Assembly: GCF_000332315.1 (NCBI RefSeq)
Contig: NZ_KB235941.1
Location: forward strand, 785,416 to 849,415
Origin: Prochlorothrix hollandica PCC 9006 = CALU 1027
Lineage (GTDB): Bacteria > Cyanobacteriota > Cyanobacteriia > Prochlorotrichales > Prochlorotrichaceae
Direction of reading: 5' to 3'
DNA: 64,000 bases
Part shown: one piece after another, positions 1 to 64,000 of the stretch
How the letters are laid out: each line of letters starts with the position of its first letter
How positions within the stretch are numbered: the first letter of the stretch is position 1
Notes under the pieces: generated by a model
What the model was told of the DNA's origin: nothing
What the model saw: the letters and a program-made list of their open reading frames with translations, nothing else
Database searches by the model: none
Position numbers and translations under genes: made by a program

Positions 1-232
1 CAACGGCTTTCCCCTCGAAAAATTGAGAGAATAGATAAAATGGGCTGGTCAGAAAGCCCATGCAATTTAAGACCATTGCTTTGACGGCAATGCCAACACT
101 AATCTTTTCGAGGGAATGGGGAGGAATTAGCTGGTCGATTAAGCCAACCAAATCCATTTCGTCCATGATTCCTGCTATTATTCCTAAATGGTCAATGTCT
201 TTGACATCGATCTCTTGTTCTTTTAAGTTCAT
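1..232 (-). mobile_element. IS1634-like transposase, N-terminal part (runs off the window)
   Basis: Reading on the minus strand from the ATG at 232 gives 77 codons without a stop to the window edge. The product begins MNLKEQEIDVKDIDHLGIIA and continues with a hydrophobic VKAMVLNCMGFLTSPFYLFS stretch and then FFEG. This arrangement is characteristic of the DUF4277 N-terminal domain of IS1634-family DDE transposases. The DDE catalytic part lies outside the window, so intactness cannot be judged. A purine-rich ribosome site (AGGGG) sits about ten bases before the ATG. The outer end of the insertion sequence should lie a little above 232, but I could not identify a terminal inverted repeat. Confidence 0.75.
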
Positions 233-362
233 CTCTTAACCCCTTTTGTTTGTGAAATTCTTAAACATTTTATCCCTTTGAACAACCTGCTGAATGTGGG
301 TTTAAACGGTTACCCCGGTCTAGGGTGGATGGTCTGGATGGTAGCGAGGGATTCTGGCAACG

Positions 363-424
363 TCTAGGGTTTGATTCTAGAGTTTGATTTTAGGGTTTGA
401 TTCTAGGGTTTGATTCTAGGGTCT
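363..424. repeat. 16-bp tandem repeat, about 4 units
   Basis: Units resembling TAGGGTTTGATTCTAG are repeated about four times with small changes. The repeat lies in the gene-less stretch between the transposase start and the first IS200/IS605-like element. No coding or regulatory role is visible. Confidence 0.7.
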
Positions 425-450
425 ATGGTTCACGATCGTCGGTTCACAAT

Positions 451-831
451 TTACCGAAAATCTGGGTCTAAAGCCCCGTCCTTCTAGGACGGCTTTTCTT
501 CCTGCAACTGATCTATCCAATCTTTTCCATCTACAGCAGTCCTAAATGGGTCGTGTGGTGTGCCCCCGGAGGTGGCACACCACACCAAGGGTTTCAGCTA
601 TCGAGATGCCTACAACTGATTTAGGGTTGCTGTATGGTATTTTAATTAGCATAAAAGCACGATAAAAGTCTGGGTTGGGGCTAACCCAAGACTCTAAATG
701 GACAAAGAACGGGCGTAAGACCAGGATGTCTGGCAATCCGACTGCTTTGTCTAGCCAGCCGTACAGCGAACAGCTTGGACTATTCGCCTAGCCGGAGAAT
801 CCCCGCACCTTTAGGTCGGGGAGCATGTCAA
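451..831 (+). mobile_element. IS200/IS605-type element without transposase genes, copy 1 (interrupted by a MITE)
   Basis: The unit starts after TTAC, has a strong hairpin about 20 bases in (arms GCCCCGTCC / GGACGGC), and ends with a second hairpin (CCCCGCACC / GGTCGGGG) just before TCAA. TTAC at the left and TCAA at the right are the cleavage sites known for IS608. The last 160 bases resemble the structured right end (omega-RNA region) of tnpB-carrying elements. No tnpA or tnpB remains. It matches copy 2 (1189-1494) at both ends, but a 103-bp MITE (532-634) interrupts it. Confidence 0.65.
532..634. mobile_element. TA-flanked 103-bp MITE (family A), copy 1
   Basis: The unit begins TACAGCAGTCCTAAAT and ends ATTTAGGGTTGCTGTA, so the ends are a 16-bp imperfect inverted repeat with outer TA. 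The middle holds a second palindrome (GTGTGGTGTGCC / GGCACACCACAC). Four more copies lie at 17329, 19257, 28575 and 46188. Outer TA and a small, gene-less body fit a MITE mobilised by an IS630/Tc1-type transposase, which duplicates TA. This copy sits inside the IS605-like element 451-831. Confidence 0.75.
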
Positions 832-1047
832 CATTGTCGATCGTTATTGTCGATCGTTAGGCTATAATCAATGGTCTAGTCAGAAATAGTCTAGGCGGCA
901 ATGGTCTAACTCGTCTGTTGCTGATTCATGGTGACGGTTTTGCACCACGGATTACGGGTGGATCATTGAGCCATGGGTTCATTGCCACTACGGGCTAGGG
1001 TAGCCACGGCTGAGGCTATAGATATAGGATCAGTTTTGGTTTAGCTT

Positions 1048-1125
<78 letters not shown>

Positions 1126-1188
1126 ATTTAACAAACATAGATCACACAAGGGTTGGGGGGGGTAAGTGGCTCCCCTTAGGGCTTGTTT

Positions 1189-1494
1189 TTACCGAAAATC
1201 TGGGTCTAAAGCCCCGTCCTTCTAGGACGGCTTTTCTTCCTGCAACCGATCTATCCAGTCTTCCACAAGCTGGGTCATAGTCTTCTCTCTCTGTTCCCCA
1301 TCTTTGCTATCATGGTTAGCATATCGAAAAGTCTGGGTTGGGGCTAACCCAAGACTCTAAATGGACAAAGAACGGGCGTAAGACCAGGATGTCTGGCAAT
1401 CCGACTGCTTTGTCTAGCCATCCGTACAGCGAACAGCTTGGACTATTCGCCTAGCCGGAGAATCCCCCCACCTTTAGGTCGGGGAGCATGTCAA
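1189..1494 (+). mobile_element. IS200/IS605-type element without transposase genes, copy 2 (uninterrupted)
   Basis: This copy has the same left part as 451-531 (TTAC, hairpin with GCCCCGTCC) and the same right part as 665-831 (hairpin before TCAA), now contiguous at about 306 bases. On the minus strand a short reading frame, MTQLVEDWIDRLQEEKPS, ends at the left hairpin and has a purine-rich site before its ATG; it may be a remnant or a coincidence. TnpA, if the founder still exists elsewhere, could move the element in trans. The right-end RNA-like sequence could also guide or titrate a TnpB made elsewhere; that is inference. Confidence 0.65.
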
Positions 1495-2405
1495 CACGGT
1501 GCTACTAAACCAAGGTGCTACTAAACCACGGTGCTAACAAACTCTGGGTTCTTGCGATCGCCCCCAATCCTGGAGGGATCAGACGGGGGATCTGGGCGAT
1601 CGTCCAGATGTTCATCGTATAAATACAGCTAGTAGAAACACGGTTAGTATAAATACGGCTGCGCTGCGTATTTCTCACGGGACGCTGGAACGTCTAGCAG
1701 ACCGTACCCACGCCGGAGCAGGGGCATGATGGAAGGACTGAAGTCCTCACGACGAACCGGCTGGTAGACTGCGGCTTCAATGTCACTACCCTTTAGAAAT
1801 CCCTGAAGCCCATAGGCCGGTACGCTGGAATGTTGCATAGTAGGGGAACGTGCGCTTTGGTGTACTGGTGGATTAACCCTACGATCCTGTAGTGACTTAT
1901 AACAGGGGGAAATTGAAGGCGTTGCCGGGATCTATGGGCTGTAATCTGAAGTTTAGTTAATCTGAAAGCTTGCCTAAAGGCGGATTCTAAGTATTATAGT
2001 CAGTACAAAGGGGTAGACTTGGATCCTAGCGCTTCCCATCCCCATCAGGCTTAACCCCAGGCTGCCTGAATGATGCTTGAGGACTGCCTGTGGGTTCCTA
2101 AGTGATCCTCCCCTAATATTCTATGTTCTTAAGGGGACTATGGGTTAGGCAAAACCATTGGGTGCAATTCTTTGCCCTTAGGGTTACCCTAGCCATCCCT
2201 CAGGGTCAGTATTTATCACGAGACTCGTCCGAACGTTAACCGGCAACTACGCTAACTGGTAATTACGCTAACCGGCAGCGACTCTAGCCGGTAGCGACTC
2301 TAGCCGGTAATACTACTGTCCAGGGGGAGTCAGTTTCGGGTGGTTGGATGGGTCTTAGGCAATAGTCTCTGTTTGCTGTTACTTGTTCTCATTCCAGCGT
2401 GCCTT
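1495..2405. other. gene-less stretch with short repeats
   Basis: No supported gene. It holds a 17-bp tandem repeat (GGTGCTACTAAACCA, 1495-1542), one copy of a dispersed palindromic repeat (about 1676-1735, GACGCTGGAACGTC then CCGGAGCA; related copies near 15241 and 34501), and a tandem repeat of CTCTAGCCGGTAGCGA type (about 2233-2310) just before the response regulator. Possible reading frames here have no homology I recognise. Confidence 0.6.
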
Positions 2406-3044
2406 ATGAAGGAAATGGTATCGGCAGAAGCCCACCACCTCTTGTTGGTGGATGATGACCCTAACTTGGTGCTTCTGGTCAAAGATTATTTAGAATTCCG
2501 TGGCTATGCGGTGATAACCGCCGATTCAGGCCGAGCAGCCCTAGCGATACTCGAAGAGACGGTGCCGGACATGATTATTTGTGATGTCATGATGCCGGAA
2601 ATGGACGGGTATACCTTTGTGCAACAACTGCGGGAGGACGATCGCTTCAGTTGGATTCCGGTGCTGTTTCTGTCGGCCAAGGGCCAAAGCCAGGATCGGG
2701 TTAAGGGGCTAAACAGCGGGGCTGATGTGTATATGGTCAAGCCCTTCGAGCCAGAGGAATTGGTGGCCCAGGTGGAGTCCTCCCTGCGTCAGTCTTCTCG
2801 CCGGGGCAGTCGCTCCACCATGAGCGAGTCTAGCCTGCGGGTGCCGGAGGATGTGGAACTGACCCCCACTGAGTTGAAGGTGGTGCGCTATGTGGCCCAG
2901 GGTATGTCTAACCGGGATGTGGCGGAGCATACCAATGTTAGCCAGCGGACGATCGAAAGCCATGTGTCCAATATGCTGGGTAAAACTGGACTCAATAACC
3001 GCACAGAATTAGCTCGGTGGGCGATCGAAAGTAAGCGGGCCTAA
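2406..3044 (+). CDS. Response regulator, receiver plus LuxR-type HTH (Rre1/Ycf29-like)
   Basis: The 212-aa protein has an N-terminal receiver domain (about residues 10-125) with the acidic pair D16-D17, phospho-acceptor D60 in ICDVMMPEMDGY, S90 and conserved lysine K112 in VKPFEP. A C-terminal LuxR/NarL helix-turn-helix (about 150-210) contains LTPTELKVVRYVAQGMSNRD and SQRTIESHVSNML. It should bind DNA after phosphorylation by an unlinked histidine kinase. The architecture and receiver wording resemble the cyanobacterial/plastid Rre1 (Ycf29) group, but orthology is not proved. The frame continues upstream to 2340, where it would add an unlikely hydrophobic 22-residue leader, so I chose the ATG at 2406; 2415 is also possible. 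No kinase gene is adjacent. Confidence 0.85.
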   Translation: MKEMVSAEAHHLLLVDDDPNLVLLVKDYLEFRGYAVITADSGRAALAILEETVPDMIICDVMMPEMDGYTFVQQLREDDRFSWIPVLFLSAKGQSQDRVKGLNSGADVYMVKPFEPEELVAQVESSLRQSSRRGSRSTMSESSLRVPEDVELTPTELKVVRYVAQGMSNRDVAEHTNVSQRTIESHVSNMLGKTGLNNRTELARWAIESKRA

Positions 3045-3184
3045 CCCCTTAACCTGCTGTTAGGTGTCCAGAAACGCCCCCCGGCTGTGGGGTTTGCGGT
3101 CGTCCCAGAAACCGAGGTGACCCCCAGGGGCAGACCAGGGGGTATTAGAATAGGGCAGAGTCCATCACCCTGGGAGGCATTGTT

Positions 3185-3724
3185 GTGAAACCTGCGTTGT
3201 CCCGTGTCTTTGCGCTCTCTCCCCTGCTGTGGGCGAGTTGGGTTCTAGTTCCCGGTTCTGTCCTCAGTCAGACGATCGTGTCCCCATCGGTTCCCCCTGC
3301 CGCCCTGGATTCCCTGCCAGGGGTTCCCCCACGGGGATTGTTCCGCACCGTCACCCTAGCCCCTCGCTTTAGCCCCGATCCCCTCACGATTTCCGGCATC
3401 AGTGGCGGCGATCGGGAAGCCAGCACCCAGACAGGACGCAAGGAAACGGAAACGGGTTTCTGTGTGGGCTACATTGGCACCCCGCCGGATCATCGCCTGG
3501 TGTTATCAGACTTTTTTGATTTTCTTAACCTGAGGGTCACCAGTGCTGGGGATACAACCCTAGTGGTGGAAGGGCCGGGGGGAACCTGGTGTAGCGATGA
3601 TACCCAGGGCCAAACTCCCCAAATTGGTGGCCAGTGGTTGCCCGGTACCTATGATGTTTGGGTCGGTTCGGGGGATCCGGACGCTTATTATGTCTATGAA
3701 CTCAATGTGAGTGAGGTGGAGTAA
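3185..3724 (+). CDS. Secreted protein of unknown function
   Basis: The 179-aa product starts with a Sec-type signal peptide: positive MKPALSR, a hydrophobic stretch to about residue 25, then a possible cleavage site after VLS. The rest is a Ser/Pro/Gly-rich linker and a probable beta-sandwich domain (about 90-175). That domain has aromatic-rich, alternating strands and motifs such as GFCVGYIGTPPDHRL, TTLVVEGPGGTWCSDD and GTYDVWVGS. This resembles calcium-binding or pre-peptidase C-terminal-like domains of cyanobacterial exported proteins, but I do not recognise a named family. Two cysteines (in GFC and TWC) could pair in the periplasm. The next gene follows 5 bases after its stop, suggesting co-transcription. 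Confidence 0.7.
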   Translation: MKPALSRVFALSPLLWASWVLVPGSVLSQTIVSPSVPPAALDSLPGVPPRGLFRTVTLAPRFSPDPLTISGISGGDREASTQTGRKETETGFCVGYIGTPPDHRLVLSDFFDFLNLRVTSAGDTTLVVEGPGGTWCSDDTQGQTPQIGGQWLPGTYDVWVGSGDPDAYYVYELNVSEVE

Positions 3725-3729
3725 TCCCC

Positions 3730-4464
3730 ATGGCCGATGCCCAACCTTCGTGGAACCCCCTGCGCCTGTTGCAAACCCTGGCCTATTTCCAGGTGGTGCC
3801 CTTTGTGGGCAGTCTGGACTGGCTATTTCCGCCTCCACCCCTACTTGCCCCAGCCCTTGCCGCGACCCCCATGCCGGGGGCGATTAATGCTCCCATGTTG
3901 ATTTTTGATTTTAGCCAAGCCAATGCCCAGGTACAGCAAATTTGGGGCACGGTGGATGATGTGGTCATGGGGGGGGTGAGCGAGAGTCGGATCCAGTGGC
4001 TCCAAGGTCGCGCTCTGTTTGCGGGGGTGGTGTCTACGGCCAATTCTGGGGGCTTTGCGTCGGTGCGCACCCGTAACCTGGCTCCTCCGTTGGATTTATC
4101 GGCTTACCAGGGCTTGGAACTTCAGGTGCGGGGGGATGGCCAACGCTATAAGTTTTTGCTGCGCAGTAGCAGCGGCTGGGATAGTTTGGCCTATGCCTAT
4201 GGTTTTGATACGATCGCCTCGGATCCCATGGTTTCTGAGGGGGAGACCTGGCAAACCCTGCGGATTCCGTTTCAGGATCTGCGTCCGGTGTTCCGGGCTA
4301 AAACGGTGGCTGATGCGCCGGCCTTTGCGGCAGATCGGGTTAGCTCCCTGCAACTGATGCTCAGTAAGTTTGAATATGATGGTGATCTCAATCCCCACTT
4401 TCAGCCGGGTCCGTTTCGGTTAGAGGTGCGATCGATCGGGGTCTATGGTGCCCCATCCCTTTAA
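3730..4464 (+). CDS. CIA30-family (complex I intermediate-associated protein 30-like) protein
   Basis: The 244-aa product carries a CIA30/NDUFAF1-type jelly-roll domain from about residue 55 to the end. It is marked by WGTVDDVVMGGVSES, GFASVRTRNLAPPLDLSAY, GLELQVRGDGQRYKFLLR and the closing PFRLEVRSIGVYG. In mitochondria the family assists complex I assembly; in cyanobacteria and plants similar domains occur in photosystem or NDH assembly factors and in NAD(P)-binding proteins. The first 50 residues are Pro/Ala-rich with no clear transit or membrane function. Five bases separate it from the secreted-protein gene upstream, so the two probably form an operon. The biological role is unknown. Confidence 0.8.
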   Translation: MADAQPSWNPLRLLQTLAYFQVVPFVGSLDWLFPPPPLLAPALAATPMPGAINAPMLIFDFSQANAQVQQIWGTVDDVVMGGVSESRIQWLQGRALFAGVVSTANSGGFASVRTRNLAPPLDLSAYQGLELQVRGDGQRYKFLLRSSSGWDSLAYAYGFDTIASDPMVSEGETWQTLRIPFQDLRPVFRAKTVADAPAFAADRVSSLQLMLSKFEYDGDLNPHFQPGPFRLEVRSIGVYGAPSL

Positions 4465-4691
4465 GGGCCAGGGAAGTCCCCTAGGGCTAATGACTGGTAA
4501 TGTGAGGTGGGACTTTCCCGAAGACCCTCACCCTCAATCCCTCTCCCAGAACGGGCGAGGGACTTTGAAGAATTCTTGCTTCCCGTCTTCCTTTGATTGC
4601 CCACCTACCGATCGTCCACCTACCGATCGTCCACCTACCGGGGGGAGACCTGACCACAACACCGGGTTTCCTTGGACTTTGACACGATATT

Positions 4692-4770
4692 ACGCCCTGG
4701 ATATTAAGCCCTGGATATTAAGCCCTGGATATTAAGCCCTGGATATTAAGCCCTGGATACTATGCCCTGG
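4692..4770 (+). repeat. 14-bp tandem repeat that contains the queD start codon
   Basis: The unit GCCCTGGATATTAA is repeated about five times. In the last unit TAAGCCCTGG is replaced by TATGCCCTGG, which creates the queD ATG at 4762 and codes its first residues MPW. No ordinary Shine-Dalgarno sequence is present. The stretch 4465-4691 before it holds a 15-bp repeat of CACCTACCGATCGTC (about 4608-4640) and nothing else that I can support. Confidence 0.8.
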
Positions 4771-5148
4771 AAAGTGACCACCGAATTTAGCTTCAGCGCT
4801 GCCCACTGCATCAAAGACTACGATGGTCCCTGTGGGCGGATGCATGGCCACACCTATACGGTGCGTATCGAAGCCCATGCCCATCAACTCCAGGGTTCGG
4901 AATTTTGCCCCCATTCCGTCATGGTGGCGGATTTCAAAACCTTGCGCTGGGCGAAGCGGGATGTGGATAAGGGGGGGCTGGATCATTGTGTGCTCAATGA
5001 TGTGATGCCGCCGGAGTATGAAACCACCGCTGAAATGATTGCCAAGTTTATTTTCGATCGCACCCAAGCCAAGCTTCCCCCCGGCATCACCCTCAAGGTG
5101 GGAGTCTCGGAAAGCCCCAATTCCTGGGCTGAGTATTGGGAGGACTAA
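4762..5148 (+). CDS. queD: 6-carboxy-5,6,7,8-tetrahydropterin synthase QueD
   Basis: QueD converts 7,8-dihydroneopterin triphosphate to 6-carboxytetrahydropterin, the first committed step to preQ0 and queuosine. The 128-aa length is typical. Zinc ligands are visible as the histidine in FSAAHCI and the two in MHGHTY, with the catalytic cysteine in GPCGRMHGHTY. The end, VSESPNSWAEYWED, carries the conserved glutamate that anchors the pterin. queE follows after 4 bases and queC about 1.1 kb on, so the pathway genes are clustered. The start codon lies inside a 14-bp tandem repeat, which is unusual, but no other start fits the family alignment. Confidence 0.95.
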   Translation: MPWKVTTEFSFSAAHCIKDYDGPCGRMHGHTYTVRIEAHAHQLQGSEFCPHSVMVADFKTLRWAKRDVDKGGLDHCVLNDVMPPEYETTAEMIAKFIFDRTQAKLPPGITLKVGVSESPNSWAEYWED

Positions 5149-5152
5149 CCCC

Positions 5153-5956
5153 ATGAACCCTGTTGTCCCTACGCCTGCATTCCCAGCATTATCTACACCA
5201 GGTTTATCTACACCAGATTTACCCGCACCAGATTTATCTACACCAGATTTATCTACACCAGATTTACCCGCACCAGATTTACCCGCACCAGATTTACCCG
5301 CACTAGATTTACCTACACCAGGTTTATCTACACCAGGTTTATCTACACCAGAGTTACCCGCACCAGATTTACCCATTGTCGAAACCTTTTACTCGGTGCA
5401 GGGGGAAGGCCACTGGGCCGGTCACAGCGCCTTTTTCATTCGTCTGGGGGGCTGTGATGTGGGCTGTAGCTGGTGTGATACCAAGCATTCCTGGGATGCC
5501 AGCCGCCATCGATCGCGGTCCATTGCTGAGCTAGTGGCTGCCGCTGCTGCCGTCCCCAGCGCCCATGTTATTGTCACCGGGGGGGAACCCACCCTCCATG
5601 ATTTGCAACCCCTGACCCAAGCTCTACGGGCGGCGGGATGCCAACCCCACCTGGAAACCTCCGGAGCTTATCCCCTCCGGGGAGATTTTCAGTGGGTCAC
5701 CCTCTCACCGAAAACCGTGAGATCGCCCCACCCCAGCCTCTATGGTCAGGTTCATGAACTGAAAGTAGTCGTGGCCGATCGCTCCGATCTGGAGTGGGCA
5801 GAGTCCCAAGCGGCCCTGGTGTCTCCCACGGTGGTTAAGTTCCTCCAGCCGGAATGGAGCAGCCCCCAGAGCCAAGCCCTCGTCTATGATTATGTGTTGC
5901 ACCATCCCACCTGGCGCATTAGTCTGCAAACCCACAAAATTTTGAAGGTGCGTTAA
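5153..5956 (+). CDS. queE: 7-carboxy-7-deazaguanine synthase QueE with a repetitive N-terminal extension
   Basis: QueE is a radical-SAM enzyme that contracts 6-carboxytetrahydropterin to 7-carboxy-7-deazaguanine. The cluster-binding CxxxCxxC is seen in GGCDVGCSWCDTKHSWD, after PIVETFYSVQGEGHWAG, which opens the family core at about residue 73; VTGGEPTLHD follows. The first 72 residues are an extra segment of five-residue repeats (LSTPD / LPAPD / LSTPG). They are encoded by a 15-bp tandem repeat (5187-5369) and are absent from ordinary QueE. The start at 5153 is supported by GGGAGGA at 5138-5144 inside the queD end. A start just before the core (near 5370) would remove the repeats, but I see no ATG or GTG there with a ribosome site. 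Confidence 0.93.
   Translation: MNPVVPTPAFPALSTPGLSTPDLPAPDLSTPDLSTPDLPAPDLPAPDLPALDLPTPGLSTPGLSTPELPAPDLPIVETFYSVQGEGHWAGHSAFFIRLGGCDVGCSWCDTKHSWDASRHRSRSIAELVAAAAAVPSAHVIVTGGEPTLHDLQPLTQALRAAGCQPHLETSGAYPLRGDFQWVTLSPKTVRSPHPSLYGQVHELKVVVADRSDLEWAESQAALVSPTVVKFLQPEWSSPQSQALVYDYVLHHPTWRISLQTHKILKVR
5187..5369 (+). repeat. 15-bp tandem repeat inside queE
   Basis: About twelve units resembling TTTATCTACACCAGA and TTTACCCGCACCAGA follow each other, with the two variants mixed. The unit length is five codons, so the number of units can change without breaking the queE frame. The translated product is the Pro/Asp-rich N-terminal extension of QueE. Confidence 0.9.
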
Positions 5957-5999
5957 GGCTAAGGCTTGCGTTAAGGCTCTAGATTCCCATTAAGGGTTA

Positions 6000-6095
6000 G
6001 GGCACCTCGACAAATCCAGATTTTCCCCCAGTGTCCCCCGTAACAATAGGGGTTGTGGCGGGCGGCTCCGCCCAACCCAATTAATCGAGGTGCCC
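6000..6095. mobile_element. GGGCACCTCGA inverted-repeat element (family B), copy 1
   Basis: The 96-bp unit has perfect ends GGGCACCTCGA and TCGAGGTGCCC and an inner palindrome GGCGGGCGGCTCCGCC. Related copies lie at 11698, 49803 and 56859. The unit has no gene. It lies between queE and queC. Confidence 0.75.
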
Positions 6096-6226
6096 GTTCG
6101 CAAGAAATGATCAGCCAGAGGCTCAGATCCTCGCCCCGATCCAGGGTATTCAGGGAAACACCGATCCGGTGTTGCCTTAAAATTCCTAAGCATTGACTCA
6201 CGCCAACCCCAACGCCCTCCCTATCC

Positions 6227-7054
6227 ATGGTTCCCATCTCCAGCCCTGAGCTTGCTAACCCCAATGATCCGTCTGCTGAAGCAGTGGGGGGAGAGCAGAG
6301 CCAAACCCCAGAACCCAAGCCTCAGAACTGCCCCAAAGCCGTTGTCTTATTATCCGGGGGGCTGGACTCTGCCACGGCTGCGGCCCAGGCGATCGCCGAC
6401 GGTTACCAACCCATTGCCCTGTCCCTAGACTATGGTCAACGCCATAACCGGGAACTGCAAGCGGCCCAGGTGATCGCCCGCCATTTAGGCATCCAACAGC
6501 ACTACACCATTGCCGTTAACCTAGCCCAATGGGGCGGATCCTCCCTCACTGACCCTCGGCAAACCCTGCCCCAGGATGGGGTACAAGATAACCAGATCCC
6601 CTCCACCTATGTGCCCGGTCGCAACACGGTCTTTATTGCCCTGGCCCTAGCCCTAGCGGAAGCCCAGGGGGCAGTGGCCATTTACCTGGGCATTAATGCC
6701 GTGGACTATTCCGGTTACCCCGACTGTCGCCCCCCCTATCTGGAGGCGTTCCAAGCCTTAGCCCAGGTCTCCTCCAAAGTGGGCCTAGAAGGCCATGCCC
6801 CCCAGTTAGTGGCTCCCCTGGTGTTGGATTCCAAGGTGGACATTGTGCGCCGTGCCCTGGCCTTGGGGGTGCCCATTGCCGAAACCTGGTCCTGCTATGG
6901 GGGGGGCGAGGAGCCTTGTGGCACCTGTGATTCTTGCCGCATCCGCGATCGTGCCCTCTGGGATGCAGGCCAGCCCCAGTTGGTCAGCAACCAAGGACGA
7001 CCCTTAGGGCAGATGGTCCCCCTTGGGGAGCTGGATCACCCTAGCGTTAGCTAG
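6227..7054 (+). CDS. queC: 7-cyano-7-deazaguanine (preQ0) synthase QueC
   Basis: QueC turns 7-carboxy-7-deazaguanine into preQ0 with ATP and ammonia. The PP-loop ATP site is seen as [14 protein letters not shown] near residue 40, followed by [33 protein letters not shown] and [14 protein letters not shown] follow. The zinc site is the four cysteines of [19 protein letters not shown]. The first 36 residues are a Pro/Glu-rich extension not needed by the family; no alternative start lies closer to the core. It belongs with queD and queE just upstream, separated by one family B element. Confidence 0.95.
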
Positions 7055-7272
7055 GGCAACAATACCAGGTCTTATCAGTTTATCCTGGGGTTTTCTCACC
7101 GTAGGTATGCCATACTGACTCCATCGCCAGTATTTCAAAGAACCCTGAGCACCTGAGCCTGTAGGTGATTTTTATCCCCCTCCCTGCCCATAGCTTCCCT
7201 AACCCCAGCGGTAATCGCGATCAAGGGCGATCGGGGGATGGATAATAAGGCATTGTTTCGTTCCACAGCACC

Positions 7273-7758
7273 ATGACTGCAATACGCATTGGCAATGGCT
7301 ATGATATTCACCGGCTGGGGGTCGATCGGCCCCTGATTCTGGGGGGGGTCACCATTCCCCATCCCTTAGGTTTAGTGGGCCACAGCGATGCGGATGTGTT
7401 AACCCATGCCATTATGGATGCCCTGCTGGGAGCCTTGAGCCTAGGGGACATCGGCCACTATTTCCCCCCCACCGATCCCCAGTGGGCCGGGGCGGATAGC
7501 CTGAAGTTGCTGCAACAGGTTAACCAATTAATTGACAGCAAAGGCTGGCAAGTGGGCAATGTGGATTCAGTGGTGGTGGCAGAACAACCGAAGTTAAAGC
7601 CCCACATTGAAGCCATGCGCAGTCAATTAGCTGCCGTCCTGGGGATCGCACCGGATCAAGTGGGGGTGAAAGCCACCACCAACGAAAAGCTAGGGCCAAC
7701 GGGTCGGGAAGAAGGGATCGCTGCCTATGCAGTGGTGTTACTGGTGTCCAAGGTTTAG
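7273..7758 (+). CDS. ispF: 2-C-methyl-D-erythritol 2,4-cyclodiphosphate synthase IspF
   Basis: IspF cyclises 4-diphosphocytidyl-2-C-methylerythritol 2-phosphate in the MEP isoprenoid pathway. The 161-aa length is standard. The metal site is visible in [10 protein letters not shown] and [19 protein letters not shown], and the CDP-binding end in [21 protein letters not shown]. The gene stands alone between queC and the convergent phosphatase gene. Confidence 0.97.
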
Positions 7759-7807
7759 GCTGAGCCGCCCGTCTAGTCAGCGTGTTGCGATCGCGACGGG
7801 CGCGGGG

Positions 7808-8590
7808 TTAAGCGCAGGCGTGGAGGGAGTTGCGCCTGAGCTTGGGCTGATATGCCTGAACTCCATCACTGAGGGCTAGAATGCGGGTTTCCTGGGAATA
7901 GCTATTGGCTTGGTAGAGACATTGGTTGTCTAGATCCAGGGCGGTGAGCCACCCGCTGCGGGGATGATAGACCCCGGTATCAATGTCTAACCAGCCCTGC
8001 CCTTGCACCACGTTCCCCGGTTCAACGCCGGGGAAGGTGAAGGTGATGGTGTGGCCCGTAATGATGGTTTTATCGGTAAAGTAGGGGGTTCTCATGCGGT
8101 GGAAGTCATCCCGAATCCAGCAGAGATCATGATCCAGTTGCTGGTTCACCAGGTAGCGGGGATTGACCCCAGCATGAACAAGCCAGAAGTCCCCCCAGTC
8201 GCAGTAGTAGGGCTGTTGTTTGATCCATTGCACATCTTCGGCGATGCGTTCCCAATCCCCATTGTAGCTGGCCAGCGTTTCCCAGCCCCCACTGTAGAGC
8301 CAAGGGTTAAAGTCATCGTCTTCAAGATCTTTGAGGTTGACGATCGCTTGCATCAACAGTTGCTCATGGTTACCCACGAGGGTCTTATAGCCTTCCTGTT
8401 GCAGCAGTTGAAGAACCTTGGCGCTGTCCGGCCCACGATCGATCAAATCCCCCACAAAATGAACTGCATCATCAACACCGGGAGACATCACATCTAGGAG
8501 ACGCAACAAGGTTTCGTAATGACCGTGGACATCTCCAACCACGAAGCGACGGGGTTGGAATGCAGCAGAATCATCAACCAATAAAGTCAT
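7808..8590 (-). CDS. PPP-type metallophosphoesterase (serine/threonine phosphatase-like)
   Basis: The 260-aa product has the three PPP signature blocks in order: GDVHGHYETLLRLL, GDLIDRGPDSAKVLQ and LVGNHEQLL. Later metal-binding histidines are in LVHAGVNPRYL and ITGHTITF. The set matches bacterial PrpA/lambda-phosphatase-like enzymes and Ap4A-type hydrolases, so the substrate is uncertain. The open frame extends upstream to 8821 through a low-complexity Pro-rich segment. I chose the ATG at 8590 (MTLLVDDSAAFQPRRF) because the family core starts immediately after it. The gene converges on ispF. Confidence 0.85.
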   Translation of the reverse strand: MTLLVDDSAAFQPRRFVVGDVHGHYETLLRLLDVMSPGVDDAVHFVGDLIDRGPDSAKVLQLLQQEGYKTLVGNHEQLLMQAIVNLKDLEDDDFNPWLYSGGWETLASYNGDWERIAEDVQWIKQQPYYCDWGDFWLVHAGVNPRYLVNQQLDHDLCWIRDDFHRMRTPYFTDKTIITGHTITFTFPGVEPGNVVQGQGWLDIDTGVYHPRSGWLTALDLDNQCLYQANSYSQETRILALSDGVQAYQPKLRRNSLHACA

Positions 8591-8942
8591 AATTTCAGGG
8601 TTGGAGTCGGTGGGGGGGCATCTACCCTTACTAGGGTTGGGGCGCTGGCTTAGGGGGGGAACCGCCCTTGGATCCAGGATGATGGGGAACGGTGCCAGAC
8701 CGCAGATCACTGTTGGGATTTTAGGCTCTGGGATTTTACGGTTGGGGGGTTCAGGCTCTGGGCTGTCCCCTGGGGAAAACCCGTAGACGTTTAGACTGGA
8801 GTCAACAAGCCAACTTAGCAAGGTAGTCCATACTACTCATTATGGACTATTACTTCGGGGTAATTTTCCGGAAATGGGCCAAATGATCAATCTTCATGGA
8901 ATCTTCACTCAAGCTTCATAAACCCCGAGATCGGAGGGAATC

Positions 8943-9650
8943 CTATTGGCTGAGGGCTTTGATAAAGCGTTGTAAACCCACTAATAACCCTGGCTTTTGG
9001 GCCGTACTGCCGGTGCCCTCTTGAACTGCACCGCCATAGAGTAACTCTTCAATATCTTCGCTAGACGGCTTGGTGGGGAATTCTGCCCGCTGCTGGTAAA
9101 TCCCGTCCTCCTCCTGCCACACTTGCCAGGGGTGGGGATAACAGCGGAAGAGGATGGCTTGGTCTAAGGGCTGGAGATGGTAGCAAGGCTCGATCGTACT
9201 GAGGAAGCGATCGCGCAAACGACGACTGGCATAGCCAATGCCCACCACGCTCACATTCTCCAAACAAGGGTTCAGTAAAATCACAGGGCGGGGGCTAATG
9301 GCATCACAAATGCGTTCTACGTCTTCCACTTCCACCGATGAGGGTTCAATAAAAATAAAAAAGGTTTCTTCTGCCTGAACCTTGGTCTCCAGCAAACCGC
9401 GAATGCCATAGGGGGGATTGCCCCAGTCCCGGCGAGCCAGAGCCGCAGAACCCGCATCGGGAAACAGCAGACGCAACTGGGGTCCGAGGGCGATGAAAGG
9501 CTGAATAAATTGCTGGGCAACGGGCTGGATTTTGAGTTCGGGAATCTTAATTTCCACTTGCACGCGGCTATGGCCCGCATCCAAGGCAGCTTGGGCAGCG
9601 GCTTGGGCTTGGATGACGGTTTCGTTGAGATCGTTGGGCAGTTGTACCAT
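8943..9650 (-). CDS. DUF1995-family protein
   Basis: The 235-aa product matches the DUF1995 family of cyanobacteria and plastids. It has an N-terminal MVQLPNDLNETVIQAQAA, then RLLFPDAGSAALARRDW, TFFIFIEPSSVEVEDVERI, ILLNPCLEN and YHLQPLDQAILFRCYPHPW. Some plant members (LPA3) assist photosystem II assembly; the cyanobacterial function is not established. It is probably cytoplasmic, since no signal or membrane segment is seen. The frame also opens from a GTG at 9668, but the ATG at 9650 fits the family start better. Its short tail is Gly/Gln-rich. Confidence 0.8.
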   Translation of the reverse strand: MVQLPNDLNETVIQAQAAAQAALDAGHSRVQVEIKIPELKIQPVAQQFIQPFIALGPQLRLLFPDAGSAALARRDWGNPPYGIRGLLETKVQAEETFFIFIEPSSVEVEDVERICDAISPRPVILLNPCLENVSVVGIGYASRRLRDRFLSTIEPCYHLQPLDQAILFRCYPHPWQVWQEEDGIYQQRAEFPTKPSSEDIEELLYGGAVQEGTGSTAQKPGLLVGLQRFIKALSQ

Positions 9651-9786
9651 GGTTTTCGGGGGTATCACCGGGAGTCTTCCCGCAGGTTCACGTCGGTGTG
9701 AGTCGGTGTGAGTCAGGGTTGCCAGTCGTCACGGCTGATGTCGTCACGCCCCATTATGCCGTTTAGGGGGTATTATTCCCTAGCAG

Positions 9787-9970
9787 TACTCCTTAACCCA
9801 GGTTTATCCTCCAGGTTTTTCCTCTGTAACCCCAGGTTTTCCCTCTATCCCCCAGGTTTATACCCCAGGTTTTCCCTCTATAACCCCAGGTTCCCCCTCT
9901 ATAATCTATAATCCCAGGTTTTTCCTCTGTAACCCCAGGTTCCCCTCTATAACCCCAGGTTCCCCCTCTA
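9787..9970 (+). repeat. Degenerate tandem repeat of about 20 bp abutting the esterase start codon
   Basis: Units like CCCAGGTTTTCCCTCTATAA, with variants, are repeated about eight times. The last one reads CCCTCTATGG where others read CCCTCTATAA, so the ATG of the next gene (9970) is formed at the repeat edge. No normal ribosome site is visible in front of it. Confidence 0.8.
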
Positions 9971-10605
9971 TGGCTTCTTCTCTATCCGTCAAAACGGTTC
10001 GCCCTGCTCCCGACTGCACTCCCCCAGGGCAACTCGTGCTACTCCATGGTTGGGGAGCCAATGCTGATGATCTCCTGGGGATTGCGCCCCTGCTGGAGTT
10101 GCCCCAGTGGCTGATGTGCTGTCCGGATGGGCCGATGCAACACCCCCACCGAGATGATGGTCGCATGTGGTATGACTTGCAGACTCCCCAGTGGACTGGT
10201 TTGGGGGAAAGTCGTTCCCTGGTGATGGATTGGCTGCAAGCGTTGGAACAGTCCACCGGCGTGCCTCTGGATCGGACTATTTTGGTGGGATTTTCCCAGG
10301 GGGCGGCCATGGCGTTGGATATCGGCCTACAGGTGCCCGTGGCGGCGGTGGTGATGCTCAGTGGCTATTTGCACCCCGAACTGACGGTGAATCAGGATCG
10401 ACTCCCCCCGGTTTTGGTGATCCATGGGCGAGAGGATCAAGTCGTGCCCCTGGCGGCAGCCCAGGACACCCAGGCATTTCTGGGGCAGATCCAAGCCCCC
10501 TACACTTATCAAGAGTTGACCATGGGCCATGAGATTAATCTGACGGCGATCGCCCTAACACGGAATTTCATCCAGGAGAGGCTAGCCGCTTGGGATAGTC
10601 CCTAA
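9970..10605 (+). CDS. Alpha/beta hydrolase, carboxylesterase/phospholipase type
   Basis: The 211-aa protein has the compact Abhydrolase_2 fold of YpfH/carboxylesterase-type enzymes: LVLLHGWGANADDLLG near the start (oxyanion region), the nucleophile elbow VGFSQGAAMALDIG with Ser, VLVIHGREDQVVP with the acid Asp, and the histidine in MGHEIN. All three catalytic residues are present. No signal peptide is seen, so it is cytoplasmic. Substrates of the family are short acyl esters or lysophospholipids; the real one is unknown. The gene begins directly at a tandem repeat. Confidence 0.88.
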   Translation: MASSLSVKTVRPAPDCTPPGQLVLLHGWGANADDLLGIAPLLELPQWLMCCPDGPMQHPHRDDGRMWYDLQTPQWTGLGESRSLVMDWLQALEQSTGVPLDRTILVGFSQGAAMALDIGLQVPVAAVVMLSGYLHPELTVNQDRLPPVLVIHGREDQVVPLAAAQDTQAFLGQIQAPYTYQELTMGHEINLTAIALTRNFIQERLAAWDSP

Positions 10606-10652
10606 GCATTAGTCTTTTGCAGCATTAGTCTTTTGCAGCATTAGTCTTTTGC
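10605..10652. repeat. 16-bp tandem repeat, 3 units
   Basis: AGCATTAGTCTTTTGC occurs three times in a row, starting in the last bases of the esterase stop region. The unit is not divisible by three and lies outside any gene. Confidence 0.9.
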
Positions 10653-10770
10653 AGCCGAGATCCCCGGTTTCTGGGGCGGGATGGTCAACGGGTCTGCGTT
10701 GTTCAAAATTCCAGCCCATCGGTTTATGGTTCCGGCGATGGTTCGGGCGATGGTTTGGGCTGGTCATACC

Positions 10771-10810
10771 AAAAAAACTGTGTAGCTTTAGGGGTTACAC
10801 AGTTTTTTTT
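10771..10810. terminator. Bidirectional rho-independent terminator
   Basis: AAAAAAACTGTGTA and TACACAGTTTTTTTT flank a loop of GCTTTAGGGGT. The stem has A and T tails on both sides, so it can stop transcription from the esterase side (+) and from the ferredoxin side (-). Confidence 0.8.
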
Positions 10811-10894
10811 GCTTTATTTTTAGCCCCGTTAGGGATAGGAAATTCCCCCCAGGGGACTCAGCCTTTGGAATCAGTGGCGAAATCCCCTACCCCT

Positions 10895-11014
10895 TGAGGC
10901 CAAGCCTCGGTATAGGAGGCCAAGCTTGGTTATACGAAGCAAAGCTTGGTTATACGAAGCAAAGCCTGGGTATACGAAGCAAAGCCTGGGTATACGAAGC
11001 AAAGCCTGGGTATA
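10895..11014. repeat. 20-bp tandem repeat, 6 units
   Basis: Six units of CAAAGCCTGGGTATACGAAG type, with more diverged ones at the left, lie downstream of petF. No reading frame or RNA structure is obvious beyond the AGCCTNGG motif of each unit. Confidence 0.9.
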
Positions 11015-11081
11015 GATGAGTGGACTTGTCTAAAAAACCGATAATCCCCAGGAAGGACTGCCTTTGGGGGTTTAGATCGGT

Positions 11082-11886
<805 letters not shown>

Positions 11887-12918
11887 ATGGTTATGGTTTG
11901 TCATCATCAATGGGATATTGAGAGTCCAGATCCTGCCCAGCCCATCGCTGTGGGCATTATGGGCACGGGCTATGCCGCCAAGATCCGGGCTACCGTCCTT
12001 GGGGAAAACCCCCAGTGGCGCGTGGTGGGTCTGGCGGGCCGCGATCGCGATCGCACCGAAGCCTTGGGGACAGACCTGGGGGTAACCGCCTATAGCCCAG
12101 AGGACTTACTAGCCCAGCCCGGTTTGGATCTGGTGGTGGTGACGACGGTGAACGCCAACCATGGCCATTGGGTACGATCGGCCCTGGAGCGGGGTCTCCA
12201 TGTGGTGGTGGACTATCCCCTCTGCTTGGATCTGGCGGAAGCAAAGGAGCTGATGGCCCTGGCCCAACGGCAACGGCGACTGCTCCATGTGGAGCATATT
12301 GAGCTGCTGGGGGGCTTGCACCAAAGTTTGAAGGCCCACCTGGGATCCATCGGTACGCCCCGCTTTGTGCGCTATGGAACCCTCAGCGTCGATCGCCCTG
12401 CCCCCGATCGCTGGACCTATCGCCGCAGTCAGTTTGGCTTTCCCTTCATTGGCGCTTTATCCCGCATTCACCGCCTCACGGATGCTTTCGGCCCTGTGGC
12501 TTCCGTCAGTTGCCAAGCCCAGTTTTGGCCCTTACCTGCACCGGGCAGTCCGCCGGACGATCGCTTCCGCACCTGTCTCTGTACAGCCCAACTCTTTTTC
12601 ACCAGTGGTGTTTTGGCCACGGTGACCTATGGCAAGGGGGAAGCCCTGTGGCGGGCTGAGCGCTATTTGGATGTGCAGGGGGATGGGGGTGCCCTGCGCT
12701 TTGAGGGGGATGAGGGGACGTTAATCACGGCGGCGGGGGAAACGCCGATCGCCGTGGCAGGGCGGCGCGGTCTCTTTGCCCAAGATAGCCAGGGGGTTTT
12801 AGATCTCCTGCGCCACAACAAACCCCTCTATGTGCAGCCCCAAGCCAGTTTGTATGCCCTAACGGTGGCGGATGCGGCTCGCCGCAGCGCTGAAACGGGT
12901 CAGGTTCAGGTGTTGTAG
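11887..12918 (+). CDS. bvdR: Biliverdin reductase BvdR
   Basis: The 343-aa protein is a Gfo/Idh/MocA-fold reductase that makes bilirubin from biliverdin with NAD(P)H. The nucleotide site is VGIMGTGYAAKIRATVLG near residue 24. The stretches RLLHVEHIELLGGLHQ, RWTYRRSQFGFPFIGALSRI, and RRGLFAQDSQGVLD followed by NKPLYVQPQASLYALTVAD correspond closely to the Synechocystis BvdR sequence as I recall it. A GTG at 11860 would add nine residues; ATG codons at 11887 and 11893 fit better, but no ribosome site decides. In cyanobacteria the enzyme links haem breakdown to phycobiliprotein homeostasis. No bilin gene is adjacent. Confidence 0.88.
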   Translation: MVMVCHHQWDIESPDPAQPIAVGIMGTGYAAKIRATVLGENPQWRVVGLAGRDRDRTEALGTDLGVTAYSPEDLLAQPGLDLVVVTTVNANHGHWVRSALERGLHVVVDYPLCLDLAEAKELMALAQRQRRLLHVEHIELLGGLHQSLKAHLGSIGTPRFVRYGTLSVDRPAPDRWTYRRSQFGFPFIGALSRIHRLTDAFGPVASVSCQAQFWPLPAPGSPPDDRFRTCLCTAQLFFTSGVLATVTYGKGEALWRAERYLDVQGDGGALRFEGDEGTLITAAGETPIAVAGRRGLFAQDSQGVLDLLRHNKPLYVQPQASLYALTVADAARRSAETGQVQVL

Positions 12919-13195
12919 GCTGGTGTTGTAGGCTGGCGGAATTGTAAGACGGCTGGTCAGCGTTTGGTTTGCTGGCAAGGTCTGGGAGCCGAGAGAGTCC
13001 CCTCCCCGGGGTGGCGTAAAACTTTGCTATATCAAGCGATCGTAACTTTTCCCCCCCAGTGCCTAGCAACATCAAAGTATTAATGGCAGAATGAAGGTTA
13101 AATGCATCCTATGATACAAAACGCAACATTAAGCTGAAGACGTTATCAAGTACAGGTTTTAAGGTTCCAGCCCCCACCCAATTTCTTTCCTTGCC

Positions 13196-15064
13196 ATGAA
13201 GTCCACCGACCAAGCCCAAAGCATTACTAAGCAACGTGCCACCGGGGCGTATGCCCTGATCGACAGCCTCAAGCGCCACGGTGTTCGCCACATTTTTGGC
13301 TATCCCGGTGGTGCCATTTTGCCCATTTACGATGCCCTTTACCTGGCAGAAGTCGAAGGGGACATCCAACATATTCTTGTGCGCCATGAGCAGGGGGGAT
13401 CCCATGCGGCAGATGCCTATGCGCGGGCTACGGGGAAAGTGGGGGTGTGCTTTGGCACCTCTGGTCCTGGGGCCACTAACCTGGTGACCGGCATCGCCAC
13501 CGCCCAAATGGACTCCATTCCCATGGTGGTGATCACGGGCCAAGTGCCCCGCGCCGCCATCGGCACCGATGCCTTCCAGGAAACTGATATCTATGGCATT
13601 ACCCTGCCGATCGTCAAACATTCCTATGTGGTGCGGGATCCCCAGGATATGGCCCGCATTGTGGCGGAAGCGTTCCACATTGCCAGCACCGGTCGCCCGG
13701 GTCCCGTCTTAATTGATGTGCCCAAGGATGTGGGGCTGGAGGAATTTGACTATGTGCCCGTGGAGCCGGGGAGTATTCGTCTGGCGGGCTACCGTCCGAC
13801 GGTGAAGGGGAACCCCAAGCAAATTAACCAGGCGGTGCACCTGATCCAAGACTCGAAGCGGCCTCTGCTCTATGTGGGTGGGGGGGCGATCGCCGCCGGT
13901 GCCCACAGCGAAATTCAGGAACTCGCCAACCAGTTCAAAATCCCCGTCACCACCACCCTGATGGGCAAAGGTGCCTTTGACGAAAACCACCCCCTGGCCC
14001 TGGGGATGTTGGGGATGCATGGGACTGCCTATGCCAACTTTGCCGTCAGTGAGTGCGATTTGTTGATCGCGGTGGGGGCACGGTTCGACGATCGGGTGAC
14101 CGGTAAGCTGGATCAATTTGCCGCCAAGGCTAAGGTGATCCACATCGACATCGACCCCGCCGAGGTGGGCAAAAATCGCCTGCCGGAGGTGCCGATCGTC
14201 GGTGATGTGCGTCAGGTTTTGGTGGATATGTTGCGGCGGGTTAAGGAAGTGGGAGACCAGGGATCCCAAGACCAAACCCAGCCCTGGCTGACCCGCATTG
14301 AGCAGTGGAAACACCTCTATCCCCTCACGGTGCCCTCCTATCCCGACATCATTTCTCCCCAGGAAGTGATCGTAGGGGTTCACCGCCAAGCCCCCCATGC
14401 CTACTACACCACTGATGTGGGGCAACACCAAATGTGGGCGGCCCAGTTCCTCAAAAACGGACCTCGCCGCTGGATCTCTAGTGCCGGTCTGGGCACCATG
14501 GGCTTTGGGATGCCTGCGGCCCTGGGGGTTCAGGTGGCCTTGCCCCAGGAAACGGTGATTTGTATTGCCGGGGATGCCAGCATTCTGATGAATATTCAGG
14601 AACTAGCCACCCTGGCCCAATACAAGATTTCGGCCAAAATTGTCATTGTCAATAATGGCTGGCAGGGGATGGTGCGCCAGTGGCAGGAAGCGTTCTATGG
14701 GGAGCGCTATTCGTCCTCTAATATGCAGCCGGGGATGCCCGATTTTGTCAAGGTGGCGGAAGCCTTTGGGGTCAAGGGGCTGTTGGTGGAGGAGCGTTGT
14801 GATCTGGAGGGGGCGATCGCCCAAATGCTTGCCCATGACGGTCCGGTGTTGCTGGATGTGCGGGTGAAGCGGGATGAGAACTGTTACCCCATGGTGGCTC
14901 CTGGGAAGACGAATTCCCAAATGTTAGGTCTGCCCAGCCATCCCCAGGATGTCAATGCACCGTCGGTGCTGGAATGTCCGGGCTGTGGCGCGAAGAATGT
15001 GGTGACGAATCGTTTCTGTCCGGAGTGTGGCACCCAAATCACTCTCCCCAGCCAGGATCAGTAG
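13196..15064 (+). CDS. ilvB: Acetolactate synthase large subunit IlvB with a C-terminal zinc ribbon
   Basis: IlvB makes 2-acetolactate or 2-aceto-2-hydroxybutyrate with ThDP and FAD in valine, leucine and isoleucine synthesis. The 622-aa protein shows [15 protein letters not shown], the ThDP glutamate in [30 protein letters not shown], and the Mg-binding [12 protein letters not shown] followed by [16 protein letters not shown]. The core ends near residue 580. About 35 further residues form a CxxC...CxxC ribbon (ECPGCGAK and RFCPECGTQ). The usual small regulatory subunit (IlvH) is not in the window. The ATG at 13196 is the first in the frame and fits the family. Confidence 0.96.
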
Positions 15065-15381
15065 TCAGGATTAGTAGTCAGGATCAGTAGTTTGGGTTGT
15101 TTGGGCGATCGTATTACGTTGTTGAGCGCAATGCGATCGTCCAATTCCACCCACCCCAGCCACTGCAATCAGTCATACTATCGCTCTCTACGCTCTGCGG
15201 GGGAATGCCGCCCGTGGCGATCCTGCGCCCCCTCTCTCTGGGACGCTCCAGCGTCCAGCAGACTGTACCCACGCCGGAGCATGGGCACAATGGGAAGCGA
15301 CGCAAACCCGTAACGAAATTCCAAGGGTTTTAGGAGATCTGTGAGTCAACTTTTGTCAGTCAACTAAGGTCTCAGCTATTT
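15065..15381. other. Gap with a dispersed repeat
   Basis: The stretch starts with short AGTAGTCAGGAT repeats (15062-15093), then carries one copy of the GACGCTCCAGCGTC...CCGGAGCA dispersed repeat (about 15235-15300; related copies at 1676 and 34466). No gene is supported. Confidence 0.6.
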
Positions 15382-15858
15382 TTACCGACGTTGTGCCCGA
15401 TCGGGACAAAGCTCCCTCATAGCAATGTTGAGAGATTTTAATAGATGCTCTTGCTCAGCCCAGTCACTGTCAGTGGCATTGACAATAATTGCCCTAGCAA
15501 CAACAGCAACAGCCAAAAATTTCCGATCAGATGGATCCATAGAGTTGAGAGGCAGTTCTTGGAATCCTCGGCTGTCATCAGACGTTTCAGGGCCGATCTG
15601 AACACGATGAATCAATGGGTCGCAATATTGATAGTCATGGAGATACTTAAAGAATTCATCTCCTACTCCAGGCTCCCCTGAATAGTTTAAGTGTTTTGCA
15701 TATTCTTCCATGATCAGTCCTAATTGATCTATGGATATGGTGATTTTCCGATAAGTGCTGATGAACTCAATACAATGAAGCTGGCACTGCAATGATGCAT
15801 GAGTATGGCGACCATTGGCACTAATCAGAACGTTCGTGTCAACCACAAACTCAGTCAT
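15382..15858 (-). CDS. PIN-domain nuclease-like protein, partner of the upstream ATPase
   Basis: The 158-aa product has the four acidic positions of a PIN nuclease: D7 in VVDTNVLIS, E51/E52 in IMEEYAKHL, D111 in DPSDRKFLAVAV, and D130/D132 in NATDSDW. PIN domains cut RNA, commonly as toxins or effectors. It overlaps the ATPase gene by four bases (ATGA at 15855-15858), so translation is coupled and the products probably work together. There is no small antitoxin gene next to it; the ATPase may be the regulator. Base composition is lower in GC than the flanks. The exact PIN subfamily is not recognised. Confidence 0.8.
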   Translation of the reverse strand: MTEFVVDTNVLISANGRHTHASLQCQLHCIEFISTYRKITISIDQLGLIMEEYAKHLNYSGEPGVGDEFFKYLHDYQYCDPLIHRVQIGPETSDDSRGFQELPLNSMDPSDRKFLAVAVVARAIIVNATDSDWAEQEHLLKSLNIAMRELCPDRAQRR

Positions 15859-17231
15859 ACTGGTTGATTCTCCTGCTGAATCTTGCGCTGGAGTGTGGCC
15901 ATGCGAGTTGCTGTTATTTCGCCGAGTCCATCGCCAAAAAAATCTTGTGGCCAGTTTTGGATCTCTCCGAATTGGTTGACGTGGAGATCTTGAAGCTGGG
16001 ATCTACCGTCTACTCGATCGCAAAAATAAAGCTTAATATCTGGCGCTAGATATTCACCTTCAGCAACTCGCCGCTGGAAACGCCGCAGGAGATGTTCACT
16101 GTGGCTCTCAACAACAATACTCAGGTTGCGATGGTGGGCAACTTGGAGTAAGACATCAGCTAAACCACTTTGGGCCGAGGGATGCAAATGGATTTCCGGT
16201 TGTTCCATGATAATAATACTGCCCTCAGGAACATAATAGACCAGAACTAACACAGGCAGAATTTGCGACACACCAAACCCAACATCGGCGAGGTTGACCG
16301 GAAGACTCCCCTTGTCTGTCGTGACCTTAACCTCATAGAGGCTAGACTCAGGGGAGATTGCTGACACAAAAAAATCTTCAATTAAGCCCAGTTCTTTGAG
16401 CCAGTGCGCAACCATTTCTTCTAGTGTTTTATAATGTCCCCTTTTTCTAAGATTACGTTTCTCACCCCTAGAGTTGGCGGCAAGGATAGCGTCTATGGCT
16501 CGTTCTCCCCGGTAACCCACATCCCAAGGCTGTACCCTAGACCACTGATAGTTGCGCTGAGGGGGTTCCCGCAGTGGTCCTAAGTAGTAGATTTTATTGA
16601 TCAAGTCTTCATATTCCTGCTCTAGAAAGCCCAGGAAATTAGCATTCTGGTGGTAGGTTTTGACTTGATCCGGAAAAAGGTGGGTTTTGATGGGTGCAGG
16701 AAGTTTCCAGACCCGACCTTTGTGGCGAATAAACTGGAATTTCTTGTCTGGTTTCCCCGTTGCTTCCAGGAGATAATCTGATGAATTTGATCCTTTTCGC
16801 ATTTCAAATTTATAGTTATCAAAAAAATAAGCTAAAATCTGGGTTTGAATATCCTGTTTCTCGATCTCGATCTCTACTTTTATAGAAAGCTGATCCCCAG
16901 AAAAGAGAATATCTGTCTGTTTGCCAACGGGATCAGAAATTTTTAGCTGTTGGGGAAGCTGCCAGGTGAGTTCCCACTTCAGGATGGAGGAGCTAGCAGG
17001 GTGGTGGAGAATCTGTTGGGAAGTGCCTAGGTTAACGAGTTCATTGGCTCCACCGAGGTGTAGGGTTAAGCCTTGATCGGTTGCTTCTTTGGTTTGCTTC
17101 AGGAGCAATAGAAATTGGAGGATGCTAGTTTTACCGGAGCTGTTACGCCCAAAGATCCCTGTGATGCGGCCAAATTGAATATTAAGGTCAGACCAAGCTT
17201 TGAAGTTCTGGAGATGTAGTGTCTTAAGCAT
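15855..17231 (-). CDS. AAA/ABC-type ATPase (DUF3696-like), paired with the PIN protein
   Basis: The 458-aa protein begins MLKTLHLQNFKAWSDLNIQF, typical of SMC/RecF-like ATPases. Walker A is GRNSSGKTS at residues 28-36, a Q-loop-like QFLLLLKQ follows, and the C-terminal half has DVGFGVSQILPVLV (signature-like) and Walker B in SIIIMEQPEIHLHP. The switch histidine is in VVESHSEHLLRR. The layout matches DUF3696-type ATPases found in defence islands. It is the first gene of a two-gene unit with the PIN protein. The likely role is sensing or remodelling that gates the nuclease, but that is inference. The TPR or transport functions of classic ABC proteins are not indicated. Confidence 0.85.
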   Translation of the reverse strand: MLKTLHLQNFKAWSDLNIQFGRITGIFGRNSSGKTSILQFLLLLKQTKEATDQGLTLHLGGANELVNLGTSQQILHHPASSSILKWELTWQLPQQLKISDPVGKQTDILFSGDQLSIKVEIEIEKQDIQTQILAYFFDNYKFEMRKGSNSSDYLLEATGKPDKKFQFIRHKGRVWKLPAPIKTHLFPDQVKTYHQNANFLGFLEQEYEDLINKIYYLGPLREPPQRNYQWSRVQPWDVGYRGERAIDAILAANSRGEKRNLRKRGHYKTLEEMVAHWLKELGLIEDFFVSAISPESSLYEVKVTTDKGSLPVNLADVGFGVSQILPVLVLVYYVPEGSIIIMEQPEIHLHPSAQSGLADVLLQVAHHRNLSIVVESHSEHLLRRFQRRVAEGEYLAPDIKLYFCDRVDGRSQLQDLHVNQFGEIQNWPQDFFGDGLGEITATRMATLQRKIQQENQPV

Positions 17232-17328
17232 AGGCTTTCTGGTAACTATTCAGGGATCCACGGAGGAATGCAACCTTCAGGATTTAAAAATCTACGATCG
17301 TCGCATCTGAGGCCATTTTAACCCTCGA

Positions 17329-17431
17329 TACAGCAACCCTAAATCAGTTGTAGGCATCTCGATGGCTGAAACCCTTGGTGTGGTGTGCCCCCGGAGGGGG
17401 CACACCACACGACCCATTTAGGACTGCTGTA
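17329..17431. mobile_element. TA-flanked MITE (family A), copy 2
   Basis: Starts TACAGCAACCCTAAATC and ends ATTTAGGACTGCTGTA, 103 bp, reversed relative to copy 1. It lies just upstream of the ATPase-PIN unit, between that unit and the chemoreceptor gene. The rest of the 17232-17625 gap shows no gene. Confidence 0.8.
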
Positions 17432-17625
17432 GAAGGGCTGAAACCCACTCCCCTGAATTGTGACAGCCTGAGTTTACCCTAGATCAAGCCTTGATCAAGC
17501 CTTGGATTAGGATTGTTCCCCTTAGCAATCGGAACGATCGCACGGATGACAGGGATCTCCACTCGCTGGGTCTGCCTGCCATCCGTTAACCTCGATCAAG
17601 AGCGGTGCCTAGGATTTAGTAACAC

Positions 17626-19098
17626 CTAAACCATGGATTTCAGTCGCTCCATGGTGTGATTAAGCTGCTGCATTCCCACCTTAGTTTGGCCAATACTGCC
17701 CGTCGTTTCCGCCGCCGCCCGGTTGAGGTTGCGAATCGCCATCACCACCTCCTGGATCGCCTTGACCTGCTGTTCCGCACTGAGGGCAATTTGCTGACCA
17801 CTGATCATCATCGTTTCCGCCCCCTGGGCCACCCGATCGAAGGCATGGGCACTAATTTCCACCACCTGCACACTGGACTCTGCGGTTTGGGTTCCCTGTT
17901 GCGTCACCACCACCGTCGAACTAATGGCGGATTGGATATCAGTCACCAGCACATTAATCTTCTCACTCGCTTGTTTGCTTTGATCCGCCAATTTCCGGAT
18001 CTCCTGGGCCACAATGGCAAACCCCTTGCCCTGGCTCCCCGCCCGCACAGCTTCCACCGCCGCATTGAGGGCCAGCATATTGGTTTGGTTAGCTAAATTA
18101 CTGACCAACTCGGCAATCGTGCCAATTTGCTGGGTTTGTTCGCTGAGATGGACAATGCGATCGGCAATGGTTTCCACCTTGTGCCGCAGATCTTGGATAC
18201 TATCCAGGGTTTGGCTCACCGCCTGGGTTCCATTTTGGGTCAAGGTGAGGGATTCCTTGGAACCGAGGGCCACACTTTCGGCCTGTTGCGCTGTATTTTT
18301 GGCAAAAGCATTTAATTGCTCCATCGTCGTCGCGGTTTCTTGGACAGAGCTGGCCTGTTGGGCACTAATGCGTTCATGTTCCTCCGTCGCACTGGCAATT
18401 TCACTGGCTGCACCTGCCACAGCATCAATGGTCTCCCGGAGGGCAGCGGTCACCATGCGGCTGAATAAATAGCCCAGGGGTGAAGCCAGGATCAGGGACC
18501 CCACCAACAGGGTCAGAAAGGCATTGCGGGTCCAGATGTAGAGTTGGGCCGCATTTTGGCGTTCCGTCGCTGCTACCCTCAGTTGCAGATCGCTGAGTTC
18601 CTGGATTTTGGTGGTTAAGGGATCGATGACGGCATAGAGGGGACCGTCAAAGGCGACTAGGGCTTCAGGGGTTCCTGTTTGCAGCAGTTGTTGTAACTGG
18701 GCAATATCGACATCGGCTGCTTGAAACAACACTTCTGCTTCCTGCACTAACTTCTCTTCGTCGGGAGTCAGTTTGGTTTGGGTATAGGTTTGCCAGTTTT
18801 GTTCAATGGTCAGGGAGGCGCTATTAATGGCACTGAGCGCCTGGGCCATGGTCCACTCTTTGCCATGGGCTTTGTTGATGGCATCAATGACGGATACGGC
18901 GTAGGCATCGGAAATTGTTTTGAGTTGTTGGAGGGGAACCACCCGATCGTCGTAAATCGTTCCCACACTGCGATCGATCCGGCTGAAGGAATAGAGAGAA
19001 AAACCACCGATAAAAGCAATGGCGATCGCAGGTACTGCAAACCCAATGTAGAGCTTAGTACTCAACTTTTGGGTTGTTGAATTAGGGGACTGCACCAT
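17626..19098 (-). CDS. Methyl-accepting chemotaxis protein
   Basis: The 490-aa receptor has an N-terminal transmembrane helix (about 17-37) and a four-helix-bundle sensor domain. A second helix (about 190-210, [18 protein letters not shown]) and a cytoplasmic signalling domain follow. The tip of the hairpin is the highly conserved [20 protein letters not shown]. Methylation-helix Glu/Gln pairs are spread around it. It would signal through CheW/CheA to the pilus or phototaxis machinery; no che gene is nearby. The ATG at 19098 has AGGAGG at ideal spacing. The stimulus is unknown. Confidence 0.95.
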
Positions 19099-19256
19099 AT
19101 ATCCTCCTCAGATACCAGAGGTGCCATTTTTCAAATGCTGAAGTGTGGGTCTAAGATTTTAATAATACACTTTGCCTATTGTCCGAGTTTAATCAGGGAT
19201 TTTGTTAAAAAAGATACAAAAATCAAGACAGACATTCACACACACAGCCACCCGAT

Positions 19257-19359
19257 ACAGCAGTCCTAAATCAGTTGTAGGCATCTCGAGGGCTGAAACC
19301 CTTGGTGTGGTGTGCCCCTGGAGGGGGGACACCACACGACCTATTTAGGATTGCTGTAG
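19257..19359. mobile_element. TA-flanked MITE (family A), copy 3
   Basis: Starts TACAGCAGTCCTAAATC and ends ATTTAGGATTGCTGTA, 103 bp. It lies between the chemoreceptor and the hydrolase gene, so both flanking regions of the receptor carry a copy. Confidence 0.8.
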
Positions 19360-19367
19360 GGGTGGAG

Positions 19368-20156
19368 TTAACCGGTGGATGTCTGGGATCTGGGGGAGGC
19401 GGTCGGGGTTTGGGAGGTGGGGCTGACCTCCGGCAAACTGTCCCAGAACCTCAACAGTTGCTCAGCGACGGGGGCGGGATAGGTGTTGTGGAAAAAATGG
19501 CGACCTTGGGGGGCAATCCAGAGGCGATCGCAGGGTTTCAGGAACTCTTGCCACCCTTGCACACTCACCGGATCGATAATGGTGTCATCGGCGGCTCCGG
19601 CCAGCAACAGGGGCGCATTGGGGCTACCTTGGGCAATGACTCCCGGTCTCAGCAGGGAATGGGGACTGAGGGCATGATCCAGATCCTGCTCTAGCCGTCG
19701 GCGCAAACAGAGGTGGTTCGATCGGGACTGTTCCCCAAACAAACTCACCACCATTTGGCTCATCAACACCGGGCGGCTCCAGCGGGTCAGTTGTCGTCGC
19801 AGGTAATAGTAGGAGTGCCAGGTTACCCCCGGCTGGGCACCCACCCCCACCAGGCTGAGGGAGCGCACCCACTGGGGATGGCGGCGGGCATAGAGCAGGG
19901 CCACCACGCCGCTGATACCATGGCCTGCCAAGTGGAGATGGCGGGGTTGGGTTTGGGTTTGCAGAAACCGGCGAATGAAGTTGTGGAGTAGATCAACCGT
20001 TTGATCCAACGAACAGCCCCGATCGGGATCCTGGCAATATTCCCACTCCAGCACCGTAGCATGGGGGGCCAGTTGGGCCAGGAGGGGTTGGTTAAAACGC
20101 TTGAGGCTCGGACTGGTGCAAATCCAGAGGACAGTCGAGGTAGAGGAGGCAGACAT
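19368..20156 (-). CDS. Alpha/beta hydrolase-fold protein lacking the usual nucleophile serine
   Basis: The 262-aa product looks like an alpha/beta hydrolase: LHLAGHGISGVVALLYARRHP at the position of the nucleophile elbow, then LLLAGAADDTIIDP (acid region) and PQGRHFFHNTYP (histidine region). The usual G-H-S-x-G-G reads G-H-G-I-S-G, so the catalytic serine appears to be glycine. The enzyme may be inactive or use another residue. The open frame extends to 20252 through a translated 15-bp tandem repeat (IDLPL units); I chose the ATG at 20156 (MSASSTSTVLWIC), which begins at the fold. The C-terminal tail is Ser/Thr/Pro-rich. The role is unknown. Confidence 0.75.
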   Translation of the reverse strand: MSASSTSTVLWICTSPSLKRFNQPLLAQLAPHATVLEWEYCQDPDRGCSLDQTVDLLHNFIRRFLQTQTQPRHLHLAGHGISGVVALLYARRHPQWVRSLSLVGVGAQPGVTWHSYYYLRRQLTRWSRPVLMSQMVVSLFGEQSRSNHLCLRRRLEQDLDHALSPHSLLRPGVIAQGSPNAPLLLAGAADDTIIDPVSVQGWQEFLKPCDRLWIAPQGRHFFHNTYPAPVAEQLLRFWDSLPEVSPTSQTPTASPRSQTSTG

Positions 20157-20170
20157 GATCGCAACAGGGG

Positions 20171-20253
20171 ATATCAAGGGAAGGGATATCAAGGGCAGGT
20201 CTATCAAGGGCAGGTCTATCAAGGGCAGGTCTATCAAGGGCAGGTCTATCAAA
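20171..20253. repeat. 15-bp tandem repeat upstream of the hydrolase gene
   Basis: About five units of GGGCAGGTCTATCAA lie just before the hydrolase ATG on the minus strand. Read in the hydrolase frame they give IDLPL repeats, so a longer repetitive N-terminus is possible if translation starts further upstream. Confidence 0.85.
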
Positions 20254-20341
20254 CCTGATGATCAATGCTACTGATTATCGCTAAAGGGCATCCCTAAGGG
20301 TCGCCGCCACTATAGATGAAAAAACAGGGGTAAATCAACCG

Positions 20342-21061
20342 CTAGTTAGCCGGTAAGCCCAAGTTTTGACCATTACCGCTAATCAGTTGGAACTGTAGAA
20401 CCCCAGGGGGTTGGGCTGTGGTGAGGGTCAGCAGGATCACAAACTGGCCCCCATGATCCGGTAGCACCTCCGCCAGTCGATCGCTGTGGTACAGATAGGC
20501 GAGGCTGTTGGCAGCCGGTGCCCAGTCTTCTTGGGGGGTGGCATCGGCGGGAACCCGCTTCAGGGCTTCCACCAGGGCTTCCGTCGGATTCAAGGCATGG
20601 TTTGGGTCAAAGCCAGCCGCTACCCCCAACTCCACAACCACTTGCTCTGCCCGGTCTCCCCCCGCCGCTTCCCCATTAAAATCCCGAAAATAGGCCATCA
20701 CAGCCCCTTGATCATAGGTGCCCATTTGCCCCACAAAGTTTTCTTCTAGGGTTCCTTTGCCCCACACCTGGCTAAAATTGTCCAGGGTATCCCCCAACCC
20801 CCCGCCCGTTTGACTGACGGGTTGGAGCTGGGGATCCGCAGTGGGGGTGACAAAGGCGATGGGCTGGCTAGAGGGTTCTGGGATGACCCCAGGGGTTGGG
20901 CCAGAGGTTGGGCCAGAGGTTGGGCCAGGGGTTGGGCCAGAGGTTGGGCCAGAGGTTGGGCCAGAGTCACTAGGGATCACCGAGTTGGCGGTGGAACTGG
21001 GGGGCGCGGAGGTGCAACTCCCCAGCAGCAGGGCTAGGGCAAGGCTGAAGGGGCGAGACAA
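20342..21061 (-). CDS. Lipoprotein with a Gly-Pro-Thr-Ser repeat linker
   Basis: The 239-aa protein starts MSRPFSLALALLLGSCTS, a lipoprotein signal with the lipobox ending at Cys16, so it is probably anchored in a membrane. Residues 33-60 are GPTSGPTPGPTS repeats, encoded by a 12-bp tandem repeat (20898-20966). The C-terminal domain (about 85-239) contains LGDTLDNFSQVWGKG and ends with a beta-rich stretch, but I do not recognise the family. Neighbours give no functional clue. Confidence 0.75.
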   Translation of the reverse strand: MSRPFSLALALLLGSCTSAPPSSTANSVIPSDSGPTSGPTSGPTPGPTSGPTSGPTPGVIPEPSSQPIAFVTPTADPQLQPVSQTGGGLGDTLDNFSQVWGKGTLEENFVGQMGTYDQGAVMAYFRDFNGEAAGGDRAEQVVVELGVAAGFDPNHALNPTEALVEALKRVPADATPQEDWAPAANSLAYLYHSDRLAEVLPDHGGQFVILLTLTTAQPPGVLQFQLISGNGQNLGLPAN

Positions 21062-21360
21062 GGGAACTCCTGGGGTGAGGGTGGTGGAAGTGGGGGACGG
21101 GAAGGCGGTTAGAATTGGAGAGGCGTTTAAAACCAGGGTCTAGGGGTTGAAATGCGCGGGCGATCGCGGGAGTTGCTCAGGATAGCCCAGGATATTGGGG
21201 ATAGGGTTGATCTCAGACTTGATCGGGTTCTGATCTCAGGGTCTGCGGGGAGTCTTCATCATTTCATCTAGGGATCAGTGCTGCGATCGATCGCGGAGTG
21301 CTGAGGCAAACTTTGATCAAGCTTGGTTTTTTTAGCCTGGTTTATCCGGTTCTGTGGGTC

Positions 21361-21410
21361 AGCCCTGTATTTTAGCCCTGTATTTCAGCCCTGTATTTCA
21401 GCCCTGTATA
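21361..21410 (+). repeat. 13-bp tandem repeat before the sucrose-phosphatase remnant
   Basis: AGCCCTGTATTTC is repeated about four times and ends 14 bases before the ATG at 21425. It has replaced the part where the N-terminal half of the original gene would lie. Confidence 0.85.
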
Positions 21411-21424
21411 ACCAGAGTACCACC

Positions 21425-21792
21425 ATGAAATTAGCCTTATTGATTACCGCCATGGGTCCTGAGATTCGCTATGCTCCCCCTGGGGAAGTGGATGCAACCT
21501 GGGCCAGTAGCCTAGGGTCGGACTGGGATCGTTTGGGGGTGGAGGCGATCGCTGCTGCTATCCCTGCCCTCACCCCTCAGGCTGCCTCGGAACAGGGACC
21601 CTTTAAGCTCAGCTATTCCCTTGCCCCAGACCGGGCAGAGGCGACCCTAGGGGAACTGCGGGGGCAATTTCAGCGCCAGGGGCTAGGGGTTATGAAACCC
21701 AGGGTGAGTCTCGCCACTCTCGCCACTATTTAGCCCAGGGGGTTTGTGCCGCAGGGATTTGGGAAGCCTTGGGCCATTTCCAGTGGCGCTAA
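21425..21792 (+). pseudogene. Sucrose-phosphate phosphatase remnant
   Basis: The frame from 21425 gives LITAMGPEIRYAPPGEVD, then ALTPQAASEQGPFKLSY, which fits the cap region of HAD-type sucrose-6-phosphate phosphatases. That frame stops at 21733. A different frame continues with RHYLAQGVCAAGIWEALGHF and a stop at 21790-21792, matching the C-terminus of the same family. The N-terminal catalytic aspartates are absent and a middle section is deleted. The gene is therefore a broken relic, not a working phosphatase. A functional copy may exist elsewhere. Confidence 0.8.
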
Positions 21793-22045
21793 GGGGGACA
21801 GGCTGCTGAGTCTTTCGGTTAATTCGCAGATCATTCGCGATGCCGCGCTGTCATGCGGTGCCGTGATGCTGTCTTGTAATGCCGTACAGTATTCTTCAGC
21901 ATTGTTGGCAGCGTTGGGATCGGCGGCGATCGTTGGCTCTGCAATCATCCGATCGAATTTATCCGATCGAACTCATCCGATCGAACCTATCCCAACTTGA
22001 CACCCCCATCACCTTAAAACCACCCCAGGGAGCGAAGTAAACCCC

Positions 22046-22996
22046 ATGCAACCCAAACTGATCATCCACGGCGGCGCAGGCAGTTCACTGCAAGGCAAAG
22101 GCGGCGTAGAAGCCGTGCGTAAACTGTTATACGGCATTTTAGAAGAAGTCTATGGGCTGCTGAAGGAGGGGGCCAGTGCCTCCGATGCGGTGGTGCGGGG
22201 CTGTCAGTTATTGGAAGATGAACCGCGCTTTAATGCAGGCACCGGCTCCGTGTTGCAGTCCGATGGTCAGATTCGCATGAGTGCGTCCCTCATGGACGGC
22301 CACCGCCAACGGTTCAGCGGTGTGATCAACGTGGCGCGGGTCAAAAACCCCATTGACTTGGCCCTGCGGCTCCAGGCCGAGGACGATCGCGTGCTGTCGG
22401 ACCAAGGTTCCGCCGAACTGCTGCGGGAACTGCAATTGCCCATTTATAACCCCCTGACGGATCTGCGCCTCAATGAGTGGATGGAGGAGCGCAAGGGCAA
22501 CTTCCATCGCACCATGGCGGGGGTGATTGCGGAGCCGGAAGCTGCCCCAGGTCGGGATCCGGAGGCAGGCCGGGGCACCATCGGCGTGGTGGCATTGGAT
22601 CAAGACGGCCATCTGGCGGCGGGCACCTCCACCGGGGGTAAGGGCTTCGAGCGCATTGGCCGAGTCAGCGATTCCGCCATGCCTGCGGGTAACTATGCCA
22701 ATGGCCAGGGGGCGGTCAGTTGCACCGGCATTGGGGAAGACATCATTGAGGAATGCCTCGCGGCCCGCATTGTGATCCGGGTGACCGATGGCCTGTCGTT
22801 GCAAACGGCCTTTGAAAAGTCGATGCAGGAGGCGGGGGCTAATGGCCGGGACTTGGGGGCGATCGGCCTCGATCGCACCGGGGTCATTGCCTGGGGCAAA
22901 ACCAGCGAGGTGCTTTTGGGGGCATACCACAGCGGCGAAAAACTGGGGGACACCCTGGAACTGGAGCCAGGGGTACAAGTGGGGCGACTGTATTAG
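22046..22996 (+). CDS. iaaA: Isoaspartyl peptidase/L-asparaginase (Ntn hydrolase)
   Basis: The 316-aa proenzyme is a plant-type asparaginase that hydrolyses isoaspartyl dipeptides and asparagine. Autocleavage occurs before the nucleophile Thr in GRGTIGVVALDQDG, about residue 179. The N-terminal block LIIHGGAGSSL, the substrate block FNAGTGSVLQSDG, and STGGKGFERIGRVSDSAMPA are all conserved. Alpha and beta subunits would be about 20 and 14 kDa. The ATG at 22046 is the only reasonable start. Its end runs into a 12-bp tandem repeat (22991-23054) shared with the convergent membrane-protein gene. Confidence 0.95.
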   Translation: MQPKLIIHGGAGSSLQGKGGVEAVRKLLYGILEEVYGLLKEGASASDAVVRGCQLLEDEPRFNAGTGSVLQSDGQIRMSASLMDGHRQRFSGVINVARVKNPIDLALRLQAEDDRVLSDQGSAELLRELQLPIYNPLTDLRLNEWMEERKGNFHRTMAGVIAEPEAAPGRDPEAGRGTIGVVALDQDGHLAAGTSTGGKGFERIGRVSDSAMPAGNYANGQGAVSCTGIGEDIIEECLAARIVIRVTDGLSLQTAFEKSMQEAGANGRDLGAIGLDRTGVIAWGKTSEVLLGAYHSGEKLGDTLELEPGVQVGRLY

Positions 22997-23054
22997 CCAG
23001 GGTATTAGCCAGGGTATTAGCCAGGGCATTAGCCAGGGCATTAGCCAGGGCATT
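22991..23054. repeat. 12-bp tandem repeat between convergent genes
   Basis: TATTAGCCAGGG / CATTAGCCAGGG is repeated about five times immediately after the iaaA stop codon, reaching within 7 bases of the end of the membrane-protein gene. Confidence 0.9.
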
Positions 23055-23060
23055 CTGGCC

Positions 23061-24590
23061 TTAGGTGCGGGCCTTATAGGCCAGATACAATGCCTCCAAA
23101 AATAACTCCGGGGTCATTTTTTGGGGTAACTGACCCAAGTTAATGGTGGCCTTGAGGCGACGAGCTAGGGCTAAGCTGGCTTGCTTACGTTGATCTGGGG
23201 GCAGATTCGATCGCTCCATCAAATAGGCGTTCACCTCCTCAAAATCTATCCCCGTCATTTGATATAAGCCCCCCAGTTGGCTAATGCTGTCGGCGATCGC
23301 CTCCGCCTGGGGGGAAATATTGGGCTGGGCTGGCCGATCCACGTCTCGATCGGGAAAGGAACTCAGGGATGACCCAGGGCCAAACACCGGCGGACCACTG
23401 GCGAGGATGGTGGGCTGTTCGTCGTCGTCGTCTCCTGTCCCGGCGGGTGGGGGTGCCTGGTAGGCGGTGCCAGCATTGAGGGCCGCGATCGCCGCTGCCC
23501 ACTGTTGATCCGCCGCACTGACGGGTTTAGCACCCCGCGATCGGGGGGAGGGGGAGGCTGCTGTCCCGCCACTGGTTGCCGTGCCCGTCCTGGGTGACAC
23601 TGCCGATCGGGCCTGACGGCGTGGGCTGCTGTAGTTGTCCTCTGCTGCCTCATCCCCGTCCCGGCCTAAGGTGAGATCCAGCCCTTCCTGGCGGTTGCGC
23701 AGGTCATAGTAGATCACCGCTTTGATGGCTTGCCAGAAGGACATCAGGGACAGGTTGGCCACCACAAACAGCACCAGGGACACCACGAGTCCCGGCACCA
23801 ACCGAGCTATCAGGGCTGGCCCTAAGATCTCGCCCCCACCCCCGTTAACCAGGGCAGGCATCACCGTCAGCGCCGCAATGCCCAGGGGCACAATGGCCAG
23901 GATAAAAAAGGGAATGGACACCAGGGATGCCACCAGAATCACCAAGGAAACGCGAAAAGCTGATCCCTGGGATAGTTTCCAACTGCGACCCAGGGCAGAC
24001 AGCGCCTCCACGTCTGGGGCTTCCATCGCTAGGGCAATGTCCGGCAAAAATAACCGCGCCAGCACCCAGTAGTACACTGCTGTTCCTGCGAGGCTTAATC
24101 CTACGCTGAGTAGGCTGACGATGGATCCGACTTGGACCACTGCTACCACAATTCCCACCACCATCGCCTGGACGGTGGCTATCGCCAGTTGGGTGGCCAG
24201 CAGCGCCAACACTAACCAGGCTTGCACCTTCAAAAATTGCCATAGGTGGGGTCGCAGGTGGTGGCGGGCGGTGGCGACGGATTCTGGCTGGTTGGTCAGT
24301 TCAGCAAAGGCTAACCGGGCAATAACTGCCGTATTCATCCCCGATTTGGCGGCGCAAAAAGCCATGAACGCCAGGGATCCCAGTACCGTTGCCACCCCCA
24401 CTAACCCCCCCAGGGCACCCCCGCCAGTGACCACTAGGGCGGCGGGGATAGTCAGACCCAACCCCAATCCCATGAGTCCCGCCAGGGGCCAAAGGGCGGC
24501 AATGAAAGCAATGCTCAGGTAGGATTTGAGGTTCGATCGATAGAGCCGAAATCCGGCACTGACCACATCGCCCACACTTAAGGGGCGCAT
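23061..24590 (-). CDS. Multi-pass membrane protein with a disordered C-terminal half
   Basis: The 509-aa protein starts MRPLSVGDVVSAGFRLYRSN and has about six hydrophobic helices in the first 300 residues, an arrangement seen in the membrane domains of glycerophosphodiester phosphodiesterase-like and DUF975-type proteins. Residues 300-420 are low-complexity (Arg/Ser/Ala/Gly-rich). A final compact block of about 80 residues, including ERSNLPPDQRKQASLALAR, may be a small helical domain. I chose the ATG at 24590 because AGGAG lies upstream; the frame also opens from a GTG at 24611. The function is unknown and no neighbour points to one. Confidence 0.75.
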   Translation of the reverse strand: MRPLSVGDVVSAGFRLYRSNLKSYLSIAFIAALWPLAGLMGLGLGLTIPAALVVTGGGALGGLVGVATVLGSLAFMAFCAAKSGMNTAVIARLAFAELTNQPESVATARHHLRPHLWQFLKVQAWLVLALLATQLAIATVQAMVVGIVVAVVQVGSIVSLLSVGLSLAGTAVYYWVLARLFLPDIALAMEAPDVEALSALGRSWKLSQGSAFRVSLVILVASLVSIPFFILAIVPLGIAALTVMPALVNGGGGEILGPALIARLVPGLVVSLVLFVVANLSLMSFWQAIKAVIYYDLRNRQEGLDLTLGRDGDEAAEDNYSSPRRQARSAVSPRTGTATSGGTAASPSPRSRGAKPVSAADQQWAAAIAALNAGTAYQAPPPAGTGDDDDEQPTILASGPPVFGPGSSLSSFPDRDVDRPAQPNISPQAEAIADSISQLGGLYQMTGIDFEEVNAYLMERSNLPPDQRKQASLALARRLKATINLGQLPQKMTPELFLEALYLAYKART

Positions 24591-25288
24591 GGAACTACTC
24601 CTGATACTCACGTTTGCCCACTCCTTTCGTTCAATGGTCTGAGGTTATCCTAGGCTCAGGTTGCGATCGCCACCGCAAAGTTTTATGAATTCAACCCAGG
24701 GGTTTCGCTTAAAATTGCCCACTCCTCGATCGCAGCATCCCCGTTCGTAGTCAGGACTTTAGTCCTTAACTCGTTACGTTCTGAGGTTACTGCTAGAAGC
24801 AGGGTAGGTTGCTCAGTTGCTCAGTTGCTCAATAAATTGAGCACTACGAACAAAACGTTCTTAGGTTACCGCTAGAAGCAGGGTAATTATTCATGGGTCC
24901 ACAGGAGAATGAGGGTTTCAGGCTCTAGACAACAGACCTTAGGCGATTTGAGAGAGTCCATTTCACTGGGGTGGGTTCACCGATTTTGGTAGGGGCAATC
25001 CCCCCGTGGTTGCCCCGGTTGTGGGTCGCGAAGAGGGTCGGCACGGGGGCGCGACCCCTACCCGAGGTCGAGGGTTCCCCAGTAAACTGAACCCCTTTGA
25101 GACGGTTCTGATCGGCGATCGTGGGGTTGAAACCCTACTCACTTCGTCCCCCCCTGAATAGTTACAGAAGCAGGGTAGGTTGCTCAATAAATTGAGCACT
25201 ACAAACAAAATGTTCTTAGGTTACTGCTAGAAGCAGGGTAGGTTGCTCAATAAATTGAGCACTACTAACAAATAGAGATATTGCGATT
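24591..25288. other. Gap with a MITE-like element and a repeated 60-bp unit
   Basis: One copy of the GTAACTATTCAGGGG element (family C) covers about 24884-25165. Around it the unit AGAAGCAGGGTAGGTTGCTC followed by AATAAATTGAGCACTAC and GTTCTTAGGTTAC occurs three times (from about 24795, 25168 and 25230), so the element splits a local repeat array. No gene is supported. Confidence 0.65.
24884..25165 (-). mobile_element. GTAACTATTCAGGGG inverted-repeat element (family C), copy 1
   Basis: Its right end CCCCTGAATAGTTAC and left end TAATTATTCATGGG are imperfect inverted repeats. The 280-bp body matches, in reverse, the stretch at 58723-58999: ACTGAACCCCTTTGAGACGG, GGGTTCCCC, and GGGGCAATCCCCCCGTGGTTG can be aligned. 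There is no open frame of note. Confidence 0.65.
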
Positions 25289-28138
25289 TCAAAGCTTGGA
25301 TAAATCAAAGTAATGCTGATTAATTAAAGTTCTAGCCTCTGGTTCATAGAGCGATGGGGAAATAATATAACCCTGGATCATTTCGCAGTGTAGGGCTTGG
25401 AGCATTCGCAACTGCTGGGGCGTTTCAACCCCTTCAGCAATGATATCCATATTAAGGGTATGGGCTAGGGTAATAATTGCCTTGACGATCGGGGCACTAT
25501 TGGCATCACTATTAATTTTATGAATGAAAGACCTATCAACCTTAAGGGTATTGATAGGAAAGGTGTGCAGGTAACTAAGGGACGAGTAGCCTGTCCCGAA
25601 ATCATCAATACTAACCTCAATATTTCGCTGTTTTAGGGCTGTGAGAACTTGGGTGACTTGGGTTTGGTTCTCAATGAAAATACCTTCCGTAATTTCTAGC
25701 TTGAGGTGGGCCGGGTTAACATGGCTTTCGGCAATGATTTGATCGACGGTTGCAATAAAGTTGGGTAGTTGAATTTGACGAACAGAAAGATTAACGCTGA
25801 GGCGAAACTGATCATAGGCTTGGAGGTGGGGTTCCCAGCCTTTTAGGCAACGGCAGGCTTCCCGCAATACCCAATCACTGATGGGCAAAATCAAGCCGGT
25901 TTCTTCCGCCAGGGGAATAAAAAGACCAGGGGGAATACTGCCCTGGCTGGGATGGAGCCATCGCACCAGGGCTTCAAACCCCACTAATTCTCCCCGCTCC
26001 ACATTGACGATCGGTTGATATTGCAGATAAAATTCCTGGAGATCGATGGCGAAGTGTAAACTACTTTCCAGTTGTAGGGCTTGGAGAGATTTTCGATGCA
26101 TGGCCTGATCAAAAATTTTATAACAGGCTTTACCCTGGGCCTTGGCCTGATACATGGCATTATCCACATCCCGCAGCATTTCTAAACTATTAGTATAGTT
26201 ATTGGAGCTAAGGGCGATGCCAATGCTGACGGTACTAAAGATTTGCTGATCTCCTAAACAAAACGGAATTTTTAGAGCATTCTGGATAGACTTGGCTACC
26301 GTCTCAATACTATCAATAGTGGTGTAGTCCTCTAGTAAAATCACAAATTCATCGCCCCCAAACCGAGCTACTACATCGGTGGGGCGCACCTGGCTTTTCA
26401 AGACCTGTCCCATTTGCACCAAGAGTTGATCCCCCACCAAATGACCTAAGCTATCATTAATGATTTTAAAGCGATCGAGATCAATAAATAGTATCGCAAA
26501 GAGAAAATCTTGGTGTAATTCCCATTGAGCTAGGGCTAAATCTAACCGATCCATAAAGAAATTGCGGTTCGGTAATTGGGTTAGGGAATCGTGGATTACT
26601 TCATGGCGTAACTGTTTCTCGATCGCTTTGCGGGCCGTAATATCTTGAAGAGAAACCAACTGGGCTGGTTTGCGATCCCATTCCAAGGAAGCCACTCGTA
26701 GATCAATAATCTTAAGGGTTCCATCTCCTTGAGGAACTTCAATTTCCACCGATGATTCGCTCAGAATTGGAATTCCTAAAGTATGCTTCAATAAGTCAGA
26801 TTGGGAACGCCTGAAAAGTTTAGATGCAGCAGGGTTTGTAAACTGAATTATACCCCCATCATCAATAATAATAATGCCGTAGGAGGTGGTATCAATAATA
26901 GCATGGAGCCGCAACTCACTTTGGCGTAGTGCTGCTTCCACTAACTTCAGTTGAGTAATATCCGAAAAGGTAATCACGATCTGTTTGAGTTGATGACTCT
27001 TGTCGAATTCAGGAAATCCATTAATTAAAACCCAATTTTTTGGGTCATTGGGTGATACGATCGCAATAATCTTATTTTTAATCGCAGATTGAGTACTAAT
27101 AATCTGATTAACGGGATAGTCTTCAACCGCCAAAGGTAAACCTTTAACGCATTGAAAATGCCAATCAGGATCAATAGCATCCTTACCTAACAACTGATCT
27201 ATGGACAGATTTAACAACTCAGATGCTGTGGAATTGGCAAGAATAATTTCCGTCTTAGGGTTGTGAACTACCACGCCGACATTAAGGTTTTCGATTAAGT
27301 AGCGATAGCGTCTTTCACTGTGGCGCAGGCCATTTTCTGCCTTGGTCCGTTCCGTCACATCTTGGACACAACAGAGGAGATATTGGGGTTGTTGCTGGCG
27401 ATCGTAGAGGGGAATCTTAATAATTTGAATAATACGCTTCCCTAAGCTAATACTCTCCACCTCTTCAGCGGGAATATATTGGATTTCTCCAGTGGTAAAG
27501 GCCACTTGATCCCGTTCTAAAAAGGTTTGGGCTTGAACCTCTGGGAAAAAATCAAATGCATTTTTACCGATCGCATCCGTCGCCGATACACCAAATAGGT
27601 CTTCGCTGGCTTTGTTCCACATCAAATGTTGACTTAAGGCTCCCTTTTGCCCATCTTTGATGAACACCGCCATGGGTAGGGCATCCATGACCCGTTGTAA
27701 AAACAAGAGATCGGTGCGGGTTTGGCGCAGTTGCCTCAGCAGGCTCAGACTATAGAGACCCAGGCCGAGGCCCAGGGCGATCGCCCCCAGGGGCAAGATC
27801 AGGGATTGCCAGGGTGCCGTCACCGCTGGGGTTGCCAAGTTGGCCCAGCCCCCCGGCCAGCCATTGAACCAATCCTGATGCCAACCGAAGCCCCAGAACA
27901 CCAGGCTGGTCAGACCGGATTTTTCCGCCGACCATCTGCCGCGCTCAATCCCAGGAAAGCGGGCCAGGGGTATCCAGGTTGCAAGACCATCCCATCGGGT
28001 CTCAGCCCTGTCCCCAGCAACTGCACGGTGGCAAGGCTGAGGTTTCAGGCAGCGCCTTCTCACAGATCCGGGACTGCACGAGGGCCGTAACCTGGCCACG
28101 ATCGCTGGCATCTGCAAGAGGATCGACAATCTGCCCAT
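25289..28138 (-). CDS. PAS-PAS-PAS-GGDEF-EAL cyclic-di-GMP signalling protein
   Basis: The 949-aa protein has an N-terminal segment of unclear quality and one transmembrane helix (about 110-132). Three PAS domains follow (near 140-270, 275-400 and 405-510), then a GGDEF domain with FGGDEFVILLEDY preceded by an RxxD inhibitory site (RPTD) five residues upstream. Last comes an EAL domain with FEALVRWLHP, EITEGIFIEN and DDFGTGYSSLSYLHTFP. Both catalytic motifs look intact, so it could make and degrade cyclic-di-GMP. The first 110 residues are Arg/Pro/Trp-rich and may be untranslated; the true start could be later. The signal sensed by the PAS domains is unknown. Confidence 0.92.
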   Translation of the reverse strand: MGRLSILLQMPAIVARLRPSCSPGSVRRRCLKPQPCHRAVAGDRAETRWDGLATWIPLARFPGIERGRWSAEKSGLTSLVFWGFGWHQDWFNGWPGGWANLATPAVTAPWQSLILPLGAIALGLGLGLYSLSLLRQLRQTRTDLLFLQRVMDALPMAVFIKDGQKGALSQHLMWNKASEDLFGVSATDAIGKNAFDFFPEVQAQTFLERDQVAFTTGEIQYIPAEEVESISLGKRIIQIIKIPLYDRQQQPQYLLCCVQDVTERTKAENGLRHSERRYRYLIENLNVGVVVHNPKTEIILANSTASELLNLSIDQLLGKDAIDPDWHFQCVKGLPLAVEDYPVNQIISTQSAIKNKIIAIVSPNDPKNWVLINGFPEFDKSHQLKQIVITFSDITQLKLVEAALRQSELRLHAIIDTTSYGIIIIDDGGIIQFTNPAASKLFRRSQSDLLKHTLGIPILSESSVEIEVPQGDGTLKIIDLRVASLEWDRKPAQLVSLQDITARKAIEKQLRHEVIHDSLTQLPNRNFFMDRLDLALAQWELHQDFLFAILFIDLDRFKIINDSLGHLVGDQLLVQMGQVLKSQVRPTDVVARFGGDEFVILLEDYTTIDSIETVAKSIQNALKIPFCLGDQQIFSTVSIGIALSSNNYTNSLEMLRDVDNAMYQAKAQGKACYKIFDQAMHRKSLQALQLESSLHFAIDLQEFYLQYQPIVNVERGELVGFEALVRWLHPSQGSIPPGLFIPLAEETGLILPISDWVLREACRCLKGWEPHLQAYDQFRLSVNLSVRQIQLPNFIATVDQIIAESHVNPAHLKLEITEGIFIENQTQVTQVLTALKQRNIEVSIDDFGTGYSSLSYLHTFPINTLKVDRSFIHKINSDANSAPIVKAIITLAHTLNMDIIAEGVETPQQLRMLQALHCEMIQGYIISPSLYEPEARTLINQHYFDLSKL

Positions 28139-28574
28139 GGTTTCTGTAGTTTAGGAACGGGATCGGTTGGAGAGTATGGAGTTAAGTGTATGTCATGGCA
28201 GCTATGGACTTAGCAGACCATGACCGGGGGCATCGTTGCTAGTCTTAAGCCTGGGGATGAACGTAGCTGAGGGAGGATCATCAAGGTGCCTTGACCAAGC
28301 TTCACCAAATCTGTTGTCTCTGTAAATATTCAGACCTTTGCACCTTATTCCCCATATGGTGAGTACTACTGACTGGACTTCTGCAATCTGGAGTCTGGTG
28401 TTTTGAACTTCTGGCGATCTGCATACCTCGCTGCCTAACGAATCTTTGGGTTATGGGAGGTTGGAGTGATAACGGGGAAGCTGAAACATCGGTTACCGAT
28501 CAGGTACAGATCAGGAAGTCGCAGAAACGTCACTGGTGATGCAAGCCATGGTGATGTTCTAAAACCGATTCTGA

Positions 28575-28672
28575 TACAGCAGTCCTAAATGGGTCGTGTG
28601 GTGTGCCCCCGAAGGGGGCACACCAAGGGTTTCAGCTATCGAGATGCCTACAACTGATTTAGGGTTGCTGTA
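28575..28672. mobile_element. TA-flanked MITE (family A), copy 4
   Basis: Starts TACAGCAGTCCTAAATG and ends ATTTAGGGTTGCTGTA; it is 98 bp, slightly shorter in the inner palindrome than the other copies. It lies in the 28139-28837 gap, which otherwise shows no gene. Confidence 0.8.
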
Positions 28673-28837
28673 GTCATGGGAAATCTGGCTGGGGCGGTGA
28701 AGGATCGTAGATCCTAACGATCGGTCTCAGACATGGGTTCAAACCCTGGATCAGGCTAGCCGCTGCGGAAGATTAACCATTAACCTTTGGATCGGTCTGA
28801 TAAGCGTTGTTTTTCTATTGCCTAAGGAGAAAATGGC

Positions 28838-28975
28838 ATGACTGATTTGAATCGCGGCATTATGAAGTTCAATGGAGCCGATAGCCCAGGGGCTATTCTT
28901 GTCGCTGCTGTGGTGATTCTTGGGTCGATCGCGGCATTGGTGGTGTGGGCGCTGAACGGTGCTTATGCGATCTAG
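28838..28975 (+). CDS. 45-aa single-span membrane protein, possibly Psb35-like
   Basis: The ATG at 28838 is preceded by AAGGAGA at good spacing, and the frame runs 45 codons: MTDLNRGIMKFNGADSPGAI, then a single hydrophobic helix rich in Val/Ala/Leu/Ile, ending NGAYAI. The strong ribosome site and clean helix make it a likely real gene even though it is short. A small photosystem II-associated protein, Psb35 (Ssl2148 in Synechocystis), has this general build, but I cannot confirm the match from memory. If correct, it would sit in the thylakoid membrane near CP47. Flanking gaps of 160 to 400 bases separate it from other genes. Confidence 0.65.
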   Translation: MTDLNRGIMKFNGADSPGAILVAAVVILGSIAALVVWALNGAYAI

Positions 28976-29377
28976 GGATCTGTTGTCTCTGGACCATGGA
29001 ACTTGATTAAAACGGGGTATGGTACCACTGGATTAGCCCTTGAGGTTGTCCCTTAGTTTACCTTGGTTTCGTACTCCTTTTTACATCCACCACGGCAGGC
29101 GTAACCTAAGGCGGTACCTGCCCCTGAAACCCCACCAAAGGGGCGCATCCCCAGGCTGGGGGAGTCAGTTCTTAGTCCGGATGCCATCCCCCTAACCCTC
29201 CCTTTTTCAGAGTTGGGGGCATCGAGGTGGCTGGGGTTGCCCTGGGGTTGCCCTGGGGTTGTCCAACTCTGAAGCGATCGCCAGATTTGCTAGGATTGGA
29301 AGCGCCCCCGGTGAGGATCTGGGCCTGAGCGCCTGGTTGCTCGTCCCCCTCACCCTCGATCGCCAGTAGGTAGGACG

Positions 29378-31090
29378 TTGAACAGAATCCCCAGACCAGA
29401 ATCCCCCAGCGCAACCCCAGAACCCTATCAGTTCGATTCCATCGCCGCCGCCCTAGCCGACATTAAGGGGGGTAAGTCCATTGTGGTGGTGGATGATGAA
29501 AACCGGGAGAACGAAGGCGACCTCATTTGTGCGGCCCAGTTTGCCACCCCCGACATGATTAACTTTATGGCCGTGGAAGCGCGGGGGTTGATTTGTTTGG
29601 CCATGACGGGGGAGCGCCTCGATCAGCTCGAAATCCCCCTGATGGTGAACCAGAACACCGACAGTAATCAAACGGCTTTTACCGTCAGCATTGATGCTTC
29701 CCCCCAGTTGGGGGTGACCACGGGCATTTCCGCCGACGATCGCGCCCGCACCATCCAAGCCGTCATCAACCCCCTCACCAAACCCCATGACCTGCGCCGC
29801 CCCGGCCATATTTTTCCCCTCCGTGCCCGCGATGGGGGCGTGTTGAAGCGGGCAGGCCACACCGAAGCCGCCGTTGATTTGGCCCGTTTAGCGGGTCTCT
29901 ATCCCTCCGGGGTCATTTGCGAAATCCAAAATTCCGATGGCTCCATGGCCCGCCTGCCCCAACTGGTGAACTACGCCCGCCAGTTCAACTTGAAAATCAT
30001 CAGCATTGCTGACTTAATTAGCTATCGCCTCCACCATGAGCGGTTTGTCATTCGGGAGACCGTGGCCAACCTGCCCAGTGAATTTGGCCATTTTCAAATC
30101 TACGCCTATCACAATTTGTTGGATGACTCGGAACATGTGGCTATCGTCAAGGGGGATCCCAGCCGTTTTCCCCAGGAAAAAGTGATGGTGCGGGTGCATT
30201 CGGAGTGTTTGACGGGGGATTCCTTTGGCTCCCTGCGCTGTGACTGTCGGATGCAGTTGCAAGCTGCCTTAAAAATGATTGAGAACCATGGGTCTGGGGT
30301 AGTGGTTTATTTGCGCCAGGAGGGACGGGGCATTGGTTTAGTTAATAAGCTCAAAGCCTACGCTCTTCAAGATCTGGGATTAGACACGGTGGAAGCCAAT
30401 GAACGGCTGGGTTTTCCCGCAGATCTGCGCAACTATGGCATTGGAGCGCAAATTCTCAATGACTTGGGGGTGAAACAGATTTGCTTGATCACCAATAATC
30501 CGCGAAAAATTGCTGGACTTAAGGGCTATGGCTTGGAAATGGTCGATCGCGTGCCCCTGCTCATTGAGTCCACCCTCTACAATTCCCAGTATCTAGCCAC
30601 CAAAGCCGAAAAGATGGGCCATTTATTGCTGAAAACCTATGTGGCTACCTTGGCGGTGCAGTGGCGCAATCCCCATCTGTCGTTACAAGGCCATTATCAG
30701 AACTTGGAACGGTTGCGGGCTTTGGCTCAGGAGGTGGGGTTATTGTTGCAGGAGGAGACCCGACCTGTGGCCACTGCGGTGTTGGGCCGCGATCGCCAAA
30801 TCGTCCAACTGGGGTTTGATCAACAGCAACCCACAGAACCCACCTGGTATCAACAACCCACCCATCCCCACACCATCGCCCTGTTGGGGTTTCTGGATCA
30901 GGTGGCTCTCTGGTCTGAGGTGCAGGTGCTGGAATTTCTGGTGTCTCCCGGCACCGATAGCTTCACGGGGTTGCAGGTGAATTTGCAGCGGGAAACCCTG
31001 GATGCAGGACAGTTGCCCTCTAGCTGGGGCGATCGCCTCGCGACTCAACATATTTACCGGGTGGTGTTGGGGGAATTGGGTACCAATTAA
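29378..31090 (+). CDS. ribBA: Bifunctional DHBP synthase / GTP cyclohydrolase II RibBA
   Basis: RibBA supplies both precursors of riboflavin. The N-terminal domain (about 20-215) makes 3,4-dihydroxy-2-butanone 4-phosphate and has [14 protein letters not shown] and the [13 protein letters not shown] block. The second domain (about 215-400) is GTP cyclohydrolase II with zinc cysteines in [18 protein letters not shown] and [20 protein letters not shown]. Some 150 extra residues follow, an extension seen in cyanobacterial RibBA with no assigned function. No ATG precedes the core; I used the TTG at 29378, which has AGGTAGGA a few bases upstream. Confidence 0.93.
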
Positions 31091-31149
31091 GCTGGGTGTT
31101 GTCATTAAGCTTGGTGATCGCATGGCTGCGATCGGGGGCTTACTGCTGA

Positions 31150-31243
31150 AAGCGTGACAAGATTAACGGAAGAGTGGGGCGCTATGAGAGTGGGGCGCTA
31201 TGAGATAGACCAAGTGTCCCACTGTCTCGCCTGACGTTGATAG
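31150..31243. repeat. ACAAGATTAACGG palindromic repeat (family D), copy 1
   Basis: The unit begins AAGCGTGACAAGATTAACGG and continues with AGTGGGGCGC, partly repeated. Better copies with a perfect hairpin lie at 57207-57273 and 59080-59143, and a truncated one at 58682-58722. It has no gene. Confidence 0.6.
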
Positions 31244-31260
31244 CCTTACCCTGGAGTCTG

Positions 31261-31498
31261 ATTATTTACCGAACGGTTACCGGAGGATTCGGAGTCCGCA
31301 GCCCTGACCCGTGCCATGATTGCCATGGCCCATGAGTTGGGTTTAAGGGTGGTGGCCGAGGGCATTGAAACCGTGGAGCAGTTGGATTTTCTGAAGATGG
31401 AGGGCTGTGACGATGGCCGGGGCTATTTCTTTGCCCCAGCCCTACCGGCGGCGGAGTTCCGAGTCTACCGCGATCGCAGTTTGGGCTATACCGGTTGA
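31261..31498 (+). pseudogene. EAL-domain C-terminal fragment
   Basis: The frame reads LPEDSESAALTRAMIAMAHE, then LGLRVVAEGIETVEQLDFLK and a short end (DGRGYFFAPALP), which is the last third of an EAL domain. The EAL motif, the catalytic glutamates and any upstream domains are missing and a stop lies a few codons before. It is a decayed end of a cyclic-di-GMP phosphodiesterase gene and not a working one. Confidence 0.75.
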
Positions 31499-31501
31499 GG
31501 G

Positions 31502-33868
31502 TTAGCTGTCATCCTGGGGTAACCGGGCTGGGGTAACCGGGCTGGGGTAACCGGGCCGTTGTAGCCGTTGCTGGTAAAGCTGACTGGGCCGATCGTTGGG
31601 ATCCAGCACCAAACAAGCGGCGATCGCCGTGGCCGCCGCCTCCCGATCGCCCTGCTGATAGTGGCGTAACCCCGCTTCAAAGAGATCCCGCAACGCCATG
31701 CGTTGGGCTGCAACCTGGCCCGATACCCCCAGTAATTCGTAAATCGGTTGGGGATCCTGGCCGGGACTGGGGGCTAGACTATCGATCTGCCGGGTTTCCC
31801 AGCCCAAACCCAGGCAATGGCGCGTACTGGCGGCAATGACAATGGGGACATTGTAGATCTGTGCCATCTGTTGTAGCTGTTGGGCAAGGCGCAGGCTGGT
31901 CCCTGCGATCGCCAAAGGCCGAGGCTGTCCCGGTGGGTTCACCATGCCCCAGGAACTGACCTCTAGGGAACCGGTCGCGAGGCCGATGTGTAGGCGTGGA
32001 GACAGGGCGGGGGCATCTAGGTTTGCTACTGGAGAACCTGGGGATGGGGGGGCAGAGGTCACCGCAGCAGTGGCGCGAAATAACTGCTGTTGGGCGATCG
32101 CTGCGCCACAGGCTAAGGTCACGGGATGGATGGTCCCAGGGACACTGGGGCGGGGGGCGGGTGGGGCGTACTGGGAATCTGGGGGCGGTGACTGGGCTAA
32201 GGGGGTAGACGGATCCGTAGGCTGCTGGGTGTTGCTGGGTTCGGTGTTGCTAGGTTTTGTGCTGCTAGGTTTTGTGCTGCTAGATTCGGTGCTAACGGGG
32301 TGTGTCGTTCCCGGTTCTACCGGTTCTCGGCCCAAGTCAGTCCAGGGCCACCCCCACAAGCCCCAAAAGGCCGTGCCCAACCCCGGTGCCCCGATGCCCC
32401 ACTGCCACGCCACCGCATCCCCCAAGCTCTGGACATAGGGGGGGAGCCAGGTTTGAAGCCAGGTGTTAAACCCATCTTGGGATTTATCTTGGGATTTATC
32501 TTGGAACCTCTTGGGGAACGGTGTATCAGCCGCGATCGTTTCCCGTTTAGCCCCATGATTAGCCCCATGATTAGCCCCATGATTAGCCCCATCCCTGGAA
32601 TCGCCACGGTCATTAGGACTCACCTCAAGATTTACCTCAAGATTTACCTCAGGACTTACCTCAGGATTCACCTCAAGACTCACATCGGCCCACAGTACCG
32701 TGGCCTGGGGAACCCTTTGGGGGGGCAGGGGTTGGCCCGATCGGGCAGCAGTCAACCATTCTTGGTACTGGGCACTGGGGCGGAAGGCGCGGCACCAGCG
32801 ATCGTCCAGGGGATGTTGCCAATACTGCTCCAACTGCTGCTGTTGCTGAGGGTGGGCCAAGGCAGCATAGGCCGCTTGTTCCCCCGGCAGGGGCAATCCC
32901 CAGAGCCAGGAGTCCCCAAATTTTAGGGGTAGGGCATGGCCACCGGTATTAGCACCAGTATTAGCACCGGTATTAGCACCAGTATTAGCACCAGTATTAG
33001 CACCGGTACTAGCACCAGTATTAGCACCAGTATTAGCACCAGTGACCGGATCCATCCCTAGCAACGCCTGGAGGCGATCGAGGCGCTGCTGCAGGACCCT
33101 AGCCCCGATGCCCCCCACGGTTCCCGCCACCACGAGGGCAAAGCCTAGGGCTGTCCCCTGAAATCCCTGGGCCTGGTCTAGGGCCACGGCTCCCCGCGCC
33201 CCAGCGTTCTGCCCCTGGGCCAACAAAAACACCTGAATTTCCCCCACAGCTTGCTGGGTTTGCAGCCAATGCCGTTGCAACACTGGATCCAAGGACTGGG
33301 CCTGCTGCCATTGACCCGCCGCCACCAGGGTTAAAACATGATTGCCCTGATCCTGGAAGGCTTGATGGAGCCGTTCGAGGCGTTGCAACCGCACCTCCAG
33401 GCTGGCCAACAGGGTCACCAGATCGGGGCTAAGGTTGGGGCTGCGATCGGGACTTAACCCCTGCCGCACCAAGTCGAGCGCCGTCCCCACCCCCTGATCC
33501 ACCGCTAGCCCCTGGGCTTGAAAGGTTTGGATCTGGGTCTCCAGGGCGGACTCCGGGCCAGGGGAGACGGAAGACGGGTTCTGGTTGTGCGGTGGCTGTG
33601 GCTTTTGCGGTTGATTTTGCGGTTGATTTTGCGGTTGATTTTGCTGCTGGAGGGTTAACCCCCACAGGGTTTCCAGAGCCAGGGATTGGGTCGCGATCGC
33701 CTGATCCACCGCCGCCACCTGGGCCAACAAGGGCAGCACCTGGGTTTCCAGCCCCTGGACTTCTGACCGCAGCGATCGCCCCTGCATCACCGTCAGCCCC
33801 CCAGTGGCCACCACCAGACCAGCCACACTGGTGGCCATGGCCAAAATTCTGCCCCCCGCTGCTGCCAT
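31502..33868 (-). CDS. Large membrane protein with a degenerate cyclase-like C-terminus and many repeat insertions
   Basis: The 788-aa product starts at ATG 33868 with AGGA upstream. It has one N-terminal helix (SVAGLVVATGGLTVMQG), an alpha-helical region to about residue 240, a second helix (ALGFALVVAGTVGGIG), and a C-terminal block (about 600-745). That block resembles a class III adenylate/guanylate cyclase: HIGLATGSLEV, PLAIAGTSLRLAQQLQQ and NVPIVIAASTR. Typical metal-binding aspartates are not seen, so it is probably inactive. At least five translated tandem repeats interrupt it (QNQP, NTGA, EVN/EVS, GANH, TKPS). Its last residues come from a 14-bp repeat at 31513-31557. It may be a regulator or a decaying enzyme. 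Confidence 0.65.
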   Translation of the reverse strand: MAAAGGRILAMATSVAGLVVATGGLTVMQGRSLRSEVQGLETQVLPLLAQVAAVDQAIATQSLALETLWGLTLQQQNQPQNQPQNQPQKPQPPHNQNPSSVSPGPESALETQIQTFQAQGLAVDQGVGTALDLVRQGLSPDRSPNLSPDLVTLLASLEVRLQRLERLHQAFQDQGNHVLTLVAAGQWQQAQSLDPVLQRHWLQTQQAVGEIQVFLLAQGQNAGARGAVALDQAQGFQGTALGFALVVAGTVGGIGARVLQQRLDRLQALLGMDPVTGANTGANTGASTGANTGANTGANTGANTGANTGGHALPLKFGDSWLWGLPLPGEQAAYAALAHPQQQQQLEQYWQHPLDDRWCRAFRPSAQYQEWLTAARSGQPLPPQRVPQATVLWADVSLEVNPEVSPEVNLEVNLEVSPNDRGDSRDGANHGANHGANHGAKRETIAADTPFPKRFQDKSQDKSQDGFNTWLQTWLPPYVQSLGDAVAWQWGIGAPGLGTAFWGLWGWPWTDLGREPVEPGTTHPVSTESSSTKPSSTKPSNTEPSNTQQPTDPSTPLAQSPPPDSQYAPPAPRPSVPGTIHPVTLACGAAIAQQQLFRATAAVTSAPPSPGSPVANLDAPALSPRLHIGLATGSLEVSSWGMVNPPGQPRPLAIAGTSLRLAQQLQQMAQIYNVPIVIAASTRHCLGLGWETRQIDSLAPSPGQDPQPIYELLGVSGQVAAQRMALRDLFEAGLRHYQQGDREAAATAIAACLVLDPNDRPSQLYQQRLQRPGYPSPVTPARLPQDDS
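32545..33045 (-). repeat. In-frame tandem repeats inside the cyclase-like gene
   Basis: Three arrays are clear: a 12-bp unit CCATGATTAGCC (about 32545-32590, read as GANH), a 12-bp unit AAGATTTACCTC (about 32620-32690, read as NLEV/PEVS), and a 12-bp unit CCAGTATTAGCA (about 32940-33045, read as TGAN). All have unit lengths divisible by three, so copy number can vary without frameshift. Two others lie at about 32230-32295 and 33596-33650. Confidence 0.9.
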
Positions 33869-34080
33869 CTTCCTGTCCTCGCGATCGTCACCCCGACGGT
33901 TGCCCCTCAACCGGGGTAAGGGTCTGGGGTTAACCGTACAATCCTTGGATTGAATCCCTCCGCAAGGCTAAACTAGAATCAAGAAGTCTGTCTAGGATTT
34001 CGGTAACCATCGGGTCAGGGTGAACCCTCCCCGCCCAAGTTCCAGGCCAGTTTAATGACCCTTTGCATGAAATCATAACA

Positions 34081-34398
34081 ATGGGATTTTTTGATTCTGA
34101 AATTGTTCAGCAGGAAGCCCGACAGCTTTTTGAAGACTATCAAGCGCTGATGGGCCTGGGTAGTAGCTATGGCAAGTTCGATCGCGAAGGCAAAAAGCTC
34201 TACATCCAGCAAATGGAAGATATTATGGACCGCTATCGGGTGTTTATGAAGCGGTTTGAGTTGTCGGAAGACTTCATGGCTAAAATGACCGTGGAGCAAC
34301 TGAAAACCCAACTGGGTCAGTTTGGTGTCACCCCCCAGCAGATGTTTGAGCAAATGCACCAAACCCTAGAACGGATGCGGGCAGACATCGAGTCCTAG
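34081..34398 (+). CDS. DUF1825-family protein
   Basis: The 105-aa product MGFFDSEIVQQEARQLFEDY is a typical DUF1825 member: all-helical, with YGKFDREGKKLYIQQMEDIM and a C-terminus rich in Gln/Met (TPQQMFEQMHQTLERM). The family is nearly universal in cyanobacteria and of unknown function. The ATG at 34081 fits the family start; the frame also opens at 34063. It is monocistronic. No signal or membrane segment is seen. Confidence 0.9.
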   Translation: MGFFDSEIVQQEARQLFEDYQALMGLGSSYGKFDREGKKLYIQQMEDIMDRYRVFMKRFELSEDFMAKMTVEQLKTQLGQFGVTPQQMFEQMHQTLERMRADIES

Positions 34399-34713
34399 GC
34401 TCTCGCGCAACGGCGATCGACCCCTCTTCCCGCGTAGTCAGGACTTCAGCCCTGCCCCTCTTCCCCCCCGTGGCGCTCCTCCACCGCGTCTCTCTAGTCG
34501 AACCCTGGAGCGGCCAGCAGGCCATAGACCGCCGGAGCATAGGCACAATGGATGGACTTCTGCCTTGGACTCCTAGGGTCAGCGAACCAAGCCAGCAGGG
34601 GATCCAGCAGCGGCGCACCCCTGCCCCCCAGAATATCCAACGGGACAGGCGAGAGGGCACGCTATCCACGTTATTTTGGGAAAGGTCCATTTATACGGGA
34701 TTGAACAGACATC
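34399..34713. other. Gap with a dispersed repeat
   Basis: Contains one copy of the CCGGAGCA dispersed repeat (about 34466-34560, with CCTGGAGCGGCCAGCAGG) and the short GTAGTCAGGACTTCAGCCCTG motif at 34435. The promoter for serS must lie near the end. No gene is supported. Confidence 0.55.
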
Positions 34714-35994
34714 GTGCTTGACCTTAAGCAAATTCGGGAAACGCCGGAGGTCGTCCAACGTCAACTGGCGCTGCGGGGTTCCGGCTATGATCTCCAGCCC
34801 CTCCTCCACCTTGATCAACAACAGCGAGCCTTAGAAACCCAGCGTCTGCAACTCCAGGCCCGCAGCAACGAGGTGGGCAAGGCAGTGGGACAGGCCATCC
34901 AAGGGGGAGCCGATGCCCAGGGGGATGCGGTGCGAGGGTTGCGGGAAGAAGGCAACCAGATTAAGCAGCAATTGAGCGCATTGGAACCCCAGGAACGGGA
35001 TTTGAAGACCCAAATCGAAACCCGGTTGCTGGCGTTGCCCAACCTGCCGGACTCCACCACGCCCCAGGGCAGCAGTGAAGAGGACAATGTGGAAGTGCGG
35101 CGCTGGGGGGATGAGCACCGGCGGCAAGAACCAGGACTCTTGGCCCACTGGGACCTGGGGGAAGCCCTGGGGATTATGAATTTTGAGCGATCGGCCCGCA
35201 TTGCCCAAAGTCGCTTTGTCACCCTGCTGGGGGCGGGAGCGGCCTTGGAACGGGCGCTGATTAACTTCATGCTGGCCCACCACATTGCAGCGGGGTTTAC
35301 CGAAGTCTTACCCCCCTTCCTCGTCAACAGTGCTTCCCTCCAGGCTTCGGGGCAGTTGCCTAAATTTGCTGAGGAAAGTTTTAAGTGCCAAGAGGATGAC
35401 CTCTGGCTGACCCCCACCGCTGAGGTGCCCCTGACCAGCTTCCACCGGGACGAGATTTTGGCCTTGGCGGACTTGCCCCTGGCCTACTGTGCCTATACCC
35501 CCTGTTTTCGCCGGGAAGCGGGCAGCTATGGCCGGGATACCCGAGGGCTGATCCGCTTGCACCAGTTTAATAAGGTGGAAATGTATCAGTTTGTTCACCC
35601 CGATCGCTCCGCAGAAACCCTGGAACAACTGACCCAGCAGGCGGAGTCGGTGTTACAAGCCCTGCAACTGCCCTATCGGGTCTTGGCCCTCTGTACGGGT
35701 GATATGGGCTTTTCTGCGACGAAAACCTACGATCTAGAAGTCTGGTTGCCCTCCGCTGGCAAATATCGGGAAATTTCCAGTTGTTCCAACTGTGGGGACT
35801 TCCAAGCCCGCCGCAGTAATATTCGCTTTAAGGAACCGGGCAAAAAGGGCACCCAATATGTCCATACCCTCAACGGATCGGGCCTAGCCATTGGCCGCAC
35901 CATGGCCGCTGTCTTGGAAAATTACCAGCAGCCCGATGGGACGGTGCGAATTCCCCAGGTTTTGCAGCCGTTCCTGGGTCGGGAGGTGCTGTAG
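34714..35994 (+). CDS. serS: Seryl-tRNA synthetase
   Basis: SerS charges tRNA-Ser. The 426-aa length is standard. An N-terminal coiled-coil arm (about 30-100) binds the tRNA long arm; the class II core has [19 protein letters not shown] (motif 2) and [18 protein letters not shown] (motif 3), with [15 protein letters not shown] between. The start is a GTG at 34714; no ATG lies near, and the family begins MLDLK. The recombinase-like gene follows after 3 bases, so the two are probably co-transcribed. Confidence 0.97.
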
Positions 35995-35997
35995 GCC

Positions 35998-37593
35998 ATG
36001 GCAGACGCGGATCCAGGACCAACGCCACCGCCCGCCGCTGTGCCGATCGATGCCCCGATCGATGTACCGATCGATGCCCCGATCGTGGCCTATTACCGCT
36101 ATGGGGATCCCCTGTTGGATGGGGGAAAATCCTGGACCTTAGAGGAGGGCTGGGGGGAAATTATTCCCAGGGGGGAGAACGCCCTGCCGGTGCGCCTCTA
36201 TCAGGATTTGGCCCAGGCCGATCGTCGGGCGGGATCGAAAGCCCCTACTGCTGCCTCCCCCTCCGGATCCCCGAAGGCTTCCCCCGGCGATCGCCCCCAA
36301 TGGCAAAAATTCTTGGCGGACTGCCAAACCCTAAACCTGCAAGTGCTCCAGGTGGCCCAGTTGGAAGACTTGGGGGAGACCCTGGAGGAGGTGGCCCAAC
36401 GGATCCAAGCACTGGATCGCCTGGGGATTACCGTGCTGACCTTGAAGGAGGACGAGGCTGCGATCGGGGCTGAAGCTGGCCTAGAGGGGGCAGTGCCGGG
36501 GACAGATCCAGCCACAGATCCAGCCACAGATCCAGCCTCCCATGCAGTCCCTGGCTCCCTGAACCCCAGCCCCCCTGGTTCCCTCTCCAAAGCAGAAACC
36601 CTGTACCTGTTGCAGGATCTTCAGCGCCAACAACGGAGCCGCAAAATCCGCAAAGGCCATGCCCGCAATCGCATCCAGGCGCTGCCTCCCCCAGGCCGTG
36701 CCCCCTATGGCTACCGGCGGGGCAAGGATCGCTATGCCCTCGATCGCACCACGGCCCCGGTGGTCAAGGAATTCTTTGAGCAATTTATTCTCTATGGATC
36801 CCTGCGGGGGGCTGTGCGCCACATTGCCAAGAAATATAACAAGCAAATTTCGGTGTCCACGGGGCAACGCTGGTTGACCAACCCGGTGTATCGGGGCGAT
36901 CTTTGCTATAAAAATGGTGAGGTGGTGGCGGATACCCACCTGGCTATTTTGTCGCGGGAGGAAGCGGCCCAGATCGATCGCCTGCTGCGCCGCAACCGCC
37001 AACTGGCCCCCCGCACTGCCAGTGCCCCCCGTTCCTTGGCGGGGTTGGTGTCCTGTGGTCGCTGCCAATCCGCCACCACCATTGTTCACACCACGATCCG
37101 GGGTAAAACCAAGGACTATCTCTACCTGCGGCCCACTGCTTGCACGGGCCAGCCCAAATGCAAAGCCATTGCCTATGAACCCCTGTTGCAGCAGATTATC
37201 GATCGCATTTGCCAAGACTTACCCCAGGCGGTCGCCGGTCTCGATCCCACGGGGCTGAACCAGGCTAAGGCAGGGTTACAAGGGGCGATCGCCGCTAAGG
37301 AACAGGTCTTGACCCAGTTGCCCGCCTTGGAGGAGCAGGGGATTTTAGACGGGGAAACCGTGGCCCTCCGCCGCTACCGCCTTTGGACGGAACTGGCGGC
37401 TCTGCGCAGTCAACTGGCCCAGCTTCCCCCGGTTAACTTAAAAGAACTGGCCCAAACCGTCGCTATTCCCCAGTTTTGGTTAGATTTATCGGAATCAGAA
37501 CGGCGCTTTTTTTTCCGGGAGTTTCTCCAGGGCATTGAACTCTTGCCCCAAGAATCGGGGACGTGGGAACCGCAATTACGATTTATTTTTTAA
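35998..37593 (+). CDS. Large serine-recombinase-like protein without a visible catalytic serine
   Basis: The 531-aa protein has a PF07508-type recombinase domain (about 225-330: GHARNRIQALPPPGRAPYGY, VVKEFFEQF, GQRWLTNPVYRGDL) and a zinc-ribbon region (LVSCGRCQSATT and ACTGQPKC). A C-terminal coiled-coil follows. The N-terminal part, where resolvases have Y-x-R-x-S, reads IVAYYRYGDPLLD, so the catalytic serine seems absent. Related proteins with the same build occur widely in cyanobacteria, as I recall, suggesting a conserved non-canonical role and not a recent phage integrase. Residues 16-29 (PIDAPIDVPIDA) and about 164-176 (TDPATDPATDPA) are translated 12-bp repeats. It is linked to serS by a 3-base gap. 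Confidence 0.75.
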   Translation: MADADPGPTPPPAAVPIDAPIDVPIDAPIVAYYRYGDPLLDGGKSWTLEEGWGEIIPRGENALPVRLYQDLAQADRRAGSKAPTAASPSGSPKASPGDRPQWQKFLADCQTLNLQVLQVAQLEDLGETLEEVAQRIQALDRLGITVLTLKEDEAAIGAEAGLEGAVPGTDPATDPATDPASHAVPGSLNPSPPGSLSKAETLYLLQDLQRQQRSRKIRKGHARNRIQALPPPGRAPYGYRRGKDRYALDRTTAPVVKEFFEQFILYGSLRGAVRHIAKKYNKQISVSTGQRWLTNPVYRGDLCYKNGEVVADTHLAILSREEAAQIDRLLRRNRQLAPRTASAPRSLAGLVSCGRCQSATTIVHTTIRGKTKDYLYLRPTACTGQPKCKAIAYEPLLQQIIDRICQDLPQAVAGLDPTGLNQAKAGLQGAIAAKEQVLTQLPALEEQGILDGETVALRRYRLWTELAALRSQLAQLPPVNLKELAQTVAIPQFWLDLSESERRFFFREFLQGIELLPQESGTWEPQLRFIF

Positions 37594-37613
37594 TGAATCC
37601 CTCGATTCATGGC

Positions 37614-37829
37614 CTACCGTGTACCTCTACCGTGTACATCTGCCGTGTACATCTGCCGTGTACCTCTACCGTGTACATCTGCCGTGTACCTCTACCGTGT
37701 ACATCTGCCGTGTACCTCTACCGTGTACCTCTACCGTGTACCTCTACCGTCCTAGAACCATGACCCTAGAACCATGACCCTAGAACCATACCCCTAGAAC
37801 CATACCCCTAGAACCATGACCCTAGAACC
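37614..37829 (+). repeat. Two adjacent tandem repeats, the second containing a start codon
   Basis: First, a 12-bp unit (CGTGTACCTCTA / CGTGTACATCTG) is repeated about eleven times (37614-37750). Then a 14-bp unit (ACCATGACCCTAGA type) is repeated about five times (37751-37829). ATGs of the latter open the mini-frames MTLEP-stop (37760) and MTLEPYP-stop (37774), and the last (37816) opens the zinc-ribbon gene, which also starts MTLEP. Confidence 0.85.
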
Positions 37830-38121
37830 CTGTAATGTCTGTGGTGCCCTCAACAGTAGCGAGGAGGAGATCTGCCTCAGTTGTGGCTACCCGACCCGTG
37901 GCAACAAACGACCTGCTGTTTTTGTCTGGGCGGCGATCGTCCTAGCCGTTCTCTTTGCCCTGCCGCCCTTGGTGGGGGTGGCTCAGTGGATCTTTTATCG
38001 CCTCCAACCCCCAGACTCCAGCCCGCCGCAGCAGGAATCCTTCAATTCTGGGGAATCCGTGCGTTATCCCCTCCCCCTCAATCCATCTGCTGCTGCCGCC
38101 ACGCCGGTCACGGGGTTCTAA
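37816..38121 (+). CDS. Zinc-ribbon membrane protein of unknown function
   Basis: The 101-aa product begins MTLEPCNVCGALNSSEEEIC, giving a CxxC...CxxC ribbon (CNVC and CLSC). A single transmembrane helix (about 34-58) precedes a Pro/Ser-rich tail. Such proteins often sit in the inner membrane with the ribbon in the cytoplasm. The start codon and first five codons are the last unit of a 14-bp tandem repeat. Two short decoy frames with the same first codons lie upstream and could influence initiation. No family name is recognised. Confidence 0.7.
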   Translation: MTLEPCNVCGALNSSEEEICLSCGYPTRGNKRPAVFVWAAIVLAVLFALPPLVGVAQWIFYRLQPPDSSPPQQESFNSGESVRYPLPLNPSAAAATPVTGF

Positions 38122-38307
38122 GCCCTGGGCTTAGCGCTGATCTCGCCCTGTTCAGTGCTGCCCAAAATTAAGCTCAACCCCTAGAATAGGAATACTATGG
38201 CAACCCCACGGTTGCCCCATCGGGTCAGGGTTGCCCCCTTGTTGTCGGGTGGCTGCCGGTTGTCCCGTTGATCGCTATCGATCCCGTTTCAAGAGTTGAC
38301 ATCACCC

Positions 38308-39957
38308 ATGAGTATCCCGTCCCAGTCCGATTCCTCCGCCGCCGATCGCATCATTATTTTTGACACAACCCTCCGTGATGGGGAGCAGTCCCCCGGTGCC
38401 AGCCTCAACCTGGACGAGAAACTGACGATCGCGCGGCAACTGGCTCGGCTAGGGGTGGATATCATCGAAGCGGGATTCCCCTACGCCAGTTCCGGTGATT
38501 TTGAAGCGGTGCAGCGCATCGCCGAAACCGTGGGTGCCAGCCTCGACGGACCCACCATCTGCGGCCTCGCCCGGGCCACCCGCCACGACATCAAGGCGGC
38601 AGGGGATGCCCTCAAACCCGCTGCAAAACCGCGCATCCACACCTTTTTGGCCTCTTCCGATATTCACCTGCAATATAAGCTCAAGAAGACTCGGGCCGAG
38701 GTGCTGGAAATCGCCCCGGAAATGGTGGCCTATGCCAAGACCTTTGTCGATGATGTGGAGTTTTCCCCGGAAGATGCGGGCCGCTCCGATCCGGAATTTC
38801 TTTACCCCCTGTTGGAGGCGGTGATCGCCGCTGGGGCCACCACCGTTAATATTCCCGACACCGTGGGCTACACCACTCCCGGTGAGTTTGGTGCCCTGAT
38901 TCGGGGCATTAAGGACAATGTCAGCAACATTGACCAAGCCATTATTTCCGTCCATGGCCACAATGACCTGGGGTTGGCGGTGGCCAATTTCCTGGAGGCG
39001 GTCAAAAATGGGGCGCGGCAGTTGGAATGCACCATCAACGGCATTGGGGAACGGGCCGGCAATGCAGCCCTGGAAGAGTTGGTGATGGCCCTCCATGTGC
39101 GGCGACAGTATTTCAATCCCTTCCTCGGTCGTGACCCCGAGTCGGAAGCCCCCCTGACCCAGATTCAGACCCAGGAAATCTACAAAACCTCCCGTCTGGT
39201 GTCGAATCTCACCGGGATGTCGGTGCAGCCCAACAAGGCGATCGTCGGGACCAACGCCTTTGCCCATGAGTCGGGGATTCACCAGGATGGGATGCTGAAG
39301 AACAAGCGCACCTACGAGATCATGGATGCGGAGTTGATTGGTCTCAACACCAACCGCATCACCCTGGGCAAGCTGTCGGGGCGCAATGCCTTCCGGAGCC
39401 GCTTGATGGAACTGGGGTTTGAGTTGGCCGATGAGGAACTGAACAAAGCCTTTGCCCGTTTTAAGGATGTGGCCGATAAAAAGCGGGAGGTGACGGATTG
39501 GGATTTGGAGGCGATCGTCAACGACGAAACCCAACAGGCTGCTGATCTGTTCCAACTGAAGCGGGTGCAGGTGTCCTGCGGCAGTCCGGCCTGTCCCACC
39601 GCCACCATTACTCTCCAAACCCCCGATGGTGCCCTGTTGACCGATGCGGCCACGGGAACCGGACCGGTGGATGCGGTCTACCGCGCCATTAATCGCATGG
39701 TGAAGGTGCCCAATGAACTGATCGAGTTTTCCGTCAAGTCGGTGACGGAGGGCATTGATGCCATGGGGGAGGTGACCATTCGCCTGCGCCATGAGTCCCG
39801 GATTTTTTCCGGCCATGCTGCCAACACGGACATTATTGTGGCCTCCGCCCAAGCCTATGTCCATGCCCTCAATCGCCTCTATGCTTCGGTCCATAGCCAA
39901 ACCACGTTTAAGGCTGGACAACCCGCCTTTAGTGCGGAAAAGGTGACTGGTATCTAA
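38308..39957 (+). CDS. leuA: 2-isopropylmalate synthase LeuA
   Basis: LeuA joins acetyl-CoA and 2-oxoisovalerate in leucine synthesis. The 549-aa length is normal. The catalytic barrel carries [16 protein letters not shown] and the metal histidines in [16 protein letters not shown], then [12 protein letters not shown]. The C-terminal part (about 400-540) is the leucine-sensing regulatory domain. The ATG at 38308 (MSIPSQSD) is used; a TTG at 38296 would add four residues. Together with ilvB it supplies branched-chain synthesis, though the two are 23 kb apart. Confidence 0.97.
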
Positions 39958-40055
39958 GGATTAGGGTTAAGCCTAAGGTTGCACCGATGGCGATCGATTG
40001 CTGGTTTGCCGGCAGCGATCGCCCTCCAAACACCTGTGCAACCTAAGCTAAAAAC

Positions 40056-40256
40056 TTAGCCCACAATCGTAGGTTGGCTAATCGTAGGTTGGCTAGAGGA
40101 ACGAAACCCAACGAGCAACCTTGGCTCCCTAACCACTGCCCCAATCTCATTGCCAATCAGGGCAATAAAGCCGACGATCGTCCCATTGCAGTCAGCCACC
40201 CATGTTTCTGCATTAGGTAGATATAGATTTGGGTTGTCGTGCCGTGCTTTATCCAC
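40056..40256 (-). pseudogene. GNAT acetyltransferase fragment
   Basis: The product reads LPNAETWVADCNGTIVGFIA then LIGNEIGA, which is the middle of a GNAT domain (strands 2 to 4). The acetyl-CoA-binding (Q/R)xxGxG/A segment and most of both ends are missing, and a stop lies just upstream. It is a broken relic. The end of the frame runs over a short direct repeat (CCACAATCGTAGGTTGGCTA). Confidence 0.55.
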
Positions 40257-40358
40257 TCTCCGGAGAGCCTTCTAATCTTGTATTCCAAATACACTGATCT
40301 GCCGTTAGGTGTTTAGTTTTTTAAGTAACGATGGTCATGGTCTTAGATTAGGTGTTAT

Positions 40359-40895
40359 GTGTCACGGGATTTTAGTTTGAGCAAAAGAGACTGGTTAAGA
40401 CTTCCTATCGTCTCGACTGGGGCTGAGTACTTGGTCATGGGTCACCTGATGAGGCGGAATATACTTACTTACAAGGCACCAGAAGGCAACGAAGGTTACG
40501 ATCTTATCTGCATTCACCCAGACCCTAGGTATAAGCCAAAAGATTATGAAAAGGTACAAATTCGTATTCAAGTGAAAAGTCGTTACGCTACTGACTGTGA
40601 TCGTGGTTTTCCTATTAAGGAAAAAGCGCTTGATGCCTTTGATTTTCTGGTGGTGGTTTTTCTAAATATTGGCAAGTTTTACGGAAATAACGACGGATCC
40701 ACAGGAGTAGAAGTACCCGAATTTTATACACTAACACCAGAATTCATTAAAAAACATCATAATACATCTTCTGTCTGGCAAAAAGTTAGTCTAAAGAAAC
40801 TACAGGCAGAAATTGAGCCATTCAAAAACAGTACAGGTTTTGAACTTATTGCAGAGGCGCTGGGTGTTCCGCCACCAAGGAAACATAGAACATAA
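40359..40895 (+). CDS. PD-(D/E)XK nuclease-like protein of unknown function
   Basis: The 178-aa product has a possible nuclease core: [16 protein letters not shown] (with a conserved Glu), [14 protein letters not shown] (Asp), then [12 protein letters not shown], which matches the (D/E)xK-type Q-V-K motif. This is the pattern of DUF4365-like or Holliday-junction-type nucleases. It starts with GTG at 40359; no ATG in frame lies upstream. The base composition is AT-rich relative to leuA, suggesting transfer. No methylase or ATPase gene is adjacent, so a restriction role is unproven. Confidence 0.6.
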
Positions 40896-41159
40896 CAGGG
40901 ATCCTATTGAACACTACGTGCCAGTGAGCGTTGGTAAACGACAGAATTAATCCGGGCTAGCAACCCGATAACCTCATTTAGTTTCACCTTGTGACTTCCC
41001 AACGCGATCCATGCCCTAACCGATTCAGCAACACCAAAACTGCTTCGATCGCCCACCCCATGGATTTAGGATCACAACTTAACCTGAAGAACCAGCCACC
41101 TGCCTAACCCACGGTCTACAGTAAACAGAGCTTGACTGCTGACCAGAGGTTTGTGACCC

Positions 41160-41747
41160 ATGACTACCGTTGCCCAGCGCTTCACCTTAGCGGACTACCT
41201 CGCCCACTGTGACGGCACCGACACAAACTATGAACTCCACCAAGGAGAACTGATCCCCATGGCCCTAGGAACCGGATGGCACGGCGACATTGCCGATCGC
41301 CTGAACACTGAGTTTCGTCGGGAAATTGAACGACTCAGCCTACCTTGGGTTTCTCGCCAACTGGCGATCGGTCTACAGTCACCCCGGGGGAGCCGCTGGG
41401 ATACTTGTCGCATCCCCGATCTGGTGGTGCTACCCCAGGCCCAGTGGCAAACCCTCAAGGGAAAAGAGGCCGTGATTACCTTAGATCAGGATCCGCCGTT
41501 ACTGGTGGTGGAAGTGGTCAGTGAATCGACAAAAATAACCGATTATCGCCATAAACAGGTTGAATATAGCTATTTGAGCATTCCAGAATATTGGATTGTC
41601 GATCCCCTAACGGAAAAAGTCAGCATCCTGGTGCTGGTGGAGGGCATGTATGACGTTGAGGGGTTCCAGGGAGACCAGCCACTGCGATCGGCCACCTTCC
41701 CCCACCTGCACCTCAGCCCCGCCCAGATTTTGGATGCCCAAGGTTGA
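41160..41747 (+). CDS. Uma2-family (DUF820) endonuclease-like protein
   Basis: The 195-aa product is a typical Uma2 member, a family very abundant in cyanobacteria. The PD-(D/E)XK core is RIPDLVVLPQ and LLVVEVVSESTKITDYRHK, followed by VEYSYLSIPEYWIVDP. The N-terminus RFTLADYLAHCDGTDTNYEL is also standard. The function is unknown; single copies like this are often orphan genes thought to be mobile. The gene stands alone between the nuclease-like gene and chlH. Confidence 0.9.
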   Translation: MTTVAQRFTLADYLAHCDGTDTNYELHQGELIPMALGTGWHGDIADRLNTEFRREIERLSLPWVSRQLAIGLQSPRGSRWDTCRIPDLVVLPQAQWQTLKGKEAVITLDQDPPLLVVEVVSESTKITDYRHKQVEYSYLSIPEYWIVDPLTEKVSILVLVEGMYDVEGFQGDQPLRSATFPHLHLSPAQILDAQG

Positions 41748-42030
41748 TGAAGGCTTTGTTATAAACCGTCTTTGTCTAGGGGCACCAGATTACAGAATTG
41801 TGTCAGTTGGGGGCTGTAACCCCCCTGGAGTGCAGGTTTTCTGGTAAAAGATTGTAAAGGAATGTAATCTCAGGCACGTTTTAAGATTTGTTTATTGATC
41901 CGCAATTATCCCATTTATTTATACCCCTTGGGATCCTAGAGCAAAATCGGTTACCCCCGTTTTGCTCTAGCCGTGCCTGGGATCAACCGTTCCCCACCTC
42001 AACCCCCAATCCAGAAGGAGATCATCCCCT

Positions 42031-45000
42031 ATGTTCACCCAAGTCAAGCCAACCGTGCGCCACATCACGCCGGACGACTTGAACGGTCGCACCCTCGTTA
42101 AGGTGGTCTATGTTGTTCTGGAACCCCAGTATCAAAGTTCCCTCTCCGCAGCGGTGCGGGCCATCAACAAAACCAACCCCGATGTGGCCATTGAAATCAT
42201 TGGCTACCTGATCGAGGAACTGCGCAGCGCCGATAACTACGAAGCCTTGAAGAAGGACATCGCCGAGGCCAATATCTTTATTGCTTCGTTGATTTTCATT
42301 GAAGACTTGGCGGATAAGTTGGTGGAAGCCGTGGCTCCCCACCGCGATCGCCTGGATGCGGCCATCGTCTTCCCCTCCATGCCCCAGGTCATGCGCCTCA
42401 ACAAGCTGGGGACCTTCTCCATGGCCCAGTTAGGCCAATCCAAGAGCGCCATCGGCCAGTTCATGAAGAAGCGCAAGGAGCAGTCTGGCGCATCCTTCCA
42501 GGATGGGATGTTGAAGCTGCTGCGGACCCTGCCCAAGGTGCTGAAATACCTGCCCGTGGAAAAGGCCCAGGATGCCCGTAGCTTCATGTTGGGGCTGCAA
42601 TATTGGCTGGGGGGTTCCGAGGAGAACCTGACCAACTTCCTGTTGATGATCACCGACAAATACATCTTTAAGAAAGAACAGAGTCTGGCGGATCTGAAGT
42701 ACGCCGAGCCGGTGGTCTACCCCGACATGGGCATTTGGCACCCCCTGGCCCCCCAGATGTTCGAGGACATTAAGGAATACCTCAACTGGTACCAGTCCCG
42801 GCGGGATATTGATGGGAAGCTGAAGCGGGAGGATGCCCCCTGCATTGGTTTGGTGCTGCAACGCACCCACCTGGTGACCGGGGACAATGCCCACTATGTG
42901 GCGATCGTCCAGGAGTTGGAGTACATGGGGGCGCGGGTGATTCCCGTCTTTGCCGGGGGTCTGGACTTTTCCAAACCCGTGGATTCCTACTTCTTTGATC
43001 CCCTGAATCCCCACCAGGCCATCGTCGATACTGCCGTCTCCCTCACCGGCTTTGCGTTGGTGGGTGGACCCGCCCGCCAGGATCACCCCAAGGCGATCGA
43101 AACCCTCAAAAAACTGAACCGCCCCTACATGGTGGCCCTGCCCCTGGTGTTCCAAACCACGGAGGAGTGGGAAGAAAGCGATCTGGGGTTGCACCCGATC
43201 CAGGTGGCCCTGCAAATTGCTATTCCTGAATTGGATGGGGCGATCGAGCCGATCGTCATGTCCGGGCGGGACGGAGCCACCGGTAAGGCCATCTCCCTGC
43301 AAGATCGCGTCGAGGCCATCTGTCAGCGGGCGGTGAAGTGGGCCAATCTGCGGGTTAAGCCCAAAGCCGAGAAAAAGCTCGCCATTACGGTGTTTAGCTT
43401 TCCCCCCGACAAAGGGAACGTGGGTACTGCGGCCTATTTAGATGTGTTCGGATCCATCCACCGGGTCATGCTGGCCATGAAGGACCAGGGCTACAGCATC
43501 GGTGAGGTGCCCGACACCCCCGAAGCACTGATGCAGGCGGTGATCCACGATGCCCAGGCCCAGTACGCCAGCCCTGAGTTAAATGTGGCCTACCGGATGC
43601 CCGTGCGGGAATATGAGCAACTGACCCCCTATTCCGAGCGGCTAGAGGAAAACTGGGGACCGCCCCCCGGCCACCTCAACACCGATGGGGAAAACCTGCT
43701 GATCTATGGTCAGCACTTCGGCAACCTTTTCATTGGGGTGCAGCCCACCTTTGGCTATGAAGGGGATCCCATGCGGCTGCTATTTTCCCGATCGGCCAGC
43801 CCCCACCATGGTTTTGCCGCCTACTACACCTATCTGGAGCAGGTGTGGGCAGCGGATGCGGTGTTGCACTTCGGCACCCATGGTTCCCTGGAGTTTATGC
43901 CCGGTAAGCAAATGGGTATGTCCGGTCTCTGCTATCCCGACAGCTTGATTGGCAGCATTCCCAATCTCTACTACTACGCCGCCAATAACCCCAGCGAAGC
44001 GACGATCGCCAAGCGCCGGGGCTATGCCTCCACCATCAGCTACCTCACCCCCCCCGCTGAAAATGCCGGTCTCTACAAGGGCTTAAAGGAACTGAGCGAG
44101 TTGATTGGTTCCTACCAAACCCTCAAGGATGGGAGCCGGGGGGTTGCCATTGTTAACTCGATCTCCGATCAAGCCCGCATCTGCAACCTGGACAAAGACA
44201 TTCAACTGCCCGATGGGGATGCCAAGGACCTGACCCAAGAGGATCGGGATAACTTGGTGGGGCTGGTGTACCGCAAGTTGATGGAAATTGAGTCCCGGCT
44301 CTTGCCCTGCGGTCTCCATGTCATCGGCAAACCCCCCACCCGGGAAGAAGCAGTGGCCACCTTGGTCAACATTGCCAGCCTCGATCGGGAAGAGGACGGC
44401 ATCTGGAGCTTGCCCACCATCATTGCCCGGAGCCTGGGCCGCAACATGGAAGAGGTCTACCGCAATGCGGACAAGGGCATCCTCACCGATGTGGAACTAC
44501 TCCAGGAAATCACCCTGGCCTGCCGTGGGGCAGTGGGTTCCCTGGTCACGGAGCAAACGGACGACGAAGGCCGGGTTTCCCTGCTGTCTCGCCTGAATAT
44601 CTTCGCCAAAAAGGCAGAAAAGCTGGATCCTTGGGTTAAATCGCTCCATGACTCCGGCTACCAGGCTGTGGATGCTGAATTGCTCAAACCCCTGTTTGAG
44701 TTCCTCCAGTTCTGCCTAGAGCAGGTGTGCGCGGACAACGAGCTAGGGGGGCTGCTCAGTGCCCTGGAGGGTCAGTATGTGCTGCCGGGTCCTGGCGGTG
44801 ACCCCATCCGTAACCCCAAGGTGCTGCCCACTGGCAAGAATATCCACGCCCTCGATCCCCAGTCCATCCCCACTACGGCGGCGGTGCAGTCGGCTAAGGT
44901 GGTGGTCGATCGCTTGCTCGATCGCCAGAAACAGGAAAACGGCGGGAACTATCCGGAGACGATCGCCTGTGTCCTCTGGGGCACCGACAACATCAAAACC

Positions 45001-46020
45001 TACGGGGAATCCCTGGCCCAAATCCTCTGGATGGTGGGGGTGAAGCCCATGCCCGACTCCCTGGGGCGCATCAACAAGCTGGAACTGATTTCCCTGGAAG
45101 AACTGGGGCGGCCCCGGGTCGATGTGGTGGTCAACTGTTCGGGGGTGTTCCGGGATCTGTTCATTAATCAAATGGCGTTGCTCGATCGGGCCATCAAAAT
45201 GGCCGCTGAAGCCGATGAACCCCTGGAGATGAACTTTGTCCGCAAGCACGCCCTCAAGCAAGCGGCAGACATGGGCATTAATCTGCGGGAAGCGGCCACC
45301 CGCGTCTTCTCCAATGCCTCCGGATCCTATTCCTCCAATGTCAATTTGGCGGTGGAAAATAGCACCTGGGAAAATGAGGGGGAACTCCAGGAAATGTATC
45401 TGAAGCGCAAGTCGTTTGCCTTCAATTCCGACAATCCCGGTGTCATGGATCAGGCCCGCGACCTGTTTGAGCAGTCCCTCAGCACCGCCGAAGCCACGTT
45501 CCAAAACCTGGACTCGTCGGAAATCTCCCTCACTGATGTGTCCCACTACTACGACTCTGACCCCACCAATGTGGTGGCCGGGTTGCGCAAGGACGGCAAG
45601 AAGCCCGCTGCCTACATGGCGGATACGACGACGGCCAATGCCCAGGTGCGCACTTTGTCGGAAACGGTGCGCCTAGACTCCCGCACGAAAATGCTCAATC
45701 CTAAGTGGTATGAGGGGATGCTCTCCCACGGCTATGAGGGGGTGCGGGAACTTTCCAAGCGCCTGGTCCACACCATGGGCTGGTCCGCCACGGCGGGTGC
45801 GGTGGACAATTGGGTCTATGAGGACGCAAACGAAACCTTCATCAAGGATGAGGAAATGCGCAAGCGTTTGCTGAACATGAACCCCAACTCGTTCCGCAAA
45901 ATGGTAACCACGTTCCTGGAGGCCAATGGTCGCGGCTATTGGGAAACCTCTGAGGAAAACCTGGAACTACTGCGGGATCTCTACCAAGAAGTGGAAGACC
46001 GCATCGAAGGCATCGAGTAA
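42031..46020 (+). CDS. chlH: Magnesium chelatase subunit ChlH
   Basis: ChlH is the porphyrin-binding subunit that, with ChlI and ChlD, inserts Mg into protoporphyrin IX, the first committed step to chlorophyll. The 1329-aa length is standard. Family blocks include [33 protein letters not shown] and [21 protein letters not shown] strong AGAAGGAGAT site precedes the ATG. The gene ends with a good hairpin (46046-46070). Its last 150 bases plus terminator recur, decayed, at 49535-49740, flanking an accessory segment. chlI and chlD are not in the window. Confidence 0.98.
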
Positions 46021-46045
46021 TCTTGCTTTAGCCTTCTAACTCCCC

Positions 46046-46071
46046 ACGGGGGCCAGTCTCTGGCCCCCGTG
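46046..46071 (+). terminator. chlH terminator hairpin
   Basis: ACGGGGGCCAG and CTGGCCCCCGT form an 11-bp stem with a three-base loop 26 bases after the chlH stop. A weak T-rich stretch follows. A mutated version is present at 49715-49740 in the duplicated chlH end. Confidence 0.8.
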
Positions 46072-46187
46072 ATATTATTGTTTGTAGATAATTTGATGTA
46101 AAAGCGCTATGAGTAAGCAAATCAGCGATCAGTACAGTGTTTATGTTGCCCCTGGAATGAGGGGGTTGTATGAAGATGGTTGCCCTG

Positions 46188-46290
46188 TACAGCAACCCTA
46201 AATCAGTTGTAAGGATCTCGACGGCTGAAACCCTTGGTGTGGTGTGCCCCCTCCGGGGGCACACCACACGACCCATTTAGGACTGCTGTA
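46188..46290. mobile_element. TA-flanked MITE (family A), copy 5
   Basis: Starts TACAGCAACCCTAAATC and ends ATTTAGGACTGCTGTA, 103 bp. It lies just after the chlH terminator and its right part is read as the first residues of the following open frame. Confidence 0.8.
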
Positions 46291-46827
46291 GTTATAGACG
46301 AAAGAAACAATGAAGAACGCTTAAATCCTCAGAACTTAGATGACAAAATTAAAATATATGAACGTGAAACACGTGGATGGTTCTTTGCACATGTGGAGGG
46401 TTTACTGAATCAAGGTGGTCAACAAGCCTTTGATAATGGATTTGTAATTCTTATGATATGTGCTTCTTATTTTGAAGCAGTTGAGCAGTACAGAACTGGT
46501 CAATCAAGCTTTGGAAAAACCGGTAAATTCTTCAAAAATTCGATTAAGAGAGTTATCAAGGATGGTAATTTTGATAACTCTGAGCTTAATAATCTCCACA
46601 GTAAGTTTCGATGTGGCTTATTTCATAACGGAATGACTAAAAAAGGTGTGATATTTAATTTTGATTCTGAAAAAGCGATTAAATTTCAGGACTCAATGAT
46701 TATAATTAATCCCCAACGTCTCTTTATTTTAATTGAAGAAGATTTTGATCAATATCTTTATGAGTTAAGAGATACAAGATCTACTACTGTCCGAGAAAAC
46801 TTTAACAGAATTTTTTCCATTACCTAA
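46237..46827 (+). CDS. Unknown protein whose 5' end is derived from a MITE
   Basis: The product (about 196 aa) has a body with KIKIYERETRGWFFAHVEGL, NGFVILMICASYFEAVEQYR and a basic helix FGKTGKFFKNSIKRVI. It is AT-rich, with no domain that I recognise. Between the MITE end (46290) and residue 45 no ATG, GTG or TTG is in frame except one deep in the domain. The first usable starts (GTG at 46237 or 46240, TTG at 46234) therefore lie inside the MITE. Either the element replaced the original start, giving a MITE-coded leader (VWCAPSGGTPHDPFRTAV), or the gene is silenced. The next gene starts 9 bases after its stop. Confidence 0.55.
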   Translation: MWCAPSGGTPHDPFRTAVVIDERNNEERLNPQNLDDKIKIYERETRGWFFAHVEGLLNQGGQQAFDNGFVILMICASYFEAVEQYRTGQSSFGKTGKFFKNSIKRVIKDGNFDNSELNNLHSKFRCGLFHNGMTKKGVIFNFDSEKAIKFQDSMIIINPQRLFILIEEDFDQYLYELRDTRSTTVRENFNRIFSIT

Positions 46828-46836
46828 GAACTCAAT

Positions 46837-47235
46837 ATGGAAACAGCACCTACCGCTAAAGCACAATCTTCTGAGTTAAGCACTCCAGAAGTCTGGGAGG
46901 ATGACGATCTAGAGATGTTGGAGGAGTATGACTTTAGCAATGGACGACCCAATCCGTACTGCGCCCGTTACGCTGCAAACCCAAAGCATCATAAGCCAGG
47001 GATTTGCTTTGTGACGGATAGTGTGGGACGTAAGGTGGGAGTTTTGCTAAATCTGAGTCATTATCAAGAGGTTTGGGAAGAATACTCAAAGGGTGTTGAC
47101 TTGAGTGAGTTTCAGTTTTTGGGTACTCAGTCAGGAGACTATCATGAAGTTTTGTTAGAATTCGATCGGCACCTGGAGCTATGGCAGGGGATTTGTGACG
47201 CAATCATACAGTCTAGAATTGCCAGCAGATCTTAG
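46837..47235 (+). CDS. Antitoxin-like protein
   Basis: The 132-aa product has an N-terminal acidic segment EVWEDDDLEMLEEYDF and SNGRPNPYCARYAANP, resembling small cyanobacterial antitoxins. Then comes GICFVTDSVGRKVGVLLNLS followed by HYQEVWEEY, similar to Phd/YefM-type folds that bind a toxin and DNA. No clear toxin lies next to it: the gene before is an unknown, the gene after is an ATPase. Its last 70 bases recur at 49462-49536, before the duplicated chlH end. The family assignment is tentative. Confidence 0.5.
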   Translation: METAPTAKAQSSELSTPEVWEDDDLEMLEEYDFSNGRPNPYCARYAANPKHHKPGICFVTDSVGRKVGVLLNLSHYQEVWEEYSKGVDLSEFQFLGTQSGDYHEVLLEFDRHLELWQGICDAIIQSRIASRS

Positions 47236-47512
47236 GCTACCAATTTCAGCGCGCAACTTATCCAACATGGTTAAAAGAGGAGCTATAAACCCAAGTGATG
47301 CTCAGATTCTCTCAAAATTCCCAAATTTGTCATGGTTTCCTTAGCTAAGGTCGCTGAGGATCATGATACGTCTGTGATAGAGCTGATTCAGTTCTATATC
47401 GGCTAAGGTTCGCGCCAGCACTTGCAGAACTTAGAAGCGTAAAGCCGATCGCGGCCCGCAAAACTGAGGTATCATAAGCAATGATAGTTAGCCTGCTCTC
47501 AATGATTCCTTA

Positions 47513-48604
47513 ATGCTAAAGAAAATCCATATCCAAAGATTTCGCTGCTTCGAGAATCTTCAGGTTCATCCCTTCTCGCGTCTGAATCTCATCGGTGGCA
47601 AGAATAATGCCGGGAAAACTGCTTTACTTGAAGCCCTCTTCTTCCTCACCACCGGCACTGCCCTAGCTGCCCTACGTTTGAAAGCGGGACGGCGCGAATC
47701 ATCCGAACTGATGAAGCAGATCCCTGATCAAACCTGGATTGGTTTTTTTCATAATCAGGATGCTTCAACCCCCATAGAACTATGTGGCTACGATCAAGAA
47801 CAAAAGGTCAAGTCACTTAGGCTGAGTCTGGAAACGTCGATTGAAGTTTTAATTTCATCAGGTCAATCATCTCTTCATGAAGACTTTCAAGACTTCATTG
47901 AATTTGTCACAACTCATTCTAAACCTCCCTCAGCGTTGGTAGCTACCCTAATACAAGGTGAGAAAGAGCCGCATCAGACTTCTCTAATTGCAACGCGAAA
48001 GGGAATCCTCAATCTACGAGACAGTGATATACCAGATCCATTGATTATTCCTTCTGGCCTAAGAACAGATACTGAGGATCTGACTAAAGCATTTGATCTG
48101 GCGCGGCTTCAGGAAAAAGACGATCTAGTACTTCAGCTATTTCAGATTCTAGATCCTGCCATTGAGAGAATCGAAAGTTTCTCGATCGGGGAACCAAACC
48201 TATATCTAAAACGCAAAGGTCAGCCCAGATTACCCATCTGCCTATTTGGTGATGCCATCAACCGACTGGCAGACATTGCCCTTAAGATTGTCCACCATCC
48301 ATCAAGTGCTATCTTCATTGATGAAATTGAGAATGGTCTTCATTACAGTAACCAGAAAGCCTTCTGGCGGGGTCTCTTTCAACTCTGCCAAGAGCTAGAT
48401 ATTCAGATTTTTGCAACAACCCACAGCTTGGAAATGATCACAGCTTTTACCCAGGCGGGTCTTGAGTCTGAGCCAGAACAGTTTGCCTACTTCGAGCTAG
48501 CCCGTCACGCGAAGACCCAGAAGATTGTTGCAATTCACCGCAATCTCGACACTTTAAACTACACCTTACAGGCAGAGCAGGGTCAGGGAGTTCGGGGAGA
48601 GTAG
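47513..48604 (+). CDS. AAA/ABC-type ATPase paired with a DUF3226 protein
   Basis: The 363-aa protein begins MLKKIHIQRFRCFENLQVHP, typical of SMC-like (AAA15/AAA21) ATPases. Walker A is GGKNNAGKTA at residues 28-37, Walker B is in AIFIDEIENGLHYS, and the switch histidine is in ATTHSLEMITAF. A short middle region lacks a long coiled coil. The DUF3226 gene follows after 4 bases, so they form a cassette. Such ATPase-TOPRIM-type pairs include the PARIS system (AriA-AriB), which triggers toxicity on phage anti-restriction proteins; membership here is not shown. The cassette is AT-rich and lies inside the chlH-flanked segment. Confidence 0.85.
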   Translation: MLKKIHIQRFRCFENLQVHPFSRLNLIGGKNNAGKTALLEALFFLTTGTALAALRLKAGRRESSELMKQIPDQTWIGFFHNQDASTPIELCGYDQEQKVKSLRLSLETSIEVLISSGQSSLHEDFQDFIEFVTTHSKPPSALVATLIQGEKEPHQTSLIATRKGILNLRDSDIPDPLIIPSGLRTDTEDLTKAFDLARLQEKDDLVLQLFQILDPAIERIESFSIGEPNLYLKRKGQPRLPICLFGDAINRLADIALKIVHHPSSAIFIDEIENGLHYSNQKAFWRGLFQLCQELDIQIFATTHSLEMITAFTQAGLESEPEQFAYFELARHAKTQKIVAIHRNLDTLNYTLQAEQGQGVRGE

Positions 48605-48608
48605 AACC

Positions 48609-49304
48609 ATGGCAAATTACTTAATCGTAGAAAGCAAGAATGATCAGTATTTTATTAAGGCTTTGGTGAAGCAGATCAATGCTTCGATCGATCATATTAA
48701 ACTAATTTATATTAATGAGTATGAACCGCTACAAGGTCTTGATCATCAAAAGCTTAAAGATGTCCTCAGCAATCTCAAGGCGGCGGCACAAAGGGGGAAG
48801 GTTGATCGGGTGGGGATCATTCTTGATCTTGACCAAGAAACAGAAGACAACCGATTACAGCTTGTCAACCAGTGCCTTGCTGCTGTTTTTGAGAATACGG
48901 CAGAGCTTCAAAAAACCTGTGAGTTCATTCACCTAGAACAGGAATCACCCGACTTTTCAATTCAGATGGCTTGCTATTTCACTCACGTTCAGGGTCAGGG
49001 AGAACTCGAAACCCTGCTGAAAAGCATCAAAACGAAGCCTTCTCCCTACGCAGACTGCTTACAAGCTTGGCGTGAATGCTTGGCAACACAGGGTAAACCC
49101 ATCAGTGATAAGGAATTTGATAAACTTTGGGTTGCTCAATACATTCGTTGGGACACCTGTACCCGTAAAGAACGGAAGCAAGCCGAAAGAAAATGTAGTA
49201 TGGCCGCTTTTAAGTATGTGATGGAAGATAAGACCGATATTTGGGATTGGAGTCATGCCGCCCTAGACGGACTGAAACAATTTTTGCAGTTATTTTCAGA
49301 GTAA
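48609..49304 (+). CDS. DUF3226-family protein, TOPRIM-like nuclease candidate
   Basis: The 231-aa protein starts MANYLIVESKNDQYFIKALV, with Glu8 where TOPRIM folds have their metal-binding Glu, and GIILDLDQETED with D73 and D75. This supports a TOPRIM-type metal site. Later blocks MACYFTHVQGQGELETLL, KEFDKLWVAQYIRWDTC and KQAERKC are typical of DUF3226 proteins as I recall them. It is downstream of the ATPase with a 4-base gap, and its ATG follows GGGGAGAGTAG. It would be the effector of the cassette; an RNA or DNA target is not known. Confidence 0.8.
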   Translation: MANYLIVESKNDQYFIKALVKQINASIDHIKLIYINEYEPLQGLDHQKLKDVLSNLKAAAQRGKVDRVGIILDLDQETEDNRLQLVNQCLAAVFENTAELQKTCEFIHLEQESPDFSIQMACYFTHVQGQGELETLLKSIKTKPSPYADCLQAWRECLATQGKPISDKEFDKLWVAQYIRWDTCTRKERKQAERKCSMAAFKYVMEDKTDIWDWSHAALDGLKQFLQLFSE

Positions 49305-49461
49305 CCAAGGTCAGCTATAGCCATCCTCTAAACCTCTCAAGGGATGGGAAAGTTGATGCGGTTTTGGGGGTCGTTTGATCCTGCATTCCGCAGGGCAGGA
49401 TTTGAGCAAGTTCCAGTTTTTGAGGGATGGGTAAGGACAGCATTGTGCGGTCTTTTTGGAG

Positions 49462-49536
49462 TTCGATCGGCACTTGGAACTATGGCAGGGAATTTGTGAG
49501 GCGATCCTACCGTCTAGAATTGCCGGTCGATCCTAA
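49462..49536 (+). pseudogene. 3'-end remnant of the antitoxin-like gene
   Basis: The 75 bases from 49462 match 47160-47235 (TTCGATCGGCACTTGGAACT, then GTCTAGAATTGCC), with scattered substitutions. Only the last third of the gene is present, so it is a relic. Its right end joins directly to the chlH remnant. Confidence 0.8.
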
Positions 49537-49740
49537 GCGTCTGCTGACCATGAACCCCAACTCGTTCCGAAAATGGTGACGACGTTCCTGGAGGCCAATG
49601 GTCGCGGCTATTGGGAAACCTCTGAGGAAAATCTGGAACTACTGCGGGACTTCTACCAAGACGTGAAAGACCGCATCGAAGGCATCGAGTAATCTTGCTC
49701 TAGCCTTGTAACACCCCATGGGGGCCACTTTCTGGACCCC
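49535..49740 (+). pseudogene. chlH 3'-end duplicate
   Basis: The stretch matches 45862-46068 of chlH at most positions: AAGCGTCTGCTGACCATGAA, GAGGCCAATGGTCGCGGCTA, TGGGAAACCTCTGAGGAAAA, then GGCATCGAGTAATCTTGCTC and a mutated copy of the terminator. One base is missing (TTCCGAAAATGG for TTCCGCAAAATGG), so the frame is broken. With the intact end it forms a direct repeat about 3.5 kb apart. Confidence 0.9.
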
Positions 49741-49802
49741 ACTCTCCACGTTGTTACGACCACCGTAGACACCTCAGCCCATTTTTGATAATATTGTCTT
49801 GA

Positions 49803-49900
49803 GGGCACCTCGAAAAATCTAAATTTTCGCCCAGTGACCCACGTAAAATCAGGGTTGTGGCGGGCGGCTTCGCCTCCTGCCACAATTAATCGAGGTGCCC
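49803..49900. mobile_element. GGGCACCTCGA inverted-repeat element (family B), copy 3
   Basis: The 98-bp unit has ends GGGCACCTCGA and TCGAGGTGCCC. TTGA lies directly before and directly after, which may be a 4-bp target duplication. It separates the chlH remnant from the next ATPase gene. Confidence 0.8.
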
Positions 49901-49932
49901 TTGAGAGATCTATTCCTAAATAATTAAATTAT

Positions 49933-51444
49933 ATGCATCTTAAAAAAATTGAAGTCCATAACTTTAGAGCATTAAGAAATATCGAAATCGATTTTGAGCT
50001 TGAATTGCATCGGCGTATTTTTCCTGTTGGCAGCCTTAATGGAGGCGGTAAAAGTACCCTACTCCAGTTAACTTTTATTCTACTGCACTGTTCCGTGAGT
50101 CAGGATCCTGATCAATTAAATTTTGTCAAGAATCTACTGTCTAGTTTTCGAGTCGGAACCAGTGATAGCTTGCAGGAGCTGGCAGCATTCACCCTGGTTG
50201 AGAACAAGAAAGAATATTGTATTCGATTCTATGCCTGTCAAGACACATTTATTAGAACATTTCTACCTAGTGAGATTGATGAACTTTCCAGTACCAGTTC
50301 ACTTTGTTTTTCCAGTGTTGTTGACTTGCAGAAAAATAAGGAGAAAATACAAAATTTAGAATCTGAAATTGAAGCCTTAGAAAGGAGTATACGTCAGTTT
50401 GATAAACTATCAATGATTGAAGATCCAGAGATACGCCTTAACAGAATTAGTCTTGAGCTGTCTGAACTTAGAGGAATTGGTATACGGTTGCCACGACGAA
50501 CCCTCAGAGCTGCCGGATTCACGACATCATCTCAGTATACTAAAAGTGTACCCCTGGAAGATATTCAGGAAGAATTACAAGATCTATTGGATATTAAGAA
50601 AATCAATCTATCAACGGCACAAGCTGAAGATGATAAATTGGGAACTGCTGTTGATCTTGTCAATCGTTGTCTAAAAGAGAAGAAGTTAAACTATGTGACT
50701 AACTACTATGTTAGTCAGCAAGAAACAGATGAATCACTACTGTATAAAGTTGATGGGTTTGATAAACAAGATGCCCATGATTTATTAAAATCTATTGCAA
50801 GCAAGATATTCCTAGCCGCACCTTCAACCCATATCTATTTATTTTTGTCCCAGGAAGAAAGATTGTCGATTTTCAAGACCCAAGCCGCTAAGGAGTCACG
50901 CTATTTTCAAGCCTTAGATGATGTCAAAGCTAAGCTTGATATCTTTTTAAGTACTTACGATTTTTTTGAAACTCGCTTTTTAATTGATTTATTTACGCAA
51001 GCTAGAGATAAAGATTTCCAGTATGCCATTGAAAAGCAAGGATCCTATGGGGATAACTACCAAAATCTTTTGTCTGAAATAAATTCTATTCTCCCTGGCA
51101 AGTCTATCAATGTTACAGCCGACCTGTCTCAGGTGACTTTTACGATGACGATCGACTCTGAGAAGCATAGTATTTTGCCCGAAGACTTAAGCCATGGTGA
51201 GCTAAAAAAGCTTAACATTTATACTTGGTTAAGAACCTACGGTATCAAGGATGCGATCGTCCTGATGGATGAGCCTGAAATTGCACTACATCCAGACTGG
51301 CAATATAATTTACCTAATGACTTGTGGGATTGGGAGCCAAGCAACCAGTACATTCTTGCAACCCATTCCTATGAGATTTGTCAGGCTCTCACCCCCCAAA
51401 ACATTAAGGAAATCGAACCTAAACTCTTAAAAGATGAACATTAA
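49933..51444 (+). CDS. SMC/ABC-type ATPase paired with a TOPRIM-like protein
   Basis: The 503-aa protein starts MHLKKIEVHNFRALRNIEID. Walker A is GSLNGGGKSTLL (residues 33-44). The middle (about 130-230) is a coiled coil (KEKIQNLESEIEALERSIRQ). An ABC signature is in LSHGELKKLNIYTW, Walker B in AIVLMDEPEIALHP and the switch histidine in YILATHSYEIC. All nucleotide-binding parts look intact. It overlaps the next gene by 11 bases, so the two are translated together. The codon and base composition is AT-rich compared with chlH. It resembles the ATPase halves of OLD-, Gabija- or PARIS-type systems, but no domain places it clearly in one. Confidence 0.85.
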   Translation: MHLKKIEVHNFRALRNIEIDFELELHRRIFPVGSLNGGGKSTLLQLTFILLHCSVSQDPDQLNFVKNLLSSFRVGTSDSLQELAAFTLVENKKEYCIRFYACQDTFIRTFLPSEIDELSSTSSLCFSSVVDLQKNKEKIQNLESEIEALERSIRQFDKLSMIEDPEIRLNRISLELSELRGIGIRLPRRTLRAAGFTTSSQYTKSVPLEDIQEELQDLLDIKKINLSTAQAEDDKLGTAVDLVNRCLKEKKLNYVTNYYVSQQETDESLLYKVDGFDKQDAHDLLKSIASKIFLAAPSTHIYLFLSQEERLSIFKTQAAKESRYFQALDDVKAKLDIFLSTYDFFETRFLIDLFTQARDKDFQYAIEKQGSYGDNYQNLLSEINSILPGKSINVTADLSQVTFTMTIDSEKHSILPEDLSHGELKKLNIYTWLRTYGIKDAIVLMDEPEIALHPDWQYNLPNDLWDWEPSNQYILATHSYEICQALTPQNIKEIEPKLLKDEH

Positions 51445-52441
51445 TATCAATGCATTTTGTAAGTCTATTTTAAGTGAGAGAGCTTACCGAAATCGTCCAA
51501 TCATCTTGTGTGAAGGTCAAATCACAGGGTCTTTAGTAGATAAGAATTCAAAGCAACATGGCCAACAACGACGGTATACACGCTCACCCAGCACTGCAAA
51601 AGAACAGGATTCTGACTTTTATAAAAAGTGTTGCCCTCGTTGGTGGCAAACTAGTGGCACCATCAAACTGCCTGAGTTCATTAATGCTGGTAGTCGTAGT
51701 CAGGTTTTAAGAGCTTTCTTTGAACTTCTTGAGTTACATAATCAAAGTCCTAATGATTCATATCTAAACCCTGATAGGCTGTTTGCTCTAGTGGACTTAG
51801 ATATTCAAAACCAAAGTCTACCTGTACATCCAGAGGGTTTCTCTTATAATACTTTTGAAAACATTGAGGAGATTTTTAAAAGTCTATATTCTCAAGGCAG
51901 GTTTCAGGGATTAGCCAACTACATGAGTCATATTTTAGTGACGGGTTTGATTCATAAAGAGGCTTATTTTCTGCTCCCTCAACTCCAAGATCTACTCACT
52001 CTCTATGACGTTCAATATAGTAATGCCGCGATCGATCTCTATAAGTTATATCCAGAAATCGCAGAAGGGTTAGAGGATGATAAAGATCTAAAGAAGAATC
52101 TTATTCATATTTCTCATCGTTTAAATGACTGTTGTAATCTTGACTGTAGCAATTTATCCCAGCTTAAGCAGTCTTGGCTCAGAGCCTATCACGATGATCC
52201 CCAAGATCATCAATCTCTCGTGACTCTACTGTTCATGATTAAGAAAATTAAGCCATACTGGGAAAAAGTACATTCAGCTCTTGGATATGATCCGTCTAAG
52301 TTTCAGGATCAGATATGCGATATGATTGCTCAATTTTATCGAAACCGATATCGGAATAAAGATGAAGTACAAGGAGAGGTACCCGCAGATCATATTCCTT
52401 GCCTTTTTAGAACAATTTACCGCATTGCTTATGAACCTTGA
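51434..52441 (+). CDS. Divergent TOPRIM-like protein, partner of the ATPase
   Basis: The 335-aa protein has RPIILCEGQITG with Glu27 and, after about 95 residues, LFALVDLDIQNQ with D121 and D123, then YNTFENIEEIF with further Glu residues. This order is that of TOPRIM/DUF4435-type nucleases (E, DxD, then a later acidic pair). The spacing is unusually long and an insertion rich in Arg/Lys (QQRRYTRSPSTAKEQ) lies in between. The C-terminal 180 residues are helical and not recognised. Translation is coupled to the ATPase by an 11-base overlap. I regard it as the effector of a candidate defence cassette; the assignment rests on motif order only. Confidence 0.6.
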   Translation: MNININAFCKSILSERAYRNRPIILCEGQITGSLVDKNSKQHGQQRRYTRSPSTAKEQDSDFYKKCCPRWWQTSGTIKLPEFINAGSRSQVLRAFFELLELHNQSPNDSYLNPDRLFALVDLDIQNQSLPVHPEGFSYNTFENIEEIFKSLYSQGRFQGLANYMSHILVTGLIHKEAYFLLPQLQDLLTLYDVQYSNAAIDLYKLYPEIAEGLEDDKDLKKNLIHISHRLNDCCNLDCSNLSQLKQSWLRAYHDDPQDHQSLVTLLFMIKKIKPYWEKVHSALGYDPSKFQDQICDMIAQFYRNRYRNKDEVQGEVPADHIPCLFRTIYRIAYEP

Positions 52442-52612
52442 GGATCTGCGAGTTAGAATTTACCTTGAAAAGCTGCTATCTTGAACTGTATTTGCTTAAT
52501 AAAACTTACCATGGCGTTGGTAAATTTCAAGGTGCAATCGAACGAGGTTGTAGGGTTTTTAGCCCGGATTCAAGCCGTTGTTGACCAGCGCCACATCTAA
52601 CCAGAAGACAGC

Positions 52613-52647
52613 AAAAAGCCGGGGCATGAATGACTCCGGCTTTTTTA
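52613..52647 (-). terminator. sbtB terminator (possibly bidirectional)
   Basis: AAAAAGCCGGGGCATGAATG and ACTCCGGCTTTTTT form a stem with A and T tails. It lies 18 bases after the sbtB stop on the minus strand and could also end the transcript from the ATPase/TOPRIM pair. Confidence 0.8.
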
Positions 52648-52664
52648 GTTGGCGTTGTCTAGGT

Positions 52665-53042
<378 letters not shown>

Positions 53043-53136
53043 TTAGAAAAACGGCAGAACTGAAGACGATCGCCCGAATTTGGCCACTGTATCAGCCTGC
53101 CAGAGGAAGCATCGGCAGACCACGACCCATCTGGGA

Positions 53137-54219
53137 TCAGCCGCCCAGTGCTTGGGCCAGCCCGATGAAGATGGGTATAGCCAAGGCAATGGCAACCGGT
53201 GTGCCAACGGCAGTAGATGCGCCGATGTAGGCAGAGGGATTGGCCGATGGAATACCGGCTCGTAAGGTGGGCGGCCCTGAGATGTCGGAACTGGAGGCGG
53301 CGATGACGGCTAGGATCACAACGCCGCCAAGGCTGAATCCTGTGATGTAGTGGGCAACCATGCCGAGACCGAAGGCGATGAACCCATGGGCCAGCGGACT
53401 GACAAAGGCATATAAGGCGTACCACAGACCCACTGTACGCAACTCTTGAAGTCTTGCAGCGGCCTCCATACCCATGACCAGCATCAGTACCGAAAGCAGA
53501 CCGGTGAACAGGGGACTGTAGAAGCTTTCATAGACACTTTCCGGATTGGTCAGCAGACCTAGGACGAGACCTAGCAGCAGTGCCGATAGCGCAGATCCCT
53601 GGAGGCTTTCCTTGACGATGGGCCATATTTTGACCCGATCGTTGGTGATACCGCGACGAGTGTTGGGTTGCCCTTGTGTGGTACTGCCCATCTCGTTGAG
53701 ATATTGCTCATTTTGGAGGTATTTTTTGCGATTCTGCTTGCTGGTATGAATGCCGGCCAAGACGATCGCAGTCACCAGGGCGGGGATGTCCATGAAGGGA
53801 TAGAGTGCAGCGGCCCAAGGTTCGTATGTGATGCCTTGGGTTTCCAGTAGTGTCAGGGCAGCAGCAAGGGTCGAGCCACTGACGGCACCGAATAAGCCCG
53901 CAGTCGCAATGCCATCCTCGATTTTAACCTTGGGCATCTTGCACAACGTGTAGCGCCCAATGAACACGATCAGGATACCTGTTGCCACGGCGAACAGGGC
54001 CGGTAACAGAATCTCCGTCAGATTGGAGTCGCGGATTCCCTGGCCACCGGTCAGGCCGACTTTCATCAGCAGCATGAAGACGATGAACTTATAGGCCGCA
54101 TCGGGAATTGCCAGTTCGCTACCGAGGGCGGCAACGATAATGCCACCAATCAGAAAGCCGAGTGTCGGGGACTGCAACTGCGTCAGGAAGCGCGTCAGAA
54201 AATCAGATAAAAAACCCAC
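53137..54219 (-). CDS. sbtA: Sodium-dependent bicarbonate transporter SbtA
   Basis: SbtA is the high-affinity Na/HCO3 symporter of the cyanobacterial CO2-concentrating mechanism, in the plasma membrane. The 360-aa protein has about ten hydrophobic helices in two inverted halves, with VGLTGGQGIRDSNLTEILLP in the first and AVIAASSSDISGPPTLRAG in the second; both carry the polar residues of the transport site. The central loop (GSTTQGQPNTRRGI) may contact SbtB. The start is GTG at 54219, with AGGAGG upstream. sbtB follows downstream on the same strand. In other cyanobacteria it is induced by low CO2; no known operator is recognised here. Confidence 0.96.
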   Translation of the reverse strand: MGFLSDFLTRFLTQLQSPTLGFLIGGIIVAALGSELAIPDAAYKFIVFMLLMKVGLTGGQGIRDSNLTEILLPALFAVATGILIVFIGRYTLCKMPKVKIEDGIATAGLFGAVSGSTLAAALTLLETQGITYEPWAAALYPFMDIPALVTAIVLAGIHTSKQNRKKYLQNEQYLNEMGSTTQGQPNTRRGITNDRVKIWPIVKESLQGSALSALLLGLVLGLLTNPESVYESFYSPLFTGLLSVLMLVMGMEAAARLQELRTVGLWYALYAFVSPLAHGFIAFGLGMVAHYITGFSLGGVVILAVIAASSSDISGPPTLRAGIPSANPSAYIGASTAVGTPVAIALAIPIFIGLAQALGG

Positions 54220-54683
54220 AGCGTGATTCCTCCTGGAGTCGGATTTTAGTGATCAGAATGGCGGTAATGCGCAAATAATTGCGCTAAGCAGTGGTAATTC
54301 ATGTGCGGAAATGAGTTGCGTTCGCTAGAAGGCGATCCCCACTGGTGTCAAAGGGGTCATTGCCTATGTTGCGCGATCGAATGATGCGATTCATAGATGT
54401 TTATCTATGCAACTAACTTTTTTCATATAAATTAGTCTATGGCATAACCTTAAGAAAAGATTCATTTGACAAAAACAACTTTCAAATTCTGATCATAGTT
54501 TTTACTTATGCTTCATCAAGGTTCACATCCCCCCTTCTTGTTTAATGGGTTGAGTTACAACGGAACCAAGCACTTCTCAGTGGTTTTGAAGAATGTTGGC
54601 TCCCCGTCTCCCGTTGGCTCAGCCCAGCCGAAGCCGGACGCAGGGGCTGGGGCATGAAGGGGTCCCGTAAGGTGCCCGTCGGG
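54220..54683. other. Leader region of sbtA and gap to a relic
   Basis: The sbtA promoter and any low-carbon operator should lie in this AT-rich stretch. I see several TTTTT and AACTTTT tracts but no recognisable CmpR- or CcmR-type site that I would claim. A 48-codon frame from about 54509 is not supported. Confidence 0.4.
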
Positions 54684-55046
54684 TTAGTAACCTTTAGGAA
54701 GGACCTCGGTACTGGCAATCATGCGGTTACGGCCTTGGGCCTTAGCTTGGTAGAGGGCGGTATCAGCACGGCCCAATAACCAGGTACTGGTAAAAGTAGC
54801 CTGGGAAACCACGGTAGCAATGCCGATGCTGAGGGTGAGGGGATCGTTGACCTGGGATCCTTGGTGGGGGATCTGGAGATCCTTAAGCTGGTGCAGAATG
54901 AGCTGGCAAACATAGGTCGCTGTCCGCAGGGACGTGCGGGGCAATATCAGGATAAATTCCTCTCCCCCATAGCGATCGGCCAAATCCCCCGGACGTTGCA
55001 CCCCTTGGGTTAAAACTTGGGCAATGGCTGTCAGGCCGCGATCGCC
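54684..55046 (-). pseudogene. GGDEF-domain C-terminal relic
   Basis: The product reads GDRGLTAIAQVLTQGVQRPG, then RYGGEEFILILP and RADTALYQAKAQGRNRM, which is the second half of a GGDEF domain. The first half, with the metal- and substrate-binding DxDxFKxxND, is missing, and the open frame before it (to 55091) is unrelated. It has been cut by a rearrangement near 55046. It is not expected to make cyclic-di-GMP. Confidence 0.8.
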
Positions 55047-55108
55047 CGTTGAGGGAAAGGTCCTGGGGAAGACCGGACAGCGGGATCCCATGACTCTTGG
55101 TGGGGGGG

Positions 55109-55138
55109 CTGACAGGGATTGGCGTTGTCCCCTATGAT
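55109..55138 (+). promoter_or_regulatory. Likely sigma-70 type promoter of rpmF
   Basis: CTGACA at 55109-55114 and TATGAT at 55133-55138 are 18 bases apart and lie 40 bases upstream of the rpmF ATG. Spacing and hexamers fit a group 1 sigma promoter. Confidence 0.5.
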
Positions 55139-55177
55139 AGAGGTTTGTGTTATTGCCAACCTATACAAACCTAAGCC

Positions 55178-55360
55178 ATGGCTGTTCCTAAGAAGAAAAC
55201 ATCGAAAAGTCGTCGTAATAAGCGTCGCGCCACCTGGACTCGCAAGGCATTCTTTGCTGCTCAGAAAGCAATGTCCCAAGGGAAGTCTATTTTAACCGGA
55301 CGGGCCACAGGCTTTGTCTATCCCGGCGCTGAGGATGACGACGACGAGGACGAAGCATAG
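55178..55360 (+). CDS. rpmF: Ribosomal protein bL32
   Basis: The 60-aa protein of the large ribosomal subunit begins [20 protein letters not shown] and has an acidic end (DDDDEDEA). The cyanobacterial/plastid form lacks the zinc cysteines of some other bL32 proteins, as here. Hairpins with potential terminator function follow at 55414-55437 (GGGCAAACCCTCTAGGGTTGCCC type) and 55506-55535 (AGAAAGCGC / GCGCTTTTCT). Confidence 0.97.
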
Positions 55361-55505
55361 ATTGCGGTTTAACACCCCGCTACCATCACTGTAGTCGCCG
55401 GGGTAGCCGTCGGGGCAAACCCTCTAGGGTTGCCCTCTTTGGGACGTTTGGGGGCGGTGGGACAAGAATTTTATTGATTAACAGCCCCTAGGGGGGTCTA
55501 TAGCC

Positions 55506-55535
55506 AGAAAGCGCAGCCTCAGCCGCGCTTTTCTT
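55506..55535 (+). terminator. Possible rpmF terminator
   Basis: AGAAAGCGC and GCGCTTTTCT pair around AGCCTCAGCC, followed by T residues. It lies about 145 bases after rpmF; an earlier hairpin at 55414-55437 may already act. Confidence 0.5.
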
Positions 55536-55676
55536 GTTCAGGTCAGTTCTGGTTAAGCCTCAGGGTCCCTCAATTCATGGGGGGAGTCGGCGCAGCCGCC
55601 CGCTATAACCCTAGTTCACCTAAAATGCCTGGGACGGTTACCTCCGAACTTGCACGTTAGGGGGGCCGCAGTTTAT

Positions 55677-56645
55677 CTAGTTGGTGGGTTCAGGGTCGCC
55701 CGCCGGGGTGTCCGAGCTACCCGCTTCCAGGTCTGGGGTTTCTGGGGTTTCTGGGGTTTCTGGGGTGCTGGGATCTAGGGGATCGATCGCCGGAACATTG
55801 GGATCAACGCTGGGGATGGGGGGAGCGGACTCCTCGATCAGTTGTTTGATTTGGTCCTTATATTGGGCGGGAGCTAGGGCCGCAGATTCTTCAAATAAGG
55901 GTTTCGCTAAGTCTTCCTGGCCCTGGGTGCGCAGAACGAGAGCTTTGGCCAAGATGGGACGGAAGTCGGTGGTGTTGAGCAGGCTAATTTCATCGTAAAT
56001 GGCGATCGCCTCGTCATAGCGCTGTTGTTCCGCATAGACCTGTCCCAAAATCAGCCGAATGGAAGCCACATCCATCGCCCCCACTCCCTCTGCCGTGGCC
56101 TGTTCTGCCAGCTTCAAGGTGTCTTGCAGTAAGCCGAGGGCCGCTTCTGGGCGCTCTTCCTGGAGCAATAGGGCCACGAGACCTTGGAGGGCGGCTAAGT
56201 CTCCAGGCTTGGCGGTCAAAATGGTGCGATAGGCATCGGCGGCTCCTTCGCGATCGCCCACTTGTTGCTTAGCCTGGGCCAGCAGCACCGTGTATTCCGT
56301 TTGTTCCGGGTTAAACTCTGCCAACTTTTCTAAGGGTACGATCGCCCCGGCAATATCCCCCAGCCGCAGTCGAGTTTCCAGCAATCCCTTGAGGGCCGTG
56401 GTGTTTTCGGGTTCCCGCTGCAACACCAATTCATAGCCTTTGGCCTGATCCTCCAGGGCCGTTTTTTCCGTGTCGCTTAGCCCTGGGGTGGCGGGGGATC
56501 CGGGAGTGGCTTGGGGGGAAACCGCAGGGGTCGGGTTATTTTGCACCAGGCTATTGAGCAAGGGTGCGATGGAAATACCAACGAAGGACACCAAGGCAAC
56601 AATCAAAAACCCATTAATCAGCCAGCGCTTGCGTGTTCCCGTCAC
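55677..56645 (-). CDS. Membrane-anchored TPR protein
   Basis: The 322-aa protein has an N-terminal transmembrane helix (LINGFLIVALVSFVGISIAP), a short Pro-rich linker and about five tetratricopeptide repeats (residues 65-265, for example LLETRLRLGDIAGAIVPLEK and GQVYAEQQRYDEAIAIYDEI). A Pro/Asp/Thr-rich tail follows, in which a 9-bp repeat codes PETPETPET. TPR proteins of this build in cyanobacteria assist membrane protein assembly, but a specific role cannot be assigned. The start is GTG at 56645, with AGAGGA upstream. Confidence 0.8.
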   Translation of the reverse strand: MTGTRKRWLINGFLIVALVSFVGISIAPLLNSLVQNNPTPAVSPQATPGSPATPGLSDTEKTALEDQAKGYELVLQREPENTTALKGLLETRLRLGDIAGAIVPLEKLAEFNPEQTEYTVLLAQAKQQVGDREGAADAYRTILTAKPGDLAALQGLVALLLQEERPEAALGLLQDTLKLAEQATAEGVGAMDVASIRLILGQVYAEQQRYDEAIAIYDEISLLNTTDFRPILAKALVLRTQGQEDLAKPLFEESAALAPAQYKDQIKQLIEESAPPIPSVDPNVPAIDPLDPSTPETPETPETPDLEAGSSDTPAGDPEPTN

Positions 56646-56858
56646 AATTGTTCCTCTATCTCACTCAGGTTAATGCTGGTGAAGTTCCACGGAGATCCCC
56701 GGAAATTCCCACTCCACAACTTAACATAAGCCCTGCAACCCTGAACTAAACCGGCGATCGAACACCTCTTTTTAACCTCTCTTGTACCTCTTTTTAACCT
56801 CTCTTGTACCTCTTTTTAACCTCTCTTGTACCTCTCTTGTACCTCTCTTGATCCCCTA

Positions 56859-56957
56859 GGGCACCTCGAAGAATCCAGATTCTCGCCCCTGGGCCAACGC
56901 AAGAAGAGGGGTTGTGGCGGGGGGCGAAGCCGCCCAACCCCATTAATTGAGGTGCCC
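56859..56957. mobile_element. GGGCACCTCGA inverted-repeat element (family B), copy 4
   Basis: Starts GGGCACCTCGAAGAATC and ends ATTGAGGTGCCC; the inner palindrome GGGCGAAGCCGCCC is degraded. Its left flank is the 22-bp tandem repeat. Confidence 0.75.
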
Positions 56958-57206
56958 CTGCTAGGGGTCACGATCCAGCAGCGTGACGATAAATCTTACG
57001 GATTTCTAGGGCTGGGGGGGGTAAACCATGAAGAACCTGATCGATCGCGAATCCTAGTGGAATCAGGGCTAGGGTACCTCGCTACCGTTTCCAGGGGATC
57101 CAGGAGCAGCGCGGGGGCTAAAACGAGAGGGGGGAGATTTTTAGGCGTTACTGCGGATGAATCAATGATCCCTAAACAGGGATGCTGCAATCTTGGGTTC
57201 CCGCAT

Positions 57207-57273
57207 AAAGCGGGACAAGATTAACGGGACAGTGGGGCGCTTCGCGCCCCACTGTCCCGGCTTAAGTTGATAC
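57207..57273. repeat. ACAAGATTAACGG palindromic repeat (family D), copy 2
   Basis: Contains a perfect 15-bp stem GGGACAGTGGGGCGC / GCGCCCCACTGTCCC with a TTCG loop, flanked by AAAGCGGGACAAGATTAAC and GGCTTAAGTTGATACC. The structure could be RNA-coded or a transposase substrate; no gene is inside. Confidence 0.75.
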
Positions 57274-57620
57274 CCGCTGCAATCTTTACGATCGCCCCGA
57301 ATTTGATACCGTTGGGGATTAACCCGAAGGGTGGAAAATAGGGTGATCGCCCCGCCGTCTGGGTCCCAGGGGAAATCCTCTGAACCCAGGAACTGAGTAG
57401 GCGAGACAGGAATGATATTCTAGGGATTATGAATGGACTTCTTGCCGAATTAAGCGCCTGCTAAATTTAGGGCGATTTACTCCAGGAAGAGGGCTAAATC
57501 CCCTTCTTTTGCTTCGATCGTTGGGATATCCTGCGATCGAGGATCCATAAACTGGAGTCGATGATGCTCTCCTCCCTTCCTGATTTTTTCCGATTCACCC
57601 TTTAGTTTTTCTAAGCAGTC

Positions 57621-58403
57621 ATGCGACAAGAACCTATCCCTAAACCTAGTGAACCGATGCAGTTCCGGGCCATTGGTCTGCTGCGGGGTCGTTATATCAG
57701 ATCAGAAGATCAACTGACACGGGGCCATCTGCTGATGGAAGATGGCTCCAAAATTGACGCTTTGATTTTAGGACGGGTCATTAGCCTCGTTAAAAATCAT
57801 ATGGACTTAGTGGCCGAGCATTTGTGGGTGGTTTATCCGCGCACGGACGATCGCACCAAACAACTGCAAGTGCAGGTGATGGGTATCTGGGAACCCGAAA
57901 CCCTCCAAAATCGCCCCCCGGTTCTGGAATCCAACACCGATGGCACCCTGCGGGCCGTGCCCCCCAAATCACCCGTGGTTTCGTCCCAAGACTTACCCGA
58001 TGATTATTTTTCAATCCGGGGTGAGGTGGTTTACCAATCGGGGGACAAGGCACAAATCGCCGTCAAAATCAAACAGGTATCCCGGCGGGACACTAAAAAG
58101 AGTCGTGCCTTTAAGTTGCAGTTGCAGGGGGTTTTAGAGGATAAGGCACTGCATCAATTCTGGGACTTTAAAGCCCAGCGCCAAGGGGACATCTTAGTGA
58201 TTCAGTCCGCTGAGTTTGTGGCTAAAATGCCTCCGAAACGCAAAAAGAAAAAGCCCAAGTGGACAGGCCGCAGCGGTCCTATCACCATGCCCACTCCGGC
58301 TAGCGGCGAGGGCCGTTCTGTGGGTAAACCCATTCGCCGCGATCGTCCAGTCACGGCGGCACCCAGCCCCGCCAACCCTGCGGACGAGACCCATACTTCC
58401 TAA
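57621..58403 (+). CDS. Conserved cyanobacterial protein of unknown function
   Basis: The 260-aa product begins with a short leader and then MQFRAIGLLRGRYIRSEDQL, LLMEDGSKIDALILGRVISL and VKNHMDLVAEHLWVVYPRTD, a beta-rich domain I remember as widespread in cyanobacteria but without a name. The middle section (residues 125-200) has SIRGEVVYQSGDKAQIAVKI, OB-like in flavour. The end is a basic tail (PPKRKKKKPKW) followed by Pro/Ala-rich sequence. It may bind nucleic acid, but that is only suggested by the tail. ATG 57621 or 57657 can be the start. Confidence 0.75.
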   Translation: MRQEPIPKPSEPMQFRAIGLLRGRYIRSEDQLTRGHLLMEDGSKIDALILGRVISLVKNHMDLVAEHLWVVYPRTDDRTKQLQVQVMGIWEPETLQNRPPVLESNTDGTLRAVPPKSPVVSSQDLPDDYFSIRGEVVYQSGDKAQIAVKIKQVSRRDTKKSRAFKLQLQGVLEDKALHQFWDFKAQRQGDILVIQSAEFVAKMPPKRKKKKPKWTGRSGPITMPTPASGEGRSVGKPIRRDRPVTAAPSPANPADETHTS

Positions 58404-58492
58404 CCGGCAACAGGCTGGCGATCGGTCGATCCAAGGCTCCAACCGTGGGCGTTAGGCGTTAACCCGCTGCCCAGGGGCGATCGCCCCCCCAT

Positions 58493-58567
58493 TCTCCATC
58501 TCCATTTCTATCTCTATCTCCATCTCCATCTCCATTTCTATCTCCATCTCCATCTCCATCTCCATCT
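58493..58567. repeat. 6-bp tandem repeat
   Basis: TCTCCA with the variants TTTCTA and TCTCTA is repeated about twelve times just after the conserved unknown gene. No frame crosses it. Confidence 0.9.
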
Positions 58568-58681
58568 AATTCACTAGGCTGAAAGGCTATGGGTCACCGC
58601 TGCTCTGGGGGTGGCCCTTTCAATTGGGAGATGGGTCAGCATCCCAGGACATCCCACACAGATCTAAAGGGTTCCCGCTGA

Positions 58682-58722
58682 CAGCGGGACAAGATTAACG
58701 GGAGCGTGAGTCTGCGCCCCAC
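58682..58722. repeat. Family D repeat, truncated copy 3
   Basis: AGCGGGACAAGATTAACGGG then GCGTGAGTCTGCGCCCCAC, after which sequence of family C begins at once. The missing right half suggests that the family C element inserted into it. Confidence 0.6.
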
Positions 58723-58999
58723 GTAACTATTCAGGGGGGACGAAGTTGGTAGGGTTTCAGCCCTCAGTTCGAGGGTCAGGACCGTCTCAAAGGGGTTCAG
58801 TTTAGTGGGGAACCCTCGACCTCGGATAGGGTTTGCGCCTCTGTGCCGACCCTCTGGCCGCCAACCACCGGGGCAACCACGGGGGGATTGCCCCTACCAA
58901 CATCGGGGAATCTGCCAAGGTGAAATAGACCCTCTGCAATCGCCTCAGGGCTGTTTTCTGAAGCCTGAAACCCTCATCCTCCCATGATCCCCTGAATAA
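58723..58999 (+). mobile_element. GTAACTATTCAGGGG inverted-repeat element (family C), copy 2
   Basis: Left end GTAACTATTCAGGGG and right end CCCCTGAATAACTAC are a 15-bp imperfect inverted repeat. The body matches the 24884-25165 element in reverse. The remaining part of the gap to 59202 has a family D copy and no gene. Confidence 0.7.
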
Positions 59000-59079
59000 C
59001 TACTGTCTGAATCTAGTCTCTGAATCTACGCTCTGGAGCAAGTGAAGGGGGCAAGATTGCAGTACAGTAACCTCAGCTT

Positions 59080-59143
59080 AAAGCGGGACAAGATTAACGG
59101 GAGCGTGAGTCCGCGCCCCACGGTCCCGGCTTAAGTTGATACC
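59080..59143. repeat. Family D repeat, copy 4
   Basis: AAAGCGGGACAAGATTAACG then GGAGCGTGAGTCCGCGCCCC and ACGGTCCCGGCTTAAGTTGA; the hairpin stem has several mismatches compared with copy 2. Confidence 0.65.
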
Positions 59144-59202
59144 CCCCGCTCTCTTCCATGGCCGATCCTCTCCATCCATTGTTGCTTTGACTGCAAGCTT
59201 CT

Positions 59203-59847
59203 ATGAACACCTTTAGCCTGCTGGTTCTCATTGTCTACATCACCATCATGGTCTACGTGGTCTATAAGGCACGGGAGAGCGTGGTGGAAGAAAAACAAAA
59301 GCGCCAGGAGGCAGACCTGGATGGCAAAGTAGTGCTGACGATTGAGGTGGAAAAATTACAAGCGGCCTTAGACAGTCAAGTGGAAGACTTGAACCTCAGG
59401 GGGGAGATGACCCTGGCGATTCCCCAGGCTCCCCTCATTACCCTGGGCGGACTGAACACCTTGCCCCTGTACGTGGAAAACCGGACGCGCACCTATGCCC
59501 TTTTTGTGGAATGGCAACAGAGTTCCCTGACCAACCTTAATGGACAGGCCCAAGCTTTGGCCTGCTTGACCCCCAATCTGGGACAGTCCCAATCCCCCAG
59601 TTTGGTGCCGCCAGAGGGCAAACTCCAGGAAACCTTTCGGGTGGCGACGGCAGACGGAGAACTGCAGCCCTTGGTGGATCAAGAGTTGCTCTGGGTGATG
59701 TTGAACAAGAAAATCCCCTGCCAGTTATCCCTACGATTTTTGCTGCGACTCCAGGAGGTGGGGCGCTACCAGAATAGCTATACGGTGGTGGTGTCCTGTC
59801 CCTGTTCCTTCCGCATGGCAACGGTGCAAGACTTAGCGAAGCGTTAA
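59203..59847 (+). CDS. Membrane-anchored protein of unknown function
   Basis: The 214-aa protein begins MNTFSLLVLIVYITIMVYVV, an N-terminal anchor with the bulk of the protein probably in the cytoplasm (positive KARESVVEEKQKRQ after the helix). The rest is a likely beta-sandwich (LPLYVENRTRTYALFVEWQQ, LQETFRVATADGELQPLV, SYTVVVSCPCSF). No family name is recognised. It converges with the geranylgeranyl-reductase-like gene, 14 bases away. Confidence 0.7.
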   Translation: MNTFSLLVLIVYITIMVYVVYKARESVVEEKQKRQEADLDGKVVLTIEVEKLQAALDSQVEDLNLRGEMTLAIPQAPLITLGGLNTLPLYVENRTRTYALFVEWQQSSLTNLNGQAQALACLTPNLGQSQSPSLVPPEGKLQETFRVATADGELQPLVDQELLWVMLNKKIPCQLSLRFLLRLQEVGRYQNSYTVVVSCPCSFRMATVQDLAKR

Positions 59848-59861
59848 TCCCTAGGGCAGGG

Positions 59862-61016
59862 TTAACCCTTGGGGGGGGTGCTGCCGGGAATTAATTTGGA
59901 ACCCAATAACTTGAGGGCGCGGGTGGACACATCTTGATAGCGCAGATCGCCGCAGAGAATTTTGCCCATGCGGGCGCGGGCTGAAGGGCGTTTGACCCCG
60001 ATTTGGTAACCGAAATTGGTGACCCGATAAAAGAGACCGGCAATGCGGGAAGCCCAGACCATGTCATTGTTCCAATCCTCCCGCAGGGCTGCGGTATAGG
60101 CAGCGAGGGCCGTGGGGGAGCGATCGGGTTCCCCATTGAGGGCACGATCGAGGGTCTCAGCGGCCCGTAGACCACTGAGCATGGCGGGGCGCACCCCCTC
60201 AGTGCTGAAGGGATCCGCTAAACCGGCAGCATCCCCCACGAGGAGACCCTGGCGACCCTGGAGGGGGTGGTGACCATCCCAGAGGGAAAACTGGCTGGGG
60301 TGGAGGGTGCCGAGGGCTGGGTCAAACCCAAAATGGCGCACATACTCGAACAGGGGGGACTGGAGATCTTTGGCGGCTCCTCCCACCATGGTGGCAGCAT
60401 TAAAGGTGAGGCGATCGGCCTTGGGGAAATACCACACATAGCCATTCTTGATCAAGCCAAACTCGAAGTGGCTATAGCGGGCTTGGTCTGGGGGCAGGGT
60501 GATGGGTAATTCTAGGGTGAGGCTGGTGCGGGGACGGCGGTGGTGCAACCCCAACGCTTTGGCCATGGCGCTATTGCAACCGTCGGCGGCGATGACATAA
60601 CGGGCGATGTGGGTCGTGGTGGCGGTCTTTACCTGCCAGTGGTCACCCTGGAAGCTAGCCCCTGTGACGGTGGTTTGATCCTGGATGACGGCTCCCTGGT
60701 GCTGGGCCTGTTGCACCAGATAGTGATCGAAGACCTCGCGCTTCACCATCCACATGGGTTCGGGGGTGTCGATGATGGCTTCTACCGGATCCCCCAGCTT
60801 CCAGGTGAAACCGATGCGATCGACCCGCTGGGAAATCACGGGTTCAAAGCTAAAGTCGTACCAGGTGGCGATTTGGGGAGAAATACCCCCAGCACAGGCT
60901 TTGTAGCGGGGCAGGGCTTCCCGTTCCAGCACTAACACCGATCGCCCCCGCTTGGCCAAGTGATAGGCAGCTCCACTGCCAGCAGGTCCTGCGCCGATGA
61001 TAATACAATCCAGCAT
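59862..61016 (-). CDS. Geranylgeranyl-reductase-family flavoprotein
   Basis: The 384-aa protein starts MLDCIIIGAGPAGSGAAYHL, an FAD-binding Rossmann motif, and later has GLLVGDAAGLADPFSTEGVR, the second FAD motif of the GGR family. A CxGG-type sequence is in YKACAGGISPQ. These enzymes reduce prenyl chains of archaeal lipids or chlorophyll precursors. The sequence is not the standard ChlP, which starts differently and has a CGGA motif with more residues, so the substrate is unsure; a quinone or a carotenoid-like lipid is possible. The ATG at 61016 follows a short direct repeat (CAATCCAGCATGA). Confidence 0.85.
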   Translation of the reverse strand: MLDCIIIGAGPAGSGAAYHLAKRGRSVLVLEREALPRYKACAGGISPQIATWYDFSFEPVISQRVDRIGFTWKLGDPVEAIIDTPEPMWMVKREVFDHYLVQQAQHQGAVIQDQTTVTGASFQGDHWQVKTATTTHIARYVIAADGCNSAMAKALGLHHRRPRTSLTLELPITLPPDQARYSHFEFGLIKNGYVWYFPKADRLTFNAATMVGGAAKDLQSPLFEYVRHFGFDPALGTLHPSQFSLWDGHHPLQGRQGLLVGDAAGLADPFSTEGVRPAMLSGLRAAETLDRALNGEPDRSPTALAAYTAALREDWNNDMVWASRIAGLFYRVTNFGYQIGVKRPSARARMGKILCGDLRYQDVSTRALKLLGSKLIPGSTPPKG

Positions 61017-61109
61017 GACAATCCAGCATGAAGTTTGAGGGGTGATAACGGTCTGAACCGGCAGGGACAGGGGTCTACCCGGGGAAGCGCAAGGGAGAGA
61101 TCGGTATGC

Positions 61110-61658
61110 CTAAACCTTCATAATGTCCTTTTCCTTGGCCGCCAGTAATTCATCCATGCGGGTGGTGTATTTGTCGGTTAATTTCTGCACTTGATCCTGG
61201 AGATCCCGGGACTCATCTTCCGAGACATCACCATTTTTCTCTTGCTTACGGATGCTGTCGATGGCATCCCGGCGAATATTACGCACCGCCACCTTGCCTT
61301 CTTCCCCGTATTTAGCGGCCATTTTGACAAATTCTTTGCGGCGATCGTTGGTGAGGGGGGGAATATTCAGACGCACCACCCGGCCATCATTATTGGGGGT
61401 TAGGCCAATGTCAGACAGGGAAATAGCCTTTTCAATTTTCCCCAAACTGCCCTTATCAAAGGGGTCAATTTGTAGGGTGCTGGAGTCGGGGATACTGATG
61501 TTGGCCATGGATTTGAGGGGGGTTTCAGCCCCGTAATAGTCCACCATGACCCGATCGAGAATACTGGGGTTGGCCCGCCCCGTGCGGATAGTATTAAAAG
61601 ACCGCTGGGTTGCTTCCACGGACTTTTGCATTTGGGCTTCAATGTCAGCTAATTTCAC
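61110..61658 (-). CDS. frr: Ribosome recycling factor
   Basis: RRF splits post-termination ribosomes with EF-G. The 182-aa protein has the standard blocks [58 protein letters not shown] and [19 protein letters not shown]. The start is GTG at 61658, with GGGAGG before it inside the pyrH end. It overlaps pyrH by 14 bases, so the two are an operon, as in many bacteria. Confidence 0.98.
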
Positions 61659-62367
61659 AGGAACCTCCCACTGTTGTGCCGATTAGTTCTCCCATGGCGG
61701 CGCGATAAATATTACCTTCGCCAAATAAATTAAACACCACAATGGGCATTTGCCGTTCTTTGCACAGGGCGATGGCGGTGCTGTCCATGACTGCCAATTC
61801 ATGGGTCAAGACATGGTGGTAGTTTAGGGTTTTATAGCGTTTGGCCTGGGGATTGACATGGGGATCGCTGTCGTAAACCCCATCCACTTTCGTTGCCTTG
61901 AAAATCACATCAGCACTGATCTCGGCAGCCCGCAAGGCAGCGGTGGTGTCGGTGGTGAAGAAGGGGTTCCCGGATCCTCCCCCAAAGATAACGACCCGGC
62001 CTTTTTCTAAATGGCGAATGGCGCGGCGGCGAATATACGGCTCGGCAATTTCCTGCATGGCGATCGCCGTCTGAACCCGGGTGGGAATTCCCTTTTGTTC
62101 CAGGGCATCTTGGAGGGTGATGGCGTTCATGACGGTGGCCAACATCCCCACATAATCGGCGGTGGCCCGATCCATGCCCCCAGAGGCTCCTTTAATGCCC
62201 CGGAAGATGTTGCCACCCCCAACGACGATCGCCAGTTGGATTCCTTCTTGAACAACGCTATTGACCGCATTGGCCATGTTGTCCACGATGTTGGGATCAG
62301 TGCCATAGGTGAGATCCCCCATGAGCGCTTCGCCGCTCACCTTGAGTAAGATGCGCTGATATGCCAT
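61645..62367 (-). CDS. pyrH: UMP kinase
   Basis: PyrH phosphorylates UMP in pyrimidine synthesis and is hexameric. The 240-aa product begins [20 protein letters not shown] and has [28 protein letters not shown] and [20 protein letters not shown], all typical. The ATG at 62367 is preferred over the GTG at 62370. frr overlaps its end. The usual tsf and rpsB genes that often precede pyrH are not seen here. Confidence 0.98.
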
Positions 62368-62520
62368 CACATGAACCTGGATAAAAGTGGGTGGGATGAG
62401 GGGGCAGTGGGTGCGGGGTCAATGGAAGCTGGGATCCCCGATTGCTGCATTTTGCCCCATTTACCATAGCAGCATTTTGGGGGGTGTAGGCAGACCCTGG
62501 CGGGGGAGACCCTGGCCAGG

Positions 62521-63390
62521 TTAGCCTGGGCCAACCCGATCCCAGCCCTGCTGCTCTAAGGCCCGCAGTCGCGCAAGGGTAGCGGGTTCCTGGAGGTGTT
62601 TGAGCCAGAGAATGGCCGCGTCGTCGCCGCTGTGGCGATAGTAGCCTTTGCGGATACCCAAGGTTTGGAAGCCAAATTTATGGTATAGGCGCAGGGCGGG
62701 GCTATTCTGGGTGCTGACCTCTAGGGTGGCCCATTCCAGGCCGCGATCGTAGGCCGCCAGCAGCAATGCCGCCAGCAACACTTGACCCCAGCCCCGGCCT
62801 TGGTAGTCTGGGGCGATCGCCAGCATATTAATGTGGGCCTCATCCGCCACGGACCACAAACAGGCCAAGCCCTGCAACCGGATATCCTCCCAGGGCACTG
62901 GCTCCGGGTTCAGAACCGCAGCCTGGGGAGACCCTGGGAATTGCTCCTGAATCCCAGGGTCATGGTTAGCAGGTTCATGGCCAGTAGGTTCATGGTCAGC
63001 AGGTTTACCGTCGGCAGGTTTACCGTCAGCAGGTTCACCGTCAGCAAGGCGATCTCCAGTAGGTTTACCGTTAGCAGGTTTACCGTCGGCAGGTTTACCG
63101 TCAGCAGGTTTACCGTCAGCAGGTTTACCGTCAGCAGGTTCACCGTCAGCAAAGCGATCGCCAGCAGGTCCACCGTCAGCAGGTTTACCATCAGTAGATC
63201 CACCGCCAGCAGGTTCATCGCCAGTGGACACCAAGCCCAACAGCAGACTTTGGGGACGCTCCAATTCCTGGCGGTAGCTGTCCAAGGACCACATTCCCCC
63301 TAAACACTGCTGATCTAAAGCCACCGCAGCGGGGAGAAGCGCCTCGGTTAGGTGATGCAAACGCAAAGGGTGCAAGGTCCGTGACTCCAT
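62521..63390 (-). CDS. rimI: RimI-type GNAT acetyltransferase with an inserted repeat
   Basis: The 289-aa protein has an N-terminal part (LHPLRLHHLTEALLPAAVAL, GGMWSLDSYRQEL) and a C-terminal part (INMLAIAPDYQGRGWGQVLL with the acetyl-CoA loop QGRGWG, then NSPALRLYHKFGFQTLGIRK) of RimI, which acetylates the N-terminus of ribosomal protein S18. Between them (about residues 55-145) is an insertion of five-residue repeats (ADGKP, with variants), encoded by a 15-bp tandem repeat. Without it the enzyme has the normal length of about 190. The ATG at 63390 fits; the frame also opens at 63453. Start-side gene lysA diverges. Confidence 0.85.
   Translation of the reverse strand: MESRTLHPLRLHHLTEALLPAAVALDQQCLGGMWSLDSYRQELERPQSLLLGLVSTGDEPAGGGSTDGKPADGGPAGDRFADGEPADGKPADGKPADGKPADGKPANGKPTGDRLADGEPADGKPADGKPADHEPTGHEPANHDPGIQEQFPGSPQAAVLNPEPVPWEDIRLQGLACLWSVADEAHINMLAIAPDYQGRGWGQVLLAALLLAAYDRGLEWATLEVSTQNSPALRLYHKFGFQTLGIRKGYYRHSGDDAAILWLKHLQEPATLARLRALEQQGWDRVGPG
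62965..63215 (-). repeat. 15-bp tandem repeat inside rimI
   Basis: AGGTTTACCGTCAGC and variants (AGGTTCATGGTCAGC, AGGTCCACCGTCAGC) are repeated about sixteen times. The unit is five codons and each unit reads ADGKP or a variant, so the number of units can change without breaking rimI. Confidence 0.95.
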
Positions 63391-63554
63391 GGGGTTAAAC
63401 TTGTGAGGAGATAGTATCAGTCGGGGGTCGATTGACCGCTGGGCGACGTACACCCCATCGACCGGTAAGAGCCGTCAAACCTTAAACCTTGGCAGCCTCA
63501 ACCCATCAGTCCCCCAGTCATCCCCCAGTAACCCCTAAACAACCCCTCAGTGCC

Positions 63555-64000
63555 ATGGTATCAACCCCTGCTCCCTCCCTGGATTCTGCCCAACTCACCG
63601 GATCCGCCTATTTGCCCCCTGGCGATGCCACGGCCCTGTCCCCCAACCAGTCCCTGATGCCCTTAACGGCCCAGGTCAATAGCCACCATCATTTGACGGT
63701 GGGGGGCTGTGATGTCAAAGACTTGGTGCAACAATTTGGCTCTCCCCTCTACATTTTGGACGAGGAAACCCTGCGCACTGCCTGTCGCCAGTATCGGGAC
63801 AGTTTCCAGCGGTTTTACCCCGGTGAGTCCCAGGTGCTGTATGCCTCCAAGGCTTGGAATTGCTTGGCCGTCTGCGCGATCGTGGCCAGCGAAGGACTGG
63901 GGCTAGATGTGGTCTCTGGGGGTGAACTCTACACCGCCATCCAAGCCGGAGTTGATCCCCAAAAAATTTATCTCCACGGCAATAATAAATCCGCCAGTGA
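63555..64000 (+). CDS. lysA: Diaminopimelate decarboxylase, N-terminal part (runs off the window)
   Basis: LysA makes lysine from meso-diaminopimelate with PLP. The 148 codons seen have an N-terminal extension, then FGSPLYILDEETLRTACRQY and the PLP lysine in VLYASKAWNCLAVCAIV, followed by GLDVVSGGELYTA and KIYLHGNNKSAS. This is the start of the alanine-racemase-like barrel. The ATG at 63555 is used. It diverges from rimI. The C-terminal part lies beyond the window. Confidence 0.93.
   Translation, partial: MVSTPAPSLDSAQLTGSAYLPPGDATALSPNQSLMPLTAQVNSHHHLTVGGCDVKDLVQQFGSPLYILDEETLRTACRQYRDSFQRFYPGESQVLYASKAWNCLAVCAIVASEGLGLDVVSGGELYTAIQAGVDPQKIYLHGNNKSAS

Follow-up and report, generated by a model that had tools for sequence, protein, structure and literature searches.

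Behind an intact chlH, the gene for magnesium chelatase subunit H, the cyanobacterium Prochlorothrix hollandica carries a second copy of the 3' end of that gene, with accessory genes lying between the two. This arrangement raises the question of how a spare end of a housekeeping gene comes to stand downstream of the gene itself. The locus was analysed within a stretch of 64,000 nucleotides (the window), in which all features described below lie on the forward strand. The anchor gene (42031..46020) is an open reading frame of 1329 amino acids, and its functional 3' end with terminator (45862..46068, 207 nt) recurs at 49535..49740 (206 nt) as a frame-shifted scar of 92% identity. A chance repeat as the source of the second copy is ruled out by the E value of 3.7e-80. 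Base-by-base alignment bore out the substitutions and the one deletion described in a sequence-only reading of this DNA: a single base is lost in the second copy, disrupting the reading frame, and the coding part (159 nt) carries nine substitutions, counted by hand as five synonymous and four nonsynonymous. The homology extends 48 nt beyond the stop, through the terminator, and then ceases. When the whole P. hollandica genome was searched at E <= 0.001, the chlH end matched at these two places only, and 34 of the 39 genomes searched, including its own, contain a DNA match to it. Among the genomes searched, none is closer to P. hollandica than class level, and a relative of the right border sought in a plasmid collection gave no match.

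The four genes between the copies are as the earlier reading described them, with a G+C content of 32, 46, 45 and 43%, compared with 58% for chlH. Just inside the left end, 3' of the chlH terminator, lies a 103-bp palindromic MITE-like repeat (46188..46290, ends TACAGCA.../...TGCTGTA), which has 45 other places in the genome among the matches listed. It abuts the first gene (46291..46827, 32% G+C), the start position of which is consequently uncertain. The next gene, gene B (46837..47235, 132 aa), is antitoxin-like by the label of the sequence-only reading only, and one further partial copy of it exists in the genome. Neither gene matched a family in Pfam, NCBIfam or PADLOC. They are followed by an AAA_15/AAA_21 ATPase (47513..48604; Pfam 1.3e-22, PADLOC 6.1e-53, OLD-family structure 6p74 7.3e-5), AbiLi-like in PADLOC, and an adjacent DUF3226 protein (48609..49304; Pfam 1.1e-22, PADLOC 1.5e-9), which by these family matches conform to the PADLOC PDC-M38A/PDC-M38B definition and form a candidate defence pair. 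The absence of an integrase from the segment, claimed earlier, held in family searches of these four cargo proteins. A feature that the earlier reading had missed is a worn copy of the gene B 3' end at 49399..49538 (76% over 140 nt against 47098-47237; 66% at the protein level over residues 83-132). The stop codon of this worn copy and the beginning of the chlH tail overlap, and the second copy is accordingly a composite of an antitoxin-like gene tail and a chlH tail. Just outside the right end, a second small inverted-repeat element (about 49797..49906) occurs at four further genomic positions, and each of these overlaps a copy of the 103-bp element or lies no more than 13 nt away from one. 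The next module begins past the scar with another ATPase (49933..51444; PADLOC PtuA/AriA, PDB AriA 1.4e-7), overlapped by 11 nt by the gene of its partner, a 335-aa protein (51434..52441) that likewise had no match in Pfam, NCBIfam or PADLOC. When the six accessory proteins of the window were compared with the chlH loci collected, the sole match was a relative of the second ATPase in locus L113, where it lies upstream of chlH.

A search of other cyanobacteria for extra chlH ends, proposed in the sequence-only reading, was productive. A 5'-truncated chlH tail, defined as at least 38 nt long, reaching the 3' end, with E <= 1e-6 and within 4.9 kb downstream, was found in 10 of 63 named chlH loci, compared with 1 of 228 other ORFs in the same loci (Fisher p 1.1e-6, for loci that are related to each other). 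The 63 loci, being those with at least 4950 nt downstream, were drawn from the best 80 of 549 confirmed matches and are mutually related, L128 and L137 being identical 20-kb stretches of one assembly; control ORFs were of at least 250 aa. Two further controls, 400 kb of genome G131 and 400 kb of the P. hollandica genome, gave a truncated tail for 1 of 123 and 1 of 134 ORFs, respectively. Below the threshold of the count are L101 and L153, which are too short, and L160, which lies beyond 4.9 kb; L093 and L100 hold internal chlH fragments and were left uncounted. The locus-wide tail alignment covered 108 of 138 loci; in the remaining ones the gene lies on the opposite strand or the downstream DNA is too short. 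Within the Nostocaceae, a single-query search found a tail in 4 of 109 genomes and an internal fragment in one more. All these counts rest on DNA searches, since a census of the ChlH C-terminal peptide also caught other matches, presumably CobN-like paralogues.

The tails occur in diverse settings. L090 contains three tails in tandem, each about 160 nt long and with terminator, and Uma2 genes flank the short tail of L101 on both sides, an arrangement that the one around the short tail of L114 perhaps resembles; L101 may be an exception to the absence of a duplicated flank. In Spirulina CS-785/01, a chlH tail of 632 nt lies on a separate contig, and a G131 tail recurs together with its terminator and an AlkB gene on a different contig in G179 (96.8% over 873 nt). 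Congeners differ in gene content behind chlH, and the genes between chlH and the tails include toxin-antitoxin, Uma2, restriction-modification and XisHI genes. These observations support the chlH 3' end as a recurrent insertion place in cyanobacteria, marked by spare tails; a search of an open literature library for a report of a chlH 3'-end hotspot found none.

The borders of the tails provide information on how they were joined. Tail alignments start at -399, -175, -168, -158 (the window, which supplies this one edge only), -124, -123, -96, -90, -61, -60, -43 and -40, these being alignment edges that wear may shift, widening the spread. Many tails start 0-55 nt after the stop of the preceding gene. 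At the other side, 8 of the 10 loci in the count show homology that ends at the stop or within 7 nt of it, and in L090 and L103 it continues past the stop. One gene type, the antitoxin HigA, is joined to chlH at different points: at -176 in L105 and L226, and at -123 in L223, L224 and L157. In L225 the tail begins about 78 nt after HigA, and this joint is independent because 52 nt of its flank are shared with the tail-less genome G318. At least two independent HigA/chlH joints are claimed rather than three, because the -123 form perhaps arose by later deletion from the -176 form. Given these joints and edges ranging from -40 to -399, no fixed crossover core in chlH is apparent. Related loci have joints at which little sequence is shared. 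The letters common to the HigA flank and chlH at -176 (GAAGAAATGC) are only suggestive, because HigA flanks without an adjoining tail also begin with AAGAAAT (4 of 18 rows) or AAGAAAATG (1 of 18).

The origin of the tails is clearest in genome G682. The last 90 nt of its chlH are 95.6% identical to those of its congener G318, whereas its tail is only 79-81% (ungapped) or 82-85% (gapped) identical to its own and its congeners' chlH and 93-95% identical to the chlH of Nostoc locus L158. By these identities the tail is foreign to its genome and the chlH end native. Tail-less G318 shares the HigBA pair of G682 (96%) and has Uma2 at the tail position, indicating that HigBA and the tail of G682 arrived separately. 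The two tails of G131 retain unbroken ChlH-end coding and match the chlH of two different relatives (98.2% to G265, 97.3% to G407), which suggests a foreign origin by a less strict standard than in G682: chlH is mosaic throughout the genus, so that either chlH or the tail could be the native one. In that genus, concordance is lowest in the 3'-most chlH window (0.35 vs 0.53-0.90), a pattern that a set of 70 named chlH genes did not show (0.74 vs 0.67-0.85). For the P. hollandica tail, the nine substitutions (five synonymous, four other) are compatible with a foreign tail and a worn local copy alike. Polarised against 138 other chlH ends, with some genomes included twice, they fit either origin; of the four states that change an amino acid, three are absent or seen once among those ends.

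The reading that we favour, with a probability of roughly 60%, is that horizontally acquired DNA, anchored through its homology to chlH and joined by illegitimate recombination, left the second chlH end behind as a scar; the second copy would then not be the border of a site-specific island. An incoming fragment, carrying accessory genes and the 3' end of a donor chlH, would pair with the resident chlH region. Homology within chlH would resolve one end, whereas the other would be joined illegitimately at a point where homology is slight or absent, often shortly after the final gene of a module. The product would be chlH followed by a module, a spare chlH tail and then the next module, and repeated rounds would stack modules with tails between them. 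Such a process would need RecA and DNA uptake and no integrase, and chlH would remain intact because it is only the anchor. Tails once joined may recombine with chlH, potentially excising or moving modules, and one tail is mosaic in appearance. We infer the anchoring role of chlH homology, the order of events, RecA and the route of entry. The window probably arose in the same way as the related loci, where the observations comprise recurrence, 5' edges that differ, homology that ceases at the stop codon or terminator, one genome with a foreign tail, HigA/chlH joints of which at least two are independent, and tails on other contigs. A doubtful variant makes the tail a homology arm as well as a scar: a module with a chlH tail at its right end would enter any chlH of similar sequence by two crossovers, both inside chlH, and would thus be placed ahead of the existing content without replacing it.

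Other explanations account for parts of this evidence. Duplication in place of the chlH end and the genes behind it, with one gene copy later lost or replaced, is rather unlikely, although the Uma2 genes around the L101 tail, the tandem tails of L090, the presence of an ATPase in both modules of the window and the extension of the window homology into the terminator are what it would leave. It does not readily explain why the homology so often ends at or near the stop (the 8 of 10 counted loci), why the G682 tail is foreign or why the G131 tails match different relatives. In the window itself, the same DNA and genes do not recur behind the second copy: homology does not extend past the terminator and the two modules are different, their ATPases aligning at 33% over 48 residues only, against 92% for the tails. 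Capture by mobile repeats, in which small interspersed repeats and IS200-like RAYT transposases move modules with flanking chlH pieces, is improbable. The window segment is framed by two small repeats, Y1_Tnp occurs in 6 of 133 proteins behind chlH, and the tails of G131 and G179 directly adjoin the end of a repeat with the sequence GCGATAGCGAAGCGC or GCGATAGTGAAGCGC; among the 13 tail starts listed, however, only the two of G131 have such a repeat, and an IS200-like gene is the direct upstream neighbour only in L103.

Site-specific integration, in which an integrase, since lost or supplied in trans, inserts DNA at the chlH 3' end and restores the gene as tRNA-targeting islands do, had been the main proposal of the sequence-only reading, and we consider it very improbable. 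A conserved gene's 3' end as the target, the intact chlH, tails placed as direct repeats at the far border, the existence of arrays and the single 5' edge common to the two G131 tails, at a repeat, are all in its favour. It is weakened by the variable 5' edges without a common core, by one toxin-antitoxin gene with at least two independent joints, by a foreign tail beside a native chlH end, by tails on other contigs and by a peptidase U32-like gene of G131 that shows the same spare-tail pattern. Furthermore, no integrase was found among the 25 of 30 Pfam families listed for 57 cargo proteins (one of them the chlH-tail ORF of L094; Y1_Tnp, DUF697 and AAA_13 were identified among the other five families), or among the 25 of 120 families listed for the 133 of 135 proteins behind chlH that were scanned, the two omitted being one long L132 protein and one overlapping the L156 tail. 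The island interpretation is thus partly supported: the evidence favours a recurrent insertion place marked by spare tails and does not support tRNA-like integration. Repeated recombination without an integrase, which the earlier reading had offered as an alternative, fits best, provided that the recombination is taken to be illegitimate and anchored by homology, as opposed to a plain homologous exchange.

In Rhs and CDI systems, strings of displaced 3' ends stand behind a constant 5' part. The chlH loci resemble these in having displaced 3' ends behind a constant part, and differ in three respects: chlH does not encode a polymorphic toxin, its 3' end shows conservation, and no use is evident for the spare tails. 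Orphan toxin 3' ends of the Rhs/CDI kind are mentioned in PMC5361080, where the account of orphan immunity-gene arrays of the Vibrio cholerae type VI secretion system (T6SS) proposes homology-facilitated illegitimate recombination with no specific integration site. As far as that account describes them, those arrays, like the chlH loci on the favoured reading, grow stepwise as modules are added behind a conserved anchor, and hold alleles from different donors; there, however, the module replaces the toxin gene or its end, whereas at chlH the housekeeping anchor stays intact and the cargo consists of toxin-antitoxin, restriction-modification and ATPase defence genes. The integrase islands at dusA, as outlined in PMC4482086, similarly use a conserved gene as an insertion place, but the chlH loci have no fixed crossover core and no integrase was seen in them. 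They resemble the core defence hotspots described in PMC10250203 in that the defence genes present at a fixed position in the chromosome vary, the gene-tail scars being an additional feature.

How defence and toxin-antitoxin genes enter fixed hotspots that lack an integrase is an open question, which the chlH loci address. If the homology-arm variant were true, the chlH loci would constitute an integrase-free cassette system for such genes, with the end of a housekeeping gene serving as its socket. Gene-end tails form a readable record of donors, joints and the order of insertion, and should chlH tails prove widespread among cyanobacteria, they would allow the acquisitions of any genome to be counted and put in order.

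The intact chlH gene of Prochlorothrix hollandica (42031-46020) is followed in the window by its terminator, a 103-bp palindromic, MITE-like repeat with TACAGCA/TGCTGTA ends (46188-46290), an unknown gene, an antitoxin-like gene (gene B, 46837-47235), an ATPase gene and a DUF3226 gene. Beyond these, the chlH 3' end and terminator occur a second time, and another ATPase gene lies behind them, overlapping the gene of its partner. Base-by-base alignment bore out the duplication of the chlH end and terminator noticed in the sequence-only reading: the two copies (45862-46068 and 49535-49740), the sole chlH 3' ends found in a search of this genome, are 92% identical, and copy 2, which is broken, is one base shorter. 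That account of the far border is nevertheless incomplete, as the 3' end of gene B recurs in worn form (49399-49538, 76% identical to 47098-47237) and stops where copy 2 begins (0 nt apart), making the border a composite of a gene B tail and a chlH tail. The substitutions between the chlH copies, five synonymous and four other, are compatible with either a local or a foreign origin.

Spare, 5'-truncated chlH 3' ends downstream of an intact chlH, referred to here as tails, are not peculiar to this genome, and the proposed search of other cyanobacterial genomes for them yielded several loci. A peptide search of 386 genomes of the phylum pointed to genome G131, whose intact chlH is accompanied on its own strand by two further chlH 3' ends, at distances of 10 and 15.6 kb downstream. 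When every chlH end in 108 loci was compared with the downstream DNA of its own locus, same-strand tails were detected in Scytonema NIES-4073 (three), Calothrix NIES-4105 (two), a Prochloraceae MAG, Nostoc CMAA1605, N. spongiaeforme, a Calothrix MAG, Baaleninema, Amazonocrinis, Symplocastrum, and Nostoc FACHB-973, together with shorter or internal chlH pieces in L093, L100, L101, L153, and L160. Counting tails of at least 38 nt that reach the 3' end and lie within 4.9 kb, 10 of 63 chlH genes carried one, compared with 1 of 228 other ORFs of at least 250 aa in the same loci (p = 1.1e-6). Tails of the same pattern at other genes numbered 1 in 123 in 400 kb of G131, at what we take from its sequence to be a peptidase U32-like gene, and 1 in 134 in 400 kb of the P. 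hollandica genome, the latter being a 98% local duplication. Among 109 Nostocaceae genomes queried with a single chlH end, four contained tails and one an internal fragment. Genome G597 has its chlH in two ORFs, of 1089 and 211 aa (L227:5822-9820), which reflects either an interruption or an assembly error.

The tails have 5' edges anywhere between -40 and -399, counted from the stop codon (alignment edges, which wear may shift), a spread that argues against a fixed crossover site; the two G131 tails have a common 5' edge. Of the 10 loci counted, 8 show homology ending at the stop codon or within 7 nt of it, so the DNA behind the tail mostly differs from that behind chlH; homology extends further in L090, L103, the first tail of G131, and the window, in the last two as far as the terminator. 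Many tails start 0-55 nt 3' of the stop of an accessory (cargo) gene: 2 nt behind Uma2 (L156), 4 or 8 nt behind HigA (L105, L226, L223, L224), 48 and 50 nt behind XisI (L107, L151), 55 nt behind a RAYT-like gene (L103), and 48 and 52 nt behind the preceding stop in L094 and L123. Tails lacking a close preceding stop occur in L225 (about 78 nt) and G131 (a repeat in front). At the HigA joints, L105 and L226 have the tail start at -176 and L223, L224, and L157 at -123, the -123 form perhaps being a later deletion. In L225, the tail follows only after the 78 nt or so of HigA flank, 52 nt of which also occur in the tail-less genome G318; at least two of the HigA/chlH joints are independent.

Regarding origin, the chlH end of genome G682, 95.6% identical to that of its congener G318 over 90 nt, is native. 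The tail, by contrast, shows 93-95% identity to Nostoc L158 but 79-85%, depending on how gaps are treated, to the chlH of G682 itself and of its congeners, and is foreign; since HigBA is common to G682 and tail-less G318, this tail did not arrive with HigBA. Both G131 tails encode unbroken ChlH ends and best match the chlH of two different relatives (98.2% to G265 and 97.3% to G407). Read by eye, the G686 tail appears mosaic, with parts resembling the chlH of its own genome and parts resembling other chlH. L101 resembles a local duplication. A chlH 3'-end recombination signal of one genus was not reproduced in a wider set.

The end of a G131 tail, its terminator, and an AlkB gene recur in G179 on a different contig (96.8% over 873 nt), where about 30 coding nt of chlH and the terminator precede the AlkB gene and a cut next gene (L220:2434-3436); the tail is joined to a GCGATAGTGAAGCGC repeat, and the stretch of contig examined contains no chlH. 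In Nostoc FACHB-973, AlkB and the next gene lie directly behind chlH (82%). Spirulina sp. CS-785/01 carries a 632-nt chlH tail on a second contig, within a 273-aa ORF that begins with sequence from another source (L119:9638-10459). At the G131 peptidase locus (L242:3296-4190), an acetyltransferase-like gene comes next after the peptidase gene and, 65 nt behind it, a 69-nt copy of the peptidase 3' end; this order matches the chlH loci and represents the same type of scar at another core gene.

The cargo set comprised 57 proteins, four from the window and 53 from 14 other loci, one being a chlH-tail ORF. The 25 of 30 Pfam families displayed included HTH_3 (7), Uma2 (6), HigB (4), C5 methylases, XisI, AlkB-like 2OG-Fe(II) oxygenases, HicAB, and similar families, beyond which the full family lists of ten proteins contained nothing except DUF697 and an IS200-like match below the cut-off. 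Behind chlH, 133 of the 135 first or second proteins from 69 named loci were scanned, and the 25 of 120 families displayed included Y1_Tnp (6), GUN4 (5), XisI (4), AIPR (4), C5 methylase (3), XisH (3), TIR (3), and Uma2 (28). The Uma2 figure (28 of 133, L084-L163) is a raw count. In 14 genomes of the genus of G131, the first gene behind chlH is Uma2 in four, HigBA in three, and others in seven; the congeners G318, G704, and G682 likewise differ.

Within the window, the ATPase and DUF3226 protein between the chlH ends match the PADLOC candidate pair PDC-M38. Behind copy 2, a second ATPase, resembling PtuA and AriA, overlaps the gene for a 335-aa partner that gave no match in family searches (49933-52441), possibly forming an unrecognised ATPase-effector defence pair; the two ATPases align over just 48 residues (33%). 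A genome search (747 first-look candidates, 40 scored) placed the 103-bp element at at least 45 other sites, many at 98-100% identity. Each of the four other listed copies of a second inverted-repeat element (49797-49906) overlaps a 103-bp element or lies within 13 nt of one; in the window, the two are 3.5 kb apart and flank the accessory segment, as if it had been inserted between them.

The sequence-only reading had suggested island-like integration at the chlH 3' end, naming repeated homologous exchange and an integrase lost or supplied in trans as alternatives. Two defining features of an integrase-borne island were tested: no integrase appears among the families displayed for the cargo (25 of 30) or the proteins behind chlH (25 of 120), and in place of a fixed core, the edges are scattered over the range noted for the tails. 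The label is therefore not used here. The observations fit instead the acquisition of foreign DNA, in which chlH homology would serve as the anchor for incoming DNA and an illegitimate joint would form at the opposite end; RecA, natural uptake, and a particular order of steps may be involved. Four results count against this reading: the presence of HigBA in both G682 and tail-less G318, the resemblance of L101 to a local duplication, the 3'-end recombination signal that did not recur in the wider set, and the common 5' edge of the G131 tails. For the window's own tail, this mechanism is carried over by analogy from related loci, the genomes searched including no close relative of the species. 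Searches of an open library listed no paper describing chlH as an insertion hotspot of this kind. Homology-facilitated illegitimate recombination has been proposed to explain the T6SS immunity arrays found in Vibrio cholerae (PMC5361080), and the chlH tails would share with that proposal the combination of homology anchor and illegitimate joint. By this analogy, the chlH locus would work like an orphan array arising from homology-facilitated illegitimate recombination, with chlH as the presumed anchor.
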